A DNA stretch of 42,821 bases from a virus. The number at the start of each line of letters is the position of its first letter. Position 1 is the stretch's first letter. The DNA is taken from IMG/VR virus record IMGVR_UViG_3300049445_000174, positions 1 to 42,821 of that record; one strand, 5' to 3'. Both the position numbers and the translations under genes were made by a program. The notes beneath the pieces were generated by a model. It made no database searches. It was not told the DNA's origin and saw only the letters and a program-made list of their open reading frames with translations. This document shows positions 1 through 42,821 of this stretch, piece by piece.

Positions 1-216
1 CCGCAGCAGGGATGAACCACCGTCTATGACGGGGCTTACATAGACGCCGTTGTGCTGGCCATCGACAGCCAGCAGCGGGACGTTGTGATGCTCGCCCTGC
101 TGGCGCCCGTAGAGCAGCCATTCCGGCAACGTGTGGAAGTGCGCGGCATACTGCGCCGCCCGCCTGGCGGGCAGGAAGCGCTCGGCCTTTTCGTGCATGG
201 CGTAGGTGGCAATCGC
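1..216. repeat. Terminal direct repeat, left copy
   Basis: These 216 bases are repeated at 42606-42821, the other end of the window. The only difference I find is position 128 (A) against 42733 (G). The repeat lies inside the repressor gene, which is open across the join, so the sequence is best read as a circle or circularly permuted genome of about 42,605 bp rather than a linear genome with gene-free ends. A true physical terminal repeat cannot be excluded. Confidence 0.9.
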
Positions 217-303
217 CACTTTCATGTCGAGGGCCGCGTCCTTTGCGGTCCTGAACCCCATGGCTTCGCGAGCCGCCCGCAGGCGTGTGCCGGGAGTGTC
301 CAT
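1..303 (-). CDS. CI-like phage repressor, N-terminal part (runs off window start, continues at 42605)
   Basis: The reverse-strand ATG at 303 opens a frame that runs off base 1 and continues in the same frame at 42605, giving a 201-residue protein when the ends are joined. Residues 1-66 form an XRE-type helix-turn-helix domain: an RLRAAREAMGF first helix, then a recognition region ending in PEWLLYG, the usual end of such domains in phage repressors. It should bind operators in the 304-431 gap and hold the phage in lysogeny. In this left copy codon 59 is Leu (TTG); in the right copy it is Ser (TCG), the residue usual before PEWLL. The C-terminal half is described at 42303-42821. Confidence 0.85.
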   Translation of the reverse strand, partial: MDTPGTRLRAAREAMGFRTAKDAALDMKVAIATYAMHEKAERFLPARRAAQYAAHFHTLPEWLLYGRQQGEHHNVPLLAVDGQHNGVYVSPVIDGGSSLLR

Positions 304-431
304 CTGTTCCTATTCGTGCCTCGCTGTTTCACAGGTGCATTATGCCTACGCCTTGATCAGGGTTCCGTGAACCCAGCCCATCCCAAAATTTTGCACTTGC
401 CAGATCATCCCAACTTTTCCAGTTTGAGGGG
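304..431. promoter_or_regulatory. Divergent repressor/Cro control region with operator-like repeats
   Basis: This 128-bp gap lies between the divergent repressor and Cro-like genes. It contains a perfect dyad at 360-374 (GGGTTC-CGT-GAACCC), a CAGGTGCAT site at 332-340, and two TCCCAA boxes followed by T-rich tracts at 381-386 and 408-413. TTGCAC at 391-396 could be a -35 element, but no convincing -10 partner was found. The same CAGGTG and TCCCAA words recur in other control regions of the window (32892, 39062, 42274, 42290). Confidence 0.7.
360..374. promoter_or_regulatory. 15-bp perfect operator-like dyad
   Basis: GGGTTC and GAACCC are exact reverse complements separated by CGT. The dyad sits midway between the repressor and Cro-like starts, as expected for a lambdoid-type operator. 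Which protein binds it is not shown by the sequence. Confidence 0.6.
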
Positions 432-656
432 ATGAGAAGCCACGCCGACATTATCCGCGAGGCTGGCGGCGCCCATCGGGTCCGCGAACGGCTCGGCTTG
501 AAACCCAAGCAATTCGAGACGGTCAAGAGCTGGTTTGTGCGCGACAACATCCCCGCCGAATACTGGCGCGGGTTTGTCGATTGTAACTTCTGCACCGCCG
601 ACGAGCTGATGACCGCCGCCCATGTCCGACGCCAGCGCCAGGAGCGTGCGGCGTGA
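432..656 (+). CDS. Cro-like helix-turn-helix regulator
   Basis: A 74-residue protein, the first gene of the rightward early block, divergent from the CI-like repressor. The sequence reads like the short YdaS/Cro-type HTH proteins of proteobacterial phages: an ADIIREAGGAHRVRERLGL first half, then a recognition helix region (FETVKSWFVRDNIPAEYW) with the usual V-x2-W and IPaeYW ending. By position and family it should repress the repressor promoter or early promoters during lytic growth. Its stop overlaps the GTG start of the next mini-gene (GTGA), which suggests translational coupling. Confidence 0.75.
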   Translation: MRSHADIIREAGGAHRVRERLGLKPKQFETVKSWFVRDNIPAEYWRGFVDCNFCTADELMTAAHVRRQRQERAA

Positions 657-733
657 GGAATTTCCTGATCCTGTTCACCGTCGCATTCGCCATAGGCCTA
701 GCTATCGGGTGGGCGCTGGCAGGCCACGGCTGA
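653..733 (+). CDS. 26-residue single-span membrane mini-protein
   Basis: A GTG start at 653 shares four bases with the Cro-like stop (GTGA), and the TGA stop at 731-733 shares one base with the next ATG. The encoded peptide begins with Arg-Asn and is then almost wholly hydrophobic (ILFTVAFAIGLAIGWALAG), enough for one transmembrane helix with a positive N-terminus. The tight coupling on both sides argues for real translation. Function unknown; I do not recognise it. There is no independent ribosome binding site of note. Confidence 0.5.
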   Translation: MRNFLILFTVAFAIGLAIGWALAGHG

Positions 734-1227
734 TGGCCGCTGATCTGATCCTCGGGATTGACCCTGGCCTGAACGGCGCCCTGGCGCTGCTGGACATCGC
801 CAGCCACGAGATCGCTGAGCTGTACGACATGCCGGTGCTGGCGCTGAAGTCGAAGCGCGAGCTGGACGCCTACCGGCTCGCCCACATCATCGACAACCAC
901 GCCCACGAGATCGCCGAAGTCTGGATCGAACACGTCTGGACCCGACCCGGCGAGGGCGGGCCTGCCGGGTTCAAATTCGGCGAGGCCTTCGGACTGGTGA
1001 AGGGTGTCTGCTACGCCAGTTTCCTGCCCCTGCATGAGGTCAGCCCGCAGAAGTGGAAAGCGGCCATGGGTGTGGCCACCGGCGACAAGGACGACAGCCG
1101 CAAGGCGGCGTCGATCCTGTTCCCGATAGGCAGCGCCCGCTGGCCCCTGGTGAAGCACCAGGGCCGCGCCGACGCGGTGCTGATCGCCAGCTACGGCAAG
1201 CGCCAGTTTCAGAAGCTGGCGGCTTAG
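733..1227 (+). CDS. RuvC-like Holliday junction resolvase
   Basis: A 164-residue RNase H-fold nuclease of the phage RuvC-like type. It has the first catalytic strand GIDPGLNGALALLD (Asp10), a second acidic strand VWIEHVW (Glu66) and a C-terminal HQGRADAVLIASYG helix (His142, Asp147), the order expected for RuvC-family resolvases. It should cut branched recombination or replication intermediates before packaging. I chose the ATG at 733 rather than an upstream in-frame start because the residues before it match no family and the preceding mini-gene occupies that DNA. Length fits the family. Confidence 0.8.
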   Translation: MAADLILGIDPGLNGALALLDIASHEIAELYDMPVLALKSKRELDAYRLAHIIDNHAHEIAEVWIEHVWTRPGEGGPAGFKFGEAFGLVKGVCYASFLPLHEVSPQKWKAAMGVATGDKDDSRKAASILFPIGSARWPLVKHQGRADAVLIASYGKRQFQKLAA

Positions 1228-1229
1228 CT

Positions 1230-1637
1230 GTGTGCCCGCGCTGCGCCATCCTAGAAGCGGAAAACGCCCAGCTCCGCGATCAGCTCGGGCAGAAGGTCCG
1301 GGCCGACATCCACGGGCGCCTGCGGATCGGCCTCGGCGTCACGCAGCATCAGGCGCGCTTCCTGCTGGCGCTCTACCGGACCCCCGGCCAGATCGTCATG
1401 TTCGACACCCTGCTGGCCGAGCTGCCAGCCCGCTACACGAAGGCGTCGGACGGTCGCCGCAGCGAGCATTACCTGCGGGTGCTGGTTTTCCAGACCCGGC
1501 GCGCGGTCGGCCCCGGCGTGATCGGCACGAACCGGGCGTCGTTCGACAGGCCGGTGAGCGGCTACTACCTGACCGCCCACGGCCTCGACGTGATCCGCGC
1601 CGCCCTGGCCGGGCAGATGCTGCCGCAGGCCGCGTGA
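1230..1637 (+). CDS. Winged-helix DNA-binding protein with N-terminal Cys pair
   Basis: A 135-residue protein starting at GTG 1230, two bases after the resolvase stop. Residues 1-22 carry CPRC and a short coiled-coil (ILEAENAQLRDQL). The rest resembles an OmpR/PhoB-type winged helix: a helix with QHQARFLLALYRTPGQ, a recognition helix with RSEHYLRVLVFQTRRAV, and a wing ending SGYYLTAHG. There is no receiver domain, so it would act as a small stand-alone regulator, presumably of phage early or late genes. Its stop overlaps the next ATG by one base. Confidence 0.55.
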   Translation: MCPRCAILEAENAQLRDQLGQKVRADIHGRLRIGLGVTQHQARFLLALYRTPGQIVMFDTLLAELPARYTKASDGRRSEHYLRVLVFQTRRAVGPGVIGTNRASFDRPVSGYYLTAHGLDVIRAALAGQMLPQAA

Positions 1638-1864
1638 TGGTCGCCCCGCTCAACACCATCCCCGACCCCTACGGCCTGCGGTGCGCTGGCTGCAACGAAT
1701 TCATCGACGGGTGGCGCCCCGGCTTCAGCCGGTTCTGTGACCGCTGCGCGGCGGGTGAGCCGCCGCCAGGCGGACGCCGGAAGCCGCCGCTGACCACCAC
1801 TGCAGACCGCGACGAAGACCCCGAGCTGGCCGACGCCGACGCCATGGAGCTGATCGATGCTTAG
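1637..1864 (+). CDS. Small zinc-finger protein A
   Basis: A 75-residue protein with CAGC near residue 17 and CDRC near residue 35, a likely zinc-binding Cys4 knuckle, followed by a low-complexity acidic tail. The core CxxC-x3-IDG-x2-PG-x2-R-x-C is shared with the gene at 2844, on the far side of the QueD/DpdA pair, so the two look like diverged paralogues. No known function. It overlaps the upstream stop by one base and the next start by eight, placing it in the same translationally coupled operon. Confidence 0.6.
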   Translation: MVAPLNTIPDPYGLRCAGCNEFIDGWRPGFSRFCDRCAAGEPPPGGRRKPPLTTTADRDEDPELADADAMELIDA

Positions 1865-2159
1865 CTTGACCGGCGTCGGCGGAACCTTCTCAGCCAGTCA
1901 CCACGACCGGGTGCGCCAGGAGCTGCACGGCCACAGCTACGAAGTGATGGCGTGGTGGCTGGCCGACCCGCCGCGTGACGCCGCCGCTTTGCAGGTGACA
2001 CTGAACACGATCCTGCGGAATTTCGACCACCAGACCCTGCCTGACCACCAGAGCCGGGCCGAGGACTTGGCCCGCGCTATCGGCGGGCTGCTGAGCGGCT
2101 GCGTGCGGGTTGACGTGAACCGTCCCGTCGAGCGGCTGAAGGCCGAGGTCTGGCTATGA
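1857..2159 (+). CDS. QueD-like (6-carboxytetrahydropterin synthase family) protein
   Basis: A 100-residue protein of the 6-pyruvoyl/6-carboxy-tetrahydropterin synthase fold. It shows FSASHHD (His15/16) and ELHGHSY (His24, His26), which match the three zinc-binding histidines, and a later DHQTLPD plus RAEDLARAI that match the family's DH and T-x-E-N region. QueD makes a precursor of 7-deazaguanines (preQ0). Odd: the catalytic Cys four residues before HGH is Arg20 here, and the C-terminal Glu motif is not clear, so activity may be altered. It overlaps the DpdA-like gene by ATGA, which supports a joint role in DNA base modification. Confidence 0.75.
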   Translation: MLSLTGVGGTFSASHHDRVRQELHGHSYEVMAWWLADPPRDAAALQVTLNTILRNFDHQTLPDHQSRAEDLARAIGGLLSGCVRVDVNRPVERLKAEVWL

Positions 2160-2851
2160 CCTTGCACTATCACGGGACACCGATCAGTCCGAACGCGGCA
2201 ATGCTGACCCTGGCGGGCCGATGCTTCTGTGTGTCCTACGCCCGACCAAATCAGGTGATGCTGGCCCATCAGCTCGGCCAGTCTGTGCTGCTCGACAACG
2301 GCGCCTTTTCGGCCTTCACGCGCGGCGAGGCGACCGACTGGCCGGGCTACTATCAGTGGTGCGACCGCTGGCTGGCGCATCCGACCACGTGGGCGGTGAT
2401 CCCTGACGTGATCGACGGCCCCAGCCAGGAGCAAGACGGCCTGCTGAACGAATGGCCACACGGCCACCGGGGCGCGCCGGTCTGGCATCTGGATGAGCCG
2501 ATCACCCGACTGCTGCGGCTGGCCGATGAGTGGCCGCGGGTCTGCCTCGGGTCGAGCGGCGAGTTCTGGAAAGTGCTTTCAGAGCCGTGGCGGCGGCGCA
2601 TGGATGAGGTCTTCAACGAAGTGGGCCGACGCCACCGGCGCCTGCCCTGGCTGCACATGCTGCGCGGGATGCAGGCCTGCCGAGGCTACTGGCCGTTCGG
2701 GTCGGTGGACAGCACTGACATAGGCCAGAACCACCACCGGCCCGAAAACACGCCGCTGGCCATGGCGAACCGCTGGGATGCCACCCAATGCCCCGCGAGC
2801 TGGGCTGAGCGCACGCCGCAGGGCGACCTGTGGGAGCTGACCGATGGGTGA
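2156..2851 (+). CDS. DpdA-like tRNA-guanine-transglycosylase-fold protein (predicted 7-deazaguanine DNA transglycosylase)
   Basis: A 231-residue protein with features I associate with phage DpdA/TGT-like enzymes: LLDNGAFSAF (Asp47), WAVIPDVIDG (Asp84, Asp87), VWHLDEP, LGSSGEF and VDSTDIGQN, in that order along a TIM-barrel-like pattern. DpdA exchanges guanine in DNA for a 7-deazaguanine and so protects phage DNA from host restriction. The start overlaps the QueD-like stop by four bases. No QueC, QueE or FolE is visible here, so the base would have to come from host queuosine metabolism. The shorter length than classical DpdA fits compact phage variants. Alternative: a non-DNA TGT-like enzyme. 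Confidence 0.68.
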   Translation: MTLHYHGTPISPNAAMLTLAGRCFCVSYARPNQVMLAHQLGQSVLLDNGAFSAFTRGEATDWPGYYQWCDRWLAHPTTWAVIPDVIDGPSQEQDGLLNEWPHGHRGAPVWHLDEPITRLLRLADEWPRVCLGSSGEFWKVLSEPWRRRMDEVFNEVGRRHRRLPWLHMLRGMQACRGYWPFGSVDSTDIGQNHHRPENTPLAMANRWDATQCPASWAERTPQGDLWELTDG

Positions 2852-3041
2852 CGTGGCCGACATGATGATCAACGGGTTCCTTTGTGAGGCCTGCGGCGGC
2901 TACATCGACGGCGAGGAACCGGGCTATCCGCGCTACTGCAGCAAGGCCTGCGCACGGGATCGCGGGGCGCCATGGGCGCCTGAGCGCCACCAGCAGCGCG
3001 GCCCCCGTAAACACCGGCGACGGCGGCACGCGCATGGGTAA
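2844..3041 (+). CDS. Small zinc-finger protein B
   Basis: A 65-residue protein with CEACGGYIDG followed by PGYPRYCSKAC, a likely Cys4 zinc knuckle, and a very basic C-terminus (RKHRRRRHAHG) that could bind nucleic acid. It shares the CxxC-x3-IDG-x2-PG-x2-R-x-C pattern with the 1637-1864 product. The two bracket the QueD/DpdA pair. It overlaps the upstream and downstream genes by eight bases each. Function unknown; an accessory role in the modification module is only inference from position. Confidence 0.6.
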   Translation: MGDVADMMINGFLCEACGGYIDGEEPGYPRYCSKACARDRGAPWAPERHQQRGPRKHRRRRHAHG

Positions 3042-3294
3042 GCTGCTCGACGCCCTCAGCCCGCCCAGCGCCTACCGCGCCCGGCAGACCGACATCTGGG
3101 ATCAGATCACCGACCGCGTGGCAGGCGCCCTGACTGAGGCCGATCTGCGCGATGTCGAGGGCTGGCTGCTCGGCCAGGCGCTGAACATCCCGACGCAGTG
3201 GGAAGAACACATCATCGATCTGTTGGAGGCCAAGCGCGACGAGCTGGCCGCCGACAGCGTGGGCGCGATCCTGCGCGACCGCTTCGACTTCTGA
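3034..3294 (+). CDS. Hypothetical protein, 86 aa, helical and acidic
   Basis: The ATG at 3034 overlaps the zinc-finger stop by eight bases. The product is 86 residues, mostly amphipathic helix (ITDRVAGALTEADLRDVEGWL, HIIDLLEAKRDELAADSV), acidic, with no cysteines and no membrane segment. I do not recognise the family. It is the last gene before a 54-bp gap and the SSB-like gene, so it is probably part of the same early operon. Confidence 0.55.
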   Translation: MGKLLDALSPPSAYRARQTDIWDQITDRVAGALTEADLRDVEGWLLGQALNIPTQWEEHIIDLLEAKRDELAADSVGAILRDRFDF

Positions 3295-3348
3295 GTGTGA
3301 AGGGCAGCCGCGCGCCCCTGAGCGCGGCACGTGGATGTGAGGTGTGTC

Positions 3349-4020
3349 ATGGCCCTAGGGCTACCGGTGAACGATGGCGCCGACCGGACGCCAATCGTTA
3401 AATACGACGCCCGCGCCGGGCGCCTGTTCCGGGTTGACCGGACGCAGGCCGATGGATCGTGGGAGAGCAACACCGTCGAGATCACGCCGGTGTTTCAGGC
3501 GATCTTCGACATGGAGAATATCGAGCTGGGCTGGCTCTACTTCCCGACCAACGGCGCCCCCGAAATCGAAGTCGCGCCGTTCGGCCAGCCGATCCCGCCG
3601 AAGCCGAGCAAGAACCACCGACCGGGCTACAGGGTCCACCTTTTGCTCGGCAAGCAGAGCGGCGGCGACGTGCGCGAAATGGCGGCGAACGCCCAGATCA
3701 GCGTGAAGGGCATGGACGCCCTGCACGACGCCTATCTGGCGGGCGCGAAGGCCAACCCCGGCATGTTGCCGGTGGTGAAGCTGGCCAGGACCGAGGCGGT
3801 GGTCAGTCCCGGCAAGGACGCCAGCGGCAAGTCGGTGAGCAGCACCAACTACAGGCCGGTGTGGGAGATCACCAAGTTCGTGCCCCGCCCGCCCGAGCTG
3901 GTGGCCGGTCAGCCCGCCAACGACGCCCACGCGCAAGGCTCGCTTGAGCTGCGGACCACGCAGCAGGCGCAGCCCGAACCTGAGCCGGTGGCCGTGGCCA
4001 GCGTCGAAGACGACTTCTGA
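3349..4020 (+). CDS. Putative single-stranded DNA-binding protein
   Basis: A 223-residue protein starting at ATG 3349, behind a GAGGTG purine run; an upstream GTG at 3331 would add six residues with no spacing advantage. The N-terminal half is beta-rich (IVKYDARAGRLFRVDR, GWLYFPTNGAPEIEVAPFGQP). The C-terminus is a proline/glutamate-rich tail ending VASVEDDF, like the acidic, aromatic-tipped tails of phage and bacterial SSBs that dock replication partners. It lies immediately upstream of the PrimPol-helicase. The SSB call rests on this tail and context, not on a recognised OB-fold motif; other replication roles are possible. Confidence 0.5.
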   Translation: MALGLPVNDGADRTPIVKYDARAGRLFRVDRTQADGSWESNTVEITPVFQAIFDMENIELGWLYFPTNGAPEIEVAPFGQPIPPKPSKNHRPGYRVHLLLGKQSGGDVREMAANAQISVKGMDALHDAYLAGAKANPGMLPVVKLARTEAVVSPGKDASGKSVSSTNYRPVWEITKFVPRPPELVAGQPANDAHAQGSLELRTTQQAQPEPEPVAVASVEDDF

Positions 4021-4028
4021 TGCGCTCA

Positions 4029-4057
4029 GGGCCAGGGGCGACCCTGGCCCGCTTTTT
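4029..4057 (+). terminator. Strong rho-independent terminator ahead of the PrimPol gene
   Basis: GGGCCAGGG (4029-4037) pairs perfectly with CCCTGGCCC (4042-4050) across a GCGA tetraloop and is followed by GCTTTTT. It lies directly after the SSB-like stop and 10 bases before the PrimPol start, so read-through here would set how much replication protein is made. Confidence 0.85.
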
Positions 4058-4067
4058 CGGAGACGAC

Positions 4068-6200
4068 ATGCCCGTGACGACGCCCTTTGAATTCGATGAC
4101 GAGTGGGCGTCGGCGACCGACTGGGCGCGGATGTACCGGGGCCTCGGCGTGCAGGTGATGCCCGCCCACAACCCGAGCGACGGCGGGCAGTGGAAACGCC
4201 CGGTCATGGACTGGCTGGAATTCCGCGACACCCTCATTCCCGACGCGCTGTTCGCCCGCCTCTACGACCCGGCCAGCGGCGAGCATCGGCTGCGCAAGAA
4301 CATGGGGATGATCACCGGCGCGGCCTCAGGCGGGCTGTTCATGCTCGACCTTGACGTGAAGCCCGGCGGACCCGCGACAGCGTGGTGGCTGGGCCTGCTG
4401 GCCGTGCACAACAACGACACCGATCTGGACACGCCCACACAGCGCACCGGCGGCGGCGGACTGCAGGTGCTGCTGCGCGCGCCGGACGGCTGGGCGCCGC
4501 CGACCTTCAAGACCCCCATCGGCGTCGACGTGCGCGGCCAGGGCGGGTTCGCCATGCTGCCGCCGAGCCGCCACGCCAGCGGCCAGGGCTACGAATGGCT
4601 GGCCGGTCATGAGCCGTGGGCGTGCGATCCGATCACCGCGCCTGACTGGCTGATCGAGGCCATCGAAGAGCTGCGCGAAGCGCACGGCGGCGCCTCGCCA
4701 GGCGGGCATGAGCGGACCCCGGCTGAGGCCCCGAAAAACGCCTTCGGGCTGGATGTCGATGACCGCGAGCACAAGCTGCTGCAGGCCGTGTGGGGCGCGG
4801 TGGTCGACCTGTACCGGGAAAGCCCGATCCCGCCGCCAGAGAGCGAGCAGGAGGCCGAACGGCTGCGGCTCTGGACACAGTATGAGGCGACCACGAAGAG
4901 CCGCCTCACCGGCCCGCAATATGACGGCCTCGACAACGCGCAGCGGCTTGAGCGCGAGGGCCGCGGGATCAGCGAGCTGCGCCGGAAATGGGCCTACGCG
5001 ATGGGGCGGTGGAACACGAAGGTGCGCGAGGCCGCGGCGCTGCCGAAGCCCGGCCCTGGCCCCAGCCCGCAGCGCGATGAGAACCTGAACACGTGGCGCC
5101 CTGCCGAAACACCGGCAGGCGACGGCGACATGGACGAAGACGAGCCTGAGCCGCCCGCCGATCTGCGGATCATTGGAAAGTTCGAAGGTGACCCGCCCGC
5201 CCGCCGCTGGCTGGTGCCCGACTGGATCGTGCAGGGGGCGGTGAACAGCCTCTATGGGGCCGGGGGTACGGGCAAGAGCCTGCTCGCCCTGCAGCTCACC
5301 GCCAGCACGGCGCTGGGGGCGCCCTGGCTGGGGCTGCCGGTCACAGCCGGTCGGGCCATGTTCGTGAGCTGCGAGGATGACGCTGACGAAGTGCACCGGC
5401 GCATATGGTCGGTGAAGGCGGGCATGGGGTACGCGGTCGGGTGGCCGTTCGCCGACAACCTGCTGACGCTTGACAGGTTTGGCGAGGAAAACCGGCTGGT
5501 GGTGGCCGACCGTCACGGCAACCCCAGTCAGGGGCCGTTCGCCGACCCGCTTGAGCGGGCGGTGATCGCGACGCTGCCAAACCTGCTGGTCCTCGACACC
5601 CTGGCGGACGTGTATGCGGCCAGCGAGATCGACCGCGGGCAGGTGAATTGGTTTCTCAAAACGATGTTGAGCGGGCTGATCGTGCGCGCCCGCGAGATCA
5701 GCCACAGCCTCACCATCCTGCTGATCGGACACCCGAGCGACACCGGGCGAGCCGAAGGCGGCAAGGGCTATTCAGGCTCAGGCGCATGGGAAGCCGGGGT
5801 GCGCTCCCGCCTCTACCTGACGAAGCCCGAGGACAGCGGGCCTGACGACCGCCTCCTCACCCGTGGCAAGGCCAACCATGCCAGGGCCGGGATCACCACT
5901 GGCCTGCGGCTCTCCTATGATGAAGGGGTGTTCCGCGCGGAGGCCGAGCTGTCGGACCCGCAGCGGCAGGCCATCGAGATCGCGGTCAATGCCGAGGTGC
6001 GCGCCGCATGGGGCGGCAGGCAGCCGTTGACCGCCAAGCCAGGGCATCACCGCAACATCTACACAGTGACCCCCGACCGCCTCGATTTCGACCCGCAGGC
6101 CACCCGGCAGGCCATCCGCAGAATGATCGAAGACGGCCAGCTCAAGGTGACGAAGCGGGGCGGGCTATCCGGTTTATCGGTAAACGATGAGGACTTCTGA
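4068..6200 (+). CDS. Bifunctional primase-polymerase / RecA-like helicase
   Basis: A 710-residue replication protein. Residues 1 to about 200 match PrimPol domains: GLFMLDLDV (Asp94, Asp96), TGGGGLQVLLR and VDVRGQGGFAMLPPSR (Asp154). Residues about 390-620 form a RecA/RepA-type ATPase with Walker A GAGGTGKS (Lys403), Walker B LLVLDT (Asp510) and a sensor-like ILLIGHP. It should prime and unwind phage DNA. I chose the ATG at 4068, preceded by GGAG at good spacing, over the ATG at 4020, since the earlier start would translate through the terminator hairpin. Odd: the His of the usual GG-x-H motif II is Gln133. Confidence 0.85.
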   Translation: MPVTTPFEFDDEWASATDWARMYRGLGVQVMPAHNPSDGGQWKRPVMDWLEFRDTLIPDALFARLYDPASGEHRLRKNMGMITGAASGGLFMLDLDVKPGGPATAWWLGLLAVHNNDTDLDTPTQRTGGGGLQVLLRAPDGWAPPTFKTPIGVDVRGQGGFAMLPPSRHASGQGYEWLAGHEPWACDPITAPDWLIEAIEELREAHGGASPGGHERTPAEAPKNAFGLDVDDREHKLLQAVWGAVVDLYRESPIPPPESEQEAERLRLWTQYEATTKSRLTGPQYDGLDNAQRLEREGRGISELRRKWAYAMGRWNTKVREAAALPKPGPGPSPQRDENLNTWRPAETPAGDGDMDEDEPEPPADLRIIGKFEGDPPARRWLVPDWIVQGAVNSLYGAGGTGKSLLALQLTASTALGAPWLGLPVTAGRAMFVSCEDDADEVHRRIWSVKAGMGYAVGWPFADNLLTLDRFGEENRLVVADRHGNPSQGPFADPLERAVIATLPNLLVLDTLADVYAASEIDRGQVNWFLKTMLSGLIVRAREISHSLTILLIGHPSDTGRAEGGKGYSGSGAWEAGVRSRLYLTKPEDSGPDDRLLTRGKANHARAGITTGLRLSYDEGVFRAEAELSDPQRQAIEIAVNAEVRAAWGGRQPLTAKPGHHRNIYTVTPDRLDFDPQATRQAIRRMIEDGQLKVTKRGGLSGLSVNDEDF

Positions 6201-6218
6201 GGACATGCGTATGTGTTT

Positions 6219-6284
6219 GAAATCTCAAAGCAAAACGGGTGCTTGTCCTGGTTGTCCTGATGCCAGGACAAGGGCTAAGATTTC
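6219..6284. repeat. Nested inverted repeats after the PrimPol gene
   Basis: An outer pair GAAATCT (6219-6225) / AGATTTC (6278-6284) encloses an inner perfect 10-bp pair CTTGTCCTGG (6242-6251) / CCAGGACAAG (6263-6272) with an 11-base loop. The loop itself repeats TTGTCCTG. No T-run follows, so this is not a simple terminator. Confidence 0.75.
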
Positions 6285-6334
6285 TCAACAATTTCAAAGG
6301 CCCGCAGAGTTACGTGCGCGCGCCCGCCGTGGGT

Positions 6335-6370
6335 GGAGGATATACCCCCTACCGGGGGATATAATCCTCC
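6335..6370. repeat. Long near-perfect hairpin with ATATA bulges
   Basis: GGAGGATATACCCCC (6335-6349) pairs with GGGGGATATAATCCTCC (6354-6370) around a TACC loop, with only two unpaired bases. The right arm contains TATAAT. It may be a cruciform in an origin, an RNA hairpin, or a promoter buried in a dyad. Confidence 0.7.
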
Positions 6371-6521
6371 CCCCACCTACACCTGCGGGTAGAAACCTAG
6401 ACTGTACGGCGGCTCGGACAGTCCGCGTTCAGGATGACGGGGCCGTGGCTGTCTTCGCCAGCCCCGTCCTCCTGCTCGCGGGTCGGACCCTGGCGCCCTG
6501 CTGGCCGGTGGAGCTGTCGCT

Positions 6522-6776
6522 GTGACCCGCCGCGATGGCCGCAGGGTTCCGGCTGAGGTCGAACACGTCGACACGGCGACGCAGCCCAAGTGGTTGGCCA
6601 ACAACTTGCGGATCAGCATAGCCCGGCGACAGCGGCGGCTGAGCAATTCCATGGCCCACACACCGCATCCGCGACCGGCTGACTTGGCCCGGTGGCGGAT
6701 GATGCAGGCCGAGATCGAGCAGATGCAGGCCGCCAGGGCGGCGCTGCGGGCCGAACGCAAACCAAGGGAAGCCTGA
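6522..6776 (+). CDS. Hypothetical protein, 84 aa, basic with C-terminal coiled coil
   Basis: It starts at GTG 6522 with GGTGGAG upstream. The 84 residues are Arg-rich, and the last 30 (ARWRMMQAEIEQMQAARAAL) look like a short coiled coil. No recognised domain. It is followed after two bases by the next gene, so it is presumably co-transcribed with it. Confidence is limited because the upstream DNA is non-coding and the start is a GTG. Confidence 0.5.
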   Translation: MTRRDGRRVPAEVEHVDTATQPKWLANNLRISIARRQRRLSNSMAHTPHPRPADLARWRMMQAEIEQMQAARAALRAERKPREA

Positions 6777-6778
6777 CC

Positions 6779-7366
6779 ATGCCGTCGCCGGAAGATGCTG
6801 GCCTGCTGCAGGGGCTGCTTGAGGCGGTCGACGCGGTGGCCGGTGAGCTGCAGACGAAGTGGGGCGTCGGGCGGCTAGAGCTGCTGGTCGGGGTCGACAG
6901 CGCCGATCTGCTGGCGCGGTTCCGCAGGCAGCAGGCCACGTGGAGCACGACCCTGCAGGCCGCATGGCAGGCGGACCCGCTGCCCGCCGATCTGCTGGCC
7001 GCGGCGCAGGCGAAAGCGGCGTCGATGCAGCGCGCCTGGCGGGCGTTGGACGCCCACGCCGAAGAGGCCGGGCGCAGGCCGATAGCGCCATGGGTTTGGG
7101 AGGTTCCGCTGGCGGGTGGCCGGGTCGCGGCGCTGGTGCAGACCGAGCCTGAGGTCGCCCTGGTGAAGGCCGGGGGGCGGTGGGTGGATGTCTACACGGC
7201 CACTGACATCGGCCACCTGATCGACGCCTTGCCGGAGGCGTTTGGCCGACCGGCCCCGGCGCCGGTCAGGACTGAGATCACCAACACCTTGGGCGCGGCG
7301 CCGTTCGACGTGGCCAAGGGCGATGACATCCTGTTCGGCGGGCCGAAGCAGGAGGCCACCCGATGA
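6779..7366 (+). CDS. Hypothetical protein, 195 aa
   Basis: ATG 6779 follows an AAGGGAA ribosome site. The N-terminal 110 residues are helical and Ala/Gln/Leu-rich (LLQGLLEAVDAVAGELQ, RFRRQQATWSTTLQAAW). The C-terminal part looks beta-rich (IAPWVWEVPLAGGRVAALVQ, ALVKAGGRWVDVYTATDIGHL). It has no signal peptide or catalytic motif that I know. The stop overlaps the GcrA-like start by four bases (ATGA), so the two are probably translated together. Confidence 0.6.
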   Translation: MPSPEDAGLLQGLLEAVDAVAGELQTKWGVGRLELLVGVDSADLLARFRRQQATWSTTLQAAWQADPLPADLLAAAQAKAASMQRAWRALDAHAEEAGRRPIAPWVWEVPLAGGRVAALVQTEPEVALVKAGGRWVDVYTATDIGHLIDALPEAFGRPAPAPVRTEITNTLGAAPFDVAKGDDILFGGPKQEATR

Positions 7367-7827
7367 TCTGGACGAAAGCGCAGGCCAAGGTGCTGGTGAC
7401 CGGCTGGCAGGCCGGGCTGAGCAGCGGCGAGATCGCCCGGCAGATCGGCGGCGAGGCGACCCGTAACGCCGTGGCCAGGAAGCGGGTCAGGCTGGGGCTG
7501 CCCGCCCGCCGCGGGGCGCTGGTGGTGGTGGCCATGCAGGTGAACGGCAGGCGCTCGGGAACGGGATTGCGGGCGCTGCCGAACCCGAGCGGCGGGCGCC
7601 CCAAGGGCGTGGCGATGGCGCATCGGCTTGGCCCGCTGCCGGGCTCGACGCCGCGGCCCTGGACGCTGCGGCTCTACGGCGAGTGCTGCTTTCCGGTGGC
7701 GGGCCAGGGCGCCGACACGCTGAGCTGCTGTGAGCCGGTCGAGGTTCCGGCGGGCCTCTACTGCTGGCGGCACAAGCGCATCTTGCGGGGCGAAAGCCTG
7801 CTTGACGAAAACCTGCGCACGCTTTGA
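7363..7827 (+). CDS. gcrA: GcrA-family cell-cycle regulator homologue
   Basis: A 154-residue protein with the GcrA layout. Residues 2-47 (IWTKAQAKVLVTGWQAGLSSGEIARQI, then TRNAVARKRVRLGL) are the helix-turn-helix with the family's TRNAV-x-K-x-x-RLGL recognition helix. A proline-rich linker follows. The C-terminus has the conserved cysteine/histidine patch (CCFPV, SCCEPV, YCWRHKRI). GcrA binds sigma70 and activates promoters carrying methylated GANTC sites in Alphaproteobacteria. As the last early gene before the packaging genes, it may switch host sigma70 to phage late promoters. Family call is firm; the phage role is inference. Confidence 0.85.
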   Translation: MIWTKAQAKVLVTGWQAGLSSGEIARQIGGEATRNAVARKRVRLGLPARRGALVVVAMQVNGRRSGTGLRALPNPSGGRPKGVAMAHRLGPLPGSTPRPWTLRLYGECCFPVAGQGADTLSCCEPVEVPAGLYCWRHKRILRGESLLDENLRTL

Positions 7828-7865
7828 CACCGACCAGCCTGAACCTTCCCGGACAGGCGACAGCG

Positions 7866-8057
7866 ATGGCCAACCCGAACACTCAACCGCGTGACCCGAT
7901 TGTGCAGACCGGCAGCGCCGGGACGGCGGGCGGGTCGGTCAAGAACGCCAGCGCCGGGCGGGTGAAGTCGATCAGCGGCGGCGGCGCCAACTTCACCAGT
8001 CAGCGGGATATGAAATCGGGCTACCCGGTCCCTGACAGCCCTTACGGCAAGGGCTGA
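7866..8057 (+). CDS. Small glycine/serine-rich protein, 63 aa
   Basis: The ATG at 7866 is preferred to a TTG at 7824; it is preceded by GGACAGG. The product is low in hydrophobic residues, rich in Gly, Ser and Asn (TGSAGTAGGSVKNASAGRVKS) and ends SPYGKG, so it is probably disordered. It lies just before the small terminase. I do not recognise it; a minor virion or packaging accessory protein is possible. Confidence 0.5.
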   Translation: MANPNTQPRDPIVQTGSAGTAGGSVKNASAGRVKSISGGGANFTSQRDMKSGYPVPDSPYGKG

Positions 8058-8079
8058 TCGCAGGCGCGGCGCTGTCACC

Positions 8080-8547
8080 ATGTCGCGTGGCCTTGTTGAG
8101 GTTCTGCCCCGCCGCCCGGTGACCTACTCGGATGAGGTCGCCAGCGTGATCTGCGAGACGGTGGCGACGACGCCCAGAGGTCTCGATTGGCTGAGCGCCA
8201 ACATGCCGGGGTTTCCGGCTCCGAAGACGATCCACAGGTGGCAGGCGGCGCACCCGGAATTCCGGCAGTCGCTGGCGTTCGCCAAGCTGCGGCAGGCCGA
8301 GTTGCTGGTCTATCAGGCGCTTGAGATCGCCGACGACGACAGCCAGGACACCGAGGTCATCGAGCGGCGCAACGGCGACACCGAGACGCGGTTGAATTTC
8401 GAGTTTGTCGCGCGCTCGAAGCTGAAGGTCGAAACCCGCTTGAAGATCGCCGGGAAGCTGGACCCGAAAAAGTGGGGCGAGCACATCGACGTGGACGCCA
8501 CCATCGGCTTCACCCGCCAGGAAGACGCCCTAGAGCATCTGCGGTGA
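8080..8547 (+). CDS. Terminase small subunit
   Basis: A 155-residue protein of the Sf6-like small-terminase type. An N-terminal helix-turn-helix (VICETVATTPRGLDWLSANMPGFPAPKTIHRWQAAHPEFR) is followed by a long helical region with QAELLVYQALEIADDD and a C-terminal RSKLKVETRLKIAGKLDPKKWGEH, the usual oligomer-forming segment. It recognises phage DNA for packaging and hands it to the large subunit, whose gene starts seven bases downstream. Confidence 0.85.
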   Translation: MSRGLVEVLPRRPVTYSDEVASVICETVATTPRGLDWLSANMPGFPAPKTIHRWQAAHPEFRQSLAFAKLRQAELLVYQALEIADDDSQDTEVIERRNGDTETRLNFEFVARSKLKVETRLKIAGKLDPKKWGEHIDVDATIGFTRQEDALEHLR

Positions 8548-8553
8548 CCGGCC

Positions 8554-10149
8554 ATGGCCAGCGTCATCATCCAGCCCGTCAGGATGTCTGAGGAAGAGAA
8601 GGGGCTGCGGCAGCGCTACAAAGATGAGCTGCCCTACTTCGCGCAGGAATGCCTGCGGATCAGGCCGAAGAGCGGCGAGCTGCTGCCGTTCCGGTTCAAT
8701 GGCGTGCAGAGCTACGTGCACGGCCAGCTAGAGGCCCAGAAGCGGGCCTCGGGCAAGGTCAGGGCGCTGATCCTCAAGGCCCGCCAGGAGGGCGTCAGCA
8801 CGCTGATTGGCGCCCGCTACTACCATCAGGCGATCCACCGCCGGGGCTGTCAGGTGTTCATCCTGACGCACGAGCAGGATGCGACGAACAACCTGTTCGG
8901 GATGGTCGAGCGGTTTCAGAAACACAACCGCCCCGGTCTCGCGCCCACGGTCGGCGCCAGCAATGCCAAGGAGCTGTATTTCCCGCGTCTCGACAGCGGC
9001 TACAGCGTCGGCACGGCAGGCTCGAAAGCGGTTGGCCGCAGCAAGACGATCCAGCTTTTCCACGGCTCCGAAGTGGCCTTCTGGCCGAATGCGAAAGAGC
9101 ATTTTGCAGGCGTGGTGCAGACCGTTCCCGATCTGCCAGACACGGAGATCATCTTCGAAAGCACCGCCAACGGGTTGGGCGGGGAATTCGCGGATCGCTG
9201 GGGGCAGGCGCAGGCCGGGGAGGGCGACTATCAGGCGATCTTCGTGCCGTGGTTCTGGTCGCTGGATTATCAGCGCCCGCCGCCACTCGATTTCGAGATC
9301 AACGAGGAGGAGGAGGATTACGCGCGGCTCTACGGCCTGTCGGTGCAACAGATCGTCTGGCGCCGCGCCAAGCTGGCTGAGTTGGGTGACCCGAGCCTGT
9401 TCAGGGCTGAGTATCCGGCCAACGCCGCTGAGGCGTTTCAGGCTACCGGGCATGACGCTTTCATCCCGTCGCAGCTCATCCTGCAGGCCCGTAAGCGAGA
9501 CTGTGAGGCCATCGGCAGTCTGATCCTCGGCGTCGATCCGGCGCGGTTCGGCGACGACGCTTTCGCTATCGCTTGGCGGCGGGGTCGCAAGGTTGAGAAG
9601 GTTGAGCGGCGCTACAAGCTGGACACCGTGCAGGGGGCCAACTGGGTCAAGCAGATCATCGAGCAGGACAGCCCGGCCAGGGTGTTCATCGATCTGGGGA
9701 ACATGGGCGCGGGCGTGGTCGATCTGCTCAAGGATTGGGGCGGCGCCTACGAGAAGCTGACCGAGGGCGTCAACTTCGGCGGGGCGCCGCAGAACCCGCA
9801 TCAGGTGACTGGCAAGGGGGAGCTGGTGCCCGGCCCGCGCAACCGGCGGGCGGAAATGTGGATGCGGTCGAAGGCGTGGCTGCAGGATGAAGGCGGGGCT
9901 GACATCCCCGATCTGGACAGCCTGCAGGCCGACGCCGTGGCTCCTGGCTACCGCTACGACGCGCGGCAGTTTCTGGTGCTTGAGGGCAAGGAAGAGATCA
10001 GGAACCGGGGGCTGCGCTCGCCGGACGGGTGGGATGCGGTCGCGCTGACCTTCGCGGCGCCGGTCAAGGCGGTGAGCGAAGAGGACGCCAGCGGCAGGCC
10101 CTGGCGGCGCAAGGGGCGGGGTGGGTTCGCGTCCCTGTGGGGGGCCTGA
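8554..10149 (+). CDS. Terminase large subunit (packaging ATPase-nuclease)
   Basis: A 531-residue DNA-packaging motor. The ATPase domain has a Walker A-like KARQEGVST (residues 75-83), a hydrophobic strand TIQLFHGSEVAFW in the Walker B position and IIFESTANG. The C-terminal RNase H-like nuclease has LILGVDPARFGDD (Asp328), VFIDLGNMGAG and DGWDAVALTFA, which supply the acidic metal ligands. It translocates DNA through the portal and cuts concatemers. The ATG at 8554 follows the small-subunit stop closely. The gene ends just before a convergent leftward island. Confidence 0.9.
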   Translation: MASVIIQPVRMSEEEKGLRQRYKDELPYFAQECLRIRPKSGELLPFRFNGVQSYVHGQLEAQKRASGKVRALILKARQEGVSTLIGARYYHQAIHRRGCQVFILTHEQDATNNLFGMVERFQKHNRPGLAPTVGASNAKELYFPRLDSGYSVGTAGSKAVGRSKTIQLFHGSEVAFWPNAKEHFAGVVQTVPDLPDTEIIFESTANGLGGEFADRWGQAQAGEGDYQAIFVPWFWSLDYQRPPPLDFEINEEEEDYARLYGLSVQQIVWRRAKLAELGDPSLFRAEYPANAAEAFQATGHDAFIPSQLILQARKRDCEAIGSLILGVDPARFGDDAFAIAWRRGRKVEKVERRYKLDTVQGANWVKQIIEQDSPARVFIDLGNMGAGVVDLLKDWGGAYEKLTEGVNFGGAPQNPHQVTGKGELVPGPRNRRAEMWMRSKAWLQDEGGADIPDLDSLQADAVAPGYRYDARQFLVLEGKEEIRNRGLRSPDGWDAVALTFAAPVKAVSEEDASGRPWRRKGRGGFASLWGA

Positions 10150-10166
10150 AATAATCGCCCCGAAAA

Positions 10167-10240
10167 CTGGCCCGAGGATGAAAAGAGGGGGCCAGCCAAA
10201 ACCGTTTTCGATTTTTAAAATCGCCTTATGGCGCCTTTTG
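10167..10240. terminator. Hairpin cluster between the terminase and the leftward island
   Basis: Three structures fill the 218-bp gap where rightward and leftward transcription meet: CTGGCCC (10167-10173) with GGGCCAG (10189-10195); a perfect 15-bp AT-rich dyad CGATTTT-T-AAAATCG at 10209-10223; and CGCC-TTAT-GGCG followed by CCTTTT near 10222-10239. The last two have the shape of bidirectional terminators. No gene was seen in 10150-10367. Confidence 0.6.
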
Positions 10241-10367
10241 ATCTGGCTCTATGGAGACGCGCTGGCGCGGCGCCCCGGCCCCTGGCGATTTTCCGGCGCG
10301 GCGAAAAGCAGGGGGCTGCCGCCTGGCGGGCGGGAAAAGCGAAAACGGACCTCTGGCAGATGTGGCG

Positions 10368-10700
10368 CTAGCCGCGTCGGCGAGATTTCGGCGACCGGCT
10401 CTGTGGCGCGTTCCCATCGGGAGCGCAGTCGCCAGGGCCAGCCGAGGGGGCCTCAGCCGCGGCGACAGTGGCAGGGGATGGGGCGCCCTCAGGGCGCGCG
10501 CCCGCCAGCATAAGCGCCACCGCCAGCCGCACCGGGCCGGGGGGATCATAGGCGCCGGTTTCCCAACGCCGCACAGTCTGGCCGGGGTCGCGCCCGTCAA
10601 GCTGTAGTATGCGTCCGAGCTGTGAGGCGGTGAGCGGGCGCTTCAGGCCCCAGAGGCGCGCGAGCTGGGCGCGGGCGCGGGTGATATCGGCGCCGGTCAT
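10368..10700 (-). CDS. XRE-like helix-turn-helix protein
   Basis: A 110-residue leftward gene, last of the antisense island. Residues 1-65 (DITRARAQLARLWGLKRPLTASQLGRIL, then GQTVRRWETGAYDPPGPVRLAVALML) match the short XRE-type HTH proteins common in alphaproteobacterial phages, with the QTVRRWE recognition helix. The C-terminal 45 residues are low-complexity and likely disordered. It may regulate the island or the flanking late genes. A copy of the 75-bp intergenic element lies just upstream. Confidence 0.65.
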   Translation of the reverse strand: MTGADITRARAQLARLWGLKRPLTASQLGRILQLDGRDPGQTVRRWETGAYDPPGPVRLAVALMLAGARPEGAPSPATVAAAEAPSAGPGDCAPDGNAPQSRSPKSRRRG

Positions 10701-10737
10701 GCGCGAAAGGCCCTCCCGAGCCTCAGGGAAGCCCGCT

Positions 10738-10812
10738 GGGGGCTCTCACGCCCTCAGGCCCGCCACCGTCACCGGCTCGGGCCTTCGGGCGCTCAGGCGC
10801 GATGTCAGGGGG
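10738..10812. repeat. 75-bp intergenic hairpin element, copy 1
   Basis: One of three related elements, each starting directly after the stop codon of a leftward gene. The arms CGCCCTCAGGCCCG (10749-10762) and CGGGCCTTCGGGCG (10778-10791) pair except for one 2x2 internal loop. The 15-base loop has a further CCG/CGG pair. The flank GCGCGATGTC is conserved in all copies. See copies 2 (11265) and 3 (12188). Confidence 0.85.
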
Positions 10813-11013
10813 TCAGTCGGCGAGGGTCGCCGGGCGTGCGTCAACTGCTAGCCCGCCACCGTCCCCTAGCAGGGCGGTTTCAAGGTCACGGATGACGGCG
10901 CGGACTTCGCCGATTAGGTCAGCGGCGGCGCCGTCTGAACGCATATCGCGTTCAAGCGTGCGCAGCGCCAGCACGCTGCAGCGTGAGGCGTCCAGCAGGC
11001 TGCGCCGGGTCAC
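10813..11013 (-). CDS. Hypothetical protein, 66 aa
   Basis: A leftward gene whose ATG overlaps the stop of the preceding gene by four bases (ATGA). The product is mostly helical (CSVLALRTLERDMRSDGAAADLIGEVRAVIRDLETALL) with no cysteine pair pattern or membrane span. I do not recognise it. Translational coupling and the position directly before element copy 1 support it as a real gene of the island. Confidence 0.5.
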   Translation of the reverse strand: MTRRSLLDASRCSVLALRTLERDMRSDGAAADLIGEVRAVIRDLETALLGDGGGLAVDARPATLAD

Positions 11014-11228
11014 GCTGCAGCCCCTTTCAGGATCAGGGCTAGGGCGCGGTCGCGTAGCCTATAGGGGTCAGGGCGCCCGGCTAGGCCTAGCGCCTCCATT
11101 GCGGCGGTCAGGGCGCTCTCAGGGTCATTCAGGCCCGCGTGGCGACGCATCAGGCCCGCGACTTGCTGCAGCACGGTTAGGGTGTGAAGTGATTTCGCCA
11201 CGGGTGTGGCGGATGTCGGGAGGGCCAT
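11010..11228 (-). CDS. Hypothetical protein, 72 aa
   Basis: I chose the ATG at 11228 because AAGGAA lies eight bases upstream; earlier in-frame ATGs at 11249 and 11261 would add residues read from the shared AGCTATGGAAA leader. The product is a helical, Ala/Leu-rich small protein (LTVLQQVAGLMRRHAGL, ALTAAMEALGL). Function unknown. It is third in the leftward island, after element copy 2. Confidence 0.5.
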   Translation of the reverse strand: MALPTSATPVAKSLHTLTVLQQVAGLMRRHAGLNDPESALTAAMEALGLAGRPDPYRLRDRALALILKGAAA

Positions 11229-11264
11229 TGCGGCAGGTTCCTTTTCCATAGCTAGGGGCACTAT

Positions 11265-11339
11265 GCCCCCACGCCCTCAGGCCCGCCACCGTCACCGGCT
11301 CGGGCCTTCGGGCGCACGGGGCGCGATGTCGGCGGGGGG
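11265..11339. repeat. 75-bp intergenic hairpin element, copy 2
   Basis: Arms at 11272-11285 and 11301-11314 are identical to those of copy 1, with the same 15-base loop. The flank GCGCGATGTC is conserved, while the base just inside it differs from copy 1 (CACGGG against CTCAG). The element begins directly at the stop codon of the 271-residue gene. Confidence 0.85.
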
Positions 11340-12155
11340 CTAGATCAGCGGCGCTTGATCCGGGTGGCGGAAGGCGACCCCTGCCCGCCAGTCGAGGGGG
11401 TCAGGCGCGTCGGGATCATCCTCGCGCAGCTCTTCCGCCTTGTCGGCGCGCAGCTCTTCCCGCGCCGCTTCGAAAGCTGGCCAATCGACGGCGTTTTCGC
11501 GGGCGCTATCAAGCTGGCCACAGTCGTCAGCTAGGCGGGAATAAATCGTCCAGCCGATTTCTTCCCCGTGCGGGTCGCGGGCCTCGGCGATGTCGAGGCA
11601 GGCGCGCAACAGTGTCCCTAGCTCATTGTGATCCCACTCGCGCAGCGGCTGGGCCAGCCATTCGTCTAGGTCGGCGCTGTAGTGCGAGGCGAACCCGGAA
11701 CGCGACGTGAAGCGCTCACGGATCACGGCGCCTAGCTCTTCGTGGCCCTCGGCTTTGGACATGGCGAAGAGGGCGCGGGCGGCGCTCACCGGGATGTCGG
11801 CGAAGATGCGATCCGTCTCAAAATTGTATTCCCGAGGGGATGTCAGGGCCTCGAATTTGAGGCGCAGCGGGAAGCCGAGGCGTTCGGACGCCTCATCGCT
11901 GAAAGCGTCGGCGTAGAGGGCGGCGACGGCCTGATGTGCGGCGCCGTAATCGGTGTGGCGGTAGAGCAATTCGCACAGCTCCGAGGCGGTCAGGCGCAGC
12001 GCTTCCGGGTAGGACATTTCGCCCCCCTCGCGTTCGTTTTCGGTCGCCTCCCATTCGCAGAATTGCTCTTCCTGATGGTCAATCTCGCCGCTGTATTTCG
12101 AGCCGTAGAACCCCTCAAAAGGGATGTTGATATTCAGATAGGTCGGCGCGGTCAT
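11340..12155 (-). CDS. Conserved-looking phage/plasmid protein of unknown function, 271 aa
   Basis: An acidic 271-residue protein beginning TYLNINIPFEGFYGSKYSGEIDH. The opening resembles proteins carried by proteobacterial plasmids and phages that start with a similar FYxSxYSxxID segment, but I know no function. The middle has Tyr- and Ala-rich helices (HTDYGAAHQAVAALYADAF), and the C-terminus is strongly acidic (EELREDDPDAPDPLDW), as in some DNA mimics; this is not enough to call antirestriction. The leader AGCTATGGAAA precedes the start, and that ATG would make a 5-codon peptide whose stop overlaps the real ATG. Confidence 0.65.
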   Translation of the reverse strand: MTAPTYLNINIPFEGFYGSKYSGEIDHQEEQFCEWEATENEREGGEMSYPEALRLTASELCELLYRHTDYGAAHQAVAALYADAFSDEASERLGFPLRLKFEALTSPREYNFETDRIFADIPVSAARALFAMSKAEGHEELGAVIRERFTSRSGFASHYSADLDEWLAQPLREWDHNELGTLLRACLDIAEARDPHGEEIGWTIYSRLADDCGQLDSARENAVDWPAFEAAREELRADKAEELREDDPDAPDPLDWRAGVAFRHPDQAPLI

Positions 12156-12187
12156 GTTCGGTTTTCCATAGCTGTTGACGGCCCCTC

Positions 12188-12264
12188 AGGGGGCTCTACG
12201 CCCTCAGGCGGGCCACCCTTCCGGGTTCCCGCCTTTGGGCGCTGCAGCGCGATGTCAGGGGCGT
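12188..12264. repeat. 75-bp intergenic hairpin element, copy 3 (covarying)
   Basis: Arms CGCCCTCAGGCGGG (12199-12212) and CCCGCCTTTGGGCG (12228-12241). Against copies 1 and 2, CCG has become GGG on the left and CGG has become CCC-type on the right, so pairing is kept although the bases differ. The loop pair G-C has also become C-G. The flank GCGCGATGTC is conserved. It starts at the stop codon of the 12265-12606 gene. Confidence 0.85.
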
Positions 12265-12606
12265 CTAGCAGGCGCACAGCCTGCCAATGACGGCGCGTGC
12301 GGCGGTGACCGCCTCGGCGCACATATCGGGCCAATAGTCGCCCGCTGTTACGAAGTCGGCGGCGCTGCTGTAGCAGCAGCCCCCCAGATAGTCGGACGCC
12401 AATTCGACGCCCTCGCGGCTGGCGCAAACCTCAACCGCAAACCAGTCATAGCGCCCGCTGTGGATGTCGGCGCAGAGCTGCGCGTCTGCGTCGTCGTCGC
12501 CGCTGCAAAAGTGGCCTTCGGGCGCGTCGAATTCGGGAAGGCGATAGGTTGCGAGGGTGAAGCCGTCGCGGTTCTCTACGTGGATCAATTCGCGGTCGCG
12601 GGTCAT
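12265..12606 (-). CDS. Conserved-looking small phage protein, 113 aa
   Basis: First gene of the leftward island. The ATG at 12606 is chosen by analogy with the 271-residue gene: both have AGCTATGGAAA-CCGA-CATGACC, with GGAAA as ribosome site; an ATG at 12618 in that leader would add four residues. The product has DYLGGCCYSSAADFVTAGDYWPDMCAEA near the C-terminus, with several cysteines, and an acidic GDDDADAQLCADI centre. I recall similar proteins in proteobacterial phages and plasmids, without known function. Confidence 0.6.
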   Translation of the reverse strand: MTRDRELIHVENRDGFTLATYRLPEFDAPEGHFCSGDDDADAQLCADIHSGRYDWFAVEVCASREGVELASDYLGGCCYSSAADFVTAGDYWPDMCAEAVTAARAVIGRLCAC

Positions 12607-12622
12607 GTCGGTTTCCATAGCT

Positions 12623-13114
12623 GTGGCGCCGGTTAACCCGGCTGAGCCGTCTACTTACAGCAAAATGACGTAACCACAAACCCTTTTCGTGGATGATGGT
12701 GAACGTGCGCCTTACGTGCGAGCGCGCGAGGCGCAGGGGGCGGATGTGCTGTCGGGACGTGGGGCAGATGGTCGCCTAGAACGCTGCCACAGCCTCACTA
12801 GCCACGGTTTCCGCCGCGCGCTCGTAACTCGCCGCCTGGCGTCCCGATTTTCTGACCGGCTCTCGACTGGCCGCGGGTCGGCGCAGGTGCTGCCAAGGCA
12901 GCTACACTCCTGAGGGGAACGCCGCCGTGATGTGCGGTTTCCCCCTCCGTTTCCCCTTCCCGCTTTGCCTTGACTGGCCGCGGGGCACGCTCTCACCCCC
13001 CGCGCCATGTCGCCCGCCTCTGCCCCATCGGCTGCGCCTCGGGTCGCCCTCAGAAAACGTCGCTTGCCGACCGGGGGTAGCCGGTTTTCAAGGCAGGGGG
13101 GGCGGGGGCTGTTA
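12623..13114. other. Non-coding region with promoter and hairpins
   Basis: About 490 bases with no supported gene between the divergent island and the next rightward genes. The left edge has the dyad GCCGG-TTAAC-CCGGC near 12628-12642 and must contain the island promoter. Further right are GCTGCC-AA-GGCAGC (12889-12902), a GGGGAA/TTTCCCC hairpin near 12914-12946, and an 8-bp pair TGCCTTGA (12966-12973) / TCAAGGCA (13088-13095) enclosing about 115 bases. A structured leader or small RNA is possible. No tRNA was seen. Confidence 0.45.
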
Positions 13115-13426
13115 ATGTCCGATACTCCACACGCACCGCACCCCAACCCGCCACACGCGACCGCCCCCCTGGCGACCACCGGCGACCCGCCCGCGGAATT
13201 CCCCTCGCGCGCGCGCCCGCGGGTGCTTGTTGCACCTGATCGGCTGCATGCGGGCCTGCGCGAGGCCTTGCACACGCACTATGCGCGCCTGCGCGAGCGG
13301 TATGAGCAGGGGCGCCGGCAGTGGCGGGTCGATCACCCGCTGGCCCCCGGCAGCATGTGGACCCCGGAAAGCATTGGCCTGCCCCCAAGAGGGAGGCCCG
13401 CAGATGCCGAGCAAGCTGAAGCCTGA
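13115..13426 (+). CDS. Hypothetical protein, 103 aa
   Basis: The ATG at 13115 is preferred to one at 13007, which would translate part of the structured upstream region. Residues 1-35 are Pro/Ala/His-rich and likely disordered; residues 40-90 form a basic helical segment (APDRLHAGLREALHTHYARLRERYEQGRRQW). There is no recognised domain. The 3' end overlaps the next start by 23 bases. It reopens the rightward late block after the antisense island. Confidence 0.5.
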   Translation: MSDTPHAPHPNPPHATAPLATTGDPPAEFPSRARPRVLVAPDRLHAGLREALHTHYARLRERYEQGRRQWRVDHPLAPGSMWTPESIGLPPRGRPADAEQAEA

Positions 13427-13697
13427 GCCGAAACCTGACGATCCCGACCGCCTGCGCCAGCATGCCGAGGCCGCACGGGTGGCTGAGGCGCTGCGCAGCC
13501 GTGGCCTGCCGGTGATGGGCGTCGATGTGGCGCTCGACATGGGCGAAGCCATCGGCGTGGCCTTCCGGCTGCCGAACGGCAGGGTGACCGCCTTCCGCCA
13601 CCCGAAAGCCGAAGCCCTGGCCGACCCCGGCCTGTTCGCCAGGGACTACGAGGACGCCTGCGAAGCGCTAGGCCGTGAGCCAGTCGCCGAGGCCTGA
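13404..13697 (+). CDS. Tandem paralogue 1 of a small alpha/beta protein family
   Basis: A 97-residue protein with GGGAGG ahead of ATG 13404. The core AEALRSRGLPVMGVDVALDMGEAIGVAFRLP (helix, GLPV turn, then strands) recurs in the next two genes, so the three are probably tandem duplicates. The N-terminus is Lys/Pro-rich; the C-terminus is acidic and helical. No known function. It sits between the first late genes and the portal, where phages often carry small accessory genes. Confidence 0.6.
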   Translation: MPSKLKPEPKPDDPDRLRQHAEAARVAEALRSRGLPVMGVDVALDMGEAIGVAFRLPNGRVTAFRHPKAEALADPGLFARDYEDACEALGREPVAEA

Positions 13698-13700
13698 GCG

Positions 13701-13949
13701 GTGTCCCTGGCCCCCGAAGCCCGCACTGAGGCTGACGCTTTCGCCGACAGCGTGAAGCTGGCGAGCCTGTTCAAGGCCGCTGGCCTGCCGGTCAGCGGCG
13801 CGCGGCATGACGGGGTGTCGCTGGCGGTTGGGTTTGTCACCCCGCGCGACGCCACCGCCCAGATCAGCGTGCCGTCCCTGAGCGCCACCCCCGACATCGC
13901 CATCCGCAGGCGCCTCGCGGCGATCCACGGTCAGCCGGGAGGGCTGTGA
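13701..13949 (+). CDS. Tandem paralogue 2 of a small alpha/beta protein family
   Basis: It starts at GTG 13701, three bases after the previous stop. The 82-residue product carries VKLASLFKAAGLPVSGARHDGVSLAVGFVTP, matching the helix-GLPV-strand core of its neighbours on both sides. The N-terminal extension is short and the C-terminus basic. Its TGA stop overlaps the next ATG by one base. Function unknown. Confidence 0.6.
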   Translation: MSLAPEARTEADAFADSVKLASLFKAAGLPVSGARHDGVSLAVGFVTPRDATAQISVPSLSATPDIAIRRRLAAIHGQPGGL

Positions 13950-14203
13950 TGTCGAACGTGCATGACGCCGAAGTCGACGCCCGGCACATGGCCTATGACG
14001 CTGCGGCGAGGGTGGCCGATCAGCTCCTCGCCAAAGGCCTGCCGCTGATCAAGTTCGACGCCTTCGATCTGGGCCGCCAGGCGGCGTTCGTGTTTGCCAT
14101 GCCGACCCCTGGTGAGTTCATCGAACGCTACGTCTGCAAGCTGCCGATGGCCGGGATCACCGCCGAAGCGGTCGAAGCGCAATATCGCCGGTTCGCGATC
14201 TGA
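13949..14203 (+). CDS. Tandem paralogue 3 of a small alpha/beta protein family
   Basis: An 84-residue protein from ATG 13949 (GGGAGG seven bases upstream). Its core ARVADQLLAKGLPLIKFDAFDLGRQAAFVFAMP matches those of the two preceding genes; the C-terminal AGITAEAVEAQYRRF helix is its own. The stop overlaps the next mini-gene ATG by one base. Function unknown; duplication followed by divergence suggests a multi-subunit or multi-specific role. Confidence 0.6.
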   Translation: MSNVHDAEVDARHMAYDAAARVADQLLAKGLPLIKFDAFDLGRQAAFVFAMPTPGEFIERYVCKLPMAGITAEAVEAQYRRFAI

Positions 14204-14340
14204 TGGCCGAGCGCGTCTGCCCCTTCAACGGAGGCCTACACCGGCGGCTGGTGACCCGCTGGGGGCAGTCGTGCCGGTTCTGTCACCGGACATGGGAATG
14301 GCGCGACAAGCGGCTGGTCGCGACGTGGCCCGATGACTGA
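14203..14340 (+). CDS. 45-residue zinc-knuckle-like mini-protein
   Basis: The ATG at 14203 shares a base with the previous stop, and the gene overlaps the portal start by eight bases. The peptide holds CPFNGG, then CRFCHRTW, giving three cysteines and a histidine in a knuckle-like arrangement, with a basic centre (HRRLVTRW). Coupling on both sides and the Cys pattern support it as real. Function unknown. Confidence 0.5.
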   Translation: MAERVCPFNGGLHRRLVTRWGQSCRFCHRTWEWRDKRLVATWPDD

Positions 14341-16447
14341 TGCCTTCACCCCGCCGACCGGCCCGCAGTTCGATGCGGAGCGCACCCCGGCTGAGGGTGA
14401 GAACGGCGACGACGCGCTGCTCGCCCGCTTCGACCAGTGGGATGTCGGGCTGCAGGCGCATTGGAGCAAGTGGCGCGAAGACGCGCGGTTTTGGTACGGG
14501 TTCGTCAGCGGCGACCAGTGGACCGATGCGGAACGCAGCCGCATGGAGGACGCCGAGAAGATCGCCGTCACCTTCAACCTGATCGGGCCGGTGGTCGACG
14601 CGGTGCAGGGCGCCGAGATCAACAATCGCCAGCAGCCGCAGTTCTACCCGCGCACGGTTGGCGACACCGGCGTCTCAGACGTGCTGACCCAAGGCGCCGA
14701 CTATGTGTCGGAAGGCTGCAACGGCGATCAGGAGGACAGTGAGGCGTTCTGGGATTGCTTGGTGTGCGGGCTCGGCTGGACCGAAACCCGGCCCGAGGTC
14801 GAGGGCGACGAGCTGGACCTGATCAAGGAGCGGGTCGACCCGCTGCAGCTTCTGGCCGACCCCGCGGCGCGCAAGCGGTGCTTGGAGGACAAGCGCTATG
14901 TGAAGCGCGAAATCCCCATGTCGGAGGACGAATTCGAGGCCTTCAAGGACGAGATCGGCAGGCCCGACATCGAAGGCCTCGGCGGGCAGCGGCTCGGCGA
15001 CGGCAAGCGGCTCACGGTGGTCAATCCGCGCCAGCGCTACACCCACGGTATGCTGGGCGAAGGCGACCAGGGCCAGGGTGATGTCACCTTGGTGTGCGAG
15101 TGGCAGTGGTGGGATTATGAGCCGGTCATCCTGGCCCCGGCGCCGTCCGCCACCGACCCCAACGTGGTTGCGCTCAAACAGCATACGCCCGACGAATTCG
15201 CCGCCTTGCAGCAACAGCACGCGATGCAAGGCCTGCCTGCGCCGAAGTCGTCCGCCAGCCGCCGCAAGGTCTACTACCGGGCCTTCGTCGGCGACGGGCA
15301 GGTGCTGTTCAAGGAAGAGCTGGCCGAAGGCGACTTCCGTTACAAGTGCATCACCGGCAAGCGCGACCGCAACGCCGGGACGTGGTTCGGCCTCGTCAAG
15401 CCGATGGTCGATCCTGGCCGCTTCGTGAACAAGCTCTACTCGGAAGTCCTGCACATCGTCAGGACCAACGCCAACGGCGGCATGGCGCTGGAAGAGGATG
15501 CCGTCGAGGACATCCGCAAGTTTGAAAGCACCTGGGCGGCCACCGACAAGATCACCTGGCTGAAGGCGGGCAGCCTCTCAGGCCCGCACGGCGCCAAGAT
15601 GCTGCCGAAGACCCCGCCACCGGTGCAGGCGGCGCTGTTTCAGCTCATGGAATTCGCCCGCGACATGGTGAAGGCCACCACTGGGGTGAACGAAGAGATT
15701 TTGGGCCTCGTGCAGCGTGAACAGGCCGGGGTCTTAGAGCAGCAGCGCAAGCAGGCGGCGTATGGCATCCTCAGCGCGTTTTTCGACGCCAAGCGCCGTT
15801 ACCAGCGCAACCAGGGCAAGCTGCTGCTCGGCCAGATGCGGGTCTACTTCCCGCCCGACAAGCTGGTGCGGATTGTCGACCAGGGCGCCGCCCAGTACGT
15901 GCCGGTGGCGCTGTCGCTCGACGCCGAGCAGTACGATGTGGTGGTCGACGAGGCCCCGGCGACGCCGGATCAGAAGGCCCGCATCATCGCCGTGCTGATG
16001 CCGCTCTTGCCACAGCTCCTGCAGGCCGAGCTGATCGGGCCGGAAACCCTCGCCGACATCATCCCCTACCTGCCGATCCCCGCGGTGGTCGCCAACAAGC
16101 TGGCCAACGACATCCGCGCGAAAGCCGCGCAGCCGCCCGACCCGAACGCCGTCGCCGCGCAGGCCGCCGAGCTGGCCAACAAGCAGGCTGACACCGGCCA
16201 GAAGCAGGCCGACGCGCAATACAAAAAGGCCAAGGCGTTCAAGGACATCACCGACGCCCACGCGTCGCATGTCGGTTTGGGCGTCGACTTCCTGCACGCG
16301 ACGCAGGAGGCCAACAATCCGAAGCCGCAGCTCAGCCGTCAGGTGCTGGCCGAGAAACCCATCGCTGGCTACACGCCGCCGCCGCAGGGCGCCGCCCCTG
16401 GACCCGGCCCGGCGCCGCTCGGCGCGCAACCCGGAGAAGGCGGATGA
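14333..16447 (+). CDS. Portal protein (P22-like)
   Basis: A 704-residue portal, the right size for the P22-like family. Typical segments are DARFWYGFVSGDQWTDAERSRMEDAEK, then FNLIGPVVDAVQGAEINNRQQPQFYPR near residues 80-110 and ATTGVNEEILGLVQREQAGVLEQQRKQ near 445-475. The C-terminal 120 residues are Ala/Gln/Lys-rich coiled coil (barrel-like) ending in a Pro/Gly tail. Twelve copies would form the DNA entry channel and the platform for the terminase and connector proteins. Confidence 0.88.
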   Translation: MTDAFTPPTGPQFDAERTPAEGENGDDALLARFDQWDVGLQAHWSKWREDARFWYGFVSGDQWTDAERSRMEDAEKIAVTFNLIGPVVDAVQGAEINNRQQPQFYPRTVGDTGVSDVLTQGADYVSEGCNGDQEDSEAFWDCLVCGLGWTETRPEVEGDELDLIKERVDPLQLLADPAARKRCLEDKRYVKREIPMSEDEFEAFKDEIGRPDIEGLGGQRLGDGKRLTVVNPRQRYTHGMLGEGDQGQGDVTLVCEWQWWDYEPVILAPAPSATDPNVVALKQHTPDEFAALQQQHAMQGLPAPKSSASRRKVYYRAFVGDGQVLFKEELAEGDFRYKCITGKRDRNAGTWFGLVKPMVDPGRFVNKLYSEVLHIVRTNANGGMALEEDAVEDIRKFESTWAATDKITWLKAGSLSGPHGAKMLPKTPPPVQAALFQLMEFARDMVKATTGVNEEILGLVQREQAGVLEQQRKQAAYGILSAFFDAKRRYQRNQGKLLLGQMRVYFPPDKLVRIVDQGAAQYVPVALSLDAEQYDVVVDEAPATPDQKARIIAVLMPLLPQLLQAELIGPETLADIIPYLPIPAVVANKLANDIRAKAAQPPDPNAVAAQAAELANKQADTGQKQADAQYKKAKAFKDITDAHASHVGLGVDFLHATQEANNPKPQLSRQVLAEKPIAGYTPPPQGAAPGPGPAPLGAQPGEGG

Positions 16448-16743
16448 TCACCGCAGGCGACCCTCGGCTGCAGCAGGCCCAGCAGCAGCACGCCGCTGCG
16501 ATGCAGCGCGAGCCGCACCTCGCGAACGCCGCTGACGTTCAGGCGCAGAACCGGCTGAGCGACGTTGACCCCTACCTGATCGAACGGGCGGCTGAGCGGG
16601 CGGCGCAGCAGCGGGGCGCAGCGCTCGGTGGTGCGATCCAGCTCGCACAGCTCCATGACGCCAGCGGCGACCCGCCGACCACGGCCAGCGTGCTGGCCTC
16701 GGCGCGGGCCTTCCACGATTTCCTGAGAGGCGACCATGAGTGA
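16444..16743 (+). CDS. Hypothetical protein, 99 aa, between portal and scaffold
   Basis: The start overlaps the portal stop (ATGA) and the stop overlaps the scaffold start by eight bases. The product is rich in Gln and Ala, mostly helical (LQQAQQQHAAAMQRE, IERAAERAAQQRGAAL), without a known domain. Position suggests a minor head-assembly protein, but nothing in the sequence proves it. Confidence 0.55.
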   Translation: MITAGDPRLQQAQQQHAAAMQREPHLANAADVQAQNRLSDVDPYLIERAAERAAQQRGAALGGAIQLAQLHDASGDPPTTASVLASARAFHDFLRGDHE

Positions 16744-17608
16744 AGCTCCCGACACCGCCGATCCCGGCGAAGGCGAACACGAAGAGGCCCCCGAAACCGA
16801 ACGCGAAGGTGGCGGCGATGGCGATGAACAGGGTGCTGATGACGGTGAAGAGGACGGTGAGCGAAAGCCCGCCGCGAAGGCCGAGGACTGGGAAAAGCGC
16901 GCCCACAATCAGGCTGGCCGGGCGGCGCGCGAACGCTCGCGCCGGGTCGCGGCTGAGAAGCGCGCCGCCGATCTGGAAACCCGGCTAGAGCGTGTCGAGC
17001 GCTCGGCGGGCGGGCAGGACGCCGACGAGCTGTTGGAGCTGATCGCCGCCTTGCCCGACAGCGAAGACGATCCGGTCGGCGACATCGCCGCCGTCAAGCG
17101 CGCCCTGAAGATGTTCCGCGCCCGTCAGGTGGCCGAGGTCGAGCAGACCGGTCAGCAGCGCCAGATCGAGCGGCAGATCGACGCTCTGCGCGGCGCGATG
17201 AGCGACGCCGAGAACGATTTTTCGGGTGATCACCCGGATTACCACGACGCTGCCAGCTTCTATCGCCGCGCGCGCGTCGAAGAGCTGCAGGAGGCGGGCT
17301 ACTCCGGCGCCTTCCTGCAGCGCAAGCTGGCCGACGACCTGTTCGGCGTGGTGCGGATGGCGATTGAGGCCAATCTGGACCCCGCCGAGCGGGTTTATTC
17401 GCTCGCCAAGCGCCGTGGCTTCAAGGCGGGCGGCAAGCTTGCCGATGCGAAACTTGAGGCGCTTCGCCGGGGGACGGAGAGCGGGGCTAGGCCCCAGTCG
17501 CGGGCGGTCGGCGGCGTGCTGAGCTGGGGGGATGTGGCGAAGCTCGACGGCGCCGCCCGCGACAAGGCGTGGGCCAAGCTCAGGGAGCGCGAGAAGGTTT
17601 CGAAATGA
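16736..17608 (+). CDS. Scaffolding protein
   Basis: A 290-residue, highly charged, helical protein lying between portal and capsid genes, as scaffolds do. Residues 1-50 are a Glu/Asp/Gly-rich acidic tail; residues 50-145 are long coiled coil (RAARERSRRVAAEKRAADLETRLERVE; the next stretch includes RQIERQIDALRGAM). The C-terminus is basic (WAKLREREKVSK), the usual coat-binding end. It would direct procapsid assembly and then leave. The call rests on composition and position. Confidence 0.75.
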   Translation: MSEAPDTADPGEGEHEEAPETEREGGGDGDEQGADDGEEDGERKPAAKAEDWEKRAHNQAGRAARERSRRVAAEKRAADLETRLERVERSAGGQDADELLELIAALPDSEDDPVGDIAAVKRALKMFRARQVAEVEQTGQQRQIERQIDALRGAMSDAENDFSGDHPDYHDAASFYRRARVEELQEAGYSGAFLQRKLADDLFGVVRMAIEANLDPAERVYSLAKRRGFKAGGKLADAKLEALRRGTESGARPQSRAVGGVLSWGDVAKLDGAARDKAWAKLREREKVSK

Positions 17609-18102
17609 CCGGCTGCGGGTTTGAAATCGCCCTGCGGTTCCCAGACCCGCTGGTGGTCGAGCATCATGTGCGCGTTTGTGAACCCCTGCCCGAGCCGACC
17701 GGGGCGGTGTGGGTGTCTGCGACCTTCGGCGGCGTCACCGTAACCGCGAAAGGGCCGAGCATGGCCTATACCCTTCCTGTCGGGCTGCAGGTGCAGCTCA
17801 AGGTCGAATTCCTCGACGCCGCAGGCAACCACGCCAAGGTCGACGGCGACCCGATGTGGTCTTCGTCCAACCCCGACATCTGTTCCGTCGCCGCCGAACC
17901 GGGGAACCCCTATCTGGCGCACCTGCTAGGCGTCGACATCGGCGCCGCGCAGGTGATCGTGGAGGCCGACGCCGATCTGGGCGATGGCGTGCGCGAAGTC
18001 GTCTGCACCCTGGATGTCAACATCGTCGCGGGCGAGGCGGTGATCGGGGTCATCACCCCGTCCGGCGAACCGGCCCCGCCGTCACCGGGTGGCCCTGGCT
18101 AG
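17605..18102 (+). CDS. Ig-like-domain virion protein
   Basis: A 165-residue protein starting at ATG 17605, overlapping the scaffold stop by four bases. It is beta-rich and contains a bacterial Ig-like (BIG2-type) pattern: YTLPVGLQVQLKVEFLDAAGN, then MWSSSNPDICSVA and VIVEADADLG. Such domains decorate phage heads or tails and can bind cell-surface sugars weakly. The C-terminus ends in a Pro/Ser/Gly tail. It is probably a surface accessory protein; no cognate partner can be named. Confidence 0.6.
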   Translation: MTGCGFEIALRFPDPLVVEHHVRVCEPLPEPTGAVWVSATFGGVTVTAKGPSMAYTLPVGLQVQLKVEFLDAAGNHAKVDGDPMWSSSNPDICSVAAEPGNPYLAHLLGVDIGAAQVIVEADADLGDGVREVVCTLDVNIVAGEAVIGVITPSGEPAPPSPGGPG

Positions 18103-18113
18103 GAGGCTGCGCC

Positions 18114-18284
18114 ATGACACTCTTGGTGTTCGCCCTGGTGGTGCTGATCGTCGCAGGCATCGTCTGCGCGATCATCTACCAAATCCCGTTCCCGCCGCCG
18201 ATCCTATGGCTGCGCTGGGCGCTGCCCTGCGTGGTGCTGCTGATTGCCTTGATCCTGATCCTGCAGCGGATGGGTGCGGTCTAG
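18114..18284 (+). CDS. Small two-span membrane protein, 56 aa
   Basis: AGGAGG precedes ATG 18114. Two hydrophobic segments, LLVFALVVLIVAGIVCAIIY and LPCVVLLIALILILQ, are joined by a Pro-rich turn (QIPFPPP). The shape resembles the small Thivi_2564-type membrane proteins seen in alphaproteobacterial phages, whose function is not known; a holin role is possible but it sits among head genes. A strong terminator follows at once. Confidence 0.65.
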   Translation: MTLLVFALVVLIVAGIVCAIIYQIPFPPPILWLRWALPCVVLLIALILILQRMGAV

Positions 18285-18293
18285 GGGCAAGAC

Positions 18294-18336
18294 GCCCGGC
18301 GCCAGCGTCGGGGGGGACTTCAGGGCGCCGGGCTTT
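18294..18336 (+). terminator. Rho-independent terminator before the capsid gene
   Basis: GCCCGGCGCC (18294-18303) pairs perfectly with GGCGCCGGGC (18324-18333) over a 20-base loop and is followed by TTTG. It lies 10 bases after the small membrane protein stop, so the capsid gene likely has its own promoter. Confidence 0.7.
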
Positions 18337-18717
18337 GTCGGCGGGCGTCGGAGGCTGGACCGCGCAGGGACGCCTGCCGCTTGCCCGGTTTTTATGCGCT
18401 CAAGCCGGGGCGACTTGCAACAGGGGCGCGAGATCACCTATCTGTGTCCGGCGCGGCTCAACACGTCCGCGCTTCCATAGCTCAACTTCGCCCGCCCGCC
18501 CCGCGCGCCGCCCTAAGAGGGTGGTTCATCGCCAGGCGGGCGGTGCTTTTCAGTTCCCTTGACGCCTGACGCGCACGCTCGCACGCCCCGACCCTGCGCT
18601 ACGGCGCTGACCGGCTGGCCCCCGTGATCGGGCCACAGCCGCTGGGGGCGTAAGCCCAGCCTCGGGAACCGCCACGTCAGGCGCGGTGAACAACCTTCAC
18701 CCACGGCGAGGCCCCCC
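18337..18717 (+). promoter_or_regulatory. Long structured leader of the capsid gene, with candidate promoter
   Basis: This 380-bp stretch has no gene. A possible promoter is TTGCAA (18415-18420) with TATCTG (18439-18444) at 18-bp spacing. A second hairpin with GGCGGGCG-GTGC-TTTT lies near 18490-18550. The last 150 bases are enclosed by a perfect 9-bp pair CGCCTGACG (18563-18571) / CGTCAGGCG (18675-18683) with further stem-loops inside. If the promoter is right, the capsid mRNA carries a leader of about 270 bases, unusual for a phage. Confidence 0.5.
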
Positions 18718-19788
18718 ATGGCCACTACCCAGTACGGCGTGAACGCGCCCGAGGCCGTCAAACTGTGGCGGTCGCAACTGGCCCGCGAAGCTCTCAAGGC
18801 GACGTGGATACAGAAGTTCATCGGCGACAGCTCCGACAGCATCATTCAGGTGTTCGGCGAGACCGGCAAAGACAGTGGCGACCGCGTGACGGTCACCCTG
18901 CGGATGCAGCTCACCGGCGACGGTGTGTCCGGCGACGGCACCCTTGAGGGCAACGAAGAGCCGCTGACCACCTACACCGACAACCTGTTCATCGACCAAC
19001 TGCGCCACGCAGTGCGCAGCGGCGGCAAGATGACCGAGCAGCGCATCCCCTGGTCGGTGCGCGAGGAAAGCATGCTTGGCCTCAAGGACTGGTGGGCCGG
19101 GCGCCTCGATACGGCATTCATGAACCAGCTCGCGGGCTACACGCCCGTGACCGACCCGAAGTTCACCGGCATGAACGCGGTGATCGGGGCTGACGCCAAC
19201 CACATCACCCGCCCGAACGGCAAGGCCACCGACGAGCTGCTGATCGCGGGCGATGAAATGTCCCTGGCGCTGATCGACAAGCTGGTGGAGAGCGCCAAGC
19301 TCGGCTCGACCACCGGCGTTGGCCCGGCCATCCGCCCGATCAATGTCGACGGCGACGACCGCTACGTGGTGGTGATGCACACCAAGCAGGTGACGCAACT
19401 GCGCACCGCGGTGGGCGCCGGGTCCTGGCTCGACATCCAGAAGGCCGCGATGACCGGCGACGGGTCGAACAACAACCCGATCATGACCGGCGCGCTCGGC
19501 ATGTATAACGGCGCCGTCCTGCACGAGAGCACCCGTATTCCGAACGGGGTCAACTCGACCACCGGCGTGCCCGTGGTCACCGCAAGACGCGCCCTGCTGC
19601 TGGGCGCGCAAGCTGGCGCTATTGGCTTCGGTCAAGGCCAGTCGTTCAAGAATTTCGACTGGAACGAAGAGCTGTTCGACTACGGCAACCAGCTCGGCGT
19701 TGAAGCCGGACTGATCCATGGCCTCAAAAAGCTGAGATTTAACGCCCAAGACTTCGGCGTGATCGTCGGCGCTACTTTCACGTCCTAG
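18718..19788 (+). CDS. Major capsid protein (N4-gp56 / DUF4043 type)
   Basis: A 356-residue major head protein. It matches the N4-gp56 family: an N-terminal EAVKLWRSQLAREALKATWIQKFIGDSSDSIIQV, then VTLRMQLTGDGVSGDGTLEGNEEPLTTY near residues 60-90 and the conserved MTEQRIPWSVREES. The C-terminal AGAIGFGQGQSFKNFDWNEELFDYGNQLGVEAG segment is also typical, as is the final GVIVG strand. It forms the icosahedral shell with an HK97-like fold. It stands alone behind a terminator and a long leader, which fits very high expression. Confidence 0.9.
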   Translation: MATTQYGVNAPEAVKLWRSQLAREALKATWIQKFIGDSSDSIIQVFGETGKDSGDRVTVTLRMQLTGDGVSGDGTLEGNEEPLTTYTDNLFIDQLRHAVRSGGKMTEQRIPWSVREESMLGLKDWWAGRLDTAFMNQLAGYTPVTDPKFTGMNAVIGADANHITRPNGKATDELLIAGDEMSLALIDKLVESAKLGSTTGVGPAIRPINVDGDDRYVVVMHTKQVTQLRTAVGAGSWLDIQKAAMTGDGSNNNPIMTGALGMYNGAVLHESTRIPNGVNSTTGVPVVTARRALLLGAQAGAIGFGQGQSFKNFDWNEELFDYGNQLGVEAGLIHGLKKLRFNAQDFGVIVGATFTS

Positions 19789-19797
19789 GAGGGTCCG

Positions 19798-20172
19798 ATG
19801 GCTCAAGGTGGTCGGAAGACCCAACTTCAAGTCATCCACGAGATCAGCCAACAGTTCGGCTTCGGTCAGGTGGCGGGCGTGCTCGGCGTGATCCCGGCAG
19901 GCGCCCTGCTCGGGACCACCCACCTGAACGTGTCGCAGGCGTGGAACAGCACCACCAACACCATCGCCATCGGCACCACCCCTGGCGGTGCGCAAATCCT
20001 CGCCGCCACCGACTTGAAGACCCTGGCGCGCACCGACACGCCGGTTCCAGTCGCGGCGCAGGGGCCGTTCGCGGTCGACACCCCGATCTACGCGACCATC
20101 GCGGCGACCGGCGCGGCGGCGACCGCTGGCGTGGCGACGGTGTGGATCGACTATCTGGCCGCGCCGGGTTGA
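19798..20172 (+). CDS. Putative head decoration or minor structural protein, 124 aa
   Basis: It starts nine bases after the capsid stop with AGGAGGG as ribosome site. The product is beta-rich, with many Ala/Thr/Gly and no charged clusters (IPAGALLGTTHLNVSQAWN, TIAIGTTPGGAQILAATDLKT). Size, composition and place directly after the capsid suit a head-stabilising decoration protein, but I recognise no specific family. Confidence 0.55.
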   Translation: MAQGGRKTQLQVIHEISQQFGFGQVAGVLGVIPAGALLGTTHLNVSQAWNSTTNTIAIGTTPGGAQILAATDLKTLARTDTPVPVAAQGPFAVDTPIYATIAATGAAATAGVATVWIDYLAAPG

Positions 20173-20185
20173 TCGGAGGCGCTGT

Positions 20186-20443
20186 ATGCCGATCCAAGGC
20201 CCGTATGCGCCGCGCCTGCCGATGCCCCAGACAGACCCGCTGGTCGCCGGTGGCGGTGACCAAGGCGGCGGCAGCGGCGGTCTGCTTGGCGGGCTGACCC
20301 CTGGTGGCCCGATGTCGGGGCTGGGGCTGGTCGGCGCGGCGCTAGGGGGTCAGGGCGGCGGTCAGGGCCTCAGCGGCGCGCTGTCAAGCGGGCTCGGCGG
20401 GATCGCCGGGATGGGGCTTGCGAACCTGTTTCGCAAGAAGTGA
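20186..20443 (+). CDS. Glycine-rich small protein, 85 aa
   Basis: GGAGG lies upstream of ATG 20186. More than half of the central part is Gly/Ser/Leu (GGGSGGLLGGLTPGGPMSGLG), ending in a mildly hydrophobic helix and a basic tip LFRKK. It may be a minor virion protein or associate with membrane during ejection. There is no known family. Confidence 0.5.
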   Translation: MPIQGPYAPRLPMPQTDPLVAGGGDQGGGSGGLLGGLTPGGPMSGLGLVGAALGGQGGGQGLSGALSSGLGGIAGMGLANLFRKK

Positions 20444-20449
20444 GCGCGC

Positions 20450-21079
20450 ATGGCCACGCTCGGCGACCTGAAAGCCCGGATCATCAGCGAGACGCTGCGC
20501 GACGACTTGGCCGACGATCTGGCGGCGCAGCTCAGCAATACGATCAACAAGGCCATCGACACCTTCGCCAACGAGCCATTCTGGTTCAACGAAACGCGCG
20601 CCAACAGCACCATGGTGATCGGCGCGCAGATGCAGCCGATCCCGCTGGGCTGGCGCAAGATCGAAGACCTGTTCGCGGTGATCGGCGCCGTTCGCTACGG
20701 GATGCGGCTGCGCCAGCTCGGCGAGATTGAAAGCCTGTATTCCGTGCCGATGGTCGGCCAGCCGACCGACTACGCCGTGTTGGGCGAGAACGTCTACCTC
20801 TGGCCGACCCCGAACACCGCCTATCCGATGATCTGGAACCTGATCAGCGACGTGATCCCGCCGCTGGTTTTCGACACCGACGCGAACGCCTGGACAAACC
20901 AGGGCCAGGACCTGATCTGCGCCCAGTCGAAGCTGCGGCTCTATCGCGACTACCTGTCGGCGAACCTGCAGGACCCCCGCATCATCGCGGCCAAGAACCA
21001 GGTCGATGAGGCCTATGAGAACCTGCGCAGCGAAAGCACCCGCAAGGTGACCACGGGCCGGGTGATGGCAGGATGGTGA
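20450..21079 (+). CDS. Head-tail connector / adaptor protein (P22 gp4-like)
   Basis: A 209-residue protein placed after the capsid genes, of the P22 gp4/SU10 adaptor type. The helical N-terminus LGDLKARIISETLRDDLADDLAAQLSNTINKAIDTFANEPFWFNE, the strand block YAVLGENVYLWPTPNTAYPMIWN and the C-terminal helix AKNQVDEAYENLRSESTRKV are typical. It would bind the portal as a ring and form the seat for the tail hub. Confidence 0.75.
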   Translation: MATLGDLKARIISETLRDDLADDLAAQLSNTINKAIDTFANEPFWFNETRANSTMVIGAQMQPIPLGWRKIEDLFAVIGAVRYGMRLRQLGEIESLYSVPMVGQPTDYAVLGENVYLWPTPNTAYPMIWNLISDVIPPLVFDTDANAWTNQGQDLICAQSKLRLYRDYLSANLQDPRIIAAKNQVDEAYENLRSESTRKVTTGRVMAGW

Positions 21080-21336
21080 AGGTTGCCCACGCCTTTCCAG
21101 CGCCCCTGGTCGAACCTGCCGCGCCGCCGTGGGCGCAGCGGTTCGCTCTGCGGCTAGAGCAGCATTTCAAGCCGCTGTTCCCTGCCGAGCCGATCAACGT
21201 CTGGGCGGTCACGAAGGCCGAGCTGCCGCCGCCCGCCGATTGGCGCGGCTGCATGGTGATCGTCAGCGATCAGGCCTGCCTCGCCGTGTCGGACGGCGCG
21301 AGCTGGCAGAAAATCGCCTTTGGAGGACCTGTCTAA
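21073..21336 (+). CDS. Small virion-associated protein, 87 aa
   Basis: The start overlaps the adaptor stop by seven bases. The C-terminal half (GCMVIVSDQACLAVSDGASWQKIAF) has the beta-strand pattern found in small phage proteins located between adaptor and fibre genes, which often sit at fibre or trimer ends. The N-terminal half is Pro/Ala-rich with a LRLEQHFKPLFP helix. Function not established. Confidence 0.5.
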   Translation: MVKVAHAFPAPLVEPAAPPWAQRFALRLEQHFKPLFPAEPINVWAVTKAELPPPADWRGCMVIVSDQACLAVSDGASWQKIAFGGPV

Positions 21337-21337
21337 A

Positions 21338-21484
21338 ATGCCGCTCAACAAATCCGGCTCCAAAGGGGCCTTCAAGTCGAACATCCGCACCGAAGTGAAG
21401 GCCGGAAAGCCGGTCAAGCAAGCCGTCGCCATCGCCTACGCCACCCAGCGGCGCGGCCAGGGCAAGGGAGGCCGCAAGCGCTAG
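21338..21484 (+). CDS. 48-residue basic protein (DUF6496-like)
   Basis: The ATG at 21338 follows TGGAGG. The peptide NKSGSKGAFKSNIRTEVKAG followed by KPVKQAVAIAYATQRR matches a widespread family of very small, basic phage proteins with the KPxKQAVAIAYA signature, of unknown role; the charge suggests DNA or RNA contact. The gene is complete and tightly spaced with its neighbours, three bases before the fibre start. Confidence 0.75.
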   Translation: MPLNKSGSKGAFKSNIRTEVKAGKPVKQAVAIAYATQRRGQGKGGRKR

Positions 21485-21487
21485 CTC

Positions 21488-22129
21488 ATGCCGTCGTCCT
21501 ACACCCTCAGCCTGCGGCTGACCCTGCAGGCCACCGGTGAGAACAACAACACCTGGGGTGTGATCCTCAACCAGGGTGTGTTCGGGCTGGTGGATTACGC
21601 CATCGCCGGGGGCCGCGCGGTCGGGCGCCGCGGGGCGGAGACCCTGACCACCGCGCTGGGCGCGACCGACGAGGCGCGCGCGGCGTTCCTCGATGTGACC
21701 AGCGGGGCGGGCGGCCAAATCGTCATCCCGGCCACCTCGCAACCCTATTTCGTGCGCAATGCCAGCACCGGTCAGGTGTCGGTCACGGCGGGCGGGGCGG
21801 TGAACGCCCTGTTCGGGGTCGGCGACGCGGGGCCGCTGTTCTCAGACGGCGCCAACGTCTATCCGCTGATGCTGGCGGGCAAGCCGATTGGCCAGTTCAT
21901 CACCGATGCCGACCAGGCGGTGATCAACTATGTGAATTTGGCGATCTCCGGGGCGTCGGTCAGCCTGCCGCCTGCGACCGGGAACCTCGGCAAAACGCTG
22001 ATCGTGCGCCTGTCGCCGACGCTTGAGGCGTGGGTTCCCGATTTCATCCAGACCAGTGACGTGCAGGGCCTCGCCGCGCAGCTCGCGGCCAATCAGGACT
22101 TCGCCGTGGCGATGGCGCTCACCCTTTAG
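21488..22129 (+). CDS. Tail fibre / tail-attached structural protein
   Basis: A 213-residue protein opening with SYTLSLRLTLQATGENNNTWGVILNQ, an N-terminal segment found on fibre-like proteins of many podoviruses and marine phages, where it anchors to the tail. The middle is beta-rich (GGQIVIPATSQPYFVRNAS) and the C-terminal part has short helices. No receptor-binding tip is recognisable, so it may be an adaptor to the following proteins. Confidence 0.6.
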   Translation: MPSSYTLSLRLTLQATGENNNTWGVILNQGVFGLVDYAIAGGRAVGRRGAETLTTALGATDEARAAFLDVTSGAGGQIVIPATSQPYFVRNASTGQVSVTAGGAVNALFGVGDAGPLFSDGANVYPLMLAGKPIGQFITDADQAVINYVNLAISGASVSLPPATGNLGKTLIVRLSPTLEAWVPDFIQTSDVQGLAAQLAANQDFAVAMALTL

Positions 22130-22138
22130 GAGACGATC

Positions 22139-22555
22139 ATGGCCGTGCAACAGAACAAGGTCGTCACCGCGCAGGCGATCAACACCGGGCAGGCGATCTG
22201 CACGGCGGCGAAGACCACCTACAACGACGCGGCCAACGCGGTGAAGCTGTTCACCGGCGGGCCGAACGGCTCGGTGGTCTATGCGGTGAAGGCGATCCCG
22301 CGTGCGACCGTGGCCTTGACGCAACTGCAACTCTACCGGTCGGCGGACAATGGCGTCACCCTGCTGCTGATCGATCTGGCGGTAATGAACGGTTACGTCA
22401 TGGCGCAGACCACGGCGCCGGCGCCGCCGAAAACCGACTTCGGCTATTCGGAAAGCCTGCCGCTGCGGGTCGATGCGACCGAACAGCTTTGGGCGGCTAT
22501 CGGCGTCGCGCTGGCTGGCGGGATCGTGTTCGACGCGCAAGGCGAAGACCTGTAG
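22139..22555 (+). CDS. Small structural protein, 138 aa
   Basis: It starts nine bases after the fibre gene behind AGGAG. The product is beta-rich with Ala/Val alternation (NGSVVYAVKAIPRATVALTQLQLYRSADNG), lacks cysteines and resembles the compact beta-sandwich proteins of tail tips. I cannot assign a family. Its place between two tail genes suggests a fibre-tip or chaperone-like subunit. Confidence 0.5.
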   Translation: MAVQQNKVVTAQAINTGQAICTAAKTTYNDAANAVKLFTGGPNGSVVYAVKAIPRATVALTQLQLYRSADNGVTLLLIDLAVMNGYVMAQTTAPAPPKTDFGYSESLPLRVDATEQLWAAIGVALAGGIVFDAQGEDL

Positions 22556-22561
22556 GGCGCG

Positions 22562-24238
22562 ATGGCTGGCCAACGGGTCATCGCGCAAAACCGCATCCCT
22601 CGGGTGCGTATCTCTAACCGGGGGATCGCCACACCGCTTGGCGTCTGGCAGGCCGCGCCAGCGGGCGTCGGTGTCGGCATTGGCGACGTGATCTGGGCGC
22701 CTGGGACCTATCAGTTCGCGCCGGTGGTAAATGCCGGGCCGATCACCCAAGGCGCGCAATCGTTCGGGTTCACGGTCGCGCAGACGGCGCATGGCTATTC
22801 GGTCGGTCAACAGGTGGCTATCGCCAATGGCGTTGTGATCGCGGGTATCATGCCGCTGGCGATTGTGACGGTCTGTGCTGTTCCCGGCCCGAACCAGTGG
22901 ATGTTCCTTTGGCCAACCGCTGCTACGGCGTCAGGGACCGGCGGCAGCGCCATCATGAGCGTGCAAAACCTGACGCAGGCGGCGTCCGCTGTGCCTTCGG
23001 TTCCGGGGATGATGTTTCAGGACGGCCTGACCACGCAAGCGCTGAGCGTGCCGCCCTACGGCGATCTGCTGGCCGCGCAGGGGCCGTTGACCGGCAAGTC
23101 GGTGGCGGCCAACGCCGTGCTGACCAACGCCGGGGCGCCGAATTGGAACCTCATCAAATCCTGCGTCTGGAAAGGTGCGATCTACAGCGCCACGGCAGGC
23201 CAGCAGATTGCCAAGCGCGCCAGCTTGTTCGCTGGGCCGCCGACCGTGCTGGGGTTTGCCGCCTTGGGGTTCCCGACGGTGGCGCTGATCCCATCGCAAC
23301 AGGGCAATTTTCTGATGCAAGCTGCTGGCGACAGCACGCCAAACGTTGCTGTTCGGATTATCAGCAATGACACCACAGCTTCTGCGGTGGCCACCGGGCC
23401 TGCGGCCTTGACGTACTTTTTGCATACCCTCTGGGAAGGTGCGGGCGGGGTGCTGATCGCGTTGGCCGGGGCCAACTCGGCGATCTTTCGCAGCACGAAT
23501 GTCGGCGCCTCATGGACGCCAATTGATGCCCCGAACCTGGGCAGTCGGCTGTGGGTCGCGATCTGGCAGTCCGGGGCCAACACCTACATGCTGAGCCAGC
23601 TTGGCGCGCTGGCCACGTCCACCGACGCGGGCGCCACCTGGGGCGTGGTCAACACCGCCCTGCCGGGCGCGGCGGCGATTTCGACGTTCCAGACCACGAC
23701 CATCGCTACCAGCAACAACCTGCCGTCCGTGGTGCTGGATCAAGCCGGGCGACGTGGCTACGCGCTAATGGTCGGCGGCGCGGTCACGTCATGGAGCCTG
23801 GACACGCCGACGAGCGGCTTCATCACGGAAGTTCCGGCTAATCATTTCACAGTCCCGGCCACACCTACGAGTGCCGTCTATATGTTCGGGACGCCGCTGG
23901 GGCTGTTCGTGTTCAACCTTGCGGGCGGCAGTCGCAACGGCCTGTGGTTCGCTAAATTCCCGGCGACGCCGGGCGGCATGGCGCCGTTCACTTTCGCCAC
24001 ACAGCAGGCCGGGCTGCCGATGTACCAAGCGCCGAGCCCGCCCAGTGGCATGGATTACATCGGCGGCTGGGGGCTGACGCTGGGTGACGGCTTTATCGGC
24101 TTCGACAACAGCAGTCAAAGCCCCGGCGCAGTCCCGGCCAGCTTCGGCATTGCCGATGGGATCACCCGGTTCGACCGCTACGCCGTCACCGACCCGCTGC
24201 TGGCCTCGGGCCGCAAGCCGTTCATGCGGGTGCTGTAG
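22562..24238 (+). CDS. Tail protein with HGY-GQ domain and Asp-box beta-propeller
   Basis: A 558-residue protein. Residues 65-130 hold a VAQTAHGYSVGQQVAIANGVVIAG module, also present twice in the next gene. Residues 150-500 look like a beta-propeller with Asp-box (BNR-like) repeats such as IFRSTNVGASWTPI and LATSTDAGATWGVV. BNR folds often bind or cut surface glycans, so this is the best candidate for the receptor-binding or depolymerase protein. No sialidase active-site residues were identified. Confidence 0.6.
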   Translation: MAGQRVIAQNRIPRVRISNRGIATPLGVWQAAPAGVGVGIGDVIWAPGTYQFAPVVNAGPITQGAQSFGFTVAQTAHGYSVGQQVAIANGVVIAGIMPLAIVTVCAVPGPNQWMFLWPTAATASGTGGSAIMSVQNLTQAASAVPSVPGMMFQDGLTTQALSVPPYGDLLAAQGPLTGKSVAANAVLTNAGAPNWNLIKSCVWKGAIYSATAGQQIAKRASLFAGPPTVLGFAALGFPTVALIPSQQGNFLMQAAGDSTPNVAVRIISNDTTASAVATGPAALTYFLHTLWEGAGGVLIALAGANSAIFRSTNVGASWTPIDAPNLGSRLWVAIWQSGANTYMLSQLGALATSTDAGATWGVVNTALPGAAAISTFQTTTIATSNNLPSVVLDQAGRRGYALMVGGAVTSWSLDTPTSGFITEVPANHFTVPATPTSAVYMFGTPLGLFVFNLAGGSRNGLWFAKFPATPGGMAPFTFATQQAGLPMYQAPSPPSGMDYIGGWGLTLGDGFIGFDNSSQSPGAVPASFGIADGITRFDRYAVTDPLLASGRKPFMRVL

Positions 24239-24273
24239 ACGCTGGGCGCCGCACGCTCCCACGCCGTCGCCCC

Positions 24274-26328
24274 ATGCAGACGGCCTTCGTCCTGCCGCCC
24301 GGTTTCGTCACCGACGACACCACGTTCAACGCCCCTGGCCGGTGGCGCGACGGCCAGATGGTGCGCTTCTACGAGGACAACTGGCAGGTGCGGGCGGGGT
24401 GGGAGCAGCTCATGCTCGACCTTCTCGGCGGCGTCTGCCGGGCGGTGTTCCCCTGGACCGACAGCGCAGCCGTGCTGAACCTCGCGTTCGGCACCCATCA
24501 GACCTTGGAAATCTGGCAGTCCGGCGCGCACGTCACCATCACCCCGGCAGCGGCCAGCTCGGCGCCGGTCGCGCTGCCCACCAACGCGTTTTCAACTACA
24601 GTCGGGTCAGCGGTGGTCAACGTCGCCCAGCCGGGTCATGGCTATGTCGCAGGCCAGCAGGTGACCATCGCCGGGGCCGGGATCGTCGGTGGCTTGCTGC
24701 TCAACGGCATCTGGCTGGTCACCACCGGACTGTCGACCGACCTGAACAACTGGACATTCACCTACCCGACCGGCCTGCCGATGGCGCTGGGCGTCAATCC
24801 GCTGAAGGTCACCAGCGGGTCGGCGGCGGTCACGGTGACACAGCTCGCGCATGGCTATCTGGCCGGGCAGGCGGTGGTGATCGCAGGCGCCCTGGCGCTG
24901 GGCGGGATCACCCCGAACGGGACGTTCCCAGTCGCCAGCGTGATCGACGCCAACACCTTCACTTACACGTTCAGCGCTGCGGCAACCTCGACGGCGACGG
25001 GCGGTGGTCCTGCCGTGACGACAGCGCTCAGCGCCACGGCCACATCCACGGCGACCGGTGGCGGGGCGGCGGCGACGGCGCTGAACGACTTGCCGGGGTT
25101 CACACCCGGCATGATCGACGGGACCGGCGGCGCCGGGTTCGGGACCGGCGCCTATGGGGTCGGCAATTACAGCGAGCCATCGACCGTCGACTATTTCCCG
25201 CTGACGTGGAGCTTCGGCGCCTTCGGGTCCTGGCTGCTGGCGAACCCGCGCAATCAGTCGATCTTCGTCTGGAAAAACGTGCTGGTGGCAGTCGCCACGG
25301 CGTTGCCAGGCGCCCCCGCCAGGGTGACCTATATGCTGTGCACACCACAGCGGCAGGTGATGGCGCTGGGCTGCAACGAGGAAATCAGCGGCGTCTTCAA
25401 CCCGCTGTGCATCCGCTTTTCCGACATCGAGGACCCGACCGATTGGGTGACCCTGCCGAGCAACAACGCCGGTGAGGTGATCCTGCCAGGCGGGGGTCGG
25501 ATCGTCACCGGGCGGGTGATCGGCAACTACGTTTTCGTGTGGACCGACCGGGCGCTGTTCCTCGGGACGTTCATCGGCTCGCCGCAGCAGACGTGGCGCT
25601 TCGACAAGGTGGCCGAAAACTGCGGCGCAATCAGCCCCGGCTCACCAGTGGTGAAAAATCAGGTGGCGATCTGGATCGCCAGCGACGCGCAGTTCTACAC
25701 CTGCCCGCTGGGCGGTGTGCCGACGATCCTCCCGTGCCCGATCCGGCTCGACTTCACTGAGAACATCACCCCCGGCCAGTTCGACAAGATCGTGGGCTCG
25801 ACCGTCAGCACCTGGGGCGAGATCACGTGGTTCTATCCCGATGTGCGCGACGGCTTCGAGAACAGCCGCGACATCACCACCTCGCCGCAGGGCTGGTGGT
25901 GTCGCGGGCGGCTGGCGCGGACGGCCTTCTGCGACGCCAGCCCGCAGCCCTACCCGGTCGGCGTCGGGCCGGGGCGGATGGCGTTCTGGCATGAAAAGGG
26001 CGTCAGCCAGGATGGCGCCCCGATCACCGGCTTTATCGAGAGCTGCGACTTCTACCTGAACGACGCGGCGGGCGGGGTGATGGTGGGCGGCGTCTGGCCG
26101 GACTTCCGCGAGCAGCAGGGCGTGTTCAACCTGACCATTTTCACCCGTGAACGGGCGCAGGCGCCGGAACGCCAGCACGGCCCCTATGCCCTGACGCCGG
26201 GGCTCGGCCAGAAGTGCTTCCGGGTGGCGGGGCGCATCGCGCGGTTGCGGTACGACTTTTCGTCATCGCCCTGCGCAGGCCGGGCGGGCAAACAGGCGTT
26301 CGATCTGCAGAACATCGGCGGACGTTGA
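24274..26328 (+). CDS. P22 gp10-like tail hub / DNA stabilisation protein with inserted repeats
   Basis: A 684-residue protein with the N-terminus GRWRDGQMVRFYEDNWQVRAGWE and later PRNQSIFVWKNVLVAVATAL, FSDIEDPTDWVTLP, RALFLGTFIGSPQQTWRFDKV and LRYDFSSSP, typical of the P22 gp10-like hub that closes the portal and carries the tail. Residues about 108-240 hold two HGYxxGQ repeats, also seen once in the preceding protein, which look inserted into the hub fold. A 35-bp spacer with a repeated 17-base word precedes the start. Confidence 0.72.
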   Translation: MQTAFVLPPGFVTDDTTFNAPGRWRDGQMVRFYEDNWQVRAGWEQLMLDLLGGVCRAVFPWTDSAAVLNLAFGTHQTLEIWQSGAHVTITPAAASSAPVALPTNAFSTTVGSAVVNVAQPGHGYVAGQQVTIAGAGIVGGLLLNGIWLVTTGLSTDLNNWTFTYPTGLPMALGVNPLKVTSGSAAVTVTQLAHGYLAGQAVVIAGALALGGITPNGTFPVASVIDANTFTYTFSAAATSTATGGGPAVTTALSATATSTATGGGAAATALNDLPGFTPGMIDGTGGAGFGTGAYGVGNYSEPSTVDYFPLTWSFGAFGSWLLANPRNQSIFVWKNVLVAVATALPGAPARVTYMLCTPQRQVMALGCNEEISGVFNPLCIRFSDIEDPTDWVTLPSNNAGEVILPGGGRIVTGRVIGNYVFVWTDRALFLGTFIGSPQQTWRFDKVAENCGAISPGSPVVKNQVAIWIASDAQFYTCPLGGVPTILPCPIRLDFTENITPGQFDKIVGSTVSTWGEITWFYPDVRDGFENSRDITTSPQGWWCRGRLARTAFCDASPQPYPVGVGPGRMAFWHEKGVSQDGAPITGFIESCDFYLNDAAGGVMVGGVWPDFREQQGVFNLTIFTRERAQAPERQHGPYALTPGLGQKCFRVAGRIARLRYDFSSSPCAGRAGKQAFDLQNIGGR

Positions 26329-26361
26329 TCCAGCTCGCGCACGCTCCCATGCCGCCCGGTC

Positions 26362-26817
26362 ATGGTCGAGGCGACCCTTCCCCAGCCTGACGAAGACGCC
26401 CTGCCGCTCGGCAGCGACGGCGATGTGGTGATCAACCTGAACACCACCGTCGACCCGCTGCTCAGCCAGTGGGCGCGGTTCCGCGACCTGTTCCGCGAGG
26501 CCATGGCCGATGACGGGTTCTGGACGATTGAAGACCTTGAGCAGCGCATCGCCCACCGCCGCGCGTTCTTTTTCCCCGGCGCCAACGCGGCCATGGTCGC
26601 CCAGATCGAGGCCTACCCCAGCGAGCTGAAGGTGTTTCAGGTGCTGTGGGCCGCAGGCGACGTGGCCGAGCTGCTGCAGATGGCGCCGGGCGTCGAGAGC
26701 ATCGCCCGGATGATGGGCTGCCATGAAATCCTGATCGAAGGCCGCGAGGCGTGGCGGCGCCTGCTTGAGCCGATGGGCTACAGCCTGTTCTCCGTCACCC
26801 TGCGCAAGCGGCTATAG
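26362..26817 (+). CDS. Virion-associated protein, 151 aa
   Basis: A 151-residue, mainly helical protein with LSQWARFRDLFREAMADDGFWTIEDLE near residue 40 and a C-terminal GREAWRRLLEPMGYSLFSVTLRKRL. The latter resembles the ending of small podovirus proteins found just before the ejection genes, some of GNAT-like fold. No acetyl-CoA motif is clear. Probably a tail or internal virion protein. Confidence 0.5.
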   Translation: MVEATLPQPDEDALPLGSDGDVVINLNTTVDPLLSQWARFRDLFREAMADDGFWTIEDLEQRIAHRRAFFFPGANAAMVAQIEAYPSELKVFQVLWAAGDVAELLQMAPGVESIARMMGCHEILIEGREAWRRLLEPMGYSLFSVTLRKRL

Positions 26818-26821
26818 CCCG

Positions 26822-27850
26822 ATGGGCAGCGGCAAGAAGACCACTACCGACACCAGCAGCCATCAGGTCGAGACGCCGAGCGTCCCGGACTGGTTTTCGA
26901 ACCCGACGCAGCAGCAGGCCGGTGTCGTCGGCGGTCTGATCGGCCAGGGGCCAGCCGCCTATACCCCCGGCATTTCAGCTCTGCAGAAGCAGGCGACCGA
27001 CGCCGCATCAGGCCTCAGCTCAACCCCATCCCCCTACTACCAGCAAGCCGCCGACCAATTAGGAGGGGTCGGCAACGTCAGCGCAGATCAGGTGAAGGGC
27101 GAAAGCCTGCTCGACAACCTGTCGGCCTACTACAACCCGTTCAAGGATCAGATCACCAACCCGGTGCTGGCCGACTACGACCAGCAGTCAGGCCAGACGC
27201 GGGCGGCGCAGGCGGCGGCTGCCGCGCAAGGCGGGGCGTTCGGTGGCTCCCGCTACGGCGTGCAGGAGGCGCAGACCGAGGGCAACCTAGCCAGAGGCCG
27301 GGCGGCGACCGAAGGCGGGCTGCTCAGCCAGATGTTCACCGAAAGCACCGGCCTGTCAGGTCAGGATGCAGCGCGCCGCCAGGCGGCGGCGACGGCGAAC
27401 CAAGCGGCCAACCTGCAGGCGGCGCAGGGCAACCAGAGCGCAGGCCTGTCGAAGGCGGGCATCCTGGCCGGGCTGGGATCGTCGAGCGGCGGCGACGAGC
27501 GCGCCAACATCGCCCTGAAGGCCAGCCTCGGCGGCGCAGCGACCGACGCTGAAAACGCCATCAAGCAGTATCCACTGACCTACGCCGCTCAGACCGAAGG
27601 CCTGCTCGGCGGGCTGAACGCGGGCCTGTTCACCGGCCATACCACCGACAGCACCGGCCACAGCACGCAGACGCAGGACCCTGGCCTGCTCGACTACCTT
27701 GGCAGCGCCGCCCAGATCGGCTCGCTGTTTGTGCCGGGTGGTGGGATCGGCGCGGCGATGAGTAAGGCGGCGGGTGGCGCCTTCGCAGGCGGGAATTACA
27801 ACGGCAGCTACATGCCGTCGCTGCCGAGCGGCGGGTTTACGATGAGGTGA
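26822..27850 (+). CDS. Putative ejection (internal virion) protein 1
   Basis: Start at ATG 26822, four bases after the previous stop. The 342 residues are dominated by Ala, Gly, Gln and Ser with long helical stretches (QTRAAQAAAAAQGGAFGGSR, ARRQAAATANQAANLQ) and a Gly-rich hydrophobic C-terminus. Such composition and position after the tail hub are typical of proteins packaged inside podovirus heads and ejected with DNA. No specific family is recognised. Confidence 0.6.
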   Translation: MGSGKKTTTDTSSHQVETPSVPDWFSNPTQQQAGVVGGLIGQGPAAYTPGISALQKQATDAASGLSSTPSPYYQQAADQLGGVGNVSADQVKGESLLDNLSAYYNPFKDQITNPVLADYDQQSGQTRAAQAAAAAQGGAFGGSRYGVQEAQTEGNLARGRAATEGGLLSQMFTESTGLSGQDAARRQAAATANQAANLQAAQGNQSAGLSKAGILAGLGSSSGGDERANIALKASLGGAATDAENAIKQYPLTYAAQTEGLLGGLNAGLFTGHTTDSTGHSTQTQDPGLLDYLGSAAQIGSLFVPGGGIGAAMSKAAGGAFAGGNYNGSYMPSLPSGGFTMR

Positions 27851-27854
27851 TGTG

Positions 27855-28700
27855 ATGGGCCTCTTCGACCGCATCGATGATCCCACCTTCGGCGCCGGGG
27901 CGTTTGCGCCCATCCAGCAGGATGTCGACAGCGGGGGTGGCGATGAGCCTGAGCCGGTCGGCGCACCGGAAGCTGATGCGGATGCGCCTGCAGGCCTGCT
28001 CGACGCCTACGGCGCGGGTCCGCCGCCAGAAGAGCTGCCGCCTGCCGGTGGCGGTCTGCGCGGGCTGCTGGCGCGGGTCACAGCGCCCGACCCGAGCGGC
28101 CTGACGTTTGGCGACAAGCTGTTCGCCGTGGGCTCATCGCTGAAAGGCGACAGCGCCGCGGCGGGCCGGTATCTGGCCACCCGTAATGCCGCCCTGTCGA
28201 AGCAGAAAGAGGCGGAGACGAAGCGACAGGACGCTGCCGACAAGGTGGCGCTGGCCCGGCAGATGACCGGCATGCTGGCCAAGAACATGGACGCCAAAGG
28301 CAATATCGACATGAAGGGCTACCTGAACGATCTGGCCCTGGCAGGCGTGTCGCCTGACGACAAGCTGATGGCCACGATCTACCCGCAGAACATCCCGAAA
28401 CCGCAGGTGGCCAACTTCAAAGATCAGGCCATCGTCATCGACCCGCGCCACCCCGGCGACAAGCCGCTGGCGACCTATAATGCGCCGCCTGTCGCCGACC
28501 CCGGTTTCGACTTCACCGGTGGCCCTGGCGGGGCCGAAGCCTTCCGACCGGGTGGCCCGAAAGACCCGGCGACAGTCGGCGCCACTGCCGAAGAGCGGGC
28601 CGCAGCCGCGGCTCGACATCGCGCCCCGCGAGCTGCGCCGGGAGGCGTCGCGCCGCTGCCGCCAGGATTTGTGCGCACAACGAAGAGGCCGGGGACATAG
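27855..28700 (+). CDS. Putative ejection (internal virion) protein 2
   Basis: The ATG at 27855 is preferred to the GTG at 27852. The product has 281 residues: an acidic, Pro-rich N-terminus, a central segment LTFGDKLFAVGSSLKGDSAAAGRYLATRNAALSKQKEAETKRQ that includes a coiled coil, and a disordered Pro/Gly/Arg-rich C-terminus ending in a basic tip. It is the second of four consecutive genes of this type. Position supports an ejection role. Confidence 0.55.
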   Translation: MGLFDRIDDPTFGAGAFAPIQQDVDSGGGDEPEPVGAPEADADAPAGLLDAYGAGPPPEELPPAGGGLRGLLARVTAPDPSGLTFGDKLFAVGSSLKGDSAAAGRYLATRNAALSKQKEAETKRQDAADKVALARQMTGMLAKNMDAKGNIDMKGYLNDLALAGVSPDDKLMATIYPQNIPKPQVANFKDQAIVIDPRHPGDKPLATYNAPPVADPGFDFTGGPGGAEAFRPGGPKDPATVGATAEERAAAAARHRAPRAAPGGVAPLPPGFVRTTKRPGT

Positions 28701-28703
28701 GCC

Positions 28704-29498
28704 ATGGCTGAGCAAAAACCCTGGTGGAGTGCTTACGGCGAAGGCGAGACGTTCCGCGACACCGGCACCGGCACTGACTACGTGATCCAGGGCGGTCATC
28801 CGGTAGTGTCCGGCTCTGTGCAGGCGGAAAAGAACCTCGCCCCGATTTCGGGCGCCGATCAGCAGACCCTGAAAGACATGCAGACCGCTTCGAGTGAAGC
28901 GCAGACCCTGGCCTCGGCGACCAACGATTTCACCAAGCGCAACAGCGCCACACCGACCGGTGGCCTGCTGGGCGTGCTGCCGTTCTCGAAAGACCTTGTG
29001 AAGGCCGTCCCTGCCGTCGCCAAACTGGCGGGCCTCAAGAACACCGAAAACCTCGCCCCGATGGACGAGGACAGCATCAAAGCCGCCACCGCCTTGCGTT
29101 CGCCGGGGATGCGGCTCACCCAAATGGAGTTTCAGAAATTCCTTGGCGGGGCGCCCAGCATCGGCACCGACCGCAGCGGTAACAGACCGTTTCAGGCCAA
29201 GAACAACGCCGCCAACACCATGGCGCAGGCGCAGACCGCTTTCTATCAGAGCTACGCCGACACCCACCGCAAGCTGGCCGGGGCGCTGCCCGCGTGGCTG
29301 AAATTCCAGAGCGACCACTTCGACAGCGACGGCAACTACTACCACGACCCGACGACCAATCCGCAGCGTGGCCAGTCGGCGACCCGGCCCGCCGTCAATT
29401 CGGCGTTGCAGGGCCAGAGCACGCAGGCCAGGGCGATGGCGCCTGCTGCGGTGCAGCCGCCGATGTACGACATCTATGGCCAGCCGATGAGGCCATGA
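28704..29498 (+). CDS. Putative ejection (internal virion) protein 3
   Basis: A 264-residue protein with MAEQKPWWSAYGEGETF at the N-terminus and a helical core (DQQTLKDMQTASSEAQTLASATNDF, MAQAQTAFYQSYADTHRKL). No catalytic motif is visible. It overlaps the next gene by four bases (ATGA). As with its neighbours, an internal virion role is inferred from order and composition. Confidence 0.55.
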   Translation: MAEQKPWWSAYGEGETFRDTGTGTDYVIQGGHPVVSGSVQAEKNLAPISGADQQTLKDMQTASSEAQTLASATNDFTKRNSATPTGGLLGVLPFSKDLVKAVPAVAKLAGLKNTENLAPMDEDSIKAATALRSPGMRLTQMEFQKFLGGAPSIGTDRSGNRPFQAKNNAANTMAQAQTAFYQSYADTHRKLAGALPAWLKFQSDHFDSDGNYYHDPTTNPQRGQSATRPAVNSALQGQSTQARAMAPAAVQPPMYDIYGQPMRP

Positions 29499-31714
29499 TG
29501 CCGACCCCTATCCGCCTGCCTGATGGTCGCACCGTCACCATCAACACCAACGACCCGCAGCAGGCGGCGAAGGCGGCGCGGGTGATCCTGGCCCGCGAAG
29601 CGATGGCGTCGCGCCTCAAGATGAGCCCGCACGGCGGGTTCGATGAGGCGACCAACCGGCTGGTGTCGGGCGCCACCTTGGGCCTGAGCGATGTCGAACC
29701 TGCGGCCATCGCCGCCGCCACTACTGGGGTCAAGAACATCGGCCTGCGGCTGGCGGGGAAACAGCCGACCTTCGGAGCCGGTGACGCCTACACGGCGCAG
29801 CGGCTGGCGACCAAGGCCGACACCGACGCCTTCGCCAAGGCGCACCCGATGGGCTCCATGGGCCTCGGTTTCCTCGGCGGGCTGGCGATGCCGGGCTCCG
29901 AGCAGATCGCCAACTTTGTCGAGAAGGGCGCTGCCGGGTTGGCCAGCAAGGCGCCGGGGTTCCTGCAGGGCCTCGTTAGGCCGGTGCTGACCAGCGCCGC
30001 CGCCCCGGCGAAGGTCGTCCGCGGCATGATCGCCGCCGCCCCCATCGGGGCGGTAACCGGCGCTGCCGAGGCCGCGCCAGGCGAGGAGCTGCAGGGCGCA
30101 GGCCAGGGCGCGGCGCTGGCGGCGGGAACCGCAGGCATCCTGCCGCCAGCTCTGTCGGGCGGGGCGCGTCTGGCCAGAGCTGGCGGCAGGGCGGTGGGCG
30201 GCACAGTCGGCAGCGTGGTGCGCGGCGGGCTGAACCTTGCGGGGCTGCAGCGCGGCGATCCTACCGCAGTCGCCACCCGCGAGCTGGCCAAGGCGCTGCG
30301 GGCAGACGGAGCCACACCGCAGCAGATGATCGCGGCGCTGGATCAGTGGAACAAGACCGGGGCTTCGGCGCCTGCGATCCTCGACATCGCCCGGCAACTG
30401 CCCTCTGGCGGCGGCAACACCCTGCGGCTGGTGACCGGCGCAGCGATGGGCGGCAAGGGGGCAGGGGCGGCGCAGCAGTACGCCACCGACATCGCCACGG
30501 CCCTGCCCGAACGGGCCACCAGTCTGGTGCGCGGCTTCACGCCCGAGACGCAGACCGCCCCGGCCATGGCTGCGAGCCTTGAGGGGCGGCAAAGCTCCCT
30601 GGCCGAGAAGATGTATCCCGACGCCTACGCCACGCCGCTGGGCGGCCTGACACCTGAGGCCACCAGCGCCCTTGAGGGCGAACACGGTATCGGCGCGATC
30701 CGGCAGGCGATCACGGCGGCGAAGGCGCGGCGGGATCAAGCATCAGTGGATCACCTGACAGCGCTGCTGAAACCTGCCGAGGAGATCACCACCGGACGGA
30801 TAGGCGGCGATGAATTCCCGCTGCCGCAGCACATCCTCGACCAGATCAAGGCGGAAATGCCGACTGCCGCGAAGAGCGCCGGTCTGACGGCTGGCGACCT
30901 TGACCGCGTGCGGATCGCCATGGGCAAGCGCGGCGCCGCCGAAGTCGCGGCCAACCGCAGCGATGTCGGCAGCGGCCTGTTCGAACGCGCCAAAGACCTG
31001 AACACCGTGCTGGACGCTGTGCCCGAGCTGGGACCGGCGCGTGGCACCTACAAGGGCATCCAAGCCCAGCGTGACGCCTTAGAGCTGGGCGGGGCGGGGC
31101 TGACCACACCCTCGGATGAGTACGCCCCGCAGCTCACCGACCTGACCGGCAAGGCGACCACTGGTGACAATCCGTACCCGATCAGCGCCGAAAACATCCG
31201 GGGTGCGGCGGGCGTTGGCTACCAGCAGGCGGCGCGCAATGCCATCGAAGCCCCGGCGGCAGGCGCCACAGGCGTCCTGAATAAGCTGGCCCGCTCGCCC
31301 CGCCAGATCGCCAACCAGAACGTGACCTATGATCCCGAGATCGCCGCGAAGGTGCGCGCCGGGATCGAAAACGAGCTGAGCCGGGTTGAGAGCGCCCGCG
31401 CCATCGACCCGAACCTGAATTCGCGGACAGCCGGTCGGCTCGACGCCCTGTCGGCGATCACCAAGCCAAAGTCGACGGCCATCGGGATGGCGCTCGATCT
31501 TGTGAACAAATTGCGCGAAGGCGTCGCCCTGACCGATGACGAGCGGCAGGCCATTGTGCACGCGGGCATTGGCTTGGCCGACCCGAACAGCGGCGTGATC
31601 ACCCACCTGCACCCCGCCGTGCAGCCGATGCTCGACCGTCTCGACGCGCTGGCGACCCTGGCCTCACCGCAGGCCGCGGCGGCGACCGAAGAGCGGTATC
31701 AATCGCAGGACTAG
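29495..31714 (+). CDS. Large putative ejection (internal virion) protein 4
   Basis: A 739-residue protein, the last of the late block. It opens with IRLPDGRTVTINTNDPQQAAKAARVIL, followed by Ala/Gly-rich hydrophobic stretches (GSMGLGFLGGLAMPGS, MIAAAPIGAVTGAAEAAPG) that could insert in membranes, and long helices to the end. Podovirus ejection proteins of similar size form a channel across the envelope. I see no lysozyme-like motif. Its stop overlaps the convergent holin-like gene by four bases. Confidence 0.6.
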   Translation: MMPTPIRLPDGRTVTINTNDPQQAAKAARVILAREAMASRLKMSPHGGFDEATNRLVSGATLGLSDVEPAAIAAATTGVKNIGLRLAGKQPTFGAGDAYTAQRLATKADTDAFAKAHPMGSMGLGFLGGLAMPGSEQIANFVEKGAAGLASKAPGFLQGLVRPVLTSAAAPAKVVRGMIAAAPIGAVTGAAEAAPGEELQGAGQGAALAAGTAGILPPALSGGARLARAGGRAVGGTVGSVVRGGLNLAGLQRGDPTAVATRELAKALRADGATPQQMIAALDQWNKTGASAPAILDIARQLPSGGGNTLRLVTGAAMGGKGAGAAQQYATDIATALPERATSLVRGFTPETQTAPAMAASLEGRQSSLAEKMYPDAYATPLGGLTPEATSALEGEHGIGAIRQAITAAKARRDQASVDHLTALLKPAEEITTGRIGGDEFPLPQHILDQIKAEMPTAAKSAGLTAGDLDRVRIAMGKRGAAEVAANRSDVGSGLFERAKDLNTVLDAVPELGPARGTYKGIQAQRDALELGGAGLTTPSDEYAPQLTDLTGKATTGDNPYPISAENIRGAAGVGYQQAARNAIEAPAAGATGVLNKLARSPRQIANQNVTYDPEIAAKVRAGIENELSRVESARAIDPNLNSRTAGRLDALSAITKPKSTAIGMALDLVNKLREGVALTDDERQAIVHAGIGLADPNSGVITHLHPAVQPMLDRLDALATLASPQAAAATEERYQSQD

Positions 31715-31896
31715 GTTCGGCTGGCGATCAGCACCAGGGCCAGCAGCACGCCGACGCCGATCAGCACCAGCGGCCAGAAGCCCATCAGCAGGGCCACCAC
31801 CACCGGCAGGGCCAGCAGCGTGAGGCCGACTTCGATCACGGTCTGCATCCGGTTCCAGCGGCGGAAGGCGGCGGGGTCTTCGGTGAGCTTGCTCAT
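31711..31896 (-). CDS. Holin-like small membrane protein, 61 aa
   Basis: I chose the ATG at 31896 (product starts MSKLTEDPAAFRRWNRM) over one at 31950 because the extra residues are low-complexity. Two hydrophobic spans, VIEVGLTLLALPVVVALLMG and WPLVLIGVGVLLALVLIAS, follow a charged N-terminus, a class II holin-like topology. It is encoded convergently with the late block, overlapping its last gene by four bases. No endolysin lies beside it, so the holin call is tentative. Confidence 0.5.
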   Translation of the reverse strand: MSKLTEDPAAFRRWNRMQTVIEVGLTLLALPVVVALLMGFWPLVLIGVGVLLALVLIASRT

Positions 31897-31960
31897 GGTG
31901 GGTTCTCTAGTGGCAGGCGGCGGGGGCGAACATACGGTCGAAAGTCGCACGCTGCGGGCC

Positions 31961-32155
31961 TCAGAGCGCGCCAGGAGGCCGTTCGGTGGGGGTGGGCGCT
32001 ACTAGGGTAGCCGGAACCGGCTTACAGGCCTCCTGCGGCCTCAGGTGCAACAGCAGTATTGCGGTCAGAAACAGCACCATGGCCGACAGCCAGACTGCAG
32101 CTCCGGCGAACATCAAGATGATGATCAGCAGGTTTCGTTCAGGCCGTGGCGTCAT
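31961..32155 (-). CDS. Small membrane protein, 64 aa
   Basis: The N-terminal ten residues are charged, then comes a long hydrophobic stretch (LLIIILMFAGAAVWLSAMVLFLTAILLLHL written as two spans LLIIILMFAGAAVWL and SAMVLFLTAILLLHL), then a Pro-rich tail with one Cys (EACKPVPATLVAPTPTERP). It may be one long or two short spans. Together with the 31711-31896 product it could make a holin/antiholin or spanin-like pair. It overlaps the upstream gene by 17 bases. Confidence 0.5.
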   Translation of the reverse strand: MTPRPERNLLIIILMFAGAAVWLSAMVLFLTAILLLHLRPQEACKPVPATLVAPTPTERPPGAL

Positions 32156-32411
32156 CGACCAGCTCCAATCGAGGCGTCCCGTCGCGGTTGGTGTCGGCGC
32201 AGAAGATCGGCGGGATGCCGGGGCGGTTCGCCCAGCAGACGAAGTAGGCGAAGGCGGCTGGCTTCCCCAGCTCCCGCACGTCGATGCTGCCGACGATCAC
32301 GCCGAGGGTGCCGTCTGGCGTCCCGTCATCGGGCTGGCTGTTGACCTTGCGCACCGTCGCTTTGTTCGGCCACGCCCCCGGCGCCTGCGTGTCCACGAAG
32401 ACGTAGCTCAT
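32139..32411 (-). CDS. Hypothetical protein, 90 aa
   Basis: The ATG at 32411 overlaps the excisionase-like stop by four bases (ATGA), which supports it over longer in-frame starts. The product begins MSYVFVDTQAPGAWPNKATV and includes GVIVGSIDVRELGKPAAFAYFVCWANRPGIPP, a beta-rich pattern. No membrane span and no recognised family. Encoded between the excisionase-like gene and the small membrane proteins. Confidence 0.5.
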   Translation of the reverse strand: MSYVFVDTQAPGAWPNKATVRKVNSQPDDGTPDGTLGVIVGSIDVRELGKPAAFAYFVCWANRPGIPPIFCADTNRDGTPRLELVDDATA

Positions 32412-32704
32412 CGGTTCAGAAATTCGTCCACCGCGTCCGCCGGGACTAGCCGGCGCCCGGCGACCTTGATCGACCTCAGCCGCCCATCGTTCATCGCACT
32501 GTAGAGCGTGGACTTGGACAGGCCGATGGCCTTCGACAAATCTTTCACTCGCCATGCCCGGCGAGCCGGGTCTGGGTTCACCGTTGCAGGCGGCGGCTGC
32601 AGAACGGGAGGCGGCGGCTGAACGCGTTTCTCAACGGTGCGGATCAGGCGCTCCAAGGCGCTGGCGAAATCCTCTACGGCAATTGTCAGCTCGTCACGTG
32701 GCAT
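32408..32704 (-). CDS. Excisionase-like HTH protein 1
   Basis: The C-terminal half is an AlpA/HTH_17-type DNA-binding domain: RRAWRVKDLSKAIGLSKSTLYSAMNDGRLRSIKVAGRRLVPADAVDEFLNR, with the STLYSAMNDGRLRSIK recognition region and the RRLVPADAVDEFL wing, as in phage excisionases. The N-terminal half is a short helix and a proline-rich linker. The ATG at 32704 is chosen; a TTG at 32740 would add 12 residues. It is divergent from the integrase across a 263-bp region likely to contain the attachment site, and probably steers excision. Confidence 0.7.
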   Translation of the reverse strand: MPRDELTIAVEDFASALERLIRTVEKRVQPPPPVLQPPPATVNPDPARRAWRVKDLSKAIGLSKSTLYSAMNDGRLRSIKVAGRRLVPADAVDEFLNR

Positions 32705-32967
32705 CGGTTCATTTAGCCACAAAAGTGCTGCCCGCGACAAAAAGGGGCAATCGCGTGGGGAATTTGTCTCACTTGTCCCGATTGCTCAATATATTCAACA
32801 GGGCGTAGTTGCCCTCGTGAAAGCGAAACTGGGTTTTTCGTGGTTCGTTTGGGTTCGCTTGGCCTGCCTCTCCCCTCGGGCATCTTGCACTTCCCAAGTT
32901 TTTTGGTTCAAGGTCATCGGGTTATCGCCCCCGACTGAAAGGGGGATTTTCCAGGGGATTTTTTTCG
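32705..32967. promoter_or_regulatory. Excisionase/integrase intergenic control region, likely attP area
   Basis: This AT-richer 263-bp gap lies between two divergent recombination genes. It contains TCAATATATTCA (32786-32797, also present inverted at 39113-39124), a GGGTTCG half-site of the 360-374 dyad near 32850, TTGCACTT (32885-32892) followed by the TCCCAA box (32892-32897), and a CCCCC/GGGGG hairpin (32928-32945) just before the integrase ribosome site. No tRNA-derived core could be identified, so the attachment site is only inferred. Confidence 0.55.
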
Positions 32968-34311
32968 ATGGCTGCCAAGACGATCACCAGCACCAAGATC
33001 AAGGCCGCGCTGAAAGCGGGCAAGCGCACGAAGCTCTATGATGGTGAGAACCTGATCCTGCGCATCCAGTCGGCCACGTCCGCGAGCTGGGTTTTCAAAT
33101 TCACCCTGCCGGGCTGCAAGCCTGATGAAATGGCCCTCGGGTCGCTGTTCAAGGTGTCGAAGGTCGGCGACGACTTCGACATGAAGGCCGTCCGCGAAAT
33201 CCGCGACCGCTACAAGCTGCTGGTCGCCAAGGGTGAGGACCCCAAGCAGGCCCAGCGCAGCGAGAAGCACGAGCGGGCCAGGGCGGCGGCGGCGCCGCGG
33301 CCCAAGGCCATCGGTGAGCTGGTGCGCGAGAACATCCACCTGATCGCCAAGGAAGCGAAGAGCGAGCGCCAGCGGCAGGCGTGGATCGCCAGCCTGCAGT
33401 TCGAACGGATTGGGGTCATCGCCAAGATGCTGCCCGAAGAGGTCGCCGACGCTGACGTGGTGGCGATGATGAAAGCCTACTACAAGCGCGCGCCGGTGAT
33501 GGCCGATGACGTGCGCCAGCGCCTGTCGCGGGTGCTGGTGTGGGCGGTGAAGACCCCCGGCTGGGTGAACCCGGTCAGGTGGGAGGGCCACCTTGAAGAT
33601 CAGGTGACCCGCAAGTGCGCCGAGGACGAAACGCAGCACGCCGCCCTCGACCACCTGCAGATCGGCGAATTCGTCGCCAAGCTGCGCGGCGAAAACGAGC
33701 GGGTGACAAATGCGCTCTGCCTGCTGTGGCTGATCCTGTCGGCCACGCGGGCGAACGAAGCCTGCGGCGCCGACTGGTCCGAGATCGACTGGCACGCGGG
33801 TGAAGACGGCTGCTGGGTGATCCCGGCCAGCCGCATGAAGATGCGCCGCGAGCACGCCGTGCCGCTGACCGACCAGCACCATGACATCCTGGCCCGCCTC
33901 AAGCCGCTCGGCATGACGGAGTTTCCGGCCAGCGGCCCGATCTTCCCGATGGCGACCGGCAAGGGGCCGAGCGTGACCGGCCTGCGCAAATTCATGCAGT
34001 CGATCAAGGGCGCCGAAGGCGAGCCATACGTCGACCCGAACACCGACGAGCCGATCACCCTGCACGGCTTCCGCTCGACGTTCCGCACGTGGGCCGAAGA
34101 GCAGATGACGCCTGACGGCAGCGACTACCGCTACAGCGAGAAGCTGCTTGAGCAGTGTATCGCCCACGCGGTCGGCTCGACCACTAGGCGGAAATACGTG
34201 CGGTCGAAGGCGGTCGAGCAGCGCCGCCAGATCACCGCGGCGTGGGCGACCTACTGCGGCGTCGTGCAGGCCCCGAAGGTCGCCGCGCCCCGGCTGCGGA
34301 AAGCCGCCTAG
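32968..34311 (+). CDS. int: Tyrosine integrase (P4-like)
   Basis: A 447-residue site-specific recombinase. Residues 1-100 match the N-terminal arm-binding domain of P4-type integrases (KIKAALKAGKRTKLYDGENLILRIQ). The catalytic domain has Arg261 (LSATRANEACGADW), Lys291, His366-x-x-Arg369 (LHGFRSTFRTWA), His400 (IAHAVG) and the nucleophile Tyr410 (RRKYVRS). All six usual residues are present. It should integrate and, with an excisionase, release the prophage. It starts behind AGGGGA and a short hairpin that may limit expression. Its last 80 bases overlap an antisense gene. Confidence 0.92.
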   Translation: MAAKTITSTKIKAALKAGKRTKLYDGENLILRIQSATSASWVFKFTLPGCKPDEMALGSLFKVSKVGDDFDMKAVREIRDRYKLLVAKGEDPKQAQRSEKHERARAAAAPRPKAIGELVRENIHLIAKEAKSERQRQAWIASLQFERIGVIAKMLPEEVADADVVAMMKAYYKRAPVMADDVRQRLSRVLVWAVKTPGWVNPVRWEGHLEDQVTRKCAEDETQHAALDHLQIGEFVAKLRGENERVTNALCLLWLILSATRANEACGADWSEIDWHAGEDGCWVIPASRMKMRREHAVPLTDQHHDILARLKPLGMTEFPASGPIFPMATGKGPSVTGLRKFMQSIKGAEGEPYVDPNTDEPITLHGFRSTFRTWAEEQMTPDGSDYRYSEKLLEQCIAHAVGSTTRRKYVRSKAVEQRRQITAAWATYCGVVQAPKVAAPRLRKAA

Positions 34312-34489
34312 CGAACGCCTGATCGCGGGCCGAGCGCAAATCCTCGGCCCGCACCAGCGTCTTGCCCAGCCAGCGGAAGGTCGGGATTTCACCCGCCCGC
34401 ACCAGCGCCCAGAATTTCGTTTTCCCCAGCCTGCCGAGCTGCTGGCGGGCCTGCGTGGTGGTGTAGACGATCTGCTCAGTGTCGGACAT
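34232..34489 (-). CDS. Excisionase-like HTH protein 2, antisense to integrase 3' end
   Basis: An 85-residue protein from ATG 34489: TTTQARQQLGRLGKTKFWALVRAGEIPTFRWLGKTLVRAEDL is a second HTH_17/AlpA-type domain with the KFWALVRAGEIPTFRWLGKTLVR helix-wing. The C-terminus is very basic (RRPSGPARRRSRSPTPR) and is encoded over the last 80 bases of the integrase on the opposite strand. It is the last gene of the long leftward operon, so early transcription would make it. It could be the true excisionase or a second directionality factor. Confidence 0.68.
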   Translation of the reverse strand: MSDTEQIVYTTTQARQQLGRLGKTKFWALVRAGEIPTFRWLGKTLVRAEDLRSARDQAFARRLSAAGARRPSGPARRRSRSPTPR

Positions 34490-34898
34490 TTCGAGCCTTC
34501 CTGGCCCGCACGGTTTCGGTCTTGTGACGCTGCTTGATCGCCTCGTTGAGCGTATCGACAAACGCCAGCAGGAAGGTGGTCCGCACGATCTGCGGCATGT
34601 CGTCGGTATAGGCCACGATGGCGCCGACCACCGGGCTGACCGCCGCCTGCAGCAGGTGCTGGCTGAGATCGTCCTGATTGAGGCTCTGCGCCGCCCGCCA
34701 CGCCCGGCGCATGTAACGCCGCAGCACCGCACTGATCGCCATGGACCCGGCCACTTCCAACCTCACCAGCTCATGAAACTGACCGTCAGCTTCTGGCCGG
34801 TCGGCGCGTTCGAAGATCGGGGTGACGACTTCAAACGAGGCGTCGATCAGCGCCTCGGCCACACAGCCTACCGGGTCTTTCGAAAGGTCATCCGCCAT
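34476..34898 (-). CDS. Hypothetical protein, 140 aa
   Basis: The start at 34898 overlaps the upstream gene by 11 bases; the stop overlaps the next start by 14. The product is helical and mostly hydrophilic (LVRLEVAGSMAISAVLRRYM, AAVSPVVGAIVAYTDDMPQI), with a basic tail KQRHKTETVRARKARN. No motif known to me. Part of the tightly packed leftward operon. Confidence 0.55.
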   Translation of the reverse strand: MADDLSKDPVGCVAEALIDASFEVVTPIFERADRPEADGQFHELVRLEVAGSMAISAVLRRYMRRAWRAAQSLNQDDLSQHLLQAAVSPVVGAIVAYTDDMPQIVRTTFLLAFVDTLNEAIKQRHKTETVRARKARNVRH

Positions 34899-35178
34899 CG
34901 GGGGTGATCCTGTGAGGTTCCCCTTCGTCATCCTCGCTGGCCAACGGTGGCGCCGGTCTGGCATAGGCGTCGAATGCCAGCTCTTCGCCGCGCTGCTGGT
35001 CGGCCCCGATCCCGATAAGGAAGGTGTCAACAGCCTCCCGCCAGCGCTCGGCCAGCTCTAGGTCTTTGAGGGCCACTTCCCGCCACAGCGACATGCGCGA
35101 GCCGAGCGGCACGCCTACGACCGGCGAGGACGCCACCAGCCAGTCGTAAAGGGCCTCCGTCAGCCTTTCATGGTTCAT
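34888..35178 (-). CDS. Hypothetical protein, 96 aa
   Basis: A 96-residue protein starting NHERLTEALYDWLVASSPVVG, helical, with WREAVDTFLIGIGADQQRG in the middle and an acidic C-terminus. It overlaps its neighbours on both sides. No recognised domain; a small early accessory protein. Confidence 0.55.
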   Translation of the reverse strand: MNHERLTEALYDWLVASSPVVGVPLGSRMSLWREVALKDLELAERWREAVDTFLIGIGADQQRGEELAFDAYARPAPPLASEDDEGEPHRITPDGG

Positions 35179-35242
35179 CGGTTCCTCGCTTTAAGACGGT
35201 CAGGAAAACGGCGGGCAGGCGCACGTTCGGCGGCGGGGTCAT
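35168..35242 (-). CDS. Possible 24-residue mini-gene
   Basis: It fills the only spacer in this part of the operon: ATG 35242 shares a base with the upstream stop, and the TGA at 35168-35170 lies inside the next gene. The peptide is PPPNVRLPAVFLTVLKRG-like, basic with a short hydrophobic core. Coupling is the only support; it may simply be an unused spacer. Confidence 0.25.
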   Translation of the reverse strand: MTPPPNVRLPAVFLTVLKRGTDEP

Positions 35243-35427
35243 CAGTCCATAGTCCTCGGGTCATGGCGCGTGCCGACCGGACGCCAATCGCTCGCGGGCG
35301 CCACGGCGGTGACCGCCCCGCAGTTCGCGCAGACACCTTCCCAGACCGTGTGAACGTCGCCGGGCACGCGCAGGCCTCTGGCGCGGGCGCACTCGCGGCA
35401 GGTGGGGGATTTCAGCTCATCGGGCAT
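35242..35427 (-). CDS. Zinc-ribbon-like protein, 61 aa
   Basis: A short protein with CRECARARG and CANCGAVT, two CxxC pairs 20 residues apart that should bind one zinc. The rest is short and mildly basic. Zinc ribbons of this size bind nucleic acids or proteins; no specific family is recognised. It overlaps the upstream gene by 11 bases. Confidence 0.6.
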   Translation of the reverse strand: MPDELKSPTCRECARARGLRVPGDVHTVWEGVCANCGAVTAVAPASDWRPVGTRHDPRTMD

Positions 35428-35641
35428 CGGGCGAAAACTCCGCTGCGTCCCCGGCGTCGTAGCGGGCCAGCCACGTGCGCAGGATCGGCGCGAACGTGGA
35501 CGGCAGGAGGCTCGCCGTCAGCACCGTTTCAAACTGATCCCCGGCATCGGCGATCACGAAAATCACGTAGTCGATCCCCGGCGGTCTGGCGCTCATCAGG
35601 CTCTCGGCCATCTCCTCGGCGGCGTGCTGGGCCTTGCTCAT
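35417..35641 (-). CDS. Hypothetical protein, 74 aa
   Basis: ATG 35641 is preferred over 35647 because it gives the usual four-base overlap with the upstream stop. The product has SKAQHAAEEMAESLMSARPP, then a hydrophobic strand (DYVIFVIADAG) and a helix-rich end. It may be a small alpha/beta protein. No known family. Confidence 0.5.
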   Translation of the reverse strand: MSKAQHAAEEMAESLMSARPPGIDYVIFVIADAGDQFETVLTASLLPSTFAPILRTWLARYDAGDAAEFSPDAR

Positions 35642-35922
35642 AGCCACGTTTCCAGAATGACCGGATCGTCGGCGGGGTCGCGCATCAGCTTCACCAACCC
35701 GAGCGCTTCCATGGTGGTCTGAAGGCGGTCCAGGCTCCTGTCCATGATGACCAGCGGCATCGGCGTTGGTTCTGGCAAGCTCAGGTGCAGCCGAGCGACG
35801 TAAAAGTCAGGCCAGTCAGTCGGGTGGTCGGTGATCGTGAACATGGGCAGCCGGTCGCGCAGCGACCAGAGATAGGTCCGCGTGTCGCGGATGCTCAGCG
35901 AGCCTTCGCGGGCCTCAGCCAT
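35638..35922 (-). CDS. Hypothetical protein, 94 aa
   Basis: The start at 35922 is chosen for its overlap of eight bases with the upstream gene. The product is beta-rich in the first two thirds (YLWSLRDRLPMFTITDH, FYVARLHLSLPEPTPMPLVI) and helical at the end (QTTMEALGLVKLMRDPADD). No family recognised. Part of the leftward operon. Confidence 0.5.
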   Translation of the reverse strand: MAEAREGSLSIRDTRTYLWSLRDRLPMFTITDHPTDWPDFYVARLHLSLPEPTPMPLVIMDRSLDRLQTTMEALGLVKLMRDPADDPVILETWL

Positions 35923-36304
35923 CGCCACCGTTCCCGTACCAGTCGCCGCCCTCGCCGGTCACGACGATGGTCACCAGCTTTCGCGCCCGCGCCTGCTGAA
36001 CCATGTTCGCCGTCCCCTTTCCACCTGGGAACGCGATCACCACGTCAGGCCTGCCCTCGTCGAGCATTTGTCGATTTCGAATGGCCCCGGCCGCCTTGCC
36101 GTATGTCGCCCATTCCGCCGTGAAGCTCAGCACCGACGCACCGTGTTCCGTGCCCCAGATTGCCGCCATACTGTCGGCGCCACGCGCCGCGCCCTGGATA
36201 ATCACCGCGTCGTCGGGATGCAGGATCAGCGCGCGCAACACCTTGTGCAGAAGAACGTCGTCGGCGAAGTCGCGCCCGCCGCAGATCAGGTAGCGGGTGG
36301 TCAC
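35915..36304 (-). CDS. SLOG-fold nucleotide-binding protein (DUF2493/YspA type)
   Basis: A 129-residue protein with the family's RYLICGGRDFADDVLL at the N-terminus, VIIQGAARGADSMAA, then PDVVIAFPGGKGTANMVQQA. The GGRDF, GAARGAD and PGGxGT motifs line the ligand pocket of SLOG domains, related to DprA and LOG proteins. Such proteins bind nucleotides or nucleotide-derived signals and are common in phages and prophages, sometimes near defence genes. The exact ligand is unknown. It overlaps its upstream neighbour by four bases. Confidence 0.8.
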   Translation of the reverse strand: MTTRYLICGGRDFADDVLLHKVLRALILHPDDAVIIQGAARGADSMAAIWGTEHGASVLSFTAEWATYGKAAGAIRNRQMLDEGRPDVVIAFPGGKGTANMVQQARARKLVTIVVTGEGGDWYGNGGDG

Positions 36305-36780
36305 TGCAGCGTCTCCCCTTCGTGGGTGAAGAGGTCGGCCAGGGCGCCCATGATCCCGTCAGGTATGTCGGGATCGCGCAGCAGCTTGCGCACCCCGCCC
36401 GAGCGCCCCCTGACGATCCGCTGCGACACGCAAACGGGGGTCGCCAGGCGGCGGTCGGAAATCGCCGTGAAGACCTTTTCCTCGCGCTCAGGGTCGAGCG
36501 ATGGCCGGGCGTAGTCGTCGGGCTTAACCGACATCCAGACTTCCCCGAAAAAGGCGTAGCGGGTGGCGTTCAACTTCTGCAGGAACACCTGCAATGCGGC
36601 GATCATCACCGCCCGCTCAAACTGGTTCGCCCACGCGCAGGCGACGACTTCGTAGTGGCCGTCACCCGCTTCGATGATCACCGCGCTACGCAGCTCCCCC
36701 TTCGGGTTCACGCGGTAGAAATCCTCGTGAGCTGCGGCTAGCTCATCGGCCCACTCGCGGCACGTCTGACTGGGGTTCAT
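36301..36780 (-). CDS. Conserved-looking phage/plasmid protein, 159 aa
   Basis: A 159-residue alpha/beta protein with SAVIIEAGDGHYEVVACAW, then KLNATRYAFFGEVWMSVKP and DPEREEKVFTAISDR. The AFFGEVWMS ... DPEREEKV pattern is one I associate with unknown proteins of alphaproteobacterial phages and plasmids. It overlaps the triple-HTH gene by four bases, so the two may be translated together. Function unknown. Confidence 0.6.
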   Translation of the reverse strand: MNPSQTCREWADELAAAHEDFYRVNPKGELRSAVIIEAGDGHYEVVACAWANQFERAVMIAALQVFLQKLNATRYAFFGEVWMSVKPDDYARPSLDPEREEKVFTAISDRRLATPVCVSQRIVRGRSGGVRKLLRDPDIPDGIMGALADLFTHEGETLQ

Positions 36781-37862
36781 GCTGGACTTGCGCCGTTCGG
36801 TTTCGCGCCGGTGTGCGGCGGGAAGACGACGCCCTTCTGCTGGGCGTTGTTGAGGACGTTGTAAACGAATTGCTTGTCCTGCCCCGAGCGGGTCGAAATC
36901 TCGCTGGCGGGCATCCCGTTGTAGCGCAGCAGGACGATATGCTCGCGCAGCTCATCGAACGCGTGGAGCGTCAGATTGCGGCTGGCGGCGCTGTCCTTCA
37001 CCGCCTGCAGCGCGCCCGCCTGCAGATCATCCACGGGGATGAACACCCGCTGCTTGCCGGGGATCACCAGCGGGCGGGCCTTCGGCGTGCGCGGGGGTTT
37101 CAGCTCGGCCACCGGCTCGGGCGGCTTCACCGGCTCAATCACGGCGTCATCGTAGTCCACGCGGGTGGCCAGTTCGATGCCTGCGGCGCGGGCGGCATAC
37201 AGCCACTGCCATAGGGTCTTCTCATCGATCCGCACGGCCTTGCTGATTTCGTCCATGGGCTTTTGCGCCTGCCGCATGGCCACGAAGGTGACCCTGGCCT
37301 GCAGGTAGCTTTCGAGGCTGTGGCCCCGTTTCGCCGCTGCCGCTTCCATGGCCGCACGACCCTGGCCGCTGACCGCGGCCATATCGGTGATGAAGGTCTT
37401 GTGATCCTGCGCCAGACTGTCGCCCTTCGGGGTCGGCGGGAATTTGACACTGGCCTTGCGGGCGGCGCTCAGCACGCCCTCGACCTTCTGGCGGGTGGCG
37501 CCGGTGGCCTCGATAATCTCGGCCTTGTCGTAGCCCGCCAGCCGCAGCTTGACGATCTGCTCTTCGGTGGTCTTCGCCGGGCGCCCCTTGGGAGCCTCTA
37601 GGACGGCCACGGCGGGCGGTCGCGAGGTTTGCGAGGCCGTGAGTAGCGGGTCTGGCATCTGCTGCTCAGCAGGCGCACCTGAGTACGTCAGGGCGATTAC
37701 TTCGGCGTGCTGGATCACGCTTTCACGCAGGGCGCCCGGCGGGATGCGGCTGAACGCCTGCAGCAGTTTGTCGGCGCCCGGCAGCACGAGGAACCGCGCC
37801 ATTTCCAGCGGGTCGATGTAGCCGTTGCTACGCGGCGGGATGATGTTGGGGTCTTTGCTCAT
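36777..37862 (-). CDS. Triple helix-turn-helix repeat protein
   Basis: A 361-residue protein with three similar HTH units at about residues 100-146, 187-233 and 302-352. Each has a helix with (V/I)-x-x-(L/M)R, then E-I-(I/S), a recognition helix, and LxxA followed by a hydrophobic end; units 1 and 3 both finish V-x-FPP. Units 2 and 3 share an upstream helical segment (AAMEAAAAKRGHSLESY and ALQAVKDSAASRNLTLH). Linkers are Pro-rich. I chose ATG 37862, which overlaps the upstream stop by four bases. It probably binds repeated DNA sites, as a regulator, partition or origin-binding factor. Confidence 0.62.
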   Translation of the reverse strand: MSKDPNIIPPRSNGYIDPLEMARFLVLPGADKLLQAFSRIPPGALRESVIQHAEVIALTYSGAPAEQQMPDPLLTASQTSRPPAVAVLEAPKGRPAKTTEEQIVKLRLAGYDKAEIIEATGATRQKVEGVLSAARKASVKFPPTPKGDSLAQDHKTFITDMAAVSGQGRAAMEAAAAKRGHSLESYLQARVTFVAMRQAQKPMDEISKAVRIDEKTLWQWLYAARAAGIELATRVDYDDAVIEPVKPPEPVAELKPPRTPKARPLVIPGKQRVFIPVDDLQAGALQAVKDSAASRNLTLHAFDELREHIVLLRYNGMPASEISTRSGQDKQFVYNVLNNAQQKGVVFPPHTGAKPNGASPA

Positions 37863-38230
37863 CGGCGCACCCAATGCTTGTCGTAGCCGCAGGCCAGCAT
37901 GACCATGCTGATGGTGATGTTCTGCGGGCGCTTGGTGTCGCCGTAGCACCACGCCATCAGGGTGTAGCGGCTGACCTTGTGCCCAAGCTTGATCGTCTCT
38001 TCCTCGATCTGCTCAAGCGTCATCCCGCTCTCGGCGATAGCGGCCTGCACTACGTCCATTTCTGGATCGCGGTCGATCCATGAATAGGTCAGCCAACTTT
38101 GCGCCGGGATGAAATTCTTTCGGGGCTTCGGTAGAGGTTTGGCCCATCGTGCCTGACTGACGTACCCTGGCGCTGTCGTCACGGTCGCCCCCCGCGGTGC
38201 AAATGACCGCGACTGTGCTTGAGCTGGCAT
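37859..38230 (-). CDS. HTH protein of alphaproteobacterial phage type, 123 aa
   Basis: GGAAGGG precedes ATG 38230. The C-terminal half (VVQAAIAESGMTLEQIEEETIKLGHKVSRYTLMAWCYGDTKRPQN) has the XRE-like VSxxTLxxW-x-x-G-x-TKRPQN pattern common in small phage regulators, followed by a helix ending in GYDKHW. The N-terminal 50 residues are basic and unstructured. It overlaps the upstream gene by 52 bases, an unusually long overlap for this operon. Confidence 0.68.
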   Translation of the reverse strand: MPAQAQSRSFAPRGATVTTAPGYVSQARWAKPLPKPRKNFIPAQSWLTYSWIDRDPEMDVVQAAIAESGMTLEQIEEETIKLGHKVSRYTLMAWCYGDTKRPQNITISMVMLACGYDKHWVRR

Positions 38231-38946
38231 GTGGTGGTGTTCCCTTCCGTGGTTAAACTGGTGTCGGCCTTCGGGATCAACGGCATGGCCTGCGCGACCG
38301 ATGCAGCCAGCTCCGACAGGGCCTCAGGCCCCTCGGCCTCGGCGAGGGCGCGGAGCGCGGGCAGGCCCGTTTCGAGGCTTTCCAGCACTTCGTCACGGGT
38401 CGCCGCGCGCCCCTCCCTGAACCACCGCGTTGCGCGCGGCGGGCCAATCTGAAACAGCAGCCCCTGATCTGGCCGGGGCTGAAAGCCGGTGAAGCTCAGG
38501 CACCACCACACCAGGGTGACGCCGGGGTTGCGGTCGAGCATGATCCCCGGCGTGGCGCTCTCGGCCTTCTGCGCAGCCGTCACTTTGCCACGCTTGGCCA
38601 GCGGGCGGCTGAGGAACGGGCAGGCCGTGGCGGCGAATTCAGCGCACATCGGGTGGCTCGGCGGTTCCGAGCTGATCCGGTTCACGGCGCACATCGGGCC
38701 GATGACAAAGGCTTTCATCCGGCCAAGCCGCTGGCCGCATATCCAGCAGCGCTGCTGGCGGATCGCCTGCACGGCGCGCTCGGGATGGACGAATTGGAAG
38801 TCAGGCTCACCCCGCCCGTTCCACGCCAGGAACCAGGGCACGGGAAAGCTTCTGCCATCGACCGGCAGAGCGGCGATCATCGGCGGGGCGTCGGGGAACC
38901 GGCTAGGCCGGTTGCAGGCGTCCGGTTCCTGACGACGCAGGTTCAT
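38179..38946 (-). CDS. Cysteine-rich phage protein, 255 aa
   Basis: The ATG at 38946 (NLRRQEPDAC) is preferred over one at 38964. Near residue 65 lies CWICGQRLGRMKAFVIGPMC, followed by HPMCAEFAATACPFLS, a likely zinc-binding cluster conserved in unknown phage proteins. A central strand-rich part (GVTLVWWCLSFTGFQPRPD) precedes a helical C-terminus. Function unknown. A run of 13 Gs on the plus strand lies 32 bases upstream of the start. Confidence 0.62.
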   Translation of the reverse strand: MNLRRQEPDACNRPSRFPDAPPMIAALPVDGRSFPVPWFLAWNGRGEPDFQFVHPERAVQAIRQQRCWICGQRLGRMKAFVIGPMCAVNRISSEPPSHPMCAEFAATACPFLSRPLAKRGKVTAAQKAESATPGIMLDRNPGVTLVWWCLSFTGFQPRPDQGLLFQIGPPRATRWFREGRAATRDEVLESLETGLPALRALAEAEGPEALSELAASVAQAMPLIPKADTSLTTEGNTTTCQLKHSRGHLHRGGRP

Positions 38947-38977
38947 TCTGCCCCCAGTTCGCATAACAGCGATACGT

Positions 38978-38990
38978 GGGGGGGGGGGGG
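38978..38990. repeat. Homopolymer tract of 13 G
   Basis: Thirteen consecutive Gs (C on the transcribed leftward strand) lie between the dyad cluster and the 38946 start. Length may vary by slippage or be a sequencing estimate. Inside a 5' untranslated region it could alter promoter spacing or translation. Confidence 0.7.
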
Positions 38991-39061
38991 TGAACCCGGT
39001 AAGCTCTTAAGCGGCATCGCTATATCTCAATCTCAACGCCTGTACGCCTTAGTCTACCTCT

Positions 39062-39081
39062 CAGGTGCATTTTGTCACCTG
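39062..39081. promoter_or_regulatory. Perfect 20-bp operator-like dyad
   Basis: CAGGTG and CACCTG are exact reverse complements 8 bases apart. The half-site CAGGTGCA occurs again at 39101-39108 and, as CAGGTGCAT, at 332-340 beside the repressor, which suggests that one regulator acts at both places. Confidence 0.65.
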
Positions 39082-39146
39082 CTGGGGTGTAAAAGCCAGT
39101 CAGGTGCAACCCTGAATATATTGACGTGTGAGGTAACACGTTTCGG

Positions 39147-40088
39147 TCAGACCGATGCCTCGCGCCCGGCGTCGTCGCCCGCCTGGCGGCGCACCTCACG
39201 GGCGCGGATCAGGTTCATGTCGCGCTGCACCTGCTGGTTCACATGCAGATCGGGAACGCCAGGAAAGTGGTCGAGGTCGAACCCGACAATCGGCATCGAG
39301 CGCGGGTTCGGCTGGCCCAGCATCTTGATCACCAGCAGTTCGCGGTCGGTGGCGAAGGCGTTCCACGCCCGCACCACGGCGGCGAAGATCAGCGTGTCGC
39401 CGATGGTCAGATGCGCCCGCACCCGCTGGTCATAAAACCAGTTCCTGAGTGTCAGGCGCGGGTCGCCCTTGTCCATGTTCGCGGCGGACTTCACGCCCTC
39501 TAGGAACGCCTCGACCTTCTCGTCAAAGACCCGGTGACCGTTGTTCGCCAGGAACAGCACGGCGCCCAGCGATGACCCTGGCAGCTTCGACTGGTGATGC
39601 TTCACCTGATCGGCGACGGCCTGAATATAGGTCCGGTGCTGCAGGCAGAAGTCGGCGATGACCTTGTGCGGCTGCGACTTCCCCTGGTTGGCGTTGGCGG
39701 CGTAATTGAAGCTGGCGCGGGCGATGGAGGCGACCAGCACGGTGTTGTGGAAGCCGTAGGCGCCGATCACGTCTGAAGGGCTGCGCGGTCTGCCGTTGTC
39801 CATGGTGTCGAAGGTCTTATCAGGCACGCCGCGCACCACCATCGTGGTCAGCGGCAGGCCGCACTTGACCACCGCCGACAGCCGCTGCTGGCCGTCGAGC
39901 AGGCGCCCTTCGGGGTTGAACACCACCGTCTGCCCGTTCATCTGCCACAGGCCCTGCGTCATGCGGGCGGCATATTCCTCGACCCTGGCGACGCTGATCT
40001 GGCGGTTCGGACAGCGGTTGTCGAGGTAAGCCTGAGCCTGCGCCGGGGTGATCGTTTCGACCCCGGAAGTCACCTGCTGATGGTTCAT
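39147..40088 (-). CDS. ParB-like nuclease/sulfiredoxin-fold protein
   Basis: A 313-residue protein of the phage ParB-like type: ITPAQAQAYLDNRCPNRQISVARVEEYAARMTQGLWQMNGQTVVF is followed by the hallmark RLLDGQQRLSAVVKCGLPLTTMVVRG and FDTMDNGRPRSPSDVIGA. These phage proteins share the ParB N-terminal fold (DGxxRL loop) but usually lack the partition HTH; some act as nucleases or regulators. It overlaps the methyltransferase gene by four bases. The role here is unproven; a ParA partner is not visible, so plasmid-type partition is unlikely. Confidence 0.75.
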   Translation of the reverse strand: MNHQQVTSGVETITPAQAQAYLDNRCPNRQISVARVEEYAARMTQGLWQMNGQTVVFNPEGRLLDGQQRLSAVVKCGLPLTTMVVRGVPDKTFDTMDNGRPRSPSDVIGAYGFHNTVLVASIARASFNYAANANQGKSQPHKVIADFCLQHRTYIQAVADQVKHHQSKLPGSSLGAVLFLANNGHRVFDEKVEAFLEGVKSAANMDKGDPRLTLRNWFYDQRVRAHLTIGDTLIFAAVVRAWNAFATDRELLVIKMLGQPNPRSMPIVGFDLDHFPGVPDLHVNQQVQRDMNLIRAREVRRQAGDDAGREASV

Positions 40089-41191
40089 CGTGCGATCCTT
40101 TCGTGCATCATCCGAACAAGCTGAGCTGCGCTGGGAGCGTAGGCGGCGAGCCGAGCCGCCAAAGTTCGGAACGCATACGCCGCCGCCAGTGGGACAACGC
40201 CGTCGCCGAGAAGTCGCAGGCGGTCCAGCCGGTCGGCCAACCCATCAGCCGCTCGACAAACCACGGGTTCAAAACGAGGCCAGACGGCAAGCGTTTTTCG
40301 CCAGTCGTCATCGCTAAGGGGTCCGGGTGGGAAACCAGCCGCAGCGCCTGACCACGCAGCAGCAGTTCGTCGGCCCGCTCGCCGCTTCGGCTCAGGCGCC
40401 CGCCCTCTGTGTCGGCGACTGTAGGCGTCGCCCATAGGGTCGCCTGCGCGGGCAGCGAGGCCACCCCTTGTGCGAACCGCCCTGGCCGCTGACGCAGCTC
40501 GGACGCCAGCGGCGCCGCCCAGAGGCCTGCGGCTTCGCTGAGCGGGCGGCTGTTCGAATGGTGGGTGTCCTGGCTGGCGTGGATCGACCGGTGGTCCCTG
40601 GCGGTCGGCGCGGGCCATAGGTTCATGAAAAGCTGGCCCTGCAGCGGGTCCGCGATCCCTGACCGCAAGGATGAATAGGCGTTCCCGCTGCTGGGTCGCG
40701 CCGACTTCTGCCGCTGTGAATAATCCGCCCTCAACCGTAAAACCCAGTCGCCGAAGCTCTCGGAAAATGCGGTAGGCGGTGGGATCGCCGAGTAGCCCGC
40801 CGACGTTCTCGATGAAGACGCACCAGGGCCTGATCTGGACGATGGCGCGGCGGGTGGCGGGCCAGAGGTTGCGGTCGTCGGCTTCCCCAGCTCGCGCCCC
40901 GGCGAGGCTGAACGGCTGGCAAGGGATGCCGCCAAAAAGCATGTCCACGCAGCCACGAAACTGTCGGCCAGGGATTGATCTGGCATCACTCCAAATAGGC
41001 GCTGCAGGTAGGGCGCCCGCTTCAATCGCCGCAACCAAATGTGCGGCGGCGAAGGCTTCCCTCTCCACGTAGAGGACCGGGCGAAGTCGTGGAATTGCGA
41101 GGGCAAGGCCAAGGTCGAGGGCGCCGCTGCCGGTGCAGAGGCTGACGGCGGTGAGATCACGCCCCACGGAATGTAGAACCACATCGGTCAT
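40085..41191 (-). CDS. DNA (cytosine-5-)-methyltransferase
   Basis: A 368-residue C5-methyltransferase. It shows motif I LCTGSGALDLGLALA, motif IV GGIPCQPFSLAGAR with catalytic Cys91, motif VI FIENVGGL (128-133), motif VIII QQRERLF (167-173), a variable target region, and a C-terminal motif X-like RLRLLGDGVVPLAAAYAF in which the usual Asn after Gly is Asp. It should methylate a specific cytosine site, most likely to protect phage DNA; no cognate nuclease gene is seen nearby. The ATG at 41191 overlaps the zinc-finger stop (ATGA). A second frame is open through its 3' half. Confidence 0.85.
   Translation of the reverse strand: MTDVVLHSVGRDLTAVSLCTGSGALDLGLALAIPRLRPVLYVEREAFAAAHLVAAIEAGALPAAPIWSDARSIPGRQFRGCVDMLFGGIPCQPFSLAGARAGEADDRNLWPATRRAIVQIRPWCVFIENVGGLLGDPTAYRIFRELRRLGFTVEGGLFTAAEVGATQQRERLFILAVRDRGPAAGPAFHEPMARADRQGPPVDPRQPGHPPFEQPPAQRSRRPLGGAAGVRAASAARAVRTRGGLAARAGDPMGDAYSRRHRGRAPEPKRRAGRRTAAAWSGAAAGFPPGPLSDDDWRKTLAVWPRFEPVVCRAADGLADRLDRLRLLGDGVVPLAAAYAFRTLAARLAAYAPSAAQLVRMMHERIAR
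40108..40626 (-). CDS. Gene nested out of frame in the methyltransferase, ending in a clamp-binding-like motif
   Basis: A 172-residue frame from ATG 40626 lies wholly inside the methyltransferase gene on the same strand. It has features of proteins that accompany phage C5-methyltransferases: NLWPAPTARDHRS near the start, LWATPTVADTEGG in the middle and LNPWFVERLMGWPTGWTACDFSATALSHW near residues 119-147. It ends AQLSLFG, matching the QL(S/D)LF motif by which proteins bind the bacterial sliding clamp. The frame stays open well upstream too (to 41184), so programmed frameshifting from the methyltransferase is an alternative to independent initiation. Confidence 0.55.
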   Translation of the reverse strand: MNLWPAPTARDHRSIHASQDTHHSNSRPLSEAAGLWAAPLASELRQRPGRFAQGVASLPAQATLWATPTVADTEGGRLSRSGERADELLLRGQALRLVSHPDPLAMTTGEKRLPSGLVLNPWFVERLMGWPTGWTACDFSATALSHWRRRMRSELWRLGSPPTLPAQLSLFG

Positions 41192-41580
41192 GCTGCCTGC
41201 TTGAAGTCGGGATGCTTCCCGGCCATGTGCCGCTGAAGGTTGGCGAACGTCCGATTGCAGCACGGGCAGACGCCGTTCCCGACGCGGGTGTGGACCGTCT
41301 TGAGCTGGCGCTTCAGTCCGGCCTTCTCCTTGCGCTCAGCCTTCAGCCGATCCTCGTACCAGGCCTCATTCTGCTTGAGCTGGTCGCGCTCGGCGCGCAG
41401 TCGGGCGGCCTCGGCCTTGGCCTTGTCCGCCTCCGTTTCGGTGAAGATCAGTTGGTGGCCATTCGGGCAGTACCAATGCCCGCCGTCACGTAGCCGCTTA
41501 TCCCACATGGCCTTCGGCGCGGCGTAGTGGATGAAACACACCGGGCAATGCTTCTCCTGCAAGGACGTGTCGAGGGTCAC
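41188..41580 (-). CDS. Zinc-finger and coiled-coil protein, 130 aa
   Basis: It starts at GTG 41580, sharing four bases with the upstream stop. Three parts: an N-terminal Cys knuckle (CPVCFIHYAAP ... WYCPNGH), a central coiled coil (EADKAKAEAARLRAERDQLK, DRLKAERKEKAGLKRQL) and a C-terminal C2H2-type finger CPCCNRTFANLQRHMAGKHP. It would dimerise and bind DNA or RNA. I recognise the layout from other alphaproteobacterial phages, without known function. It immediately precedes the methyltransferase. Confidence 0.7.
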   Translation of the reverse strand: MTLDTSLQEKHCPVCFIHYAAPKAMWDKRLRDGGHWYCPNGHQLIFTETEADKAKAEAARLRAERDQLKQNEAWYEDRLKAERKEKAGLKRQLKTVHTRVGNGVCPCCNRTFANLQRHMAGKHPDFKQAA

Positions 41581-41774
41581 GCGGTTACCGCCTCGGCCTC
41601 GACGTGCACCTTCTGCACCGCGTGCAGCACGATGAATTTCTTGCCGGGGTTCGCTGCCGCCAGGCGGGCGGCTTCGGCCTGGGCCAGCTCCCGGCTGTCG
41701 TGGATGAACCGGGGCAGACGCCCGCTCTTGGTCCACAGCATGTAGAAGTCGGCGGGTTCGATGATCTGCGCCAT
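41577..41774 (-). CDS. Hypothetical protein, 65 aa
   Basis: ATG 41774 lies one base after the stop of the small membrane gene. The product has IIEPADFYMLWTKSGRLPRF, then HDSRELAQAEAARLAAANPGKK and FIVLHAVQKV, a strand-helix-strand pattern. No known family. Its stop overlaps the GTG of the zinc-finger gene. Confidence 0.55.
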   Translation of the reverse strand: MAQIIEPADFYMLWTKSGRLPRFIHDSRELAQAEAARLAAANPGKKFIVLHAVQKVHVEAEAVTA

Positions 41775-41775
41775 G

Positions 41776-41898
41776 TCAGAGGTTTCCCTGCAGCAGGTAG
41801 CGGGCGCCGACACCAGCGAAGTAGGTCACCGCAGCCAGCATTGAGAGGAAGATCAGGGCGTCGATCACGCGCCGCAGATCATGCGGGGGACGGAGCAT
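41776..41898 (-). CDS. 40-residue single-span membrane protein
   Basis: ATG 41898 shares one base with the upstream stop. The N-terminus is basic (RPPHDLRRVIDA) and a hydrophobic span follows (LIFLSMLAAVTYFAGVGA). The gene ends one base before the next ATG. The tight spacing and the membrane pattern support real translation. Function unknown. Confidence 0.5.
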   Translation of the reverse strand: MLRPPHDLRRVIDALIFLSMLAAVTYFAGVGARYLLQGNL

Positions 41899-42212
41899 CA
41901 GGGCCTCCCTTGCTGCAGCTTGATCCAGTCCTTTTGCGGGATCGGCTCGCCGAACGCCTTGGCCATCCGGCGCCCCAGTTTCAGGGCTTCGGTCACACGG
42001 GTGATTTCAGGTTCGCCGCGCAGCTCGACTTCACCGTCACGGGTTATCAACCGAAGAGAGGGCGTCATGCCGGTGCCGTCATAGGCCACCCGCAGCCCTT
42101 CACCATCAGGGTCCTGCTCATCACCACCGCCGATGAAGGCCAGGGTGTCGCCGTCTATCGTGTCGAGCAGCACGTGGGCGGTGTGGGCGAAATCGGAACG
42201 CGAGCGGGACAT
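41898..42212 (-). CDS. Hypothetical protein, 104 aa, first gene of the leftward operon
   Basis: GGGAGC lies upstream of ATG 42212. The product contains TAHVLLDTIDGDTLAFIGGGDEQD, a strand-rich GLRVAYDGTGMTPSLRLIT and a helical end VTEALKLGRRMAKAFGEPI. No recognised family. As the first leftward gene after the repressor it is likely expressed early and controlled from the 42213-42302 gap. Confidence 0.55.
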   Translation of the reverse strand: MSRSRSDFAHTAHVLLDTIDGDTLAFIGGGDEQDPDGEGLRVAYDGTGMTPSLRLITRDGEVELRGEPEITRVTEALKLGRRMAKAFGEPIPQKDWIKLQQGRP

Positions 42213-42302
42213 CGGAAGCTCCCTGAACCGCCAAATCCAACACCCGACAGGTGATCAGGGCAATATGAAATTCTTGGGACATCACAAACTTGGGATTGCG
42301 CT
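42213..42302 (-). promoter_or_regulatory. Leftward operon promoter/operator region
   Basis: A 90-bp gap between the repressor stop and the first leftward gene. On the minus strand it has two TCCCAA boxes 16 bases apart (42295-42290 and 42279-42274), each followed by A/T-rich bases, and CACCTG at 42253-42248. A candidate TTGTGA (minus strand, overlapping the boxes) lacks a well-spaced -10. The arrangement suggests repressor control of leftward transcription. Confidence 0.55.
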
Positions 42303-42821
42303 TCAGCTTAGTGGCAGATTGCCCGGCTGACCTCCTGGCGCCATGGCGATCACCCGCGCCGCCCATGTCACCCGCTGGTCAAACAGGGTGGCCTGCGGTT
42401 CGGCGGCAAGGTGAAAGCAGCCCTCAACTTCCGTCCAGATCAGCCTGCGCACCCGCAGCGCAATGTCGTCGGCGTAGCCGGTCAGGCCGACCACGCAGAG
42501 CAGCCCGTCGAGATCGCGGGTGAGCGCGCCCTGCGGCTTTTCGAAGTAGGCCAGCCAGCCGGTCAGCAGCGGGCTGATGGTGTCTTCCGGCAGCACCTGC
42601 ACTACCCGCAGCAGGGATGAACCACCGTCTATGACGGGGCTTACATAGACGCCGTTGTGCTGGCCATCGACAGCCAGCAGCGGGACGTTGTGATGCTCGC
42701 CCTGCTGGCGCCCGTAGAGCAGCCATTCCGGCGACGTGTGGAAGTGCGCGGCATACTGCGCCGCCCGCCTGGCGGGCAGGAAGCGCTCGGCCTTTTCGTG
42801 CATGGCGTAGGTGGCAATCGC
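42303..42821 (-). CDS. CI-like phage repressor, C-terminal part (5' end continues at window start)
   Basis: The frame is open off the right edge and continues at 303 of the window; joined, it has 201 residues. After the HTH, residues 75-190 resemble the S24/LexA-like dimer domain of phage repressors: VPLLAVDG, then EDTISPLLTGWLAYFE, LCVVGLTG, LRVRRLIW and VTWAARVIAMAP. At the place of the usual G-D-S-M catalytic serine there is Thr110, and at the catalytic lysine Arg154, so RecA-stimulated self-cleavage looks lost. An internal ATG at 42803 would give a truncated protein without the first helix. Confidence 0.8.
   Translation of the reverse strand, partial: AIATYAMHEKAERFLPARRAAQYAAHFHTSPEWLLYGRQQGEHHNVPLLAVDGQHNGVYVSPVIDGGSSLLRVVQVLPEDTISPLLTGWLAYFEKPQGALTRDLDGLLCVVGLTGYADDIALRVRRLIWTEVEGCFHLAAEPQATLFDQRVTWAARVIAMAPGGQPGNLPLS
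42606..42821. repeat. Terminal direct repeat, right copy
   Basis: It matches 1-216 with the single difference at 42733 (G) against 128 (A). See the left copy. It covers codons of the repressor HTH region, and the G gives Ser59 instead of Leu59. Confidence 0.9.

Follow-up and report, generated by a model that had tools for sequence, protein, structure and literature searches.

What are the three related hairpins that lie between the small leftward genes of this phage contig, and do they work as RNA, as DNA, or as the mark of a system that moves genes? The window, meaning the whole stretch of DNA analyzed here, is a viral contig of 42,821 bases. Its first and last 216 bases are identical (1-216 = 42606-42821), as in a circular map or a terminal repeat, and the window probably represents a complete circular map. 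The encoded proteins include a P22-type portal (PF16510), a Phage_capsid_3 major capsid protein, a terminase, a Prim-Pol/AAA protein, and a tyrosine integrase, and the window is read as a temperate P22-portal-type phage. The closest isolated relatives of the portal protein include phages of Paracoccus and Rhizobium, at 34% identity, and an alphaproteobacterial host is inferred from them as probable. No tRNA or tmRNA was found in the window.

Five small leftward genes, flanked by the terminase and the portal, form an operon. Its features are given below in the order of transcription, with bit scores from two covariance models (R1 and R2) that are described later.

12651..12679, minus strand: putative operator-promoter of the operon, TTGTGG...TTACGTCA-TTT-TGCTGTAA (pattern scan, inference only)
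12265..12618, minus strand: gene 1 (ORF), 117 aa, PHROG match to phrog_5644, function unknown
12192..12264, minus strand: element copy W3, between gene 1 and gene 2, core 12250-12198 (R2 75.9 bits)
11340..12155, minus strand: gene 2 (ORF), 271 aa, PHROG match to phrog_37559, function unknown
11265..11339, minus strand: element copy W2, between gene 2 and gene 3, core 11324-11271 (R2 76.8 bits)
11010..11228, minus strand: gene 3, termed g83, 72 aa (MALPTS...), conserved in the element-bearing podovirus group (alignment A4, 17 viral loci)
10813..11013, minus strand: gene 4 (ORF), 66 aa
10742..10812, minus strand: element copy W1, between gene 4 and gene 5, core 10800-10748 (R1 95.2 bits, R2 83.6 bits)
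10368..10700, minus strand: gene 5, the last gene (ORF, relatives), 110 aa, helix-turn-helix-like by eye and conserved in the group

The leader of gene 1 has no element, and there is none at the operon end 3' of gene 5. A 4-nt overlap couples genes 3 and 4 translationally, and their junction is likewise without an element. No Pfam match was obtained for gene 5. Relatives of the gene 2 protein occur in 57 viral contigs, and the phrog_37559 family is found across many unrelated phages, including those of Curvibacter, Acinetobacter, Cellulophaga, and Bacteroides.

The putative operator-promoter has no match to the sigma-70 consensus. It is related to a palindrome, TACGTCA-N3-TGACGTA, that in relatives is spaced like a promoter spacer behind TTG(C/T)A. 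Sites of this type lie at 12679 (minus) in the window, at 1589 and 933 in contig L131, at 1208 and 325 in L132, at 1867 in L208, and at 2143 in L213. The palindrome is likely to be the operator-promoter of the element-bearing operon, an assignment resting on a pattern scan only. Separately, three leftward genes of the window have exact copies of AGCTATGGAAA ahead of their start codons (11243-11253, 12163-12173, and 12612-12622, minus), a start-associated box that recalls the SAS of mycobacteriophages.

The initial annotation described three copies of an element with a compensating hairpin, each at the stop codon of a leftward gene, and the copies are indeed found there. All three are on the minus strand in gene sense, directly 3' of the stop codons of the ORFs at 10813-11013, 11340-12155, and 12265-12618. 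In W1 the post-stop spacer is followed by a CATC box, a mini-hairpin (H0, GCGC-CTGA-GCGC) 12 nt from the stop codon, the main hairpin (H1) with a GTGA loop, and GGCGT. W2 has H0 GCGC-CCCGT-GCGC 15 nt from the stop codon and again a GTGA loop in H1, and most relatives carry an element at the orthologous position. W3 has H0 GCGC-TGCA-GCGC at 14 nt and an H1 with compensated arms and a GGAA loop. Copies 1 and 2 share 93% identity over 56 nt, and the identity between copies 1 and 3 is 68%. The compensatory changes noted initially are correct, but the "several" arm pairs amount to two (CC/GG to GG/CC) together with the loop-closing pair (G-C to C-G); there is one further change, from G-U to A-U. 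The flank GCGCGATGTC is conserved, as had been claimed, but is really CATC plus the 5' arm of H0, an upstream mini-hairpin that had been missed. On the gene-sense strand the three copies fold more stably than dinucleotide shuffles (z about -2.8 to -3.1). However, the covariation among them was equaled by 21 of 500 shuffles, so the window alone is only suggestive.

Model R1, built from the three window copies, found further copies in a relative with 77% terminase identity. A protein search with g83 (alignment A4) led to 17 viral loci, most of them with an element directly before g83, and a second covariance model, R2, together with pattern scans added further members. The family so assembled comprises 45 copies in 19 metagenomic phage contigs (covariance models, E<=1e-4), and beyond these at least two weaker copies lie at expected positions (L230 6985-7052 and L131 94-151). 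An absence of further copies would have refuted the original proposal; dozens exist, with pairing kept through change.

Sixteen of the 19 contigs belong to the same P22-portal-type phages as the window. The others, L229 (VapE-like protein, AAA_24), L230 (Terminase_6), and L030 (intein-bearing terminase), are other phage types, and no homologue of the window terminase, portal, or g83 was found in their available sequence. In L030, the phage with an intein in its large terminase, three copies of a promoter-like leader, GGGCAAATCGCCCTCTATATA...ACGCCATG, were observed at 2700, 2105, and 1325 (minus). In fifteen portal/terminase relatives without a detected g83, several of which are fragments, no element reached E<=0.01. 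In the podovirus group g83 accompanies the element, but its candidacy as a required partner protein was rejected, since L229, L230, and L030 bear the element and lack g83.

These searches have limits. The pattern scans reach near relatives only, covariance E-values are rough, and gene calls are simple ORF choices. The last viral pattern scan set the gap after TGGCSGG at 5 instead of 6 nt and so under-samples the family, although it still found L229 and L230. A loose pattern, GACATCGCGC-N-GCGCCC, returned 120 stretches from viral contigs, mostly by chance, and yielded one member, L030. All element-bearing sequences are metagenomic contigs whose hosts are unknown.

The initial annotation knew of no named family that fits, and Rfam provides none. 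The window had no match in Rfam 15 at gathering thresholds, the best sub-threshold match at a permissive threshold was to a trypanosome snoRNA model (20.4 bits against the 35 needed), and the elements of L205 had no Rfam match. No copy was found by BLAST in GenBank phage records or PLSDB plasmids, and a strict pattern matched none of 84,980 species genomes of bacteria and archaea. Within the reach of these searches, which covered bacterial genomes by strict pattern only, the family is phage-specific. The few literature searches made found no description of the element. The element is a new, previously uncatalogued RNA family, most likely to be placed by function among the known intercistronic mRNA elements.

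In gene sense the element runs from the stop codon through a short C-rich spacer, CATC, H0, CC, an internal loop (CGA or CAA opposite GAA), H1, GAAGGCGU, and an optional hairpin H2 to the ribosome-binding site and start codon. H0 is a 4-bp mini-hairpin with a loop of 3-7 nt. The 7-bp stem of H1 is AGGCCCG/CGGGCCU in most copies, with AGCCCGG/CCGGGCU, AGGCGGG/CCCGCCU, and others also represented. H1 has in addition an asymmetric conserved bulge, A opposite GG, and a 4-bp tip (GCCG/CGGU, GCGC/GCGU, AGCG/CGCU, and others), and its loop is of the GNRA type in 24 of the 35 hand-aligned copies. H2, which lies before the ribosome-binding site, is variable and present in about two thirds of copies (mean z -0.9); it was rejected as a conserved part and is treated as optional, as roughly a quarter to a third of copies lack it.

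Across the 45 copies, 10 pairs of H1 have changed on both sides, giving 89 compensated cells against a shuffled mean of 25.9, with none of 500 shuffles reaching as many. The covariation score is 0.345, compared with 0.103 for shuffled and at most 0.063 for slid alignments. Since the slid controls retain the relatedness of the copies, phylogeny alone is not the explanation. One caveat on the 45-copy figures is that R2 already contains this structure and is biased towards it; the alignment to R1, a model from three copies only, already gives 9 pairs and 57 cells. In the hand alignment 139 of 140 cells of H0 are paired (0 of 2000 shuffles), with four arm types: GCGC/GCGC, GCGG/CCGC, GCGA/TCGC, and GGGG/CCCC. 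H0 is in neither R1 nor R2, so the evidence for its pairing is independent of both models. The outer stem of H1 is paired in 80% of cells and is largely invariant, with few compensatory changes. It shares about 3 nt with H0, and in folding predictions the two compete with a balance that differs between copies. The selection for a folded structure that had been proposed is thus upheld by the two-sided changes, and the element is, with near certainty, a structured RNA.

Whether RNA or DNA is the folded species had been left undecided; the alternative can now be narrowed to gene-sense RNA on the grounds of G-U pairs, loop type, and z-scores. Thirty copies have G-U as the closing pair of the tip, and 14 have A-U or G-C. 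On the opposite strand G-U would read A-C, and only on the gene strand do the loops fit GNRA. The sense fold is better than the antisense fold in 31 of 39 copies (mean z -2.6 versus -2.0), and every copy is oriented with its flanking genes.

The element is anchored to the upstream stop codon, a regularity that was overlooked in the initial annotation. By script, H0 begins 12-15 nt from the stop codon in 38 of the 45 copies; correction of one ORF raises the count to 39, since the gene actually upstream of copy E3 ends at a distance of 13 nt. Spacing to the next start codon scatters, from 21 to 57 nt in nearly all copies. The neighboring genes fall into 41 upstream and 29 downstream protein families, showing that the element is not tied to particular genes. 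Junctions without an element within the operons are mostly overlaps or gaps of -4 to 26 nt, so that elements separate blocks of one to three coupled genes. There are three apparent exceptions in L229, with gaps of 74-111 nt and no element, and one element-free gap of 85 nt in L205; for the larger element-free gaps in L218 and L216, genes missed in the calls are the probable explanation. Two large gaps in L213 hold divergent copies.

In two L213 copies (2980-3056 and 3880-3964) a long extra hairpin, AACCATCCC...GGGATGGTT, stands before H1 in place of H0. The clearest exception to the spacing rule is copy D1 (L132 235-325; L133 783-873), in which a promoter-like palindrome lies between the stop codon and the element; here the element may begin a transcript. 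A conserved hairpin, GGCGGCGCCGGTAACGGTCGCCGCC, with a GTAA tip like that of the element, was seen near a T-rich stretch in L205 (5452-5483) and L214 (2199-2227) and is possibly a terminator.

Stop anchoring sets the element apart from inverted repeats of Cluster K mycobacteriophages. There, ESAS/SAS occur upstream of some phage genes, are conserved by gene family, and have no known function; ESAS are 17-bp inverted repeats tied to a 13-bp start-associated sequence, GGGATAGGAGCCC, at the start codon (PMC3203893). The spacing of the element is fixed to the upstream stop codon and not to the start codon, and the start-site leaders differ (read against PMC3203893). The closer analogue of SAS in the window is AGCTATGGAAA, before the starts, and not the element.

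With function inferred and no expression data at hand, the reading we favor, though we hold it at somewhat less than even confidence, is that the element is a cis-acting mRNA punctuation of the phage operon, like stop-proximal REPs or the intercistronic processing sites of T7. When a stop codon occupies the A site, the ribosome covers about 10 nt beyond it, which means that H0 begins just outside the terminating ribosome. The RNA would have to fold, or stay folded, while the upstream gene is being translated. The element would then divide the polycistronic message into blocks, separated by stopping 3'-5' exonucleases, by cutting with a host double-strand ribonuclease, or both, and ribosomes would be held back or decoupled at the junction. 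Each block of coupled genes would in this way acquire its own mRNA stability and translation level. A choice among exonuclease blocking, endonuclease cutting, and ribosome control cannot be made from the present sequence data, and a role in RNA processing or stability remains the leading guess, as yet untested.

The REP/BIME sequences of enterobacteria are multicopy GC-rich extragenic imperfect hairpins that act on mRNA stability and translation, and a translation-linked class lies <=15 nt from upstream stop codons (PMC12306157). The element is likewise a multicopy extragenic imperfect hairpin and meets the <=15 nt criterion, with 39 of 45 copies at 12-15 nt. Unlike REP, it is confined to one phage operon and always oriented in gene sense; it has two or three stems, a conserved 5' box, and a GNRA loop, and its stop spacing is much tighter. 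No sequence relation to REP was seen; homology and a link to the RAYT transposase are untested.

Phage T7 has a set of intercistronic RNase III sites, R0.3 to R1.3, that includes R1.1. Cutting at R1.1 yields 47 + 13 nt (PMC4858673). Like these sites, the elements are repeated structured RNAs of ∼60 nt between the genes of a phage polycistronic transcript. They differ in that H1 is shorter in continuous duplex, its loop and bulge have a conserved sequence, and cleavage has not been shown. Against the about two near-continuous helical turns of an RNase III duplex, H1 offers 17 modelled pairs, interrupted by two internal loops and with an outer stem that is 80% paired. Its canonical pairs number only about 15, which seems few for RNase III. 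Processing by this enzyme would need neither so strict a GG bulge nor the conserved GAAGGCGU, and these hint at a specific protein or polymerase partner.

The main rival, which we consider unlikely but which is not excluded, is an antitermination RNA that binds the polymerase or a factor. In the nut site of phage λ a GNRA-like hairpin follows a conserved box. The putRNA of HK022, about 70 nt long, forms two stem-loops, includes non-canonical pairs, and needs no protein partner to act (PMC9378689). By analogy, H0 and H1 would bind the elongating RNA polymerase or a Nus-like complex and suppress Rho-dependent polarity at untranslated junctions. The element is similar to put in size, is phage-borne, and has two adjacent stem-loops with non-canonical internal loops. 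Its conserved unpaired CATC, A/GG, and GAAGGCGU point to recognition by a specific partner. Rho would also, by inference, act in untranslated gaps of GC-rich genomes, where the element lies. However, put and nut lie in early leaders, near the promoter and before the first gene, whereas copies of the element recur at internal junctions and none precedes gene 1 of the window. No boxA is apparent, and an element that persists with the polymerase would leave the tight link to the stop codon unexplained.

The predicted competition between H0 and the outer stem of H1 raises the possibility of a conformational switch. In one form, which is speculative and to which we give only slight credence, the element would belong to an undescribed class of phage RNA that senses the state of the upstream gene. 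The exclusive H0 and outer stem would report a finished ribosome and set the fate of the next block, whether passing Rho, cleavage, or translation, with a host factor at the A/GG bulge, and the element would be exchangeable among unrelated phages. A second, ribosome-responsive form seems doubtful on present evidence. It holds that a ribosome near the upstream stop codon would cover H0 and free its 3' arm to close the outer stem, changing access to H2 and the next ribosome-binding site, such that translation of one block controls the next. H0 does lie at the edge of the terminating ribosome, and the shared ∼3 nt make the two pairings mutually exclusive in prediction, with a balance that varies by copy. 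Compensatory changes are found in both, although few in the outer stem, and this stem varies little and is unpaired in 20% of cells, so a role for it is weakly supported. The presumed output, H2, is missing in about a quarter to a third of copies, and alternative pairings are common in GC-rich sequence.

That the element might be the mark of a cassette-moving system, with attC-like or REP-like recombination sites exchanging gene blocks between phages, was suggested at the outset and now looks improbable. As with integron attC, copies come right after gene stop codons along an array of genes that all run one way, in a single orientation, with structure kept over sequence. Gene content between copies is very variable, the element is found in unrelated phages, and copies in the same genome are more alike (0.83) than copies at orthologous positions (0.75), as in concerted evolution. 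This support is indirect only, in that variable gene blocks are punctuated, and homologous recombination at repeats may be a by-product. The observation that integron attC ends are lacking holds for the family: none of 41 copies has the core pair RYYYAAC...GTTRRRY of the R and L boxes. Moreover, compensatory changes with G-U pairs and GNRA loops indicate selection at the RNA level. No IntI integrase was found in the window, and the only recombinase found is an ordinary phage-type tyrosine integrase with an arm-binding domain, also present in element-free relatives. The attC reading thus fails for want of core sites and of a linked IntI.

An intrinsic terminator or attenuator between genes, as a strong GC-rich hairpin in intergenic gaps might suggest, is highly improbable and fails its own test, since there is no U-tract (the 10 nt after the stem average 2.4 T, with 4 at most and fewer beyond), no element was called terminator-like, and the conserved distal genes would be shut off if every junction held such an element.

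The geometry of the element, at 12-15 nt from the stop codon, gives a sharp and testable prediction about the terminating ribosome. The covariance alignment permits direct searches for the family. Small unknown genes make up the operons that the element marks, and the operon in the window lies next to a temperate phage's terminase. That such operons are accessory or anti-defence modules is plausible, although speculative. Conserved structured RNAs have rarely been described inside phage operons rather than in leaders. The combination of strong covariation, a fixed distance from the stop codon, and occurrence in several phage types makes this one a handle on how messages are partitioned in GC-rich hosts.
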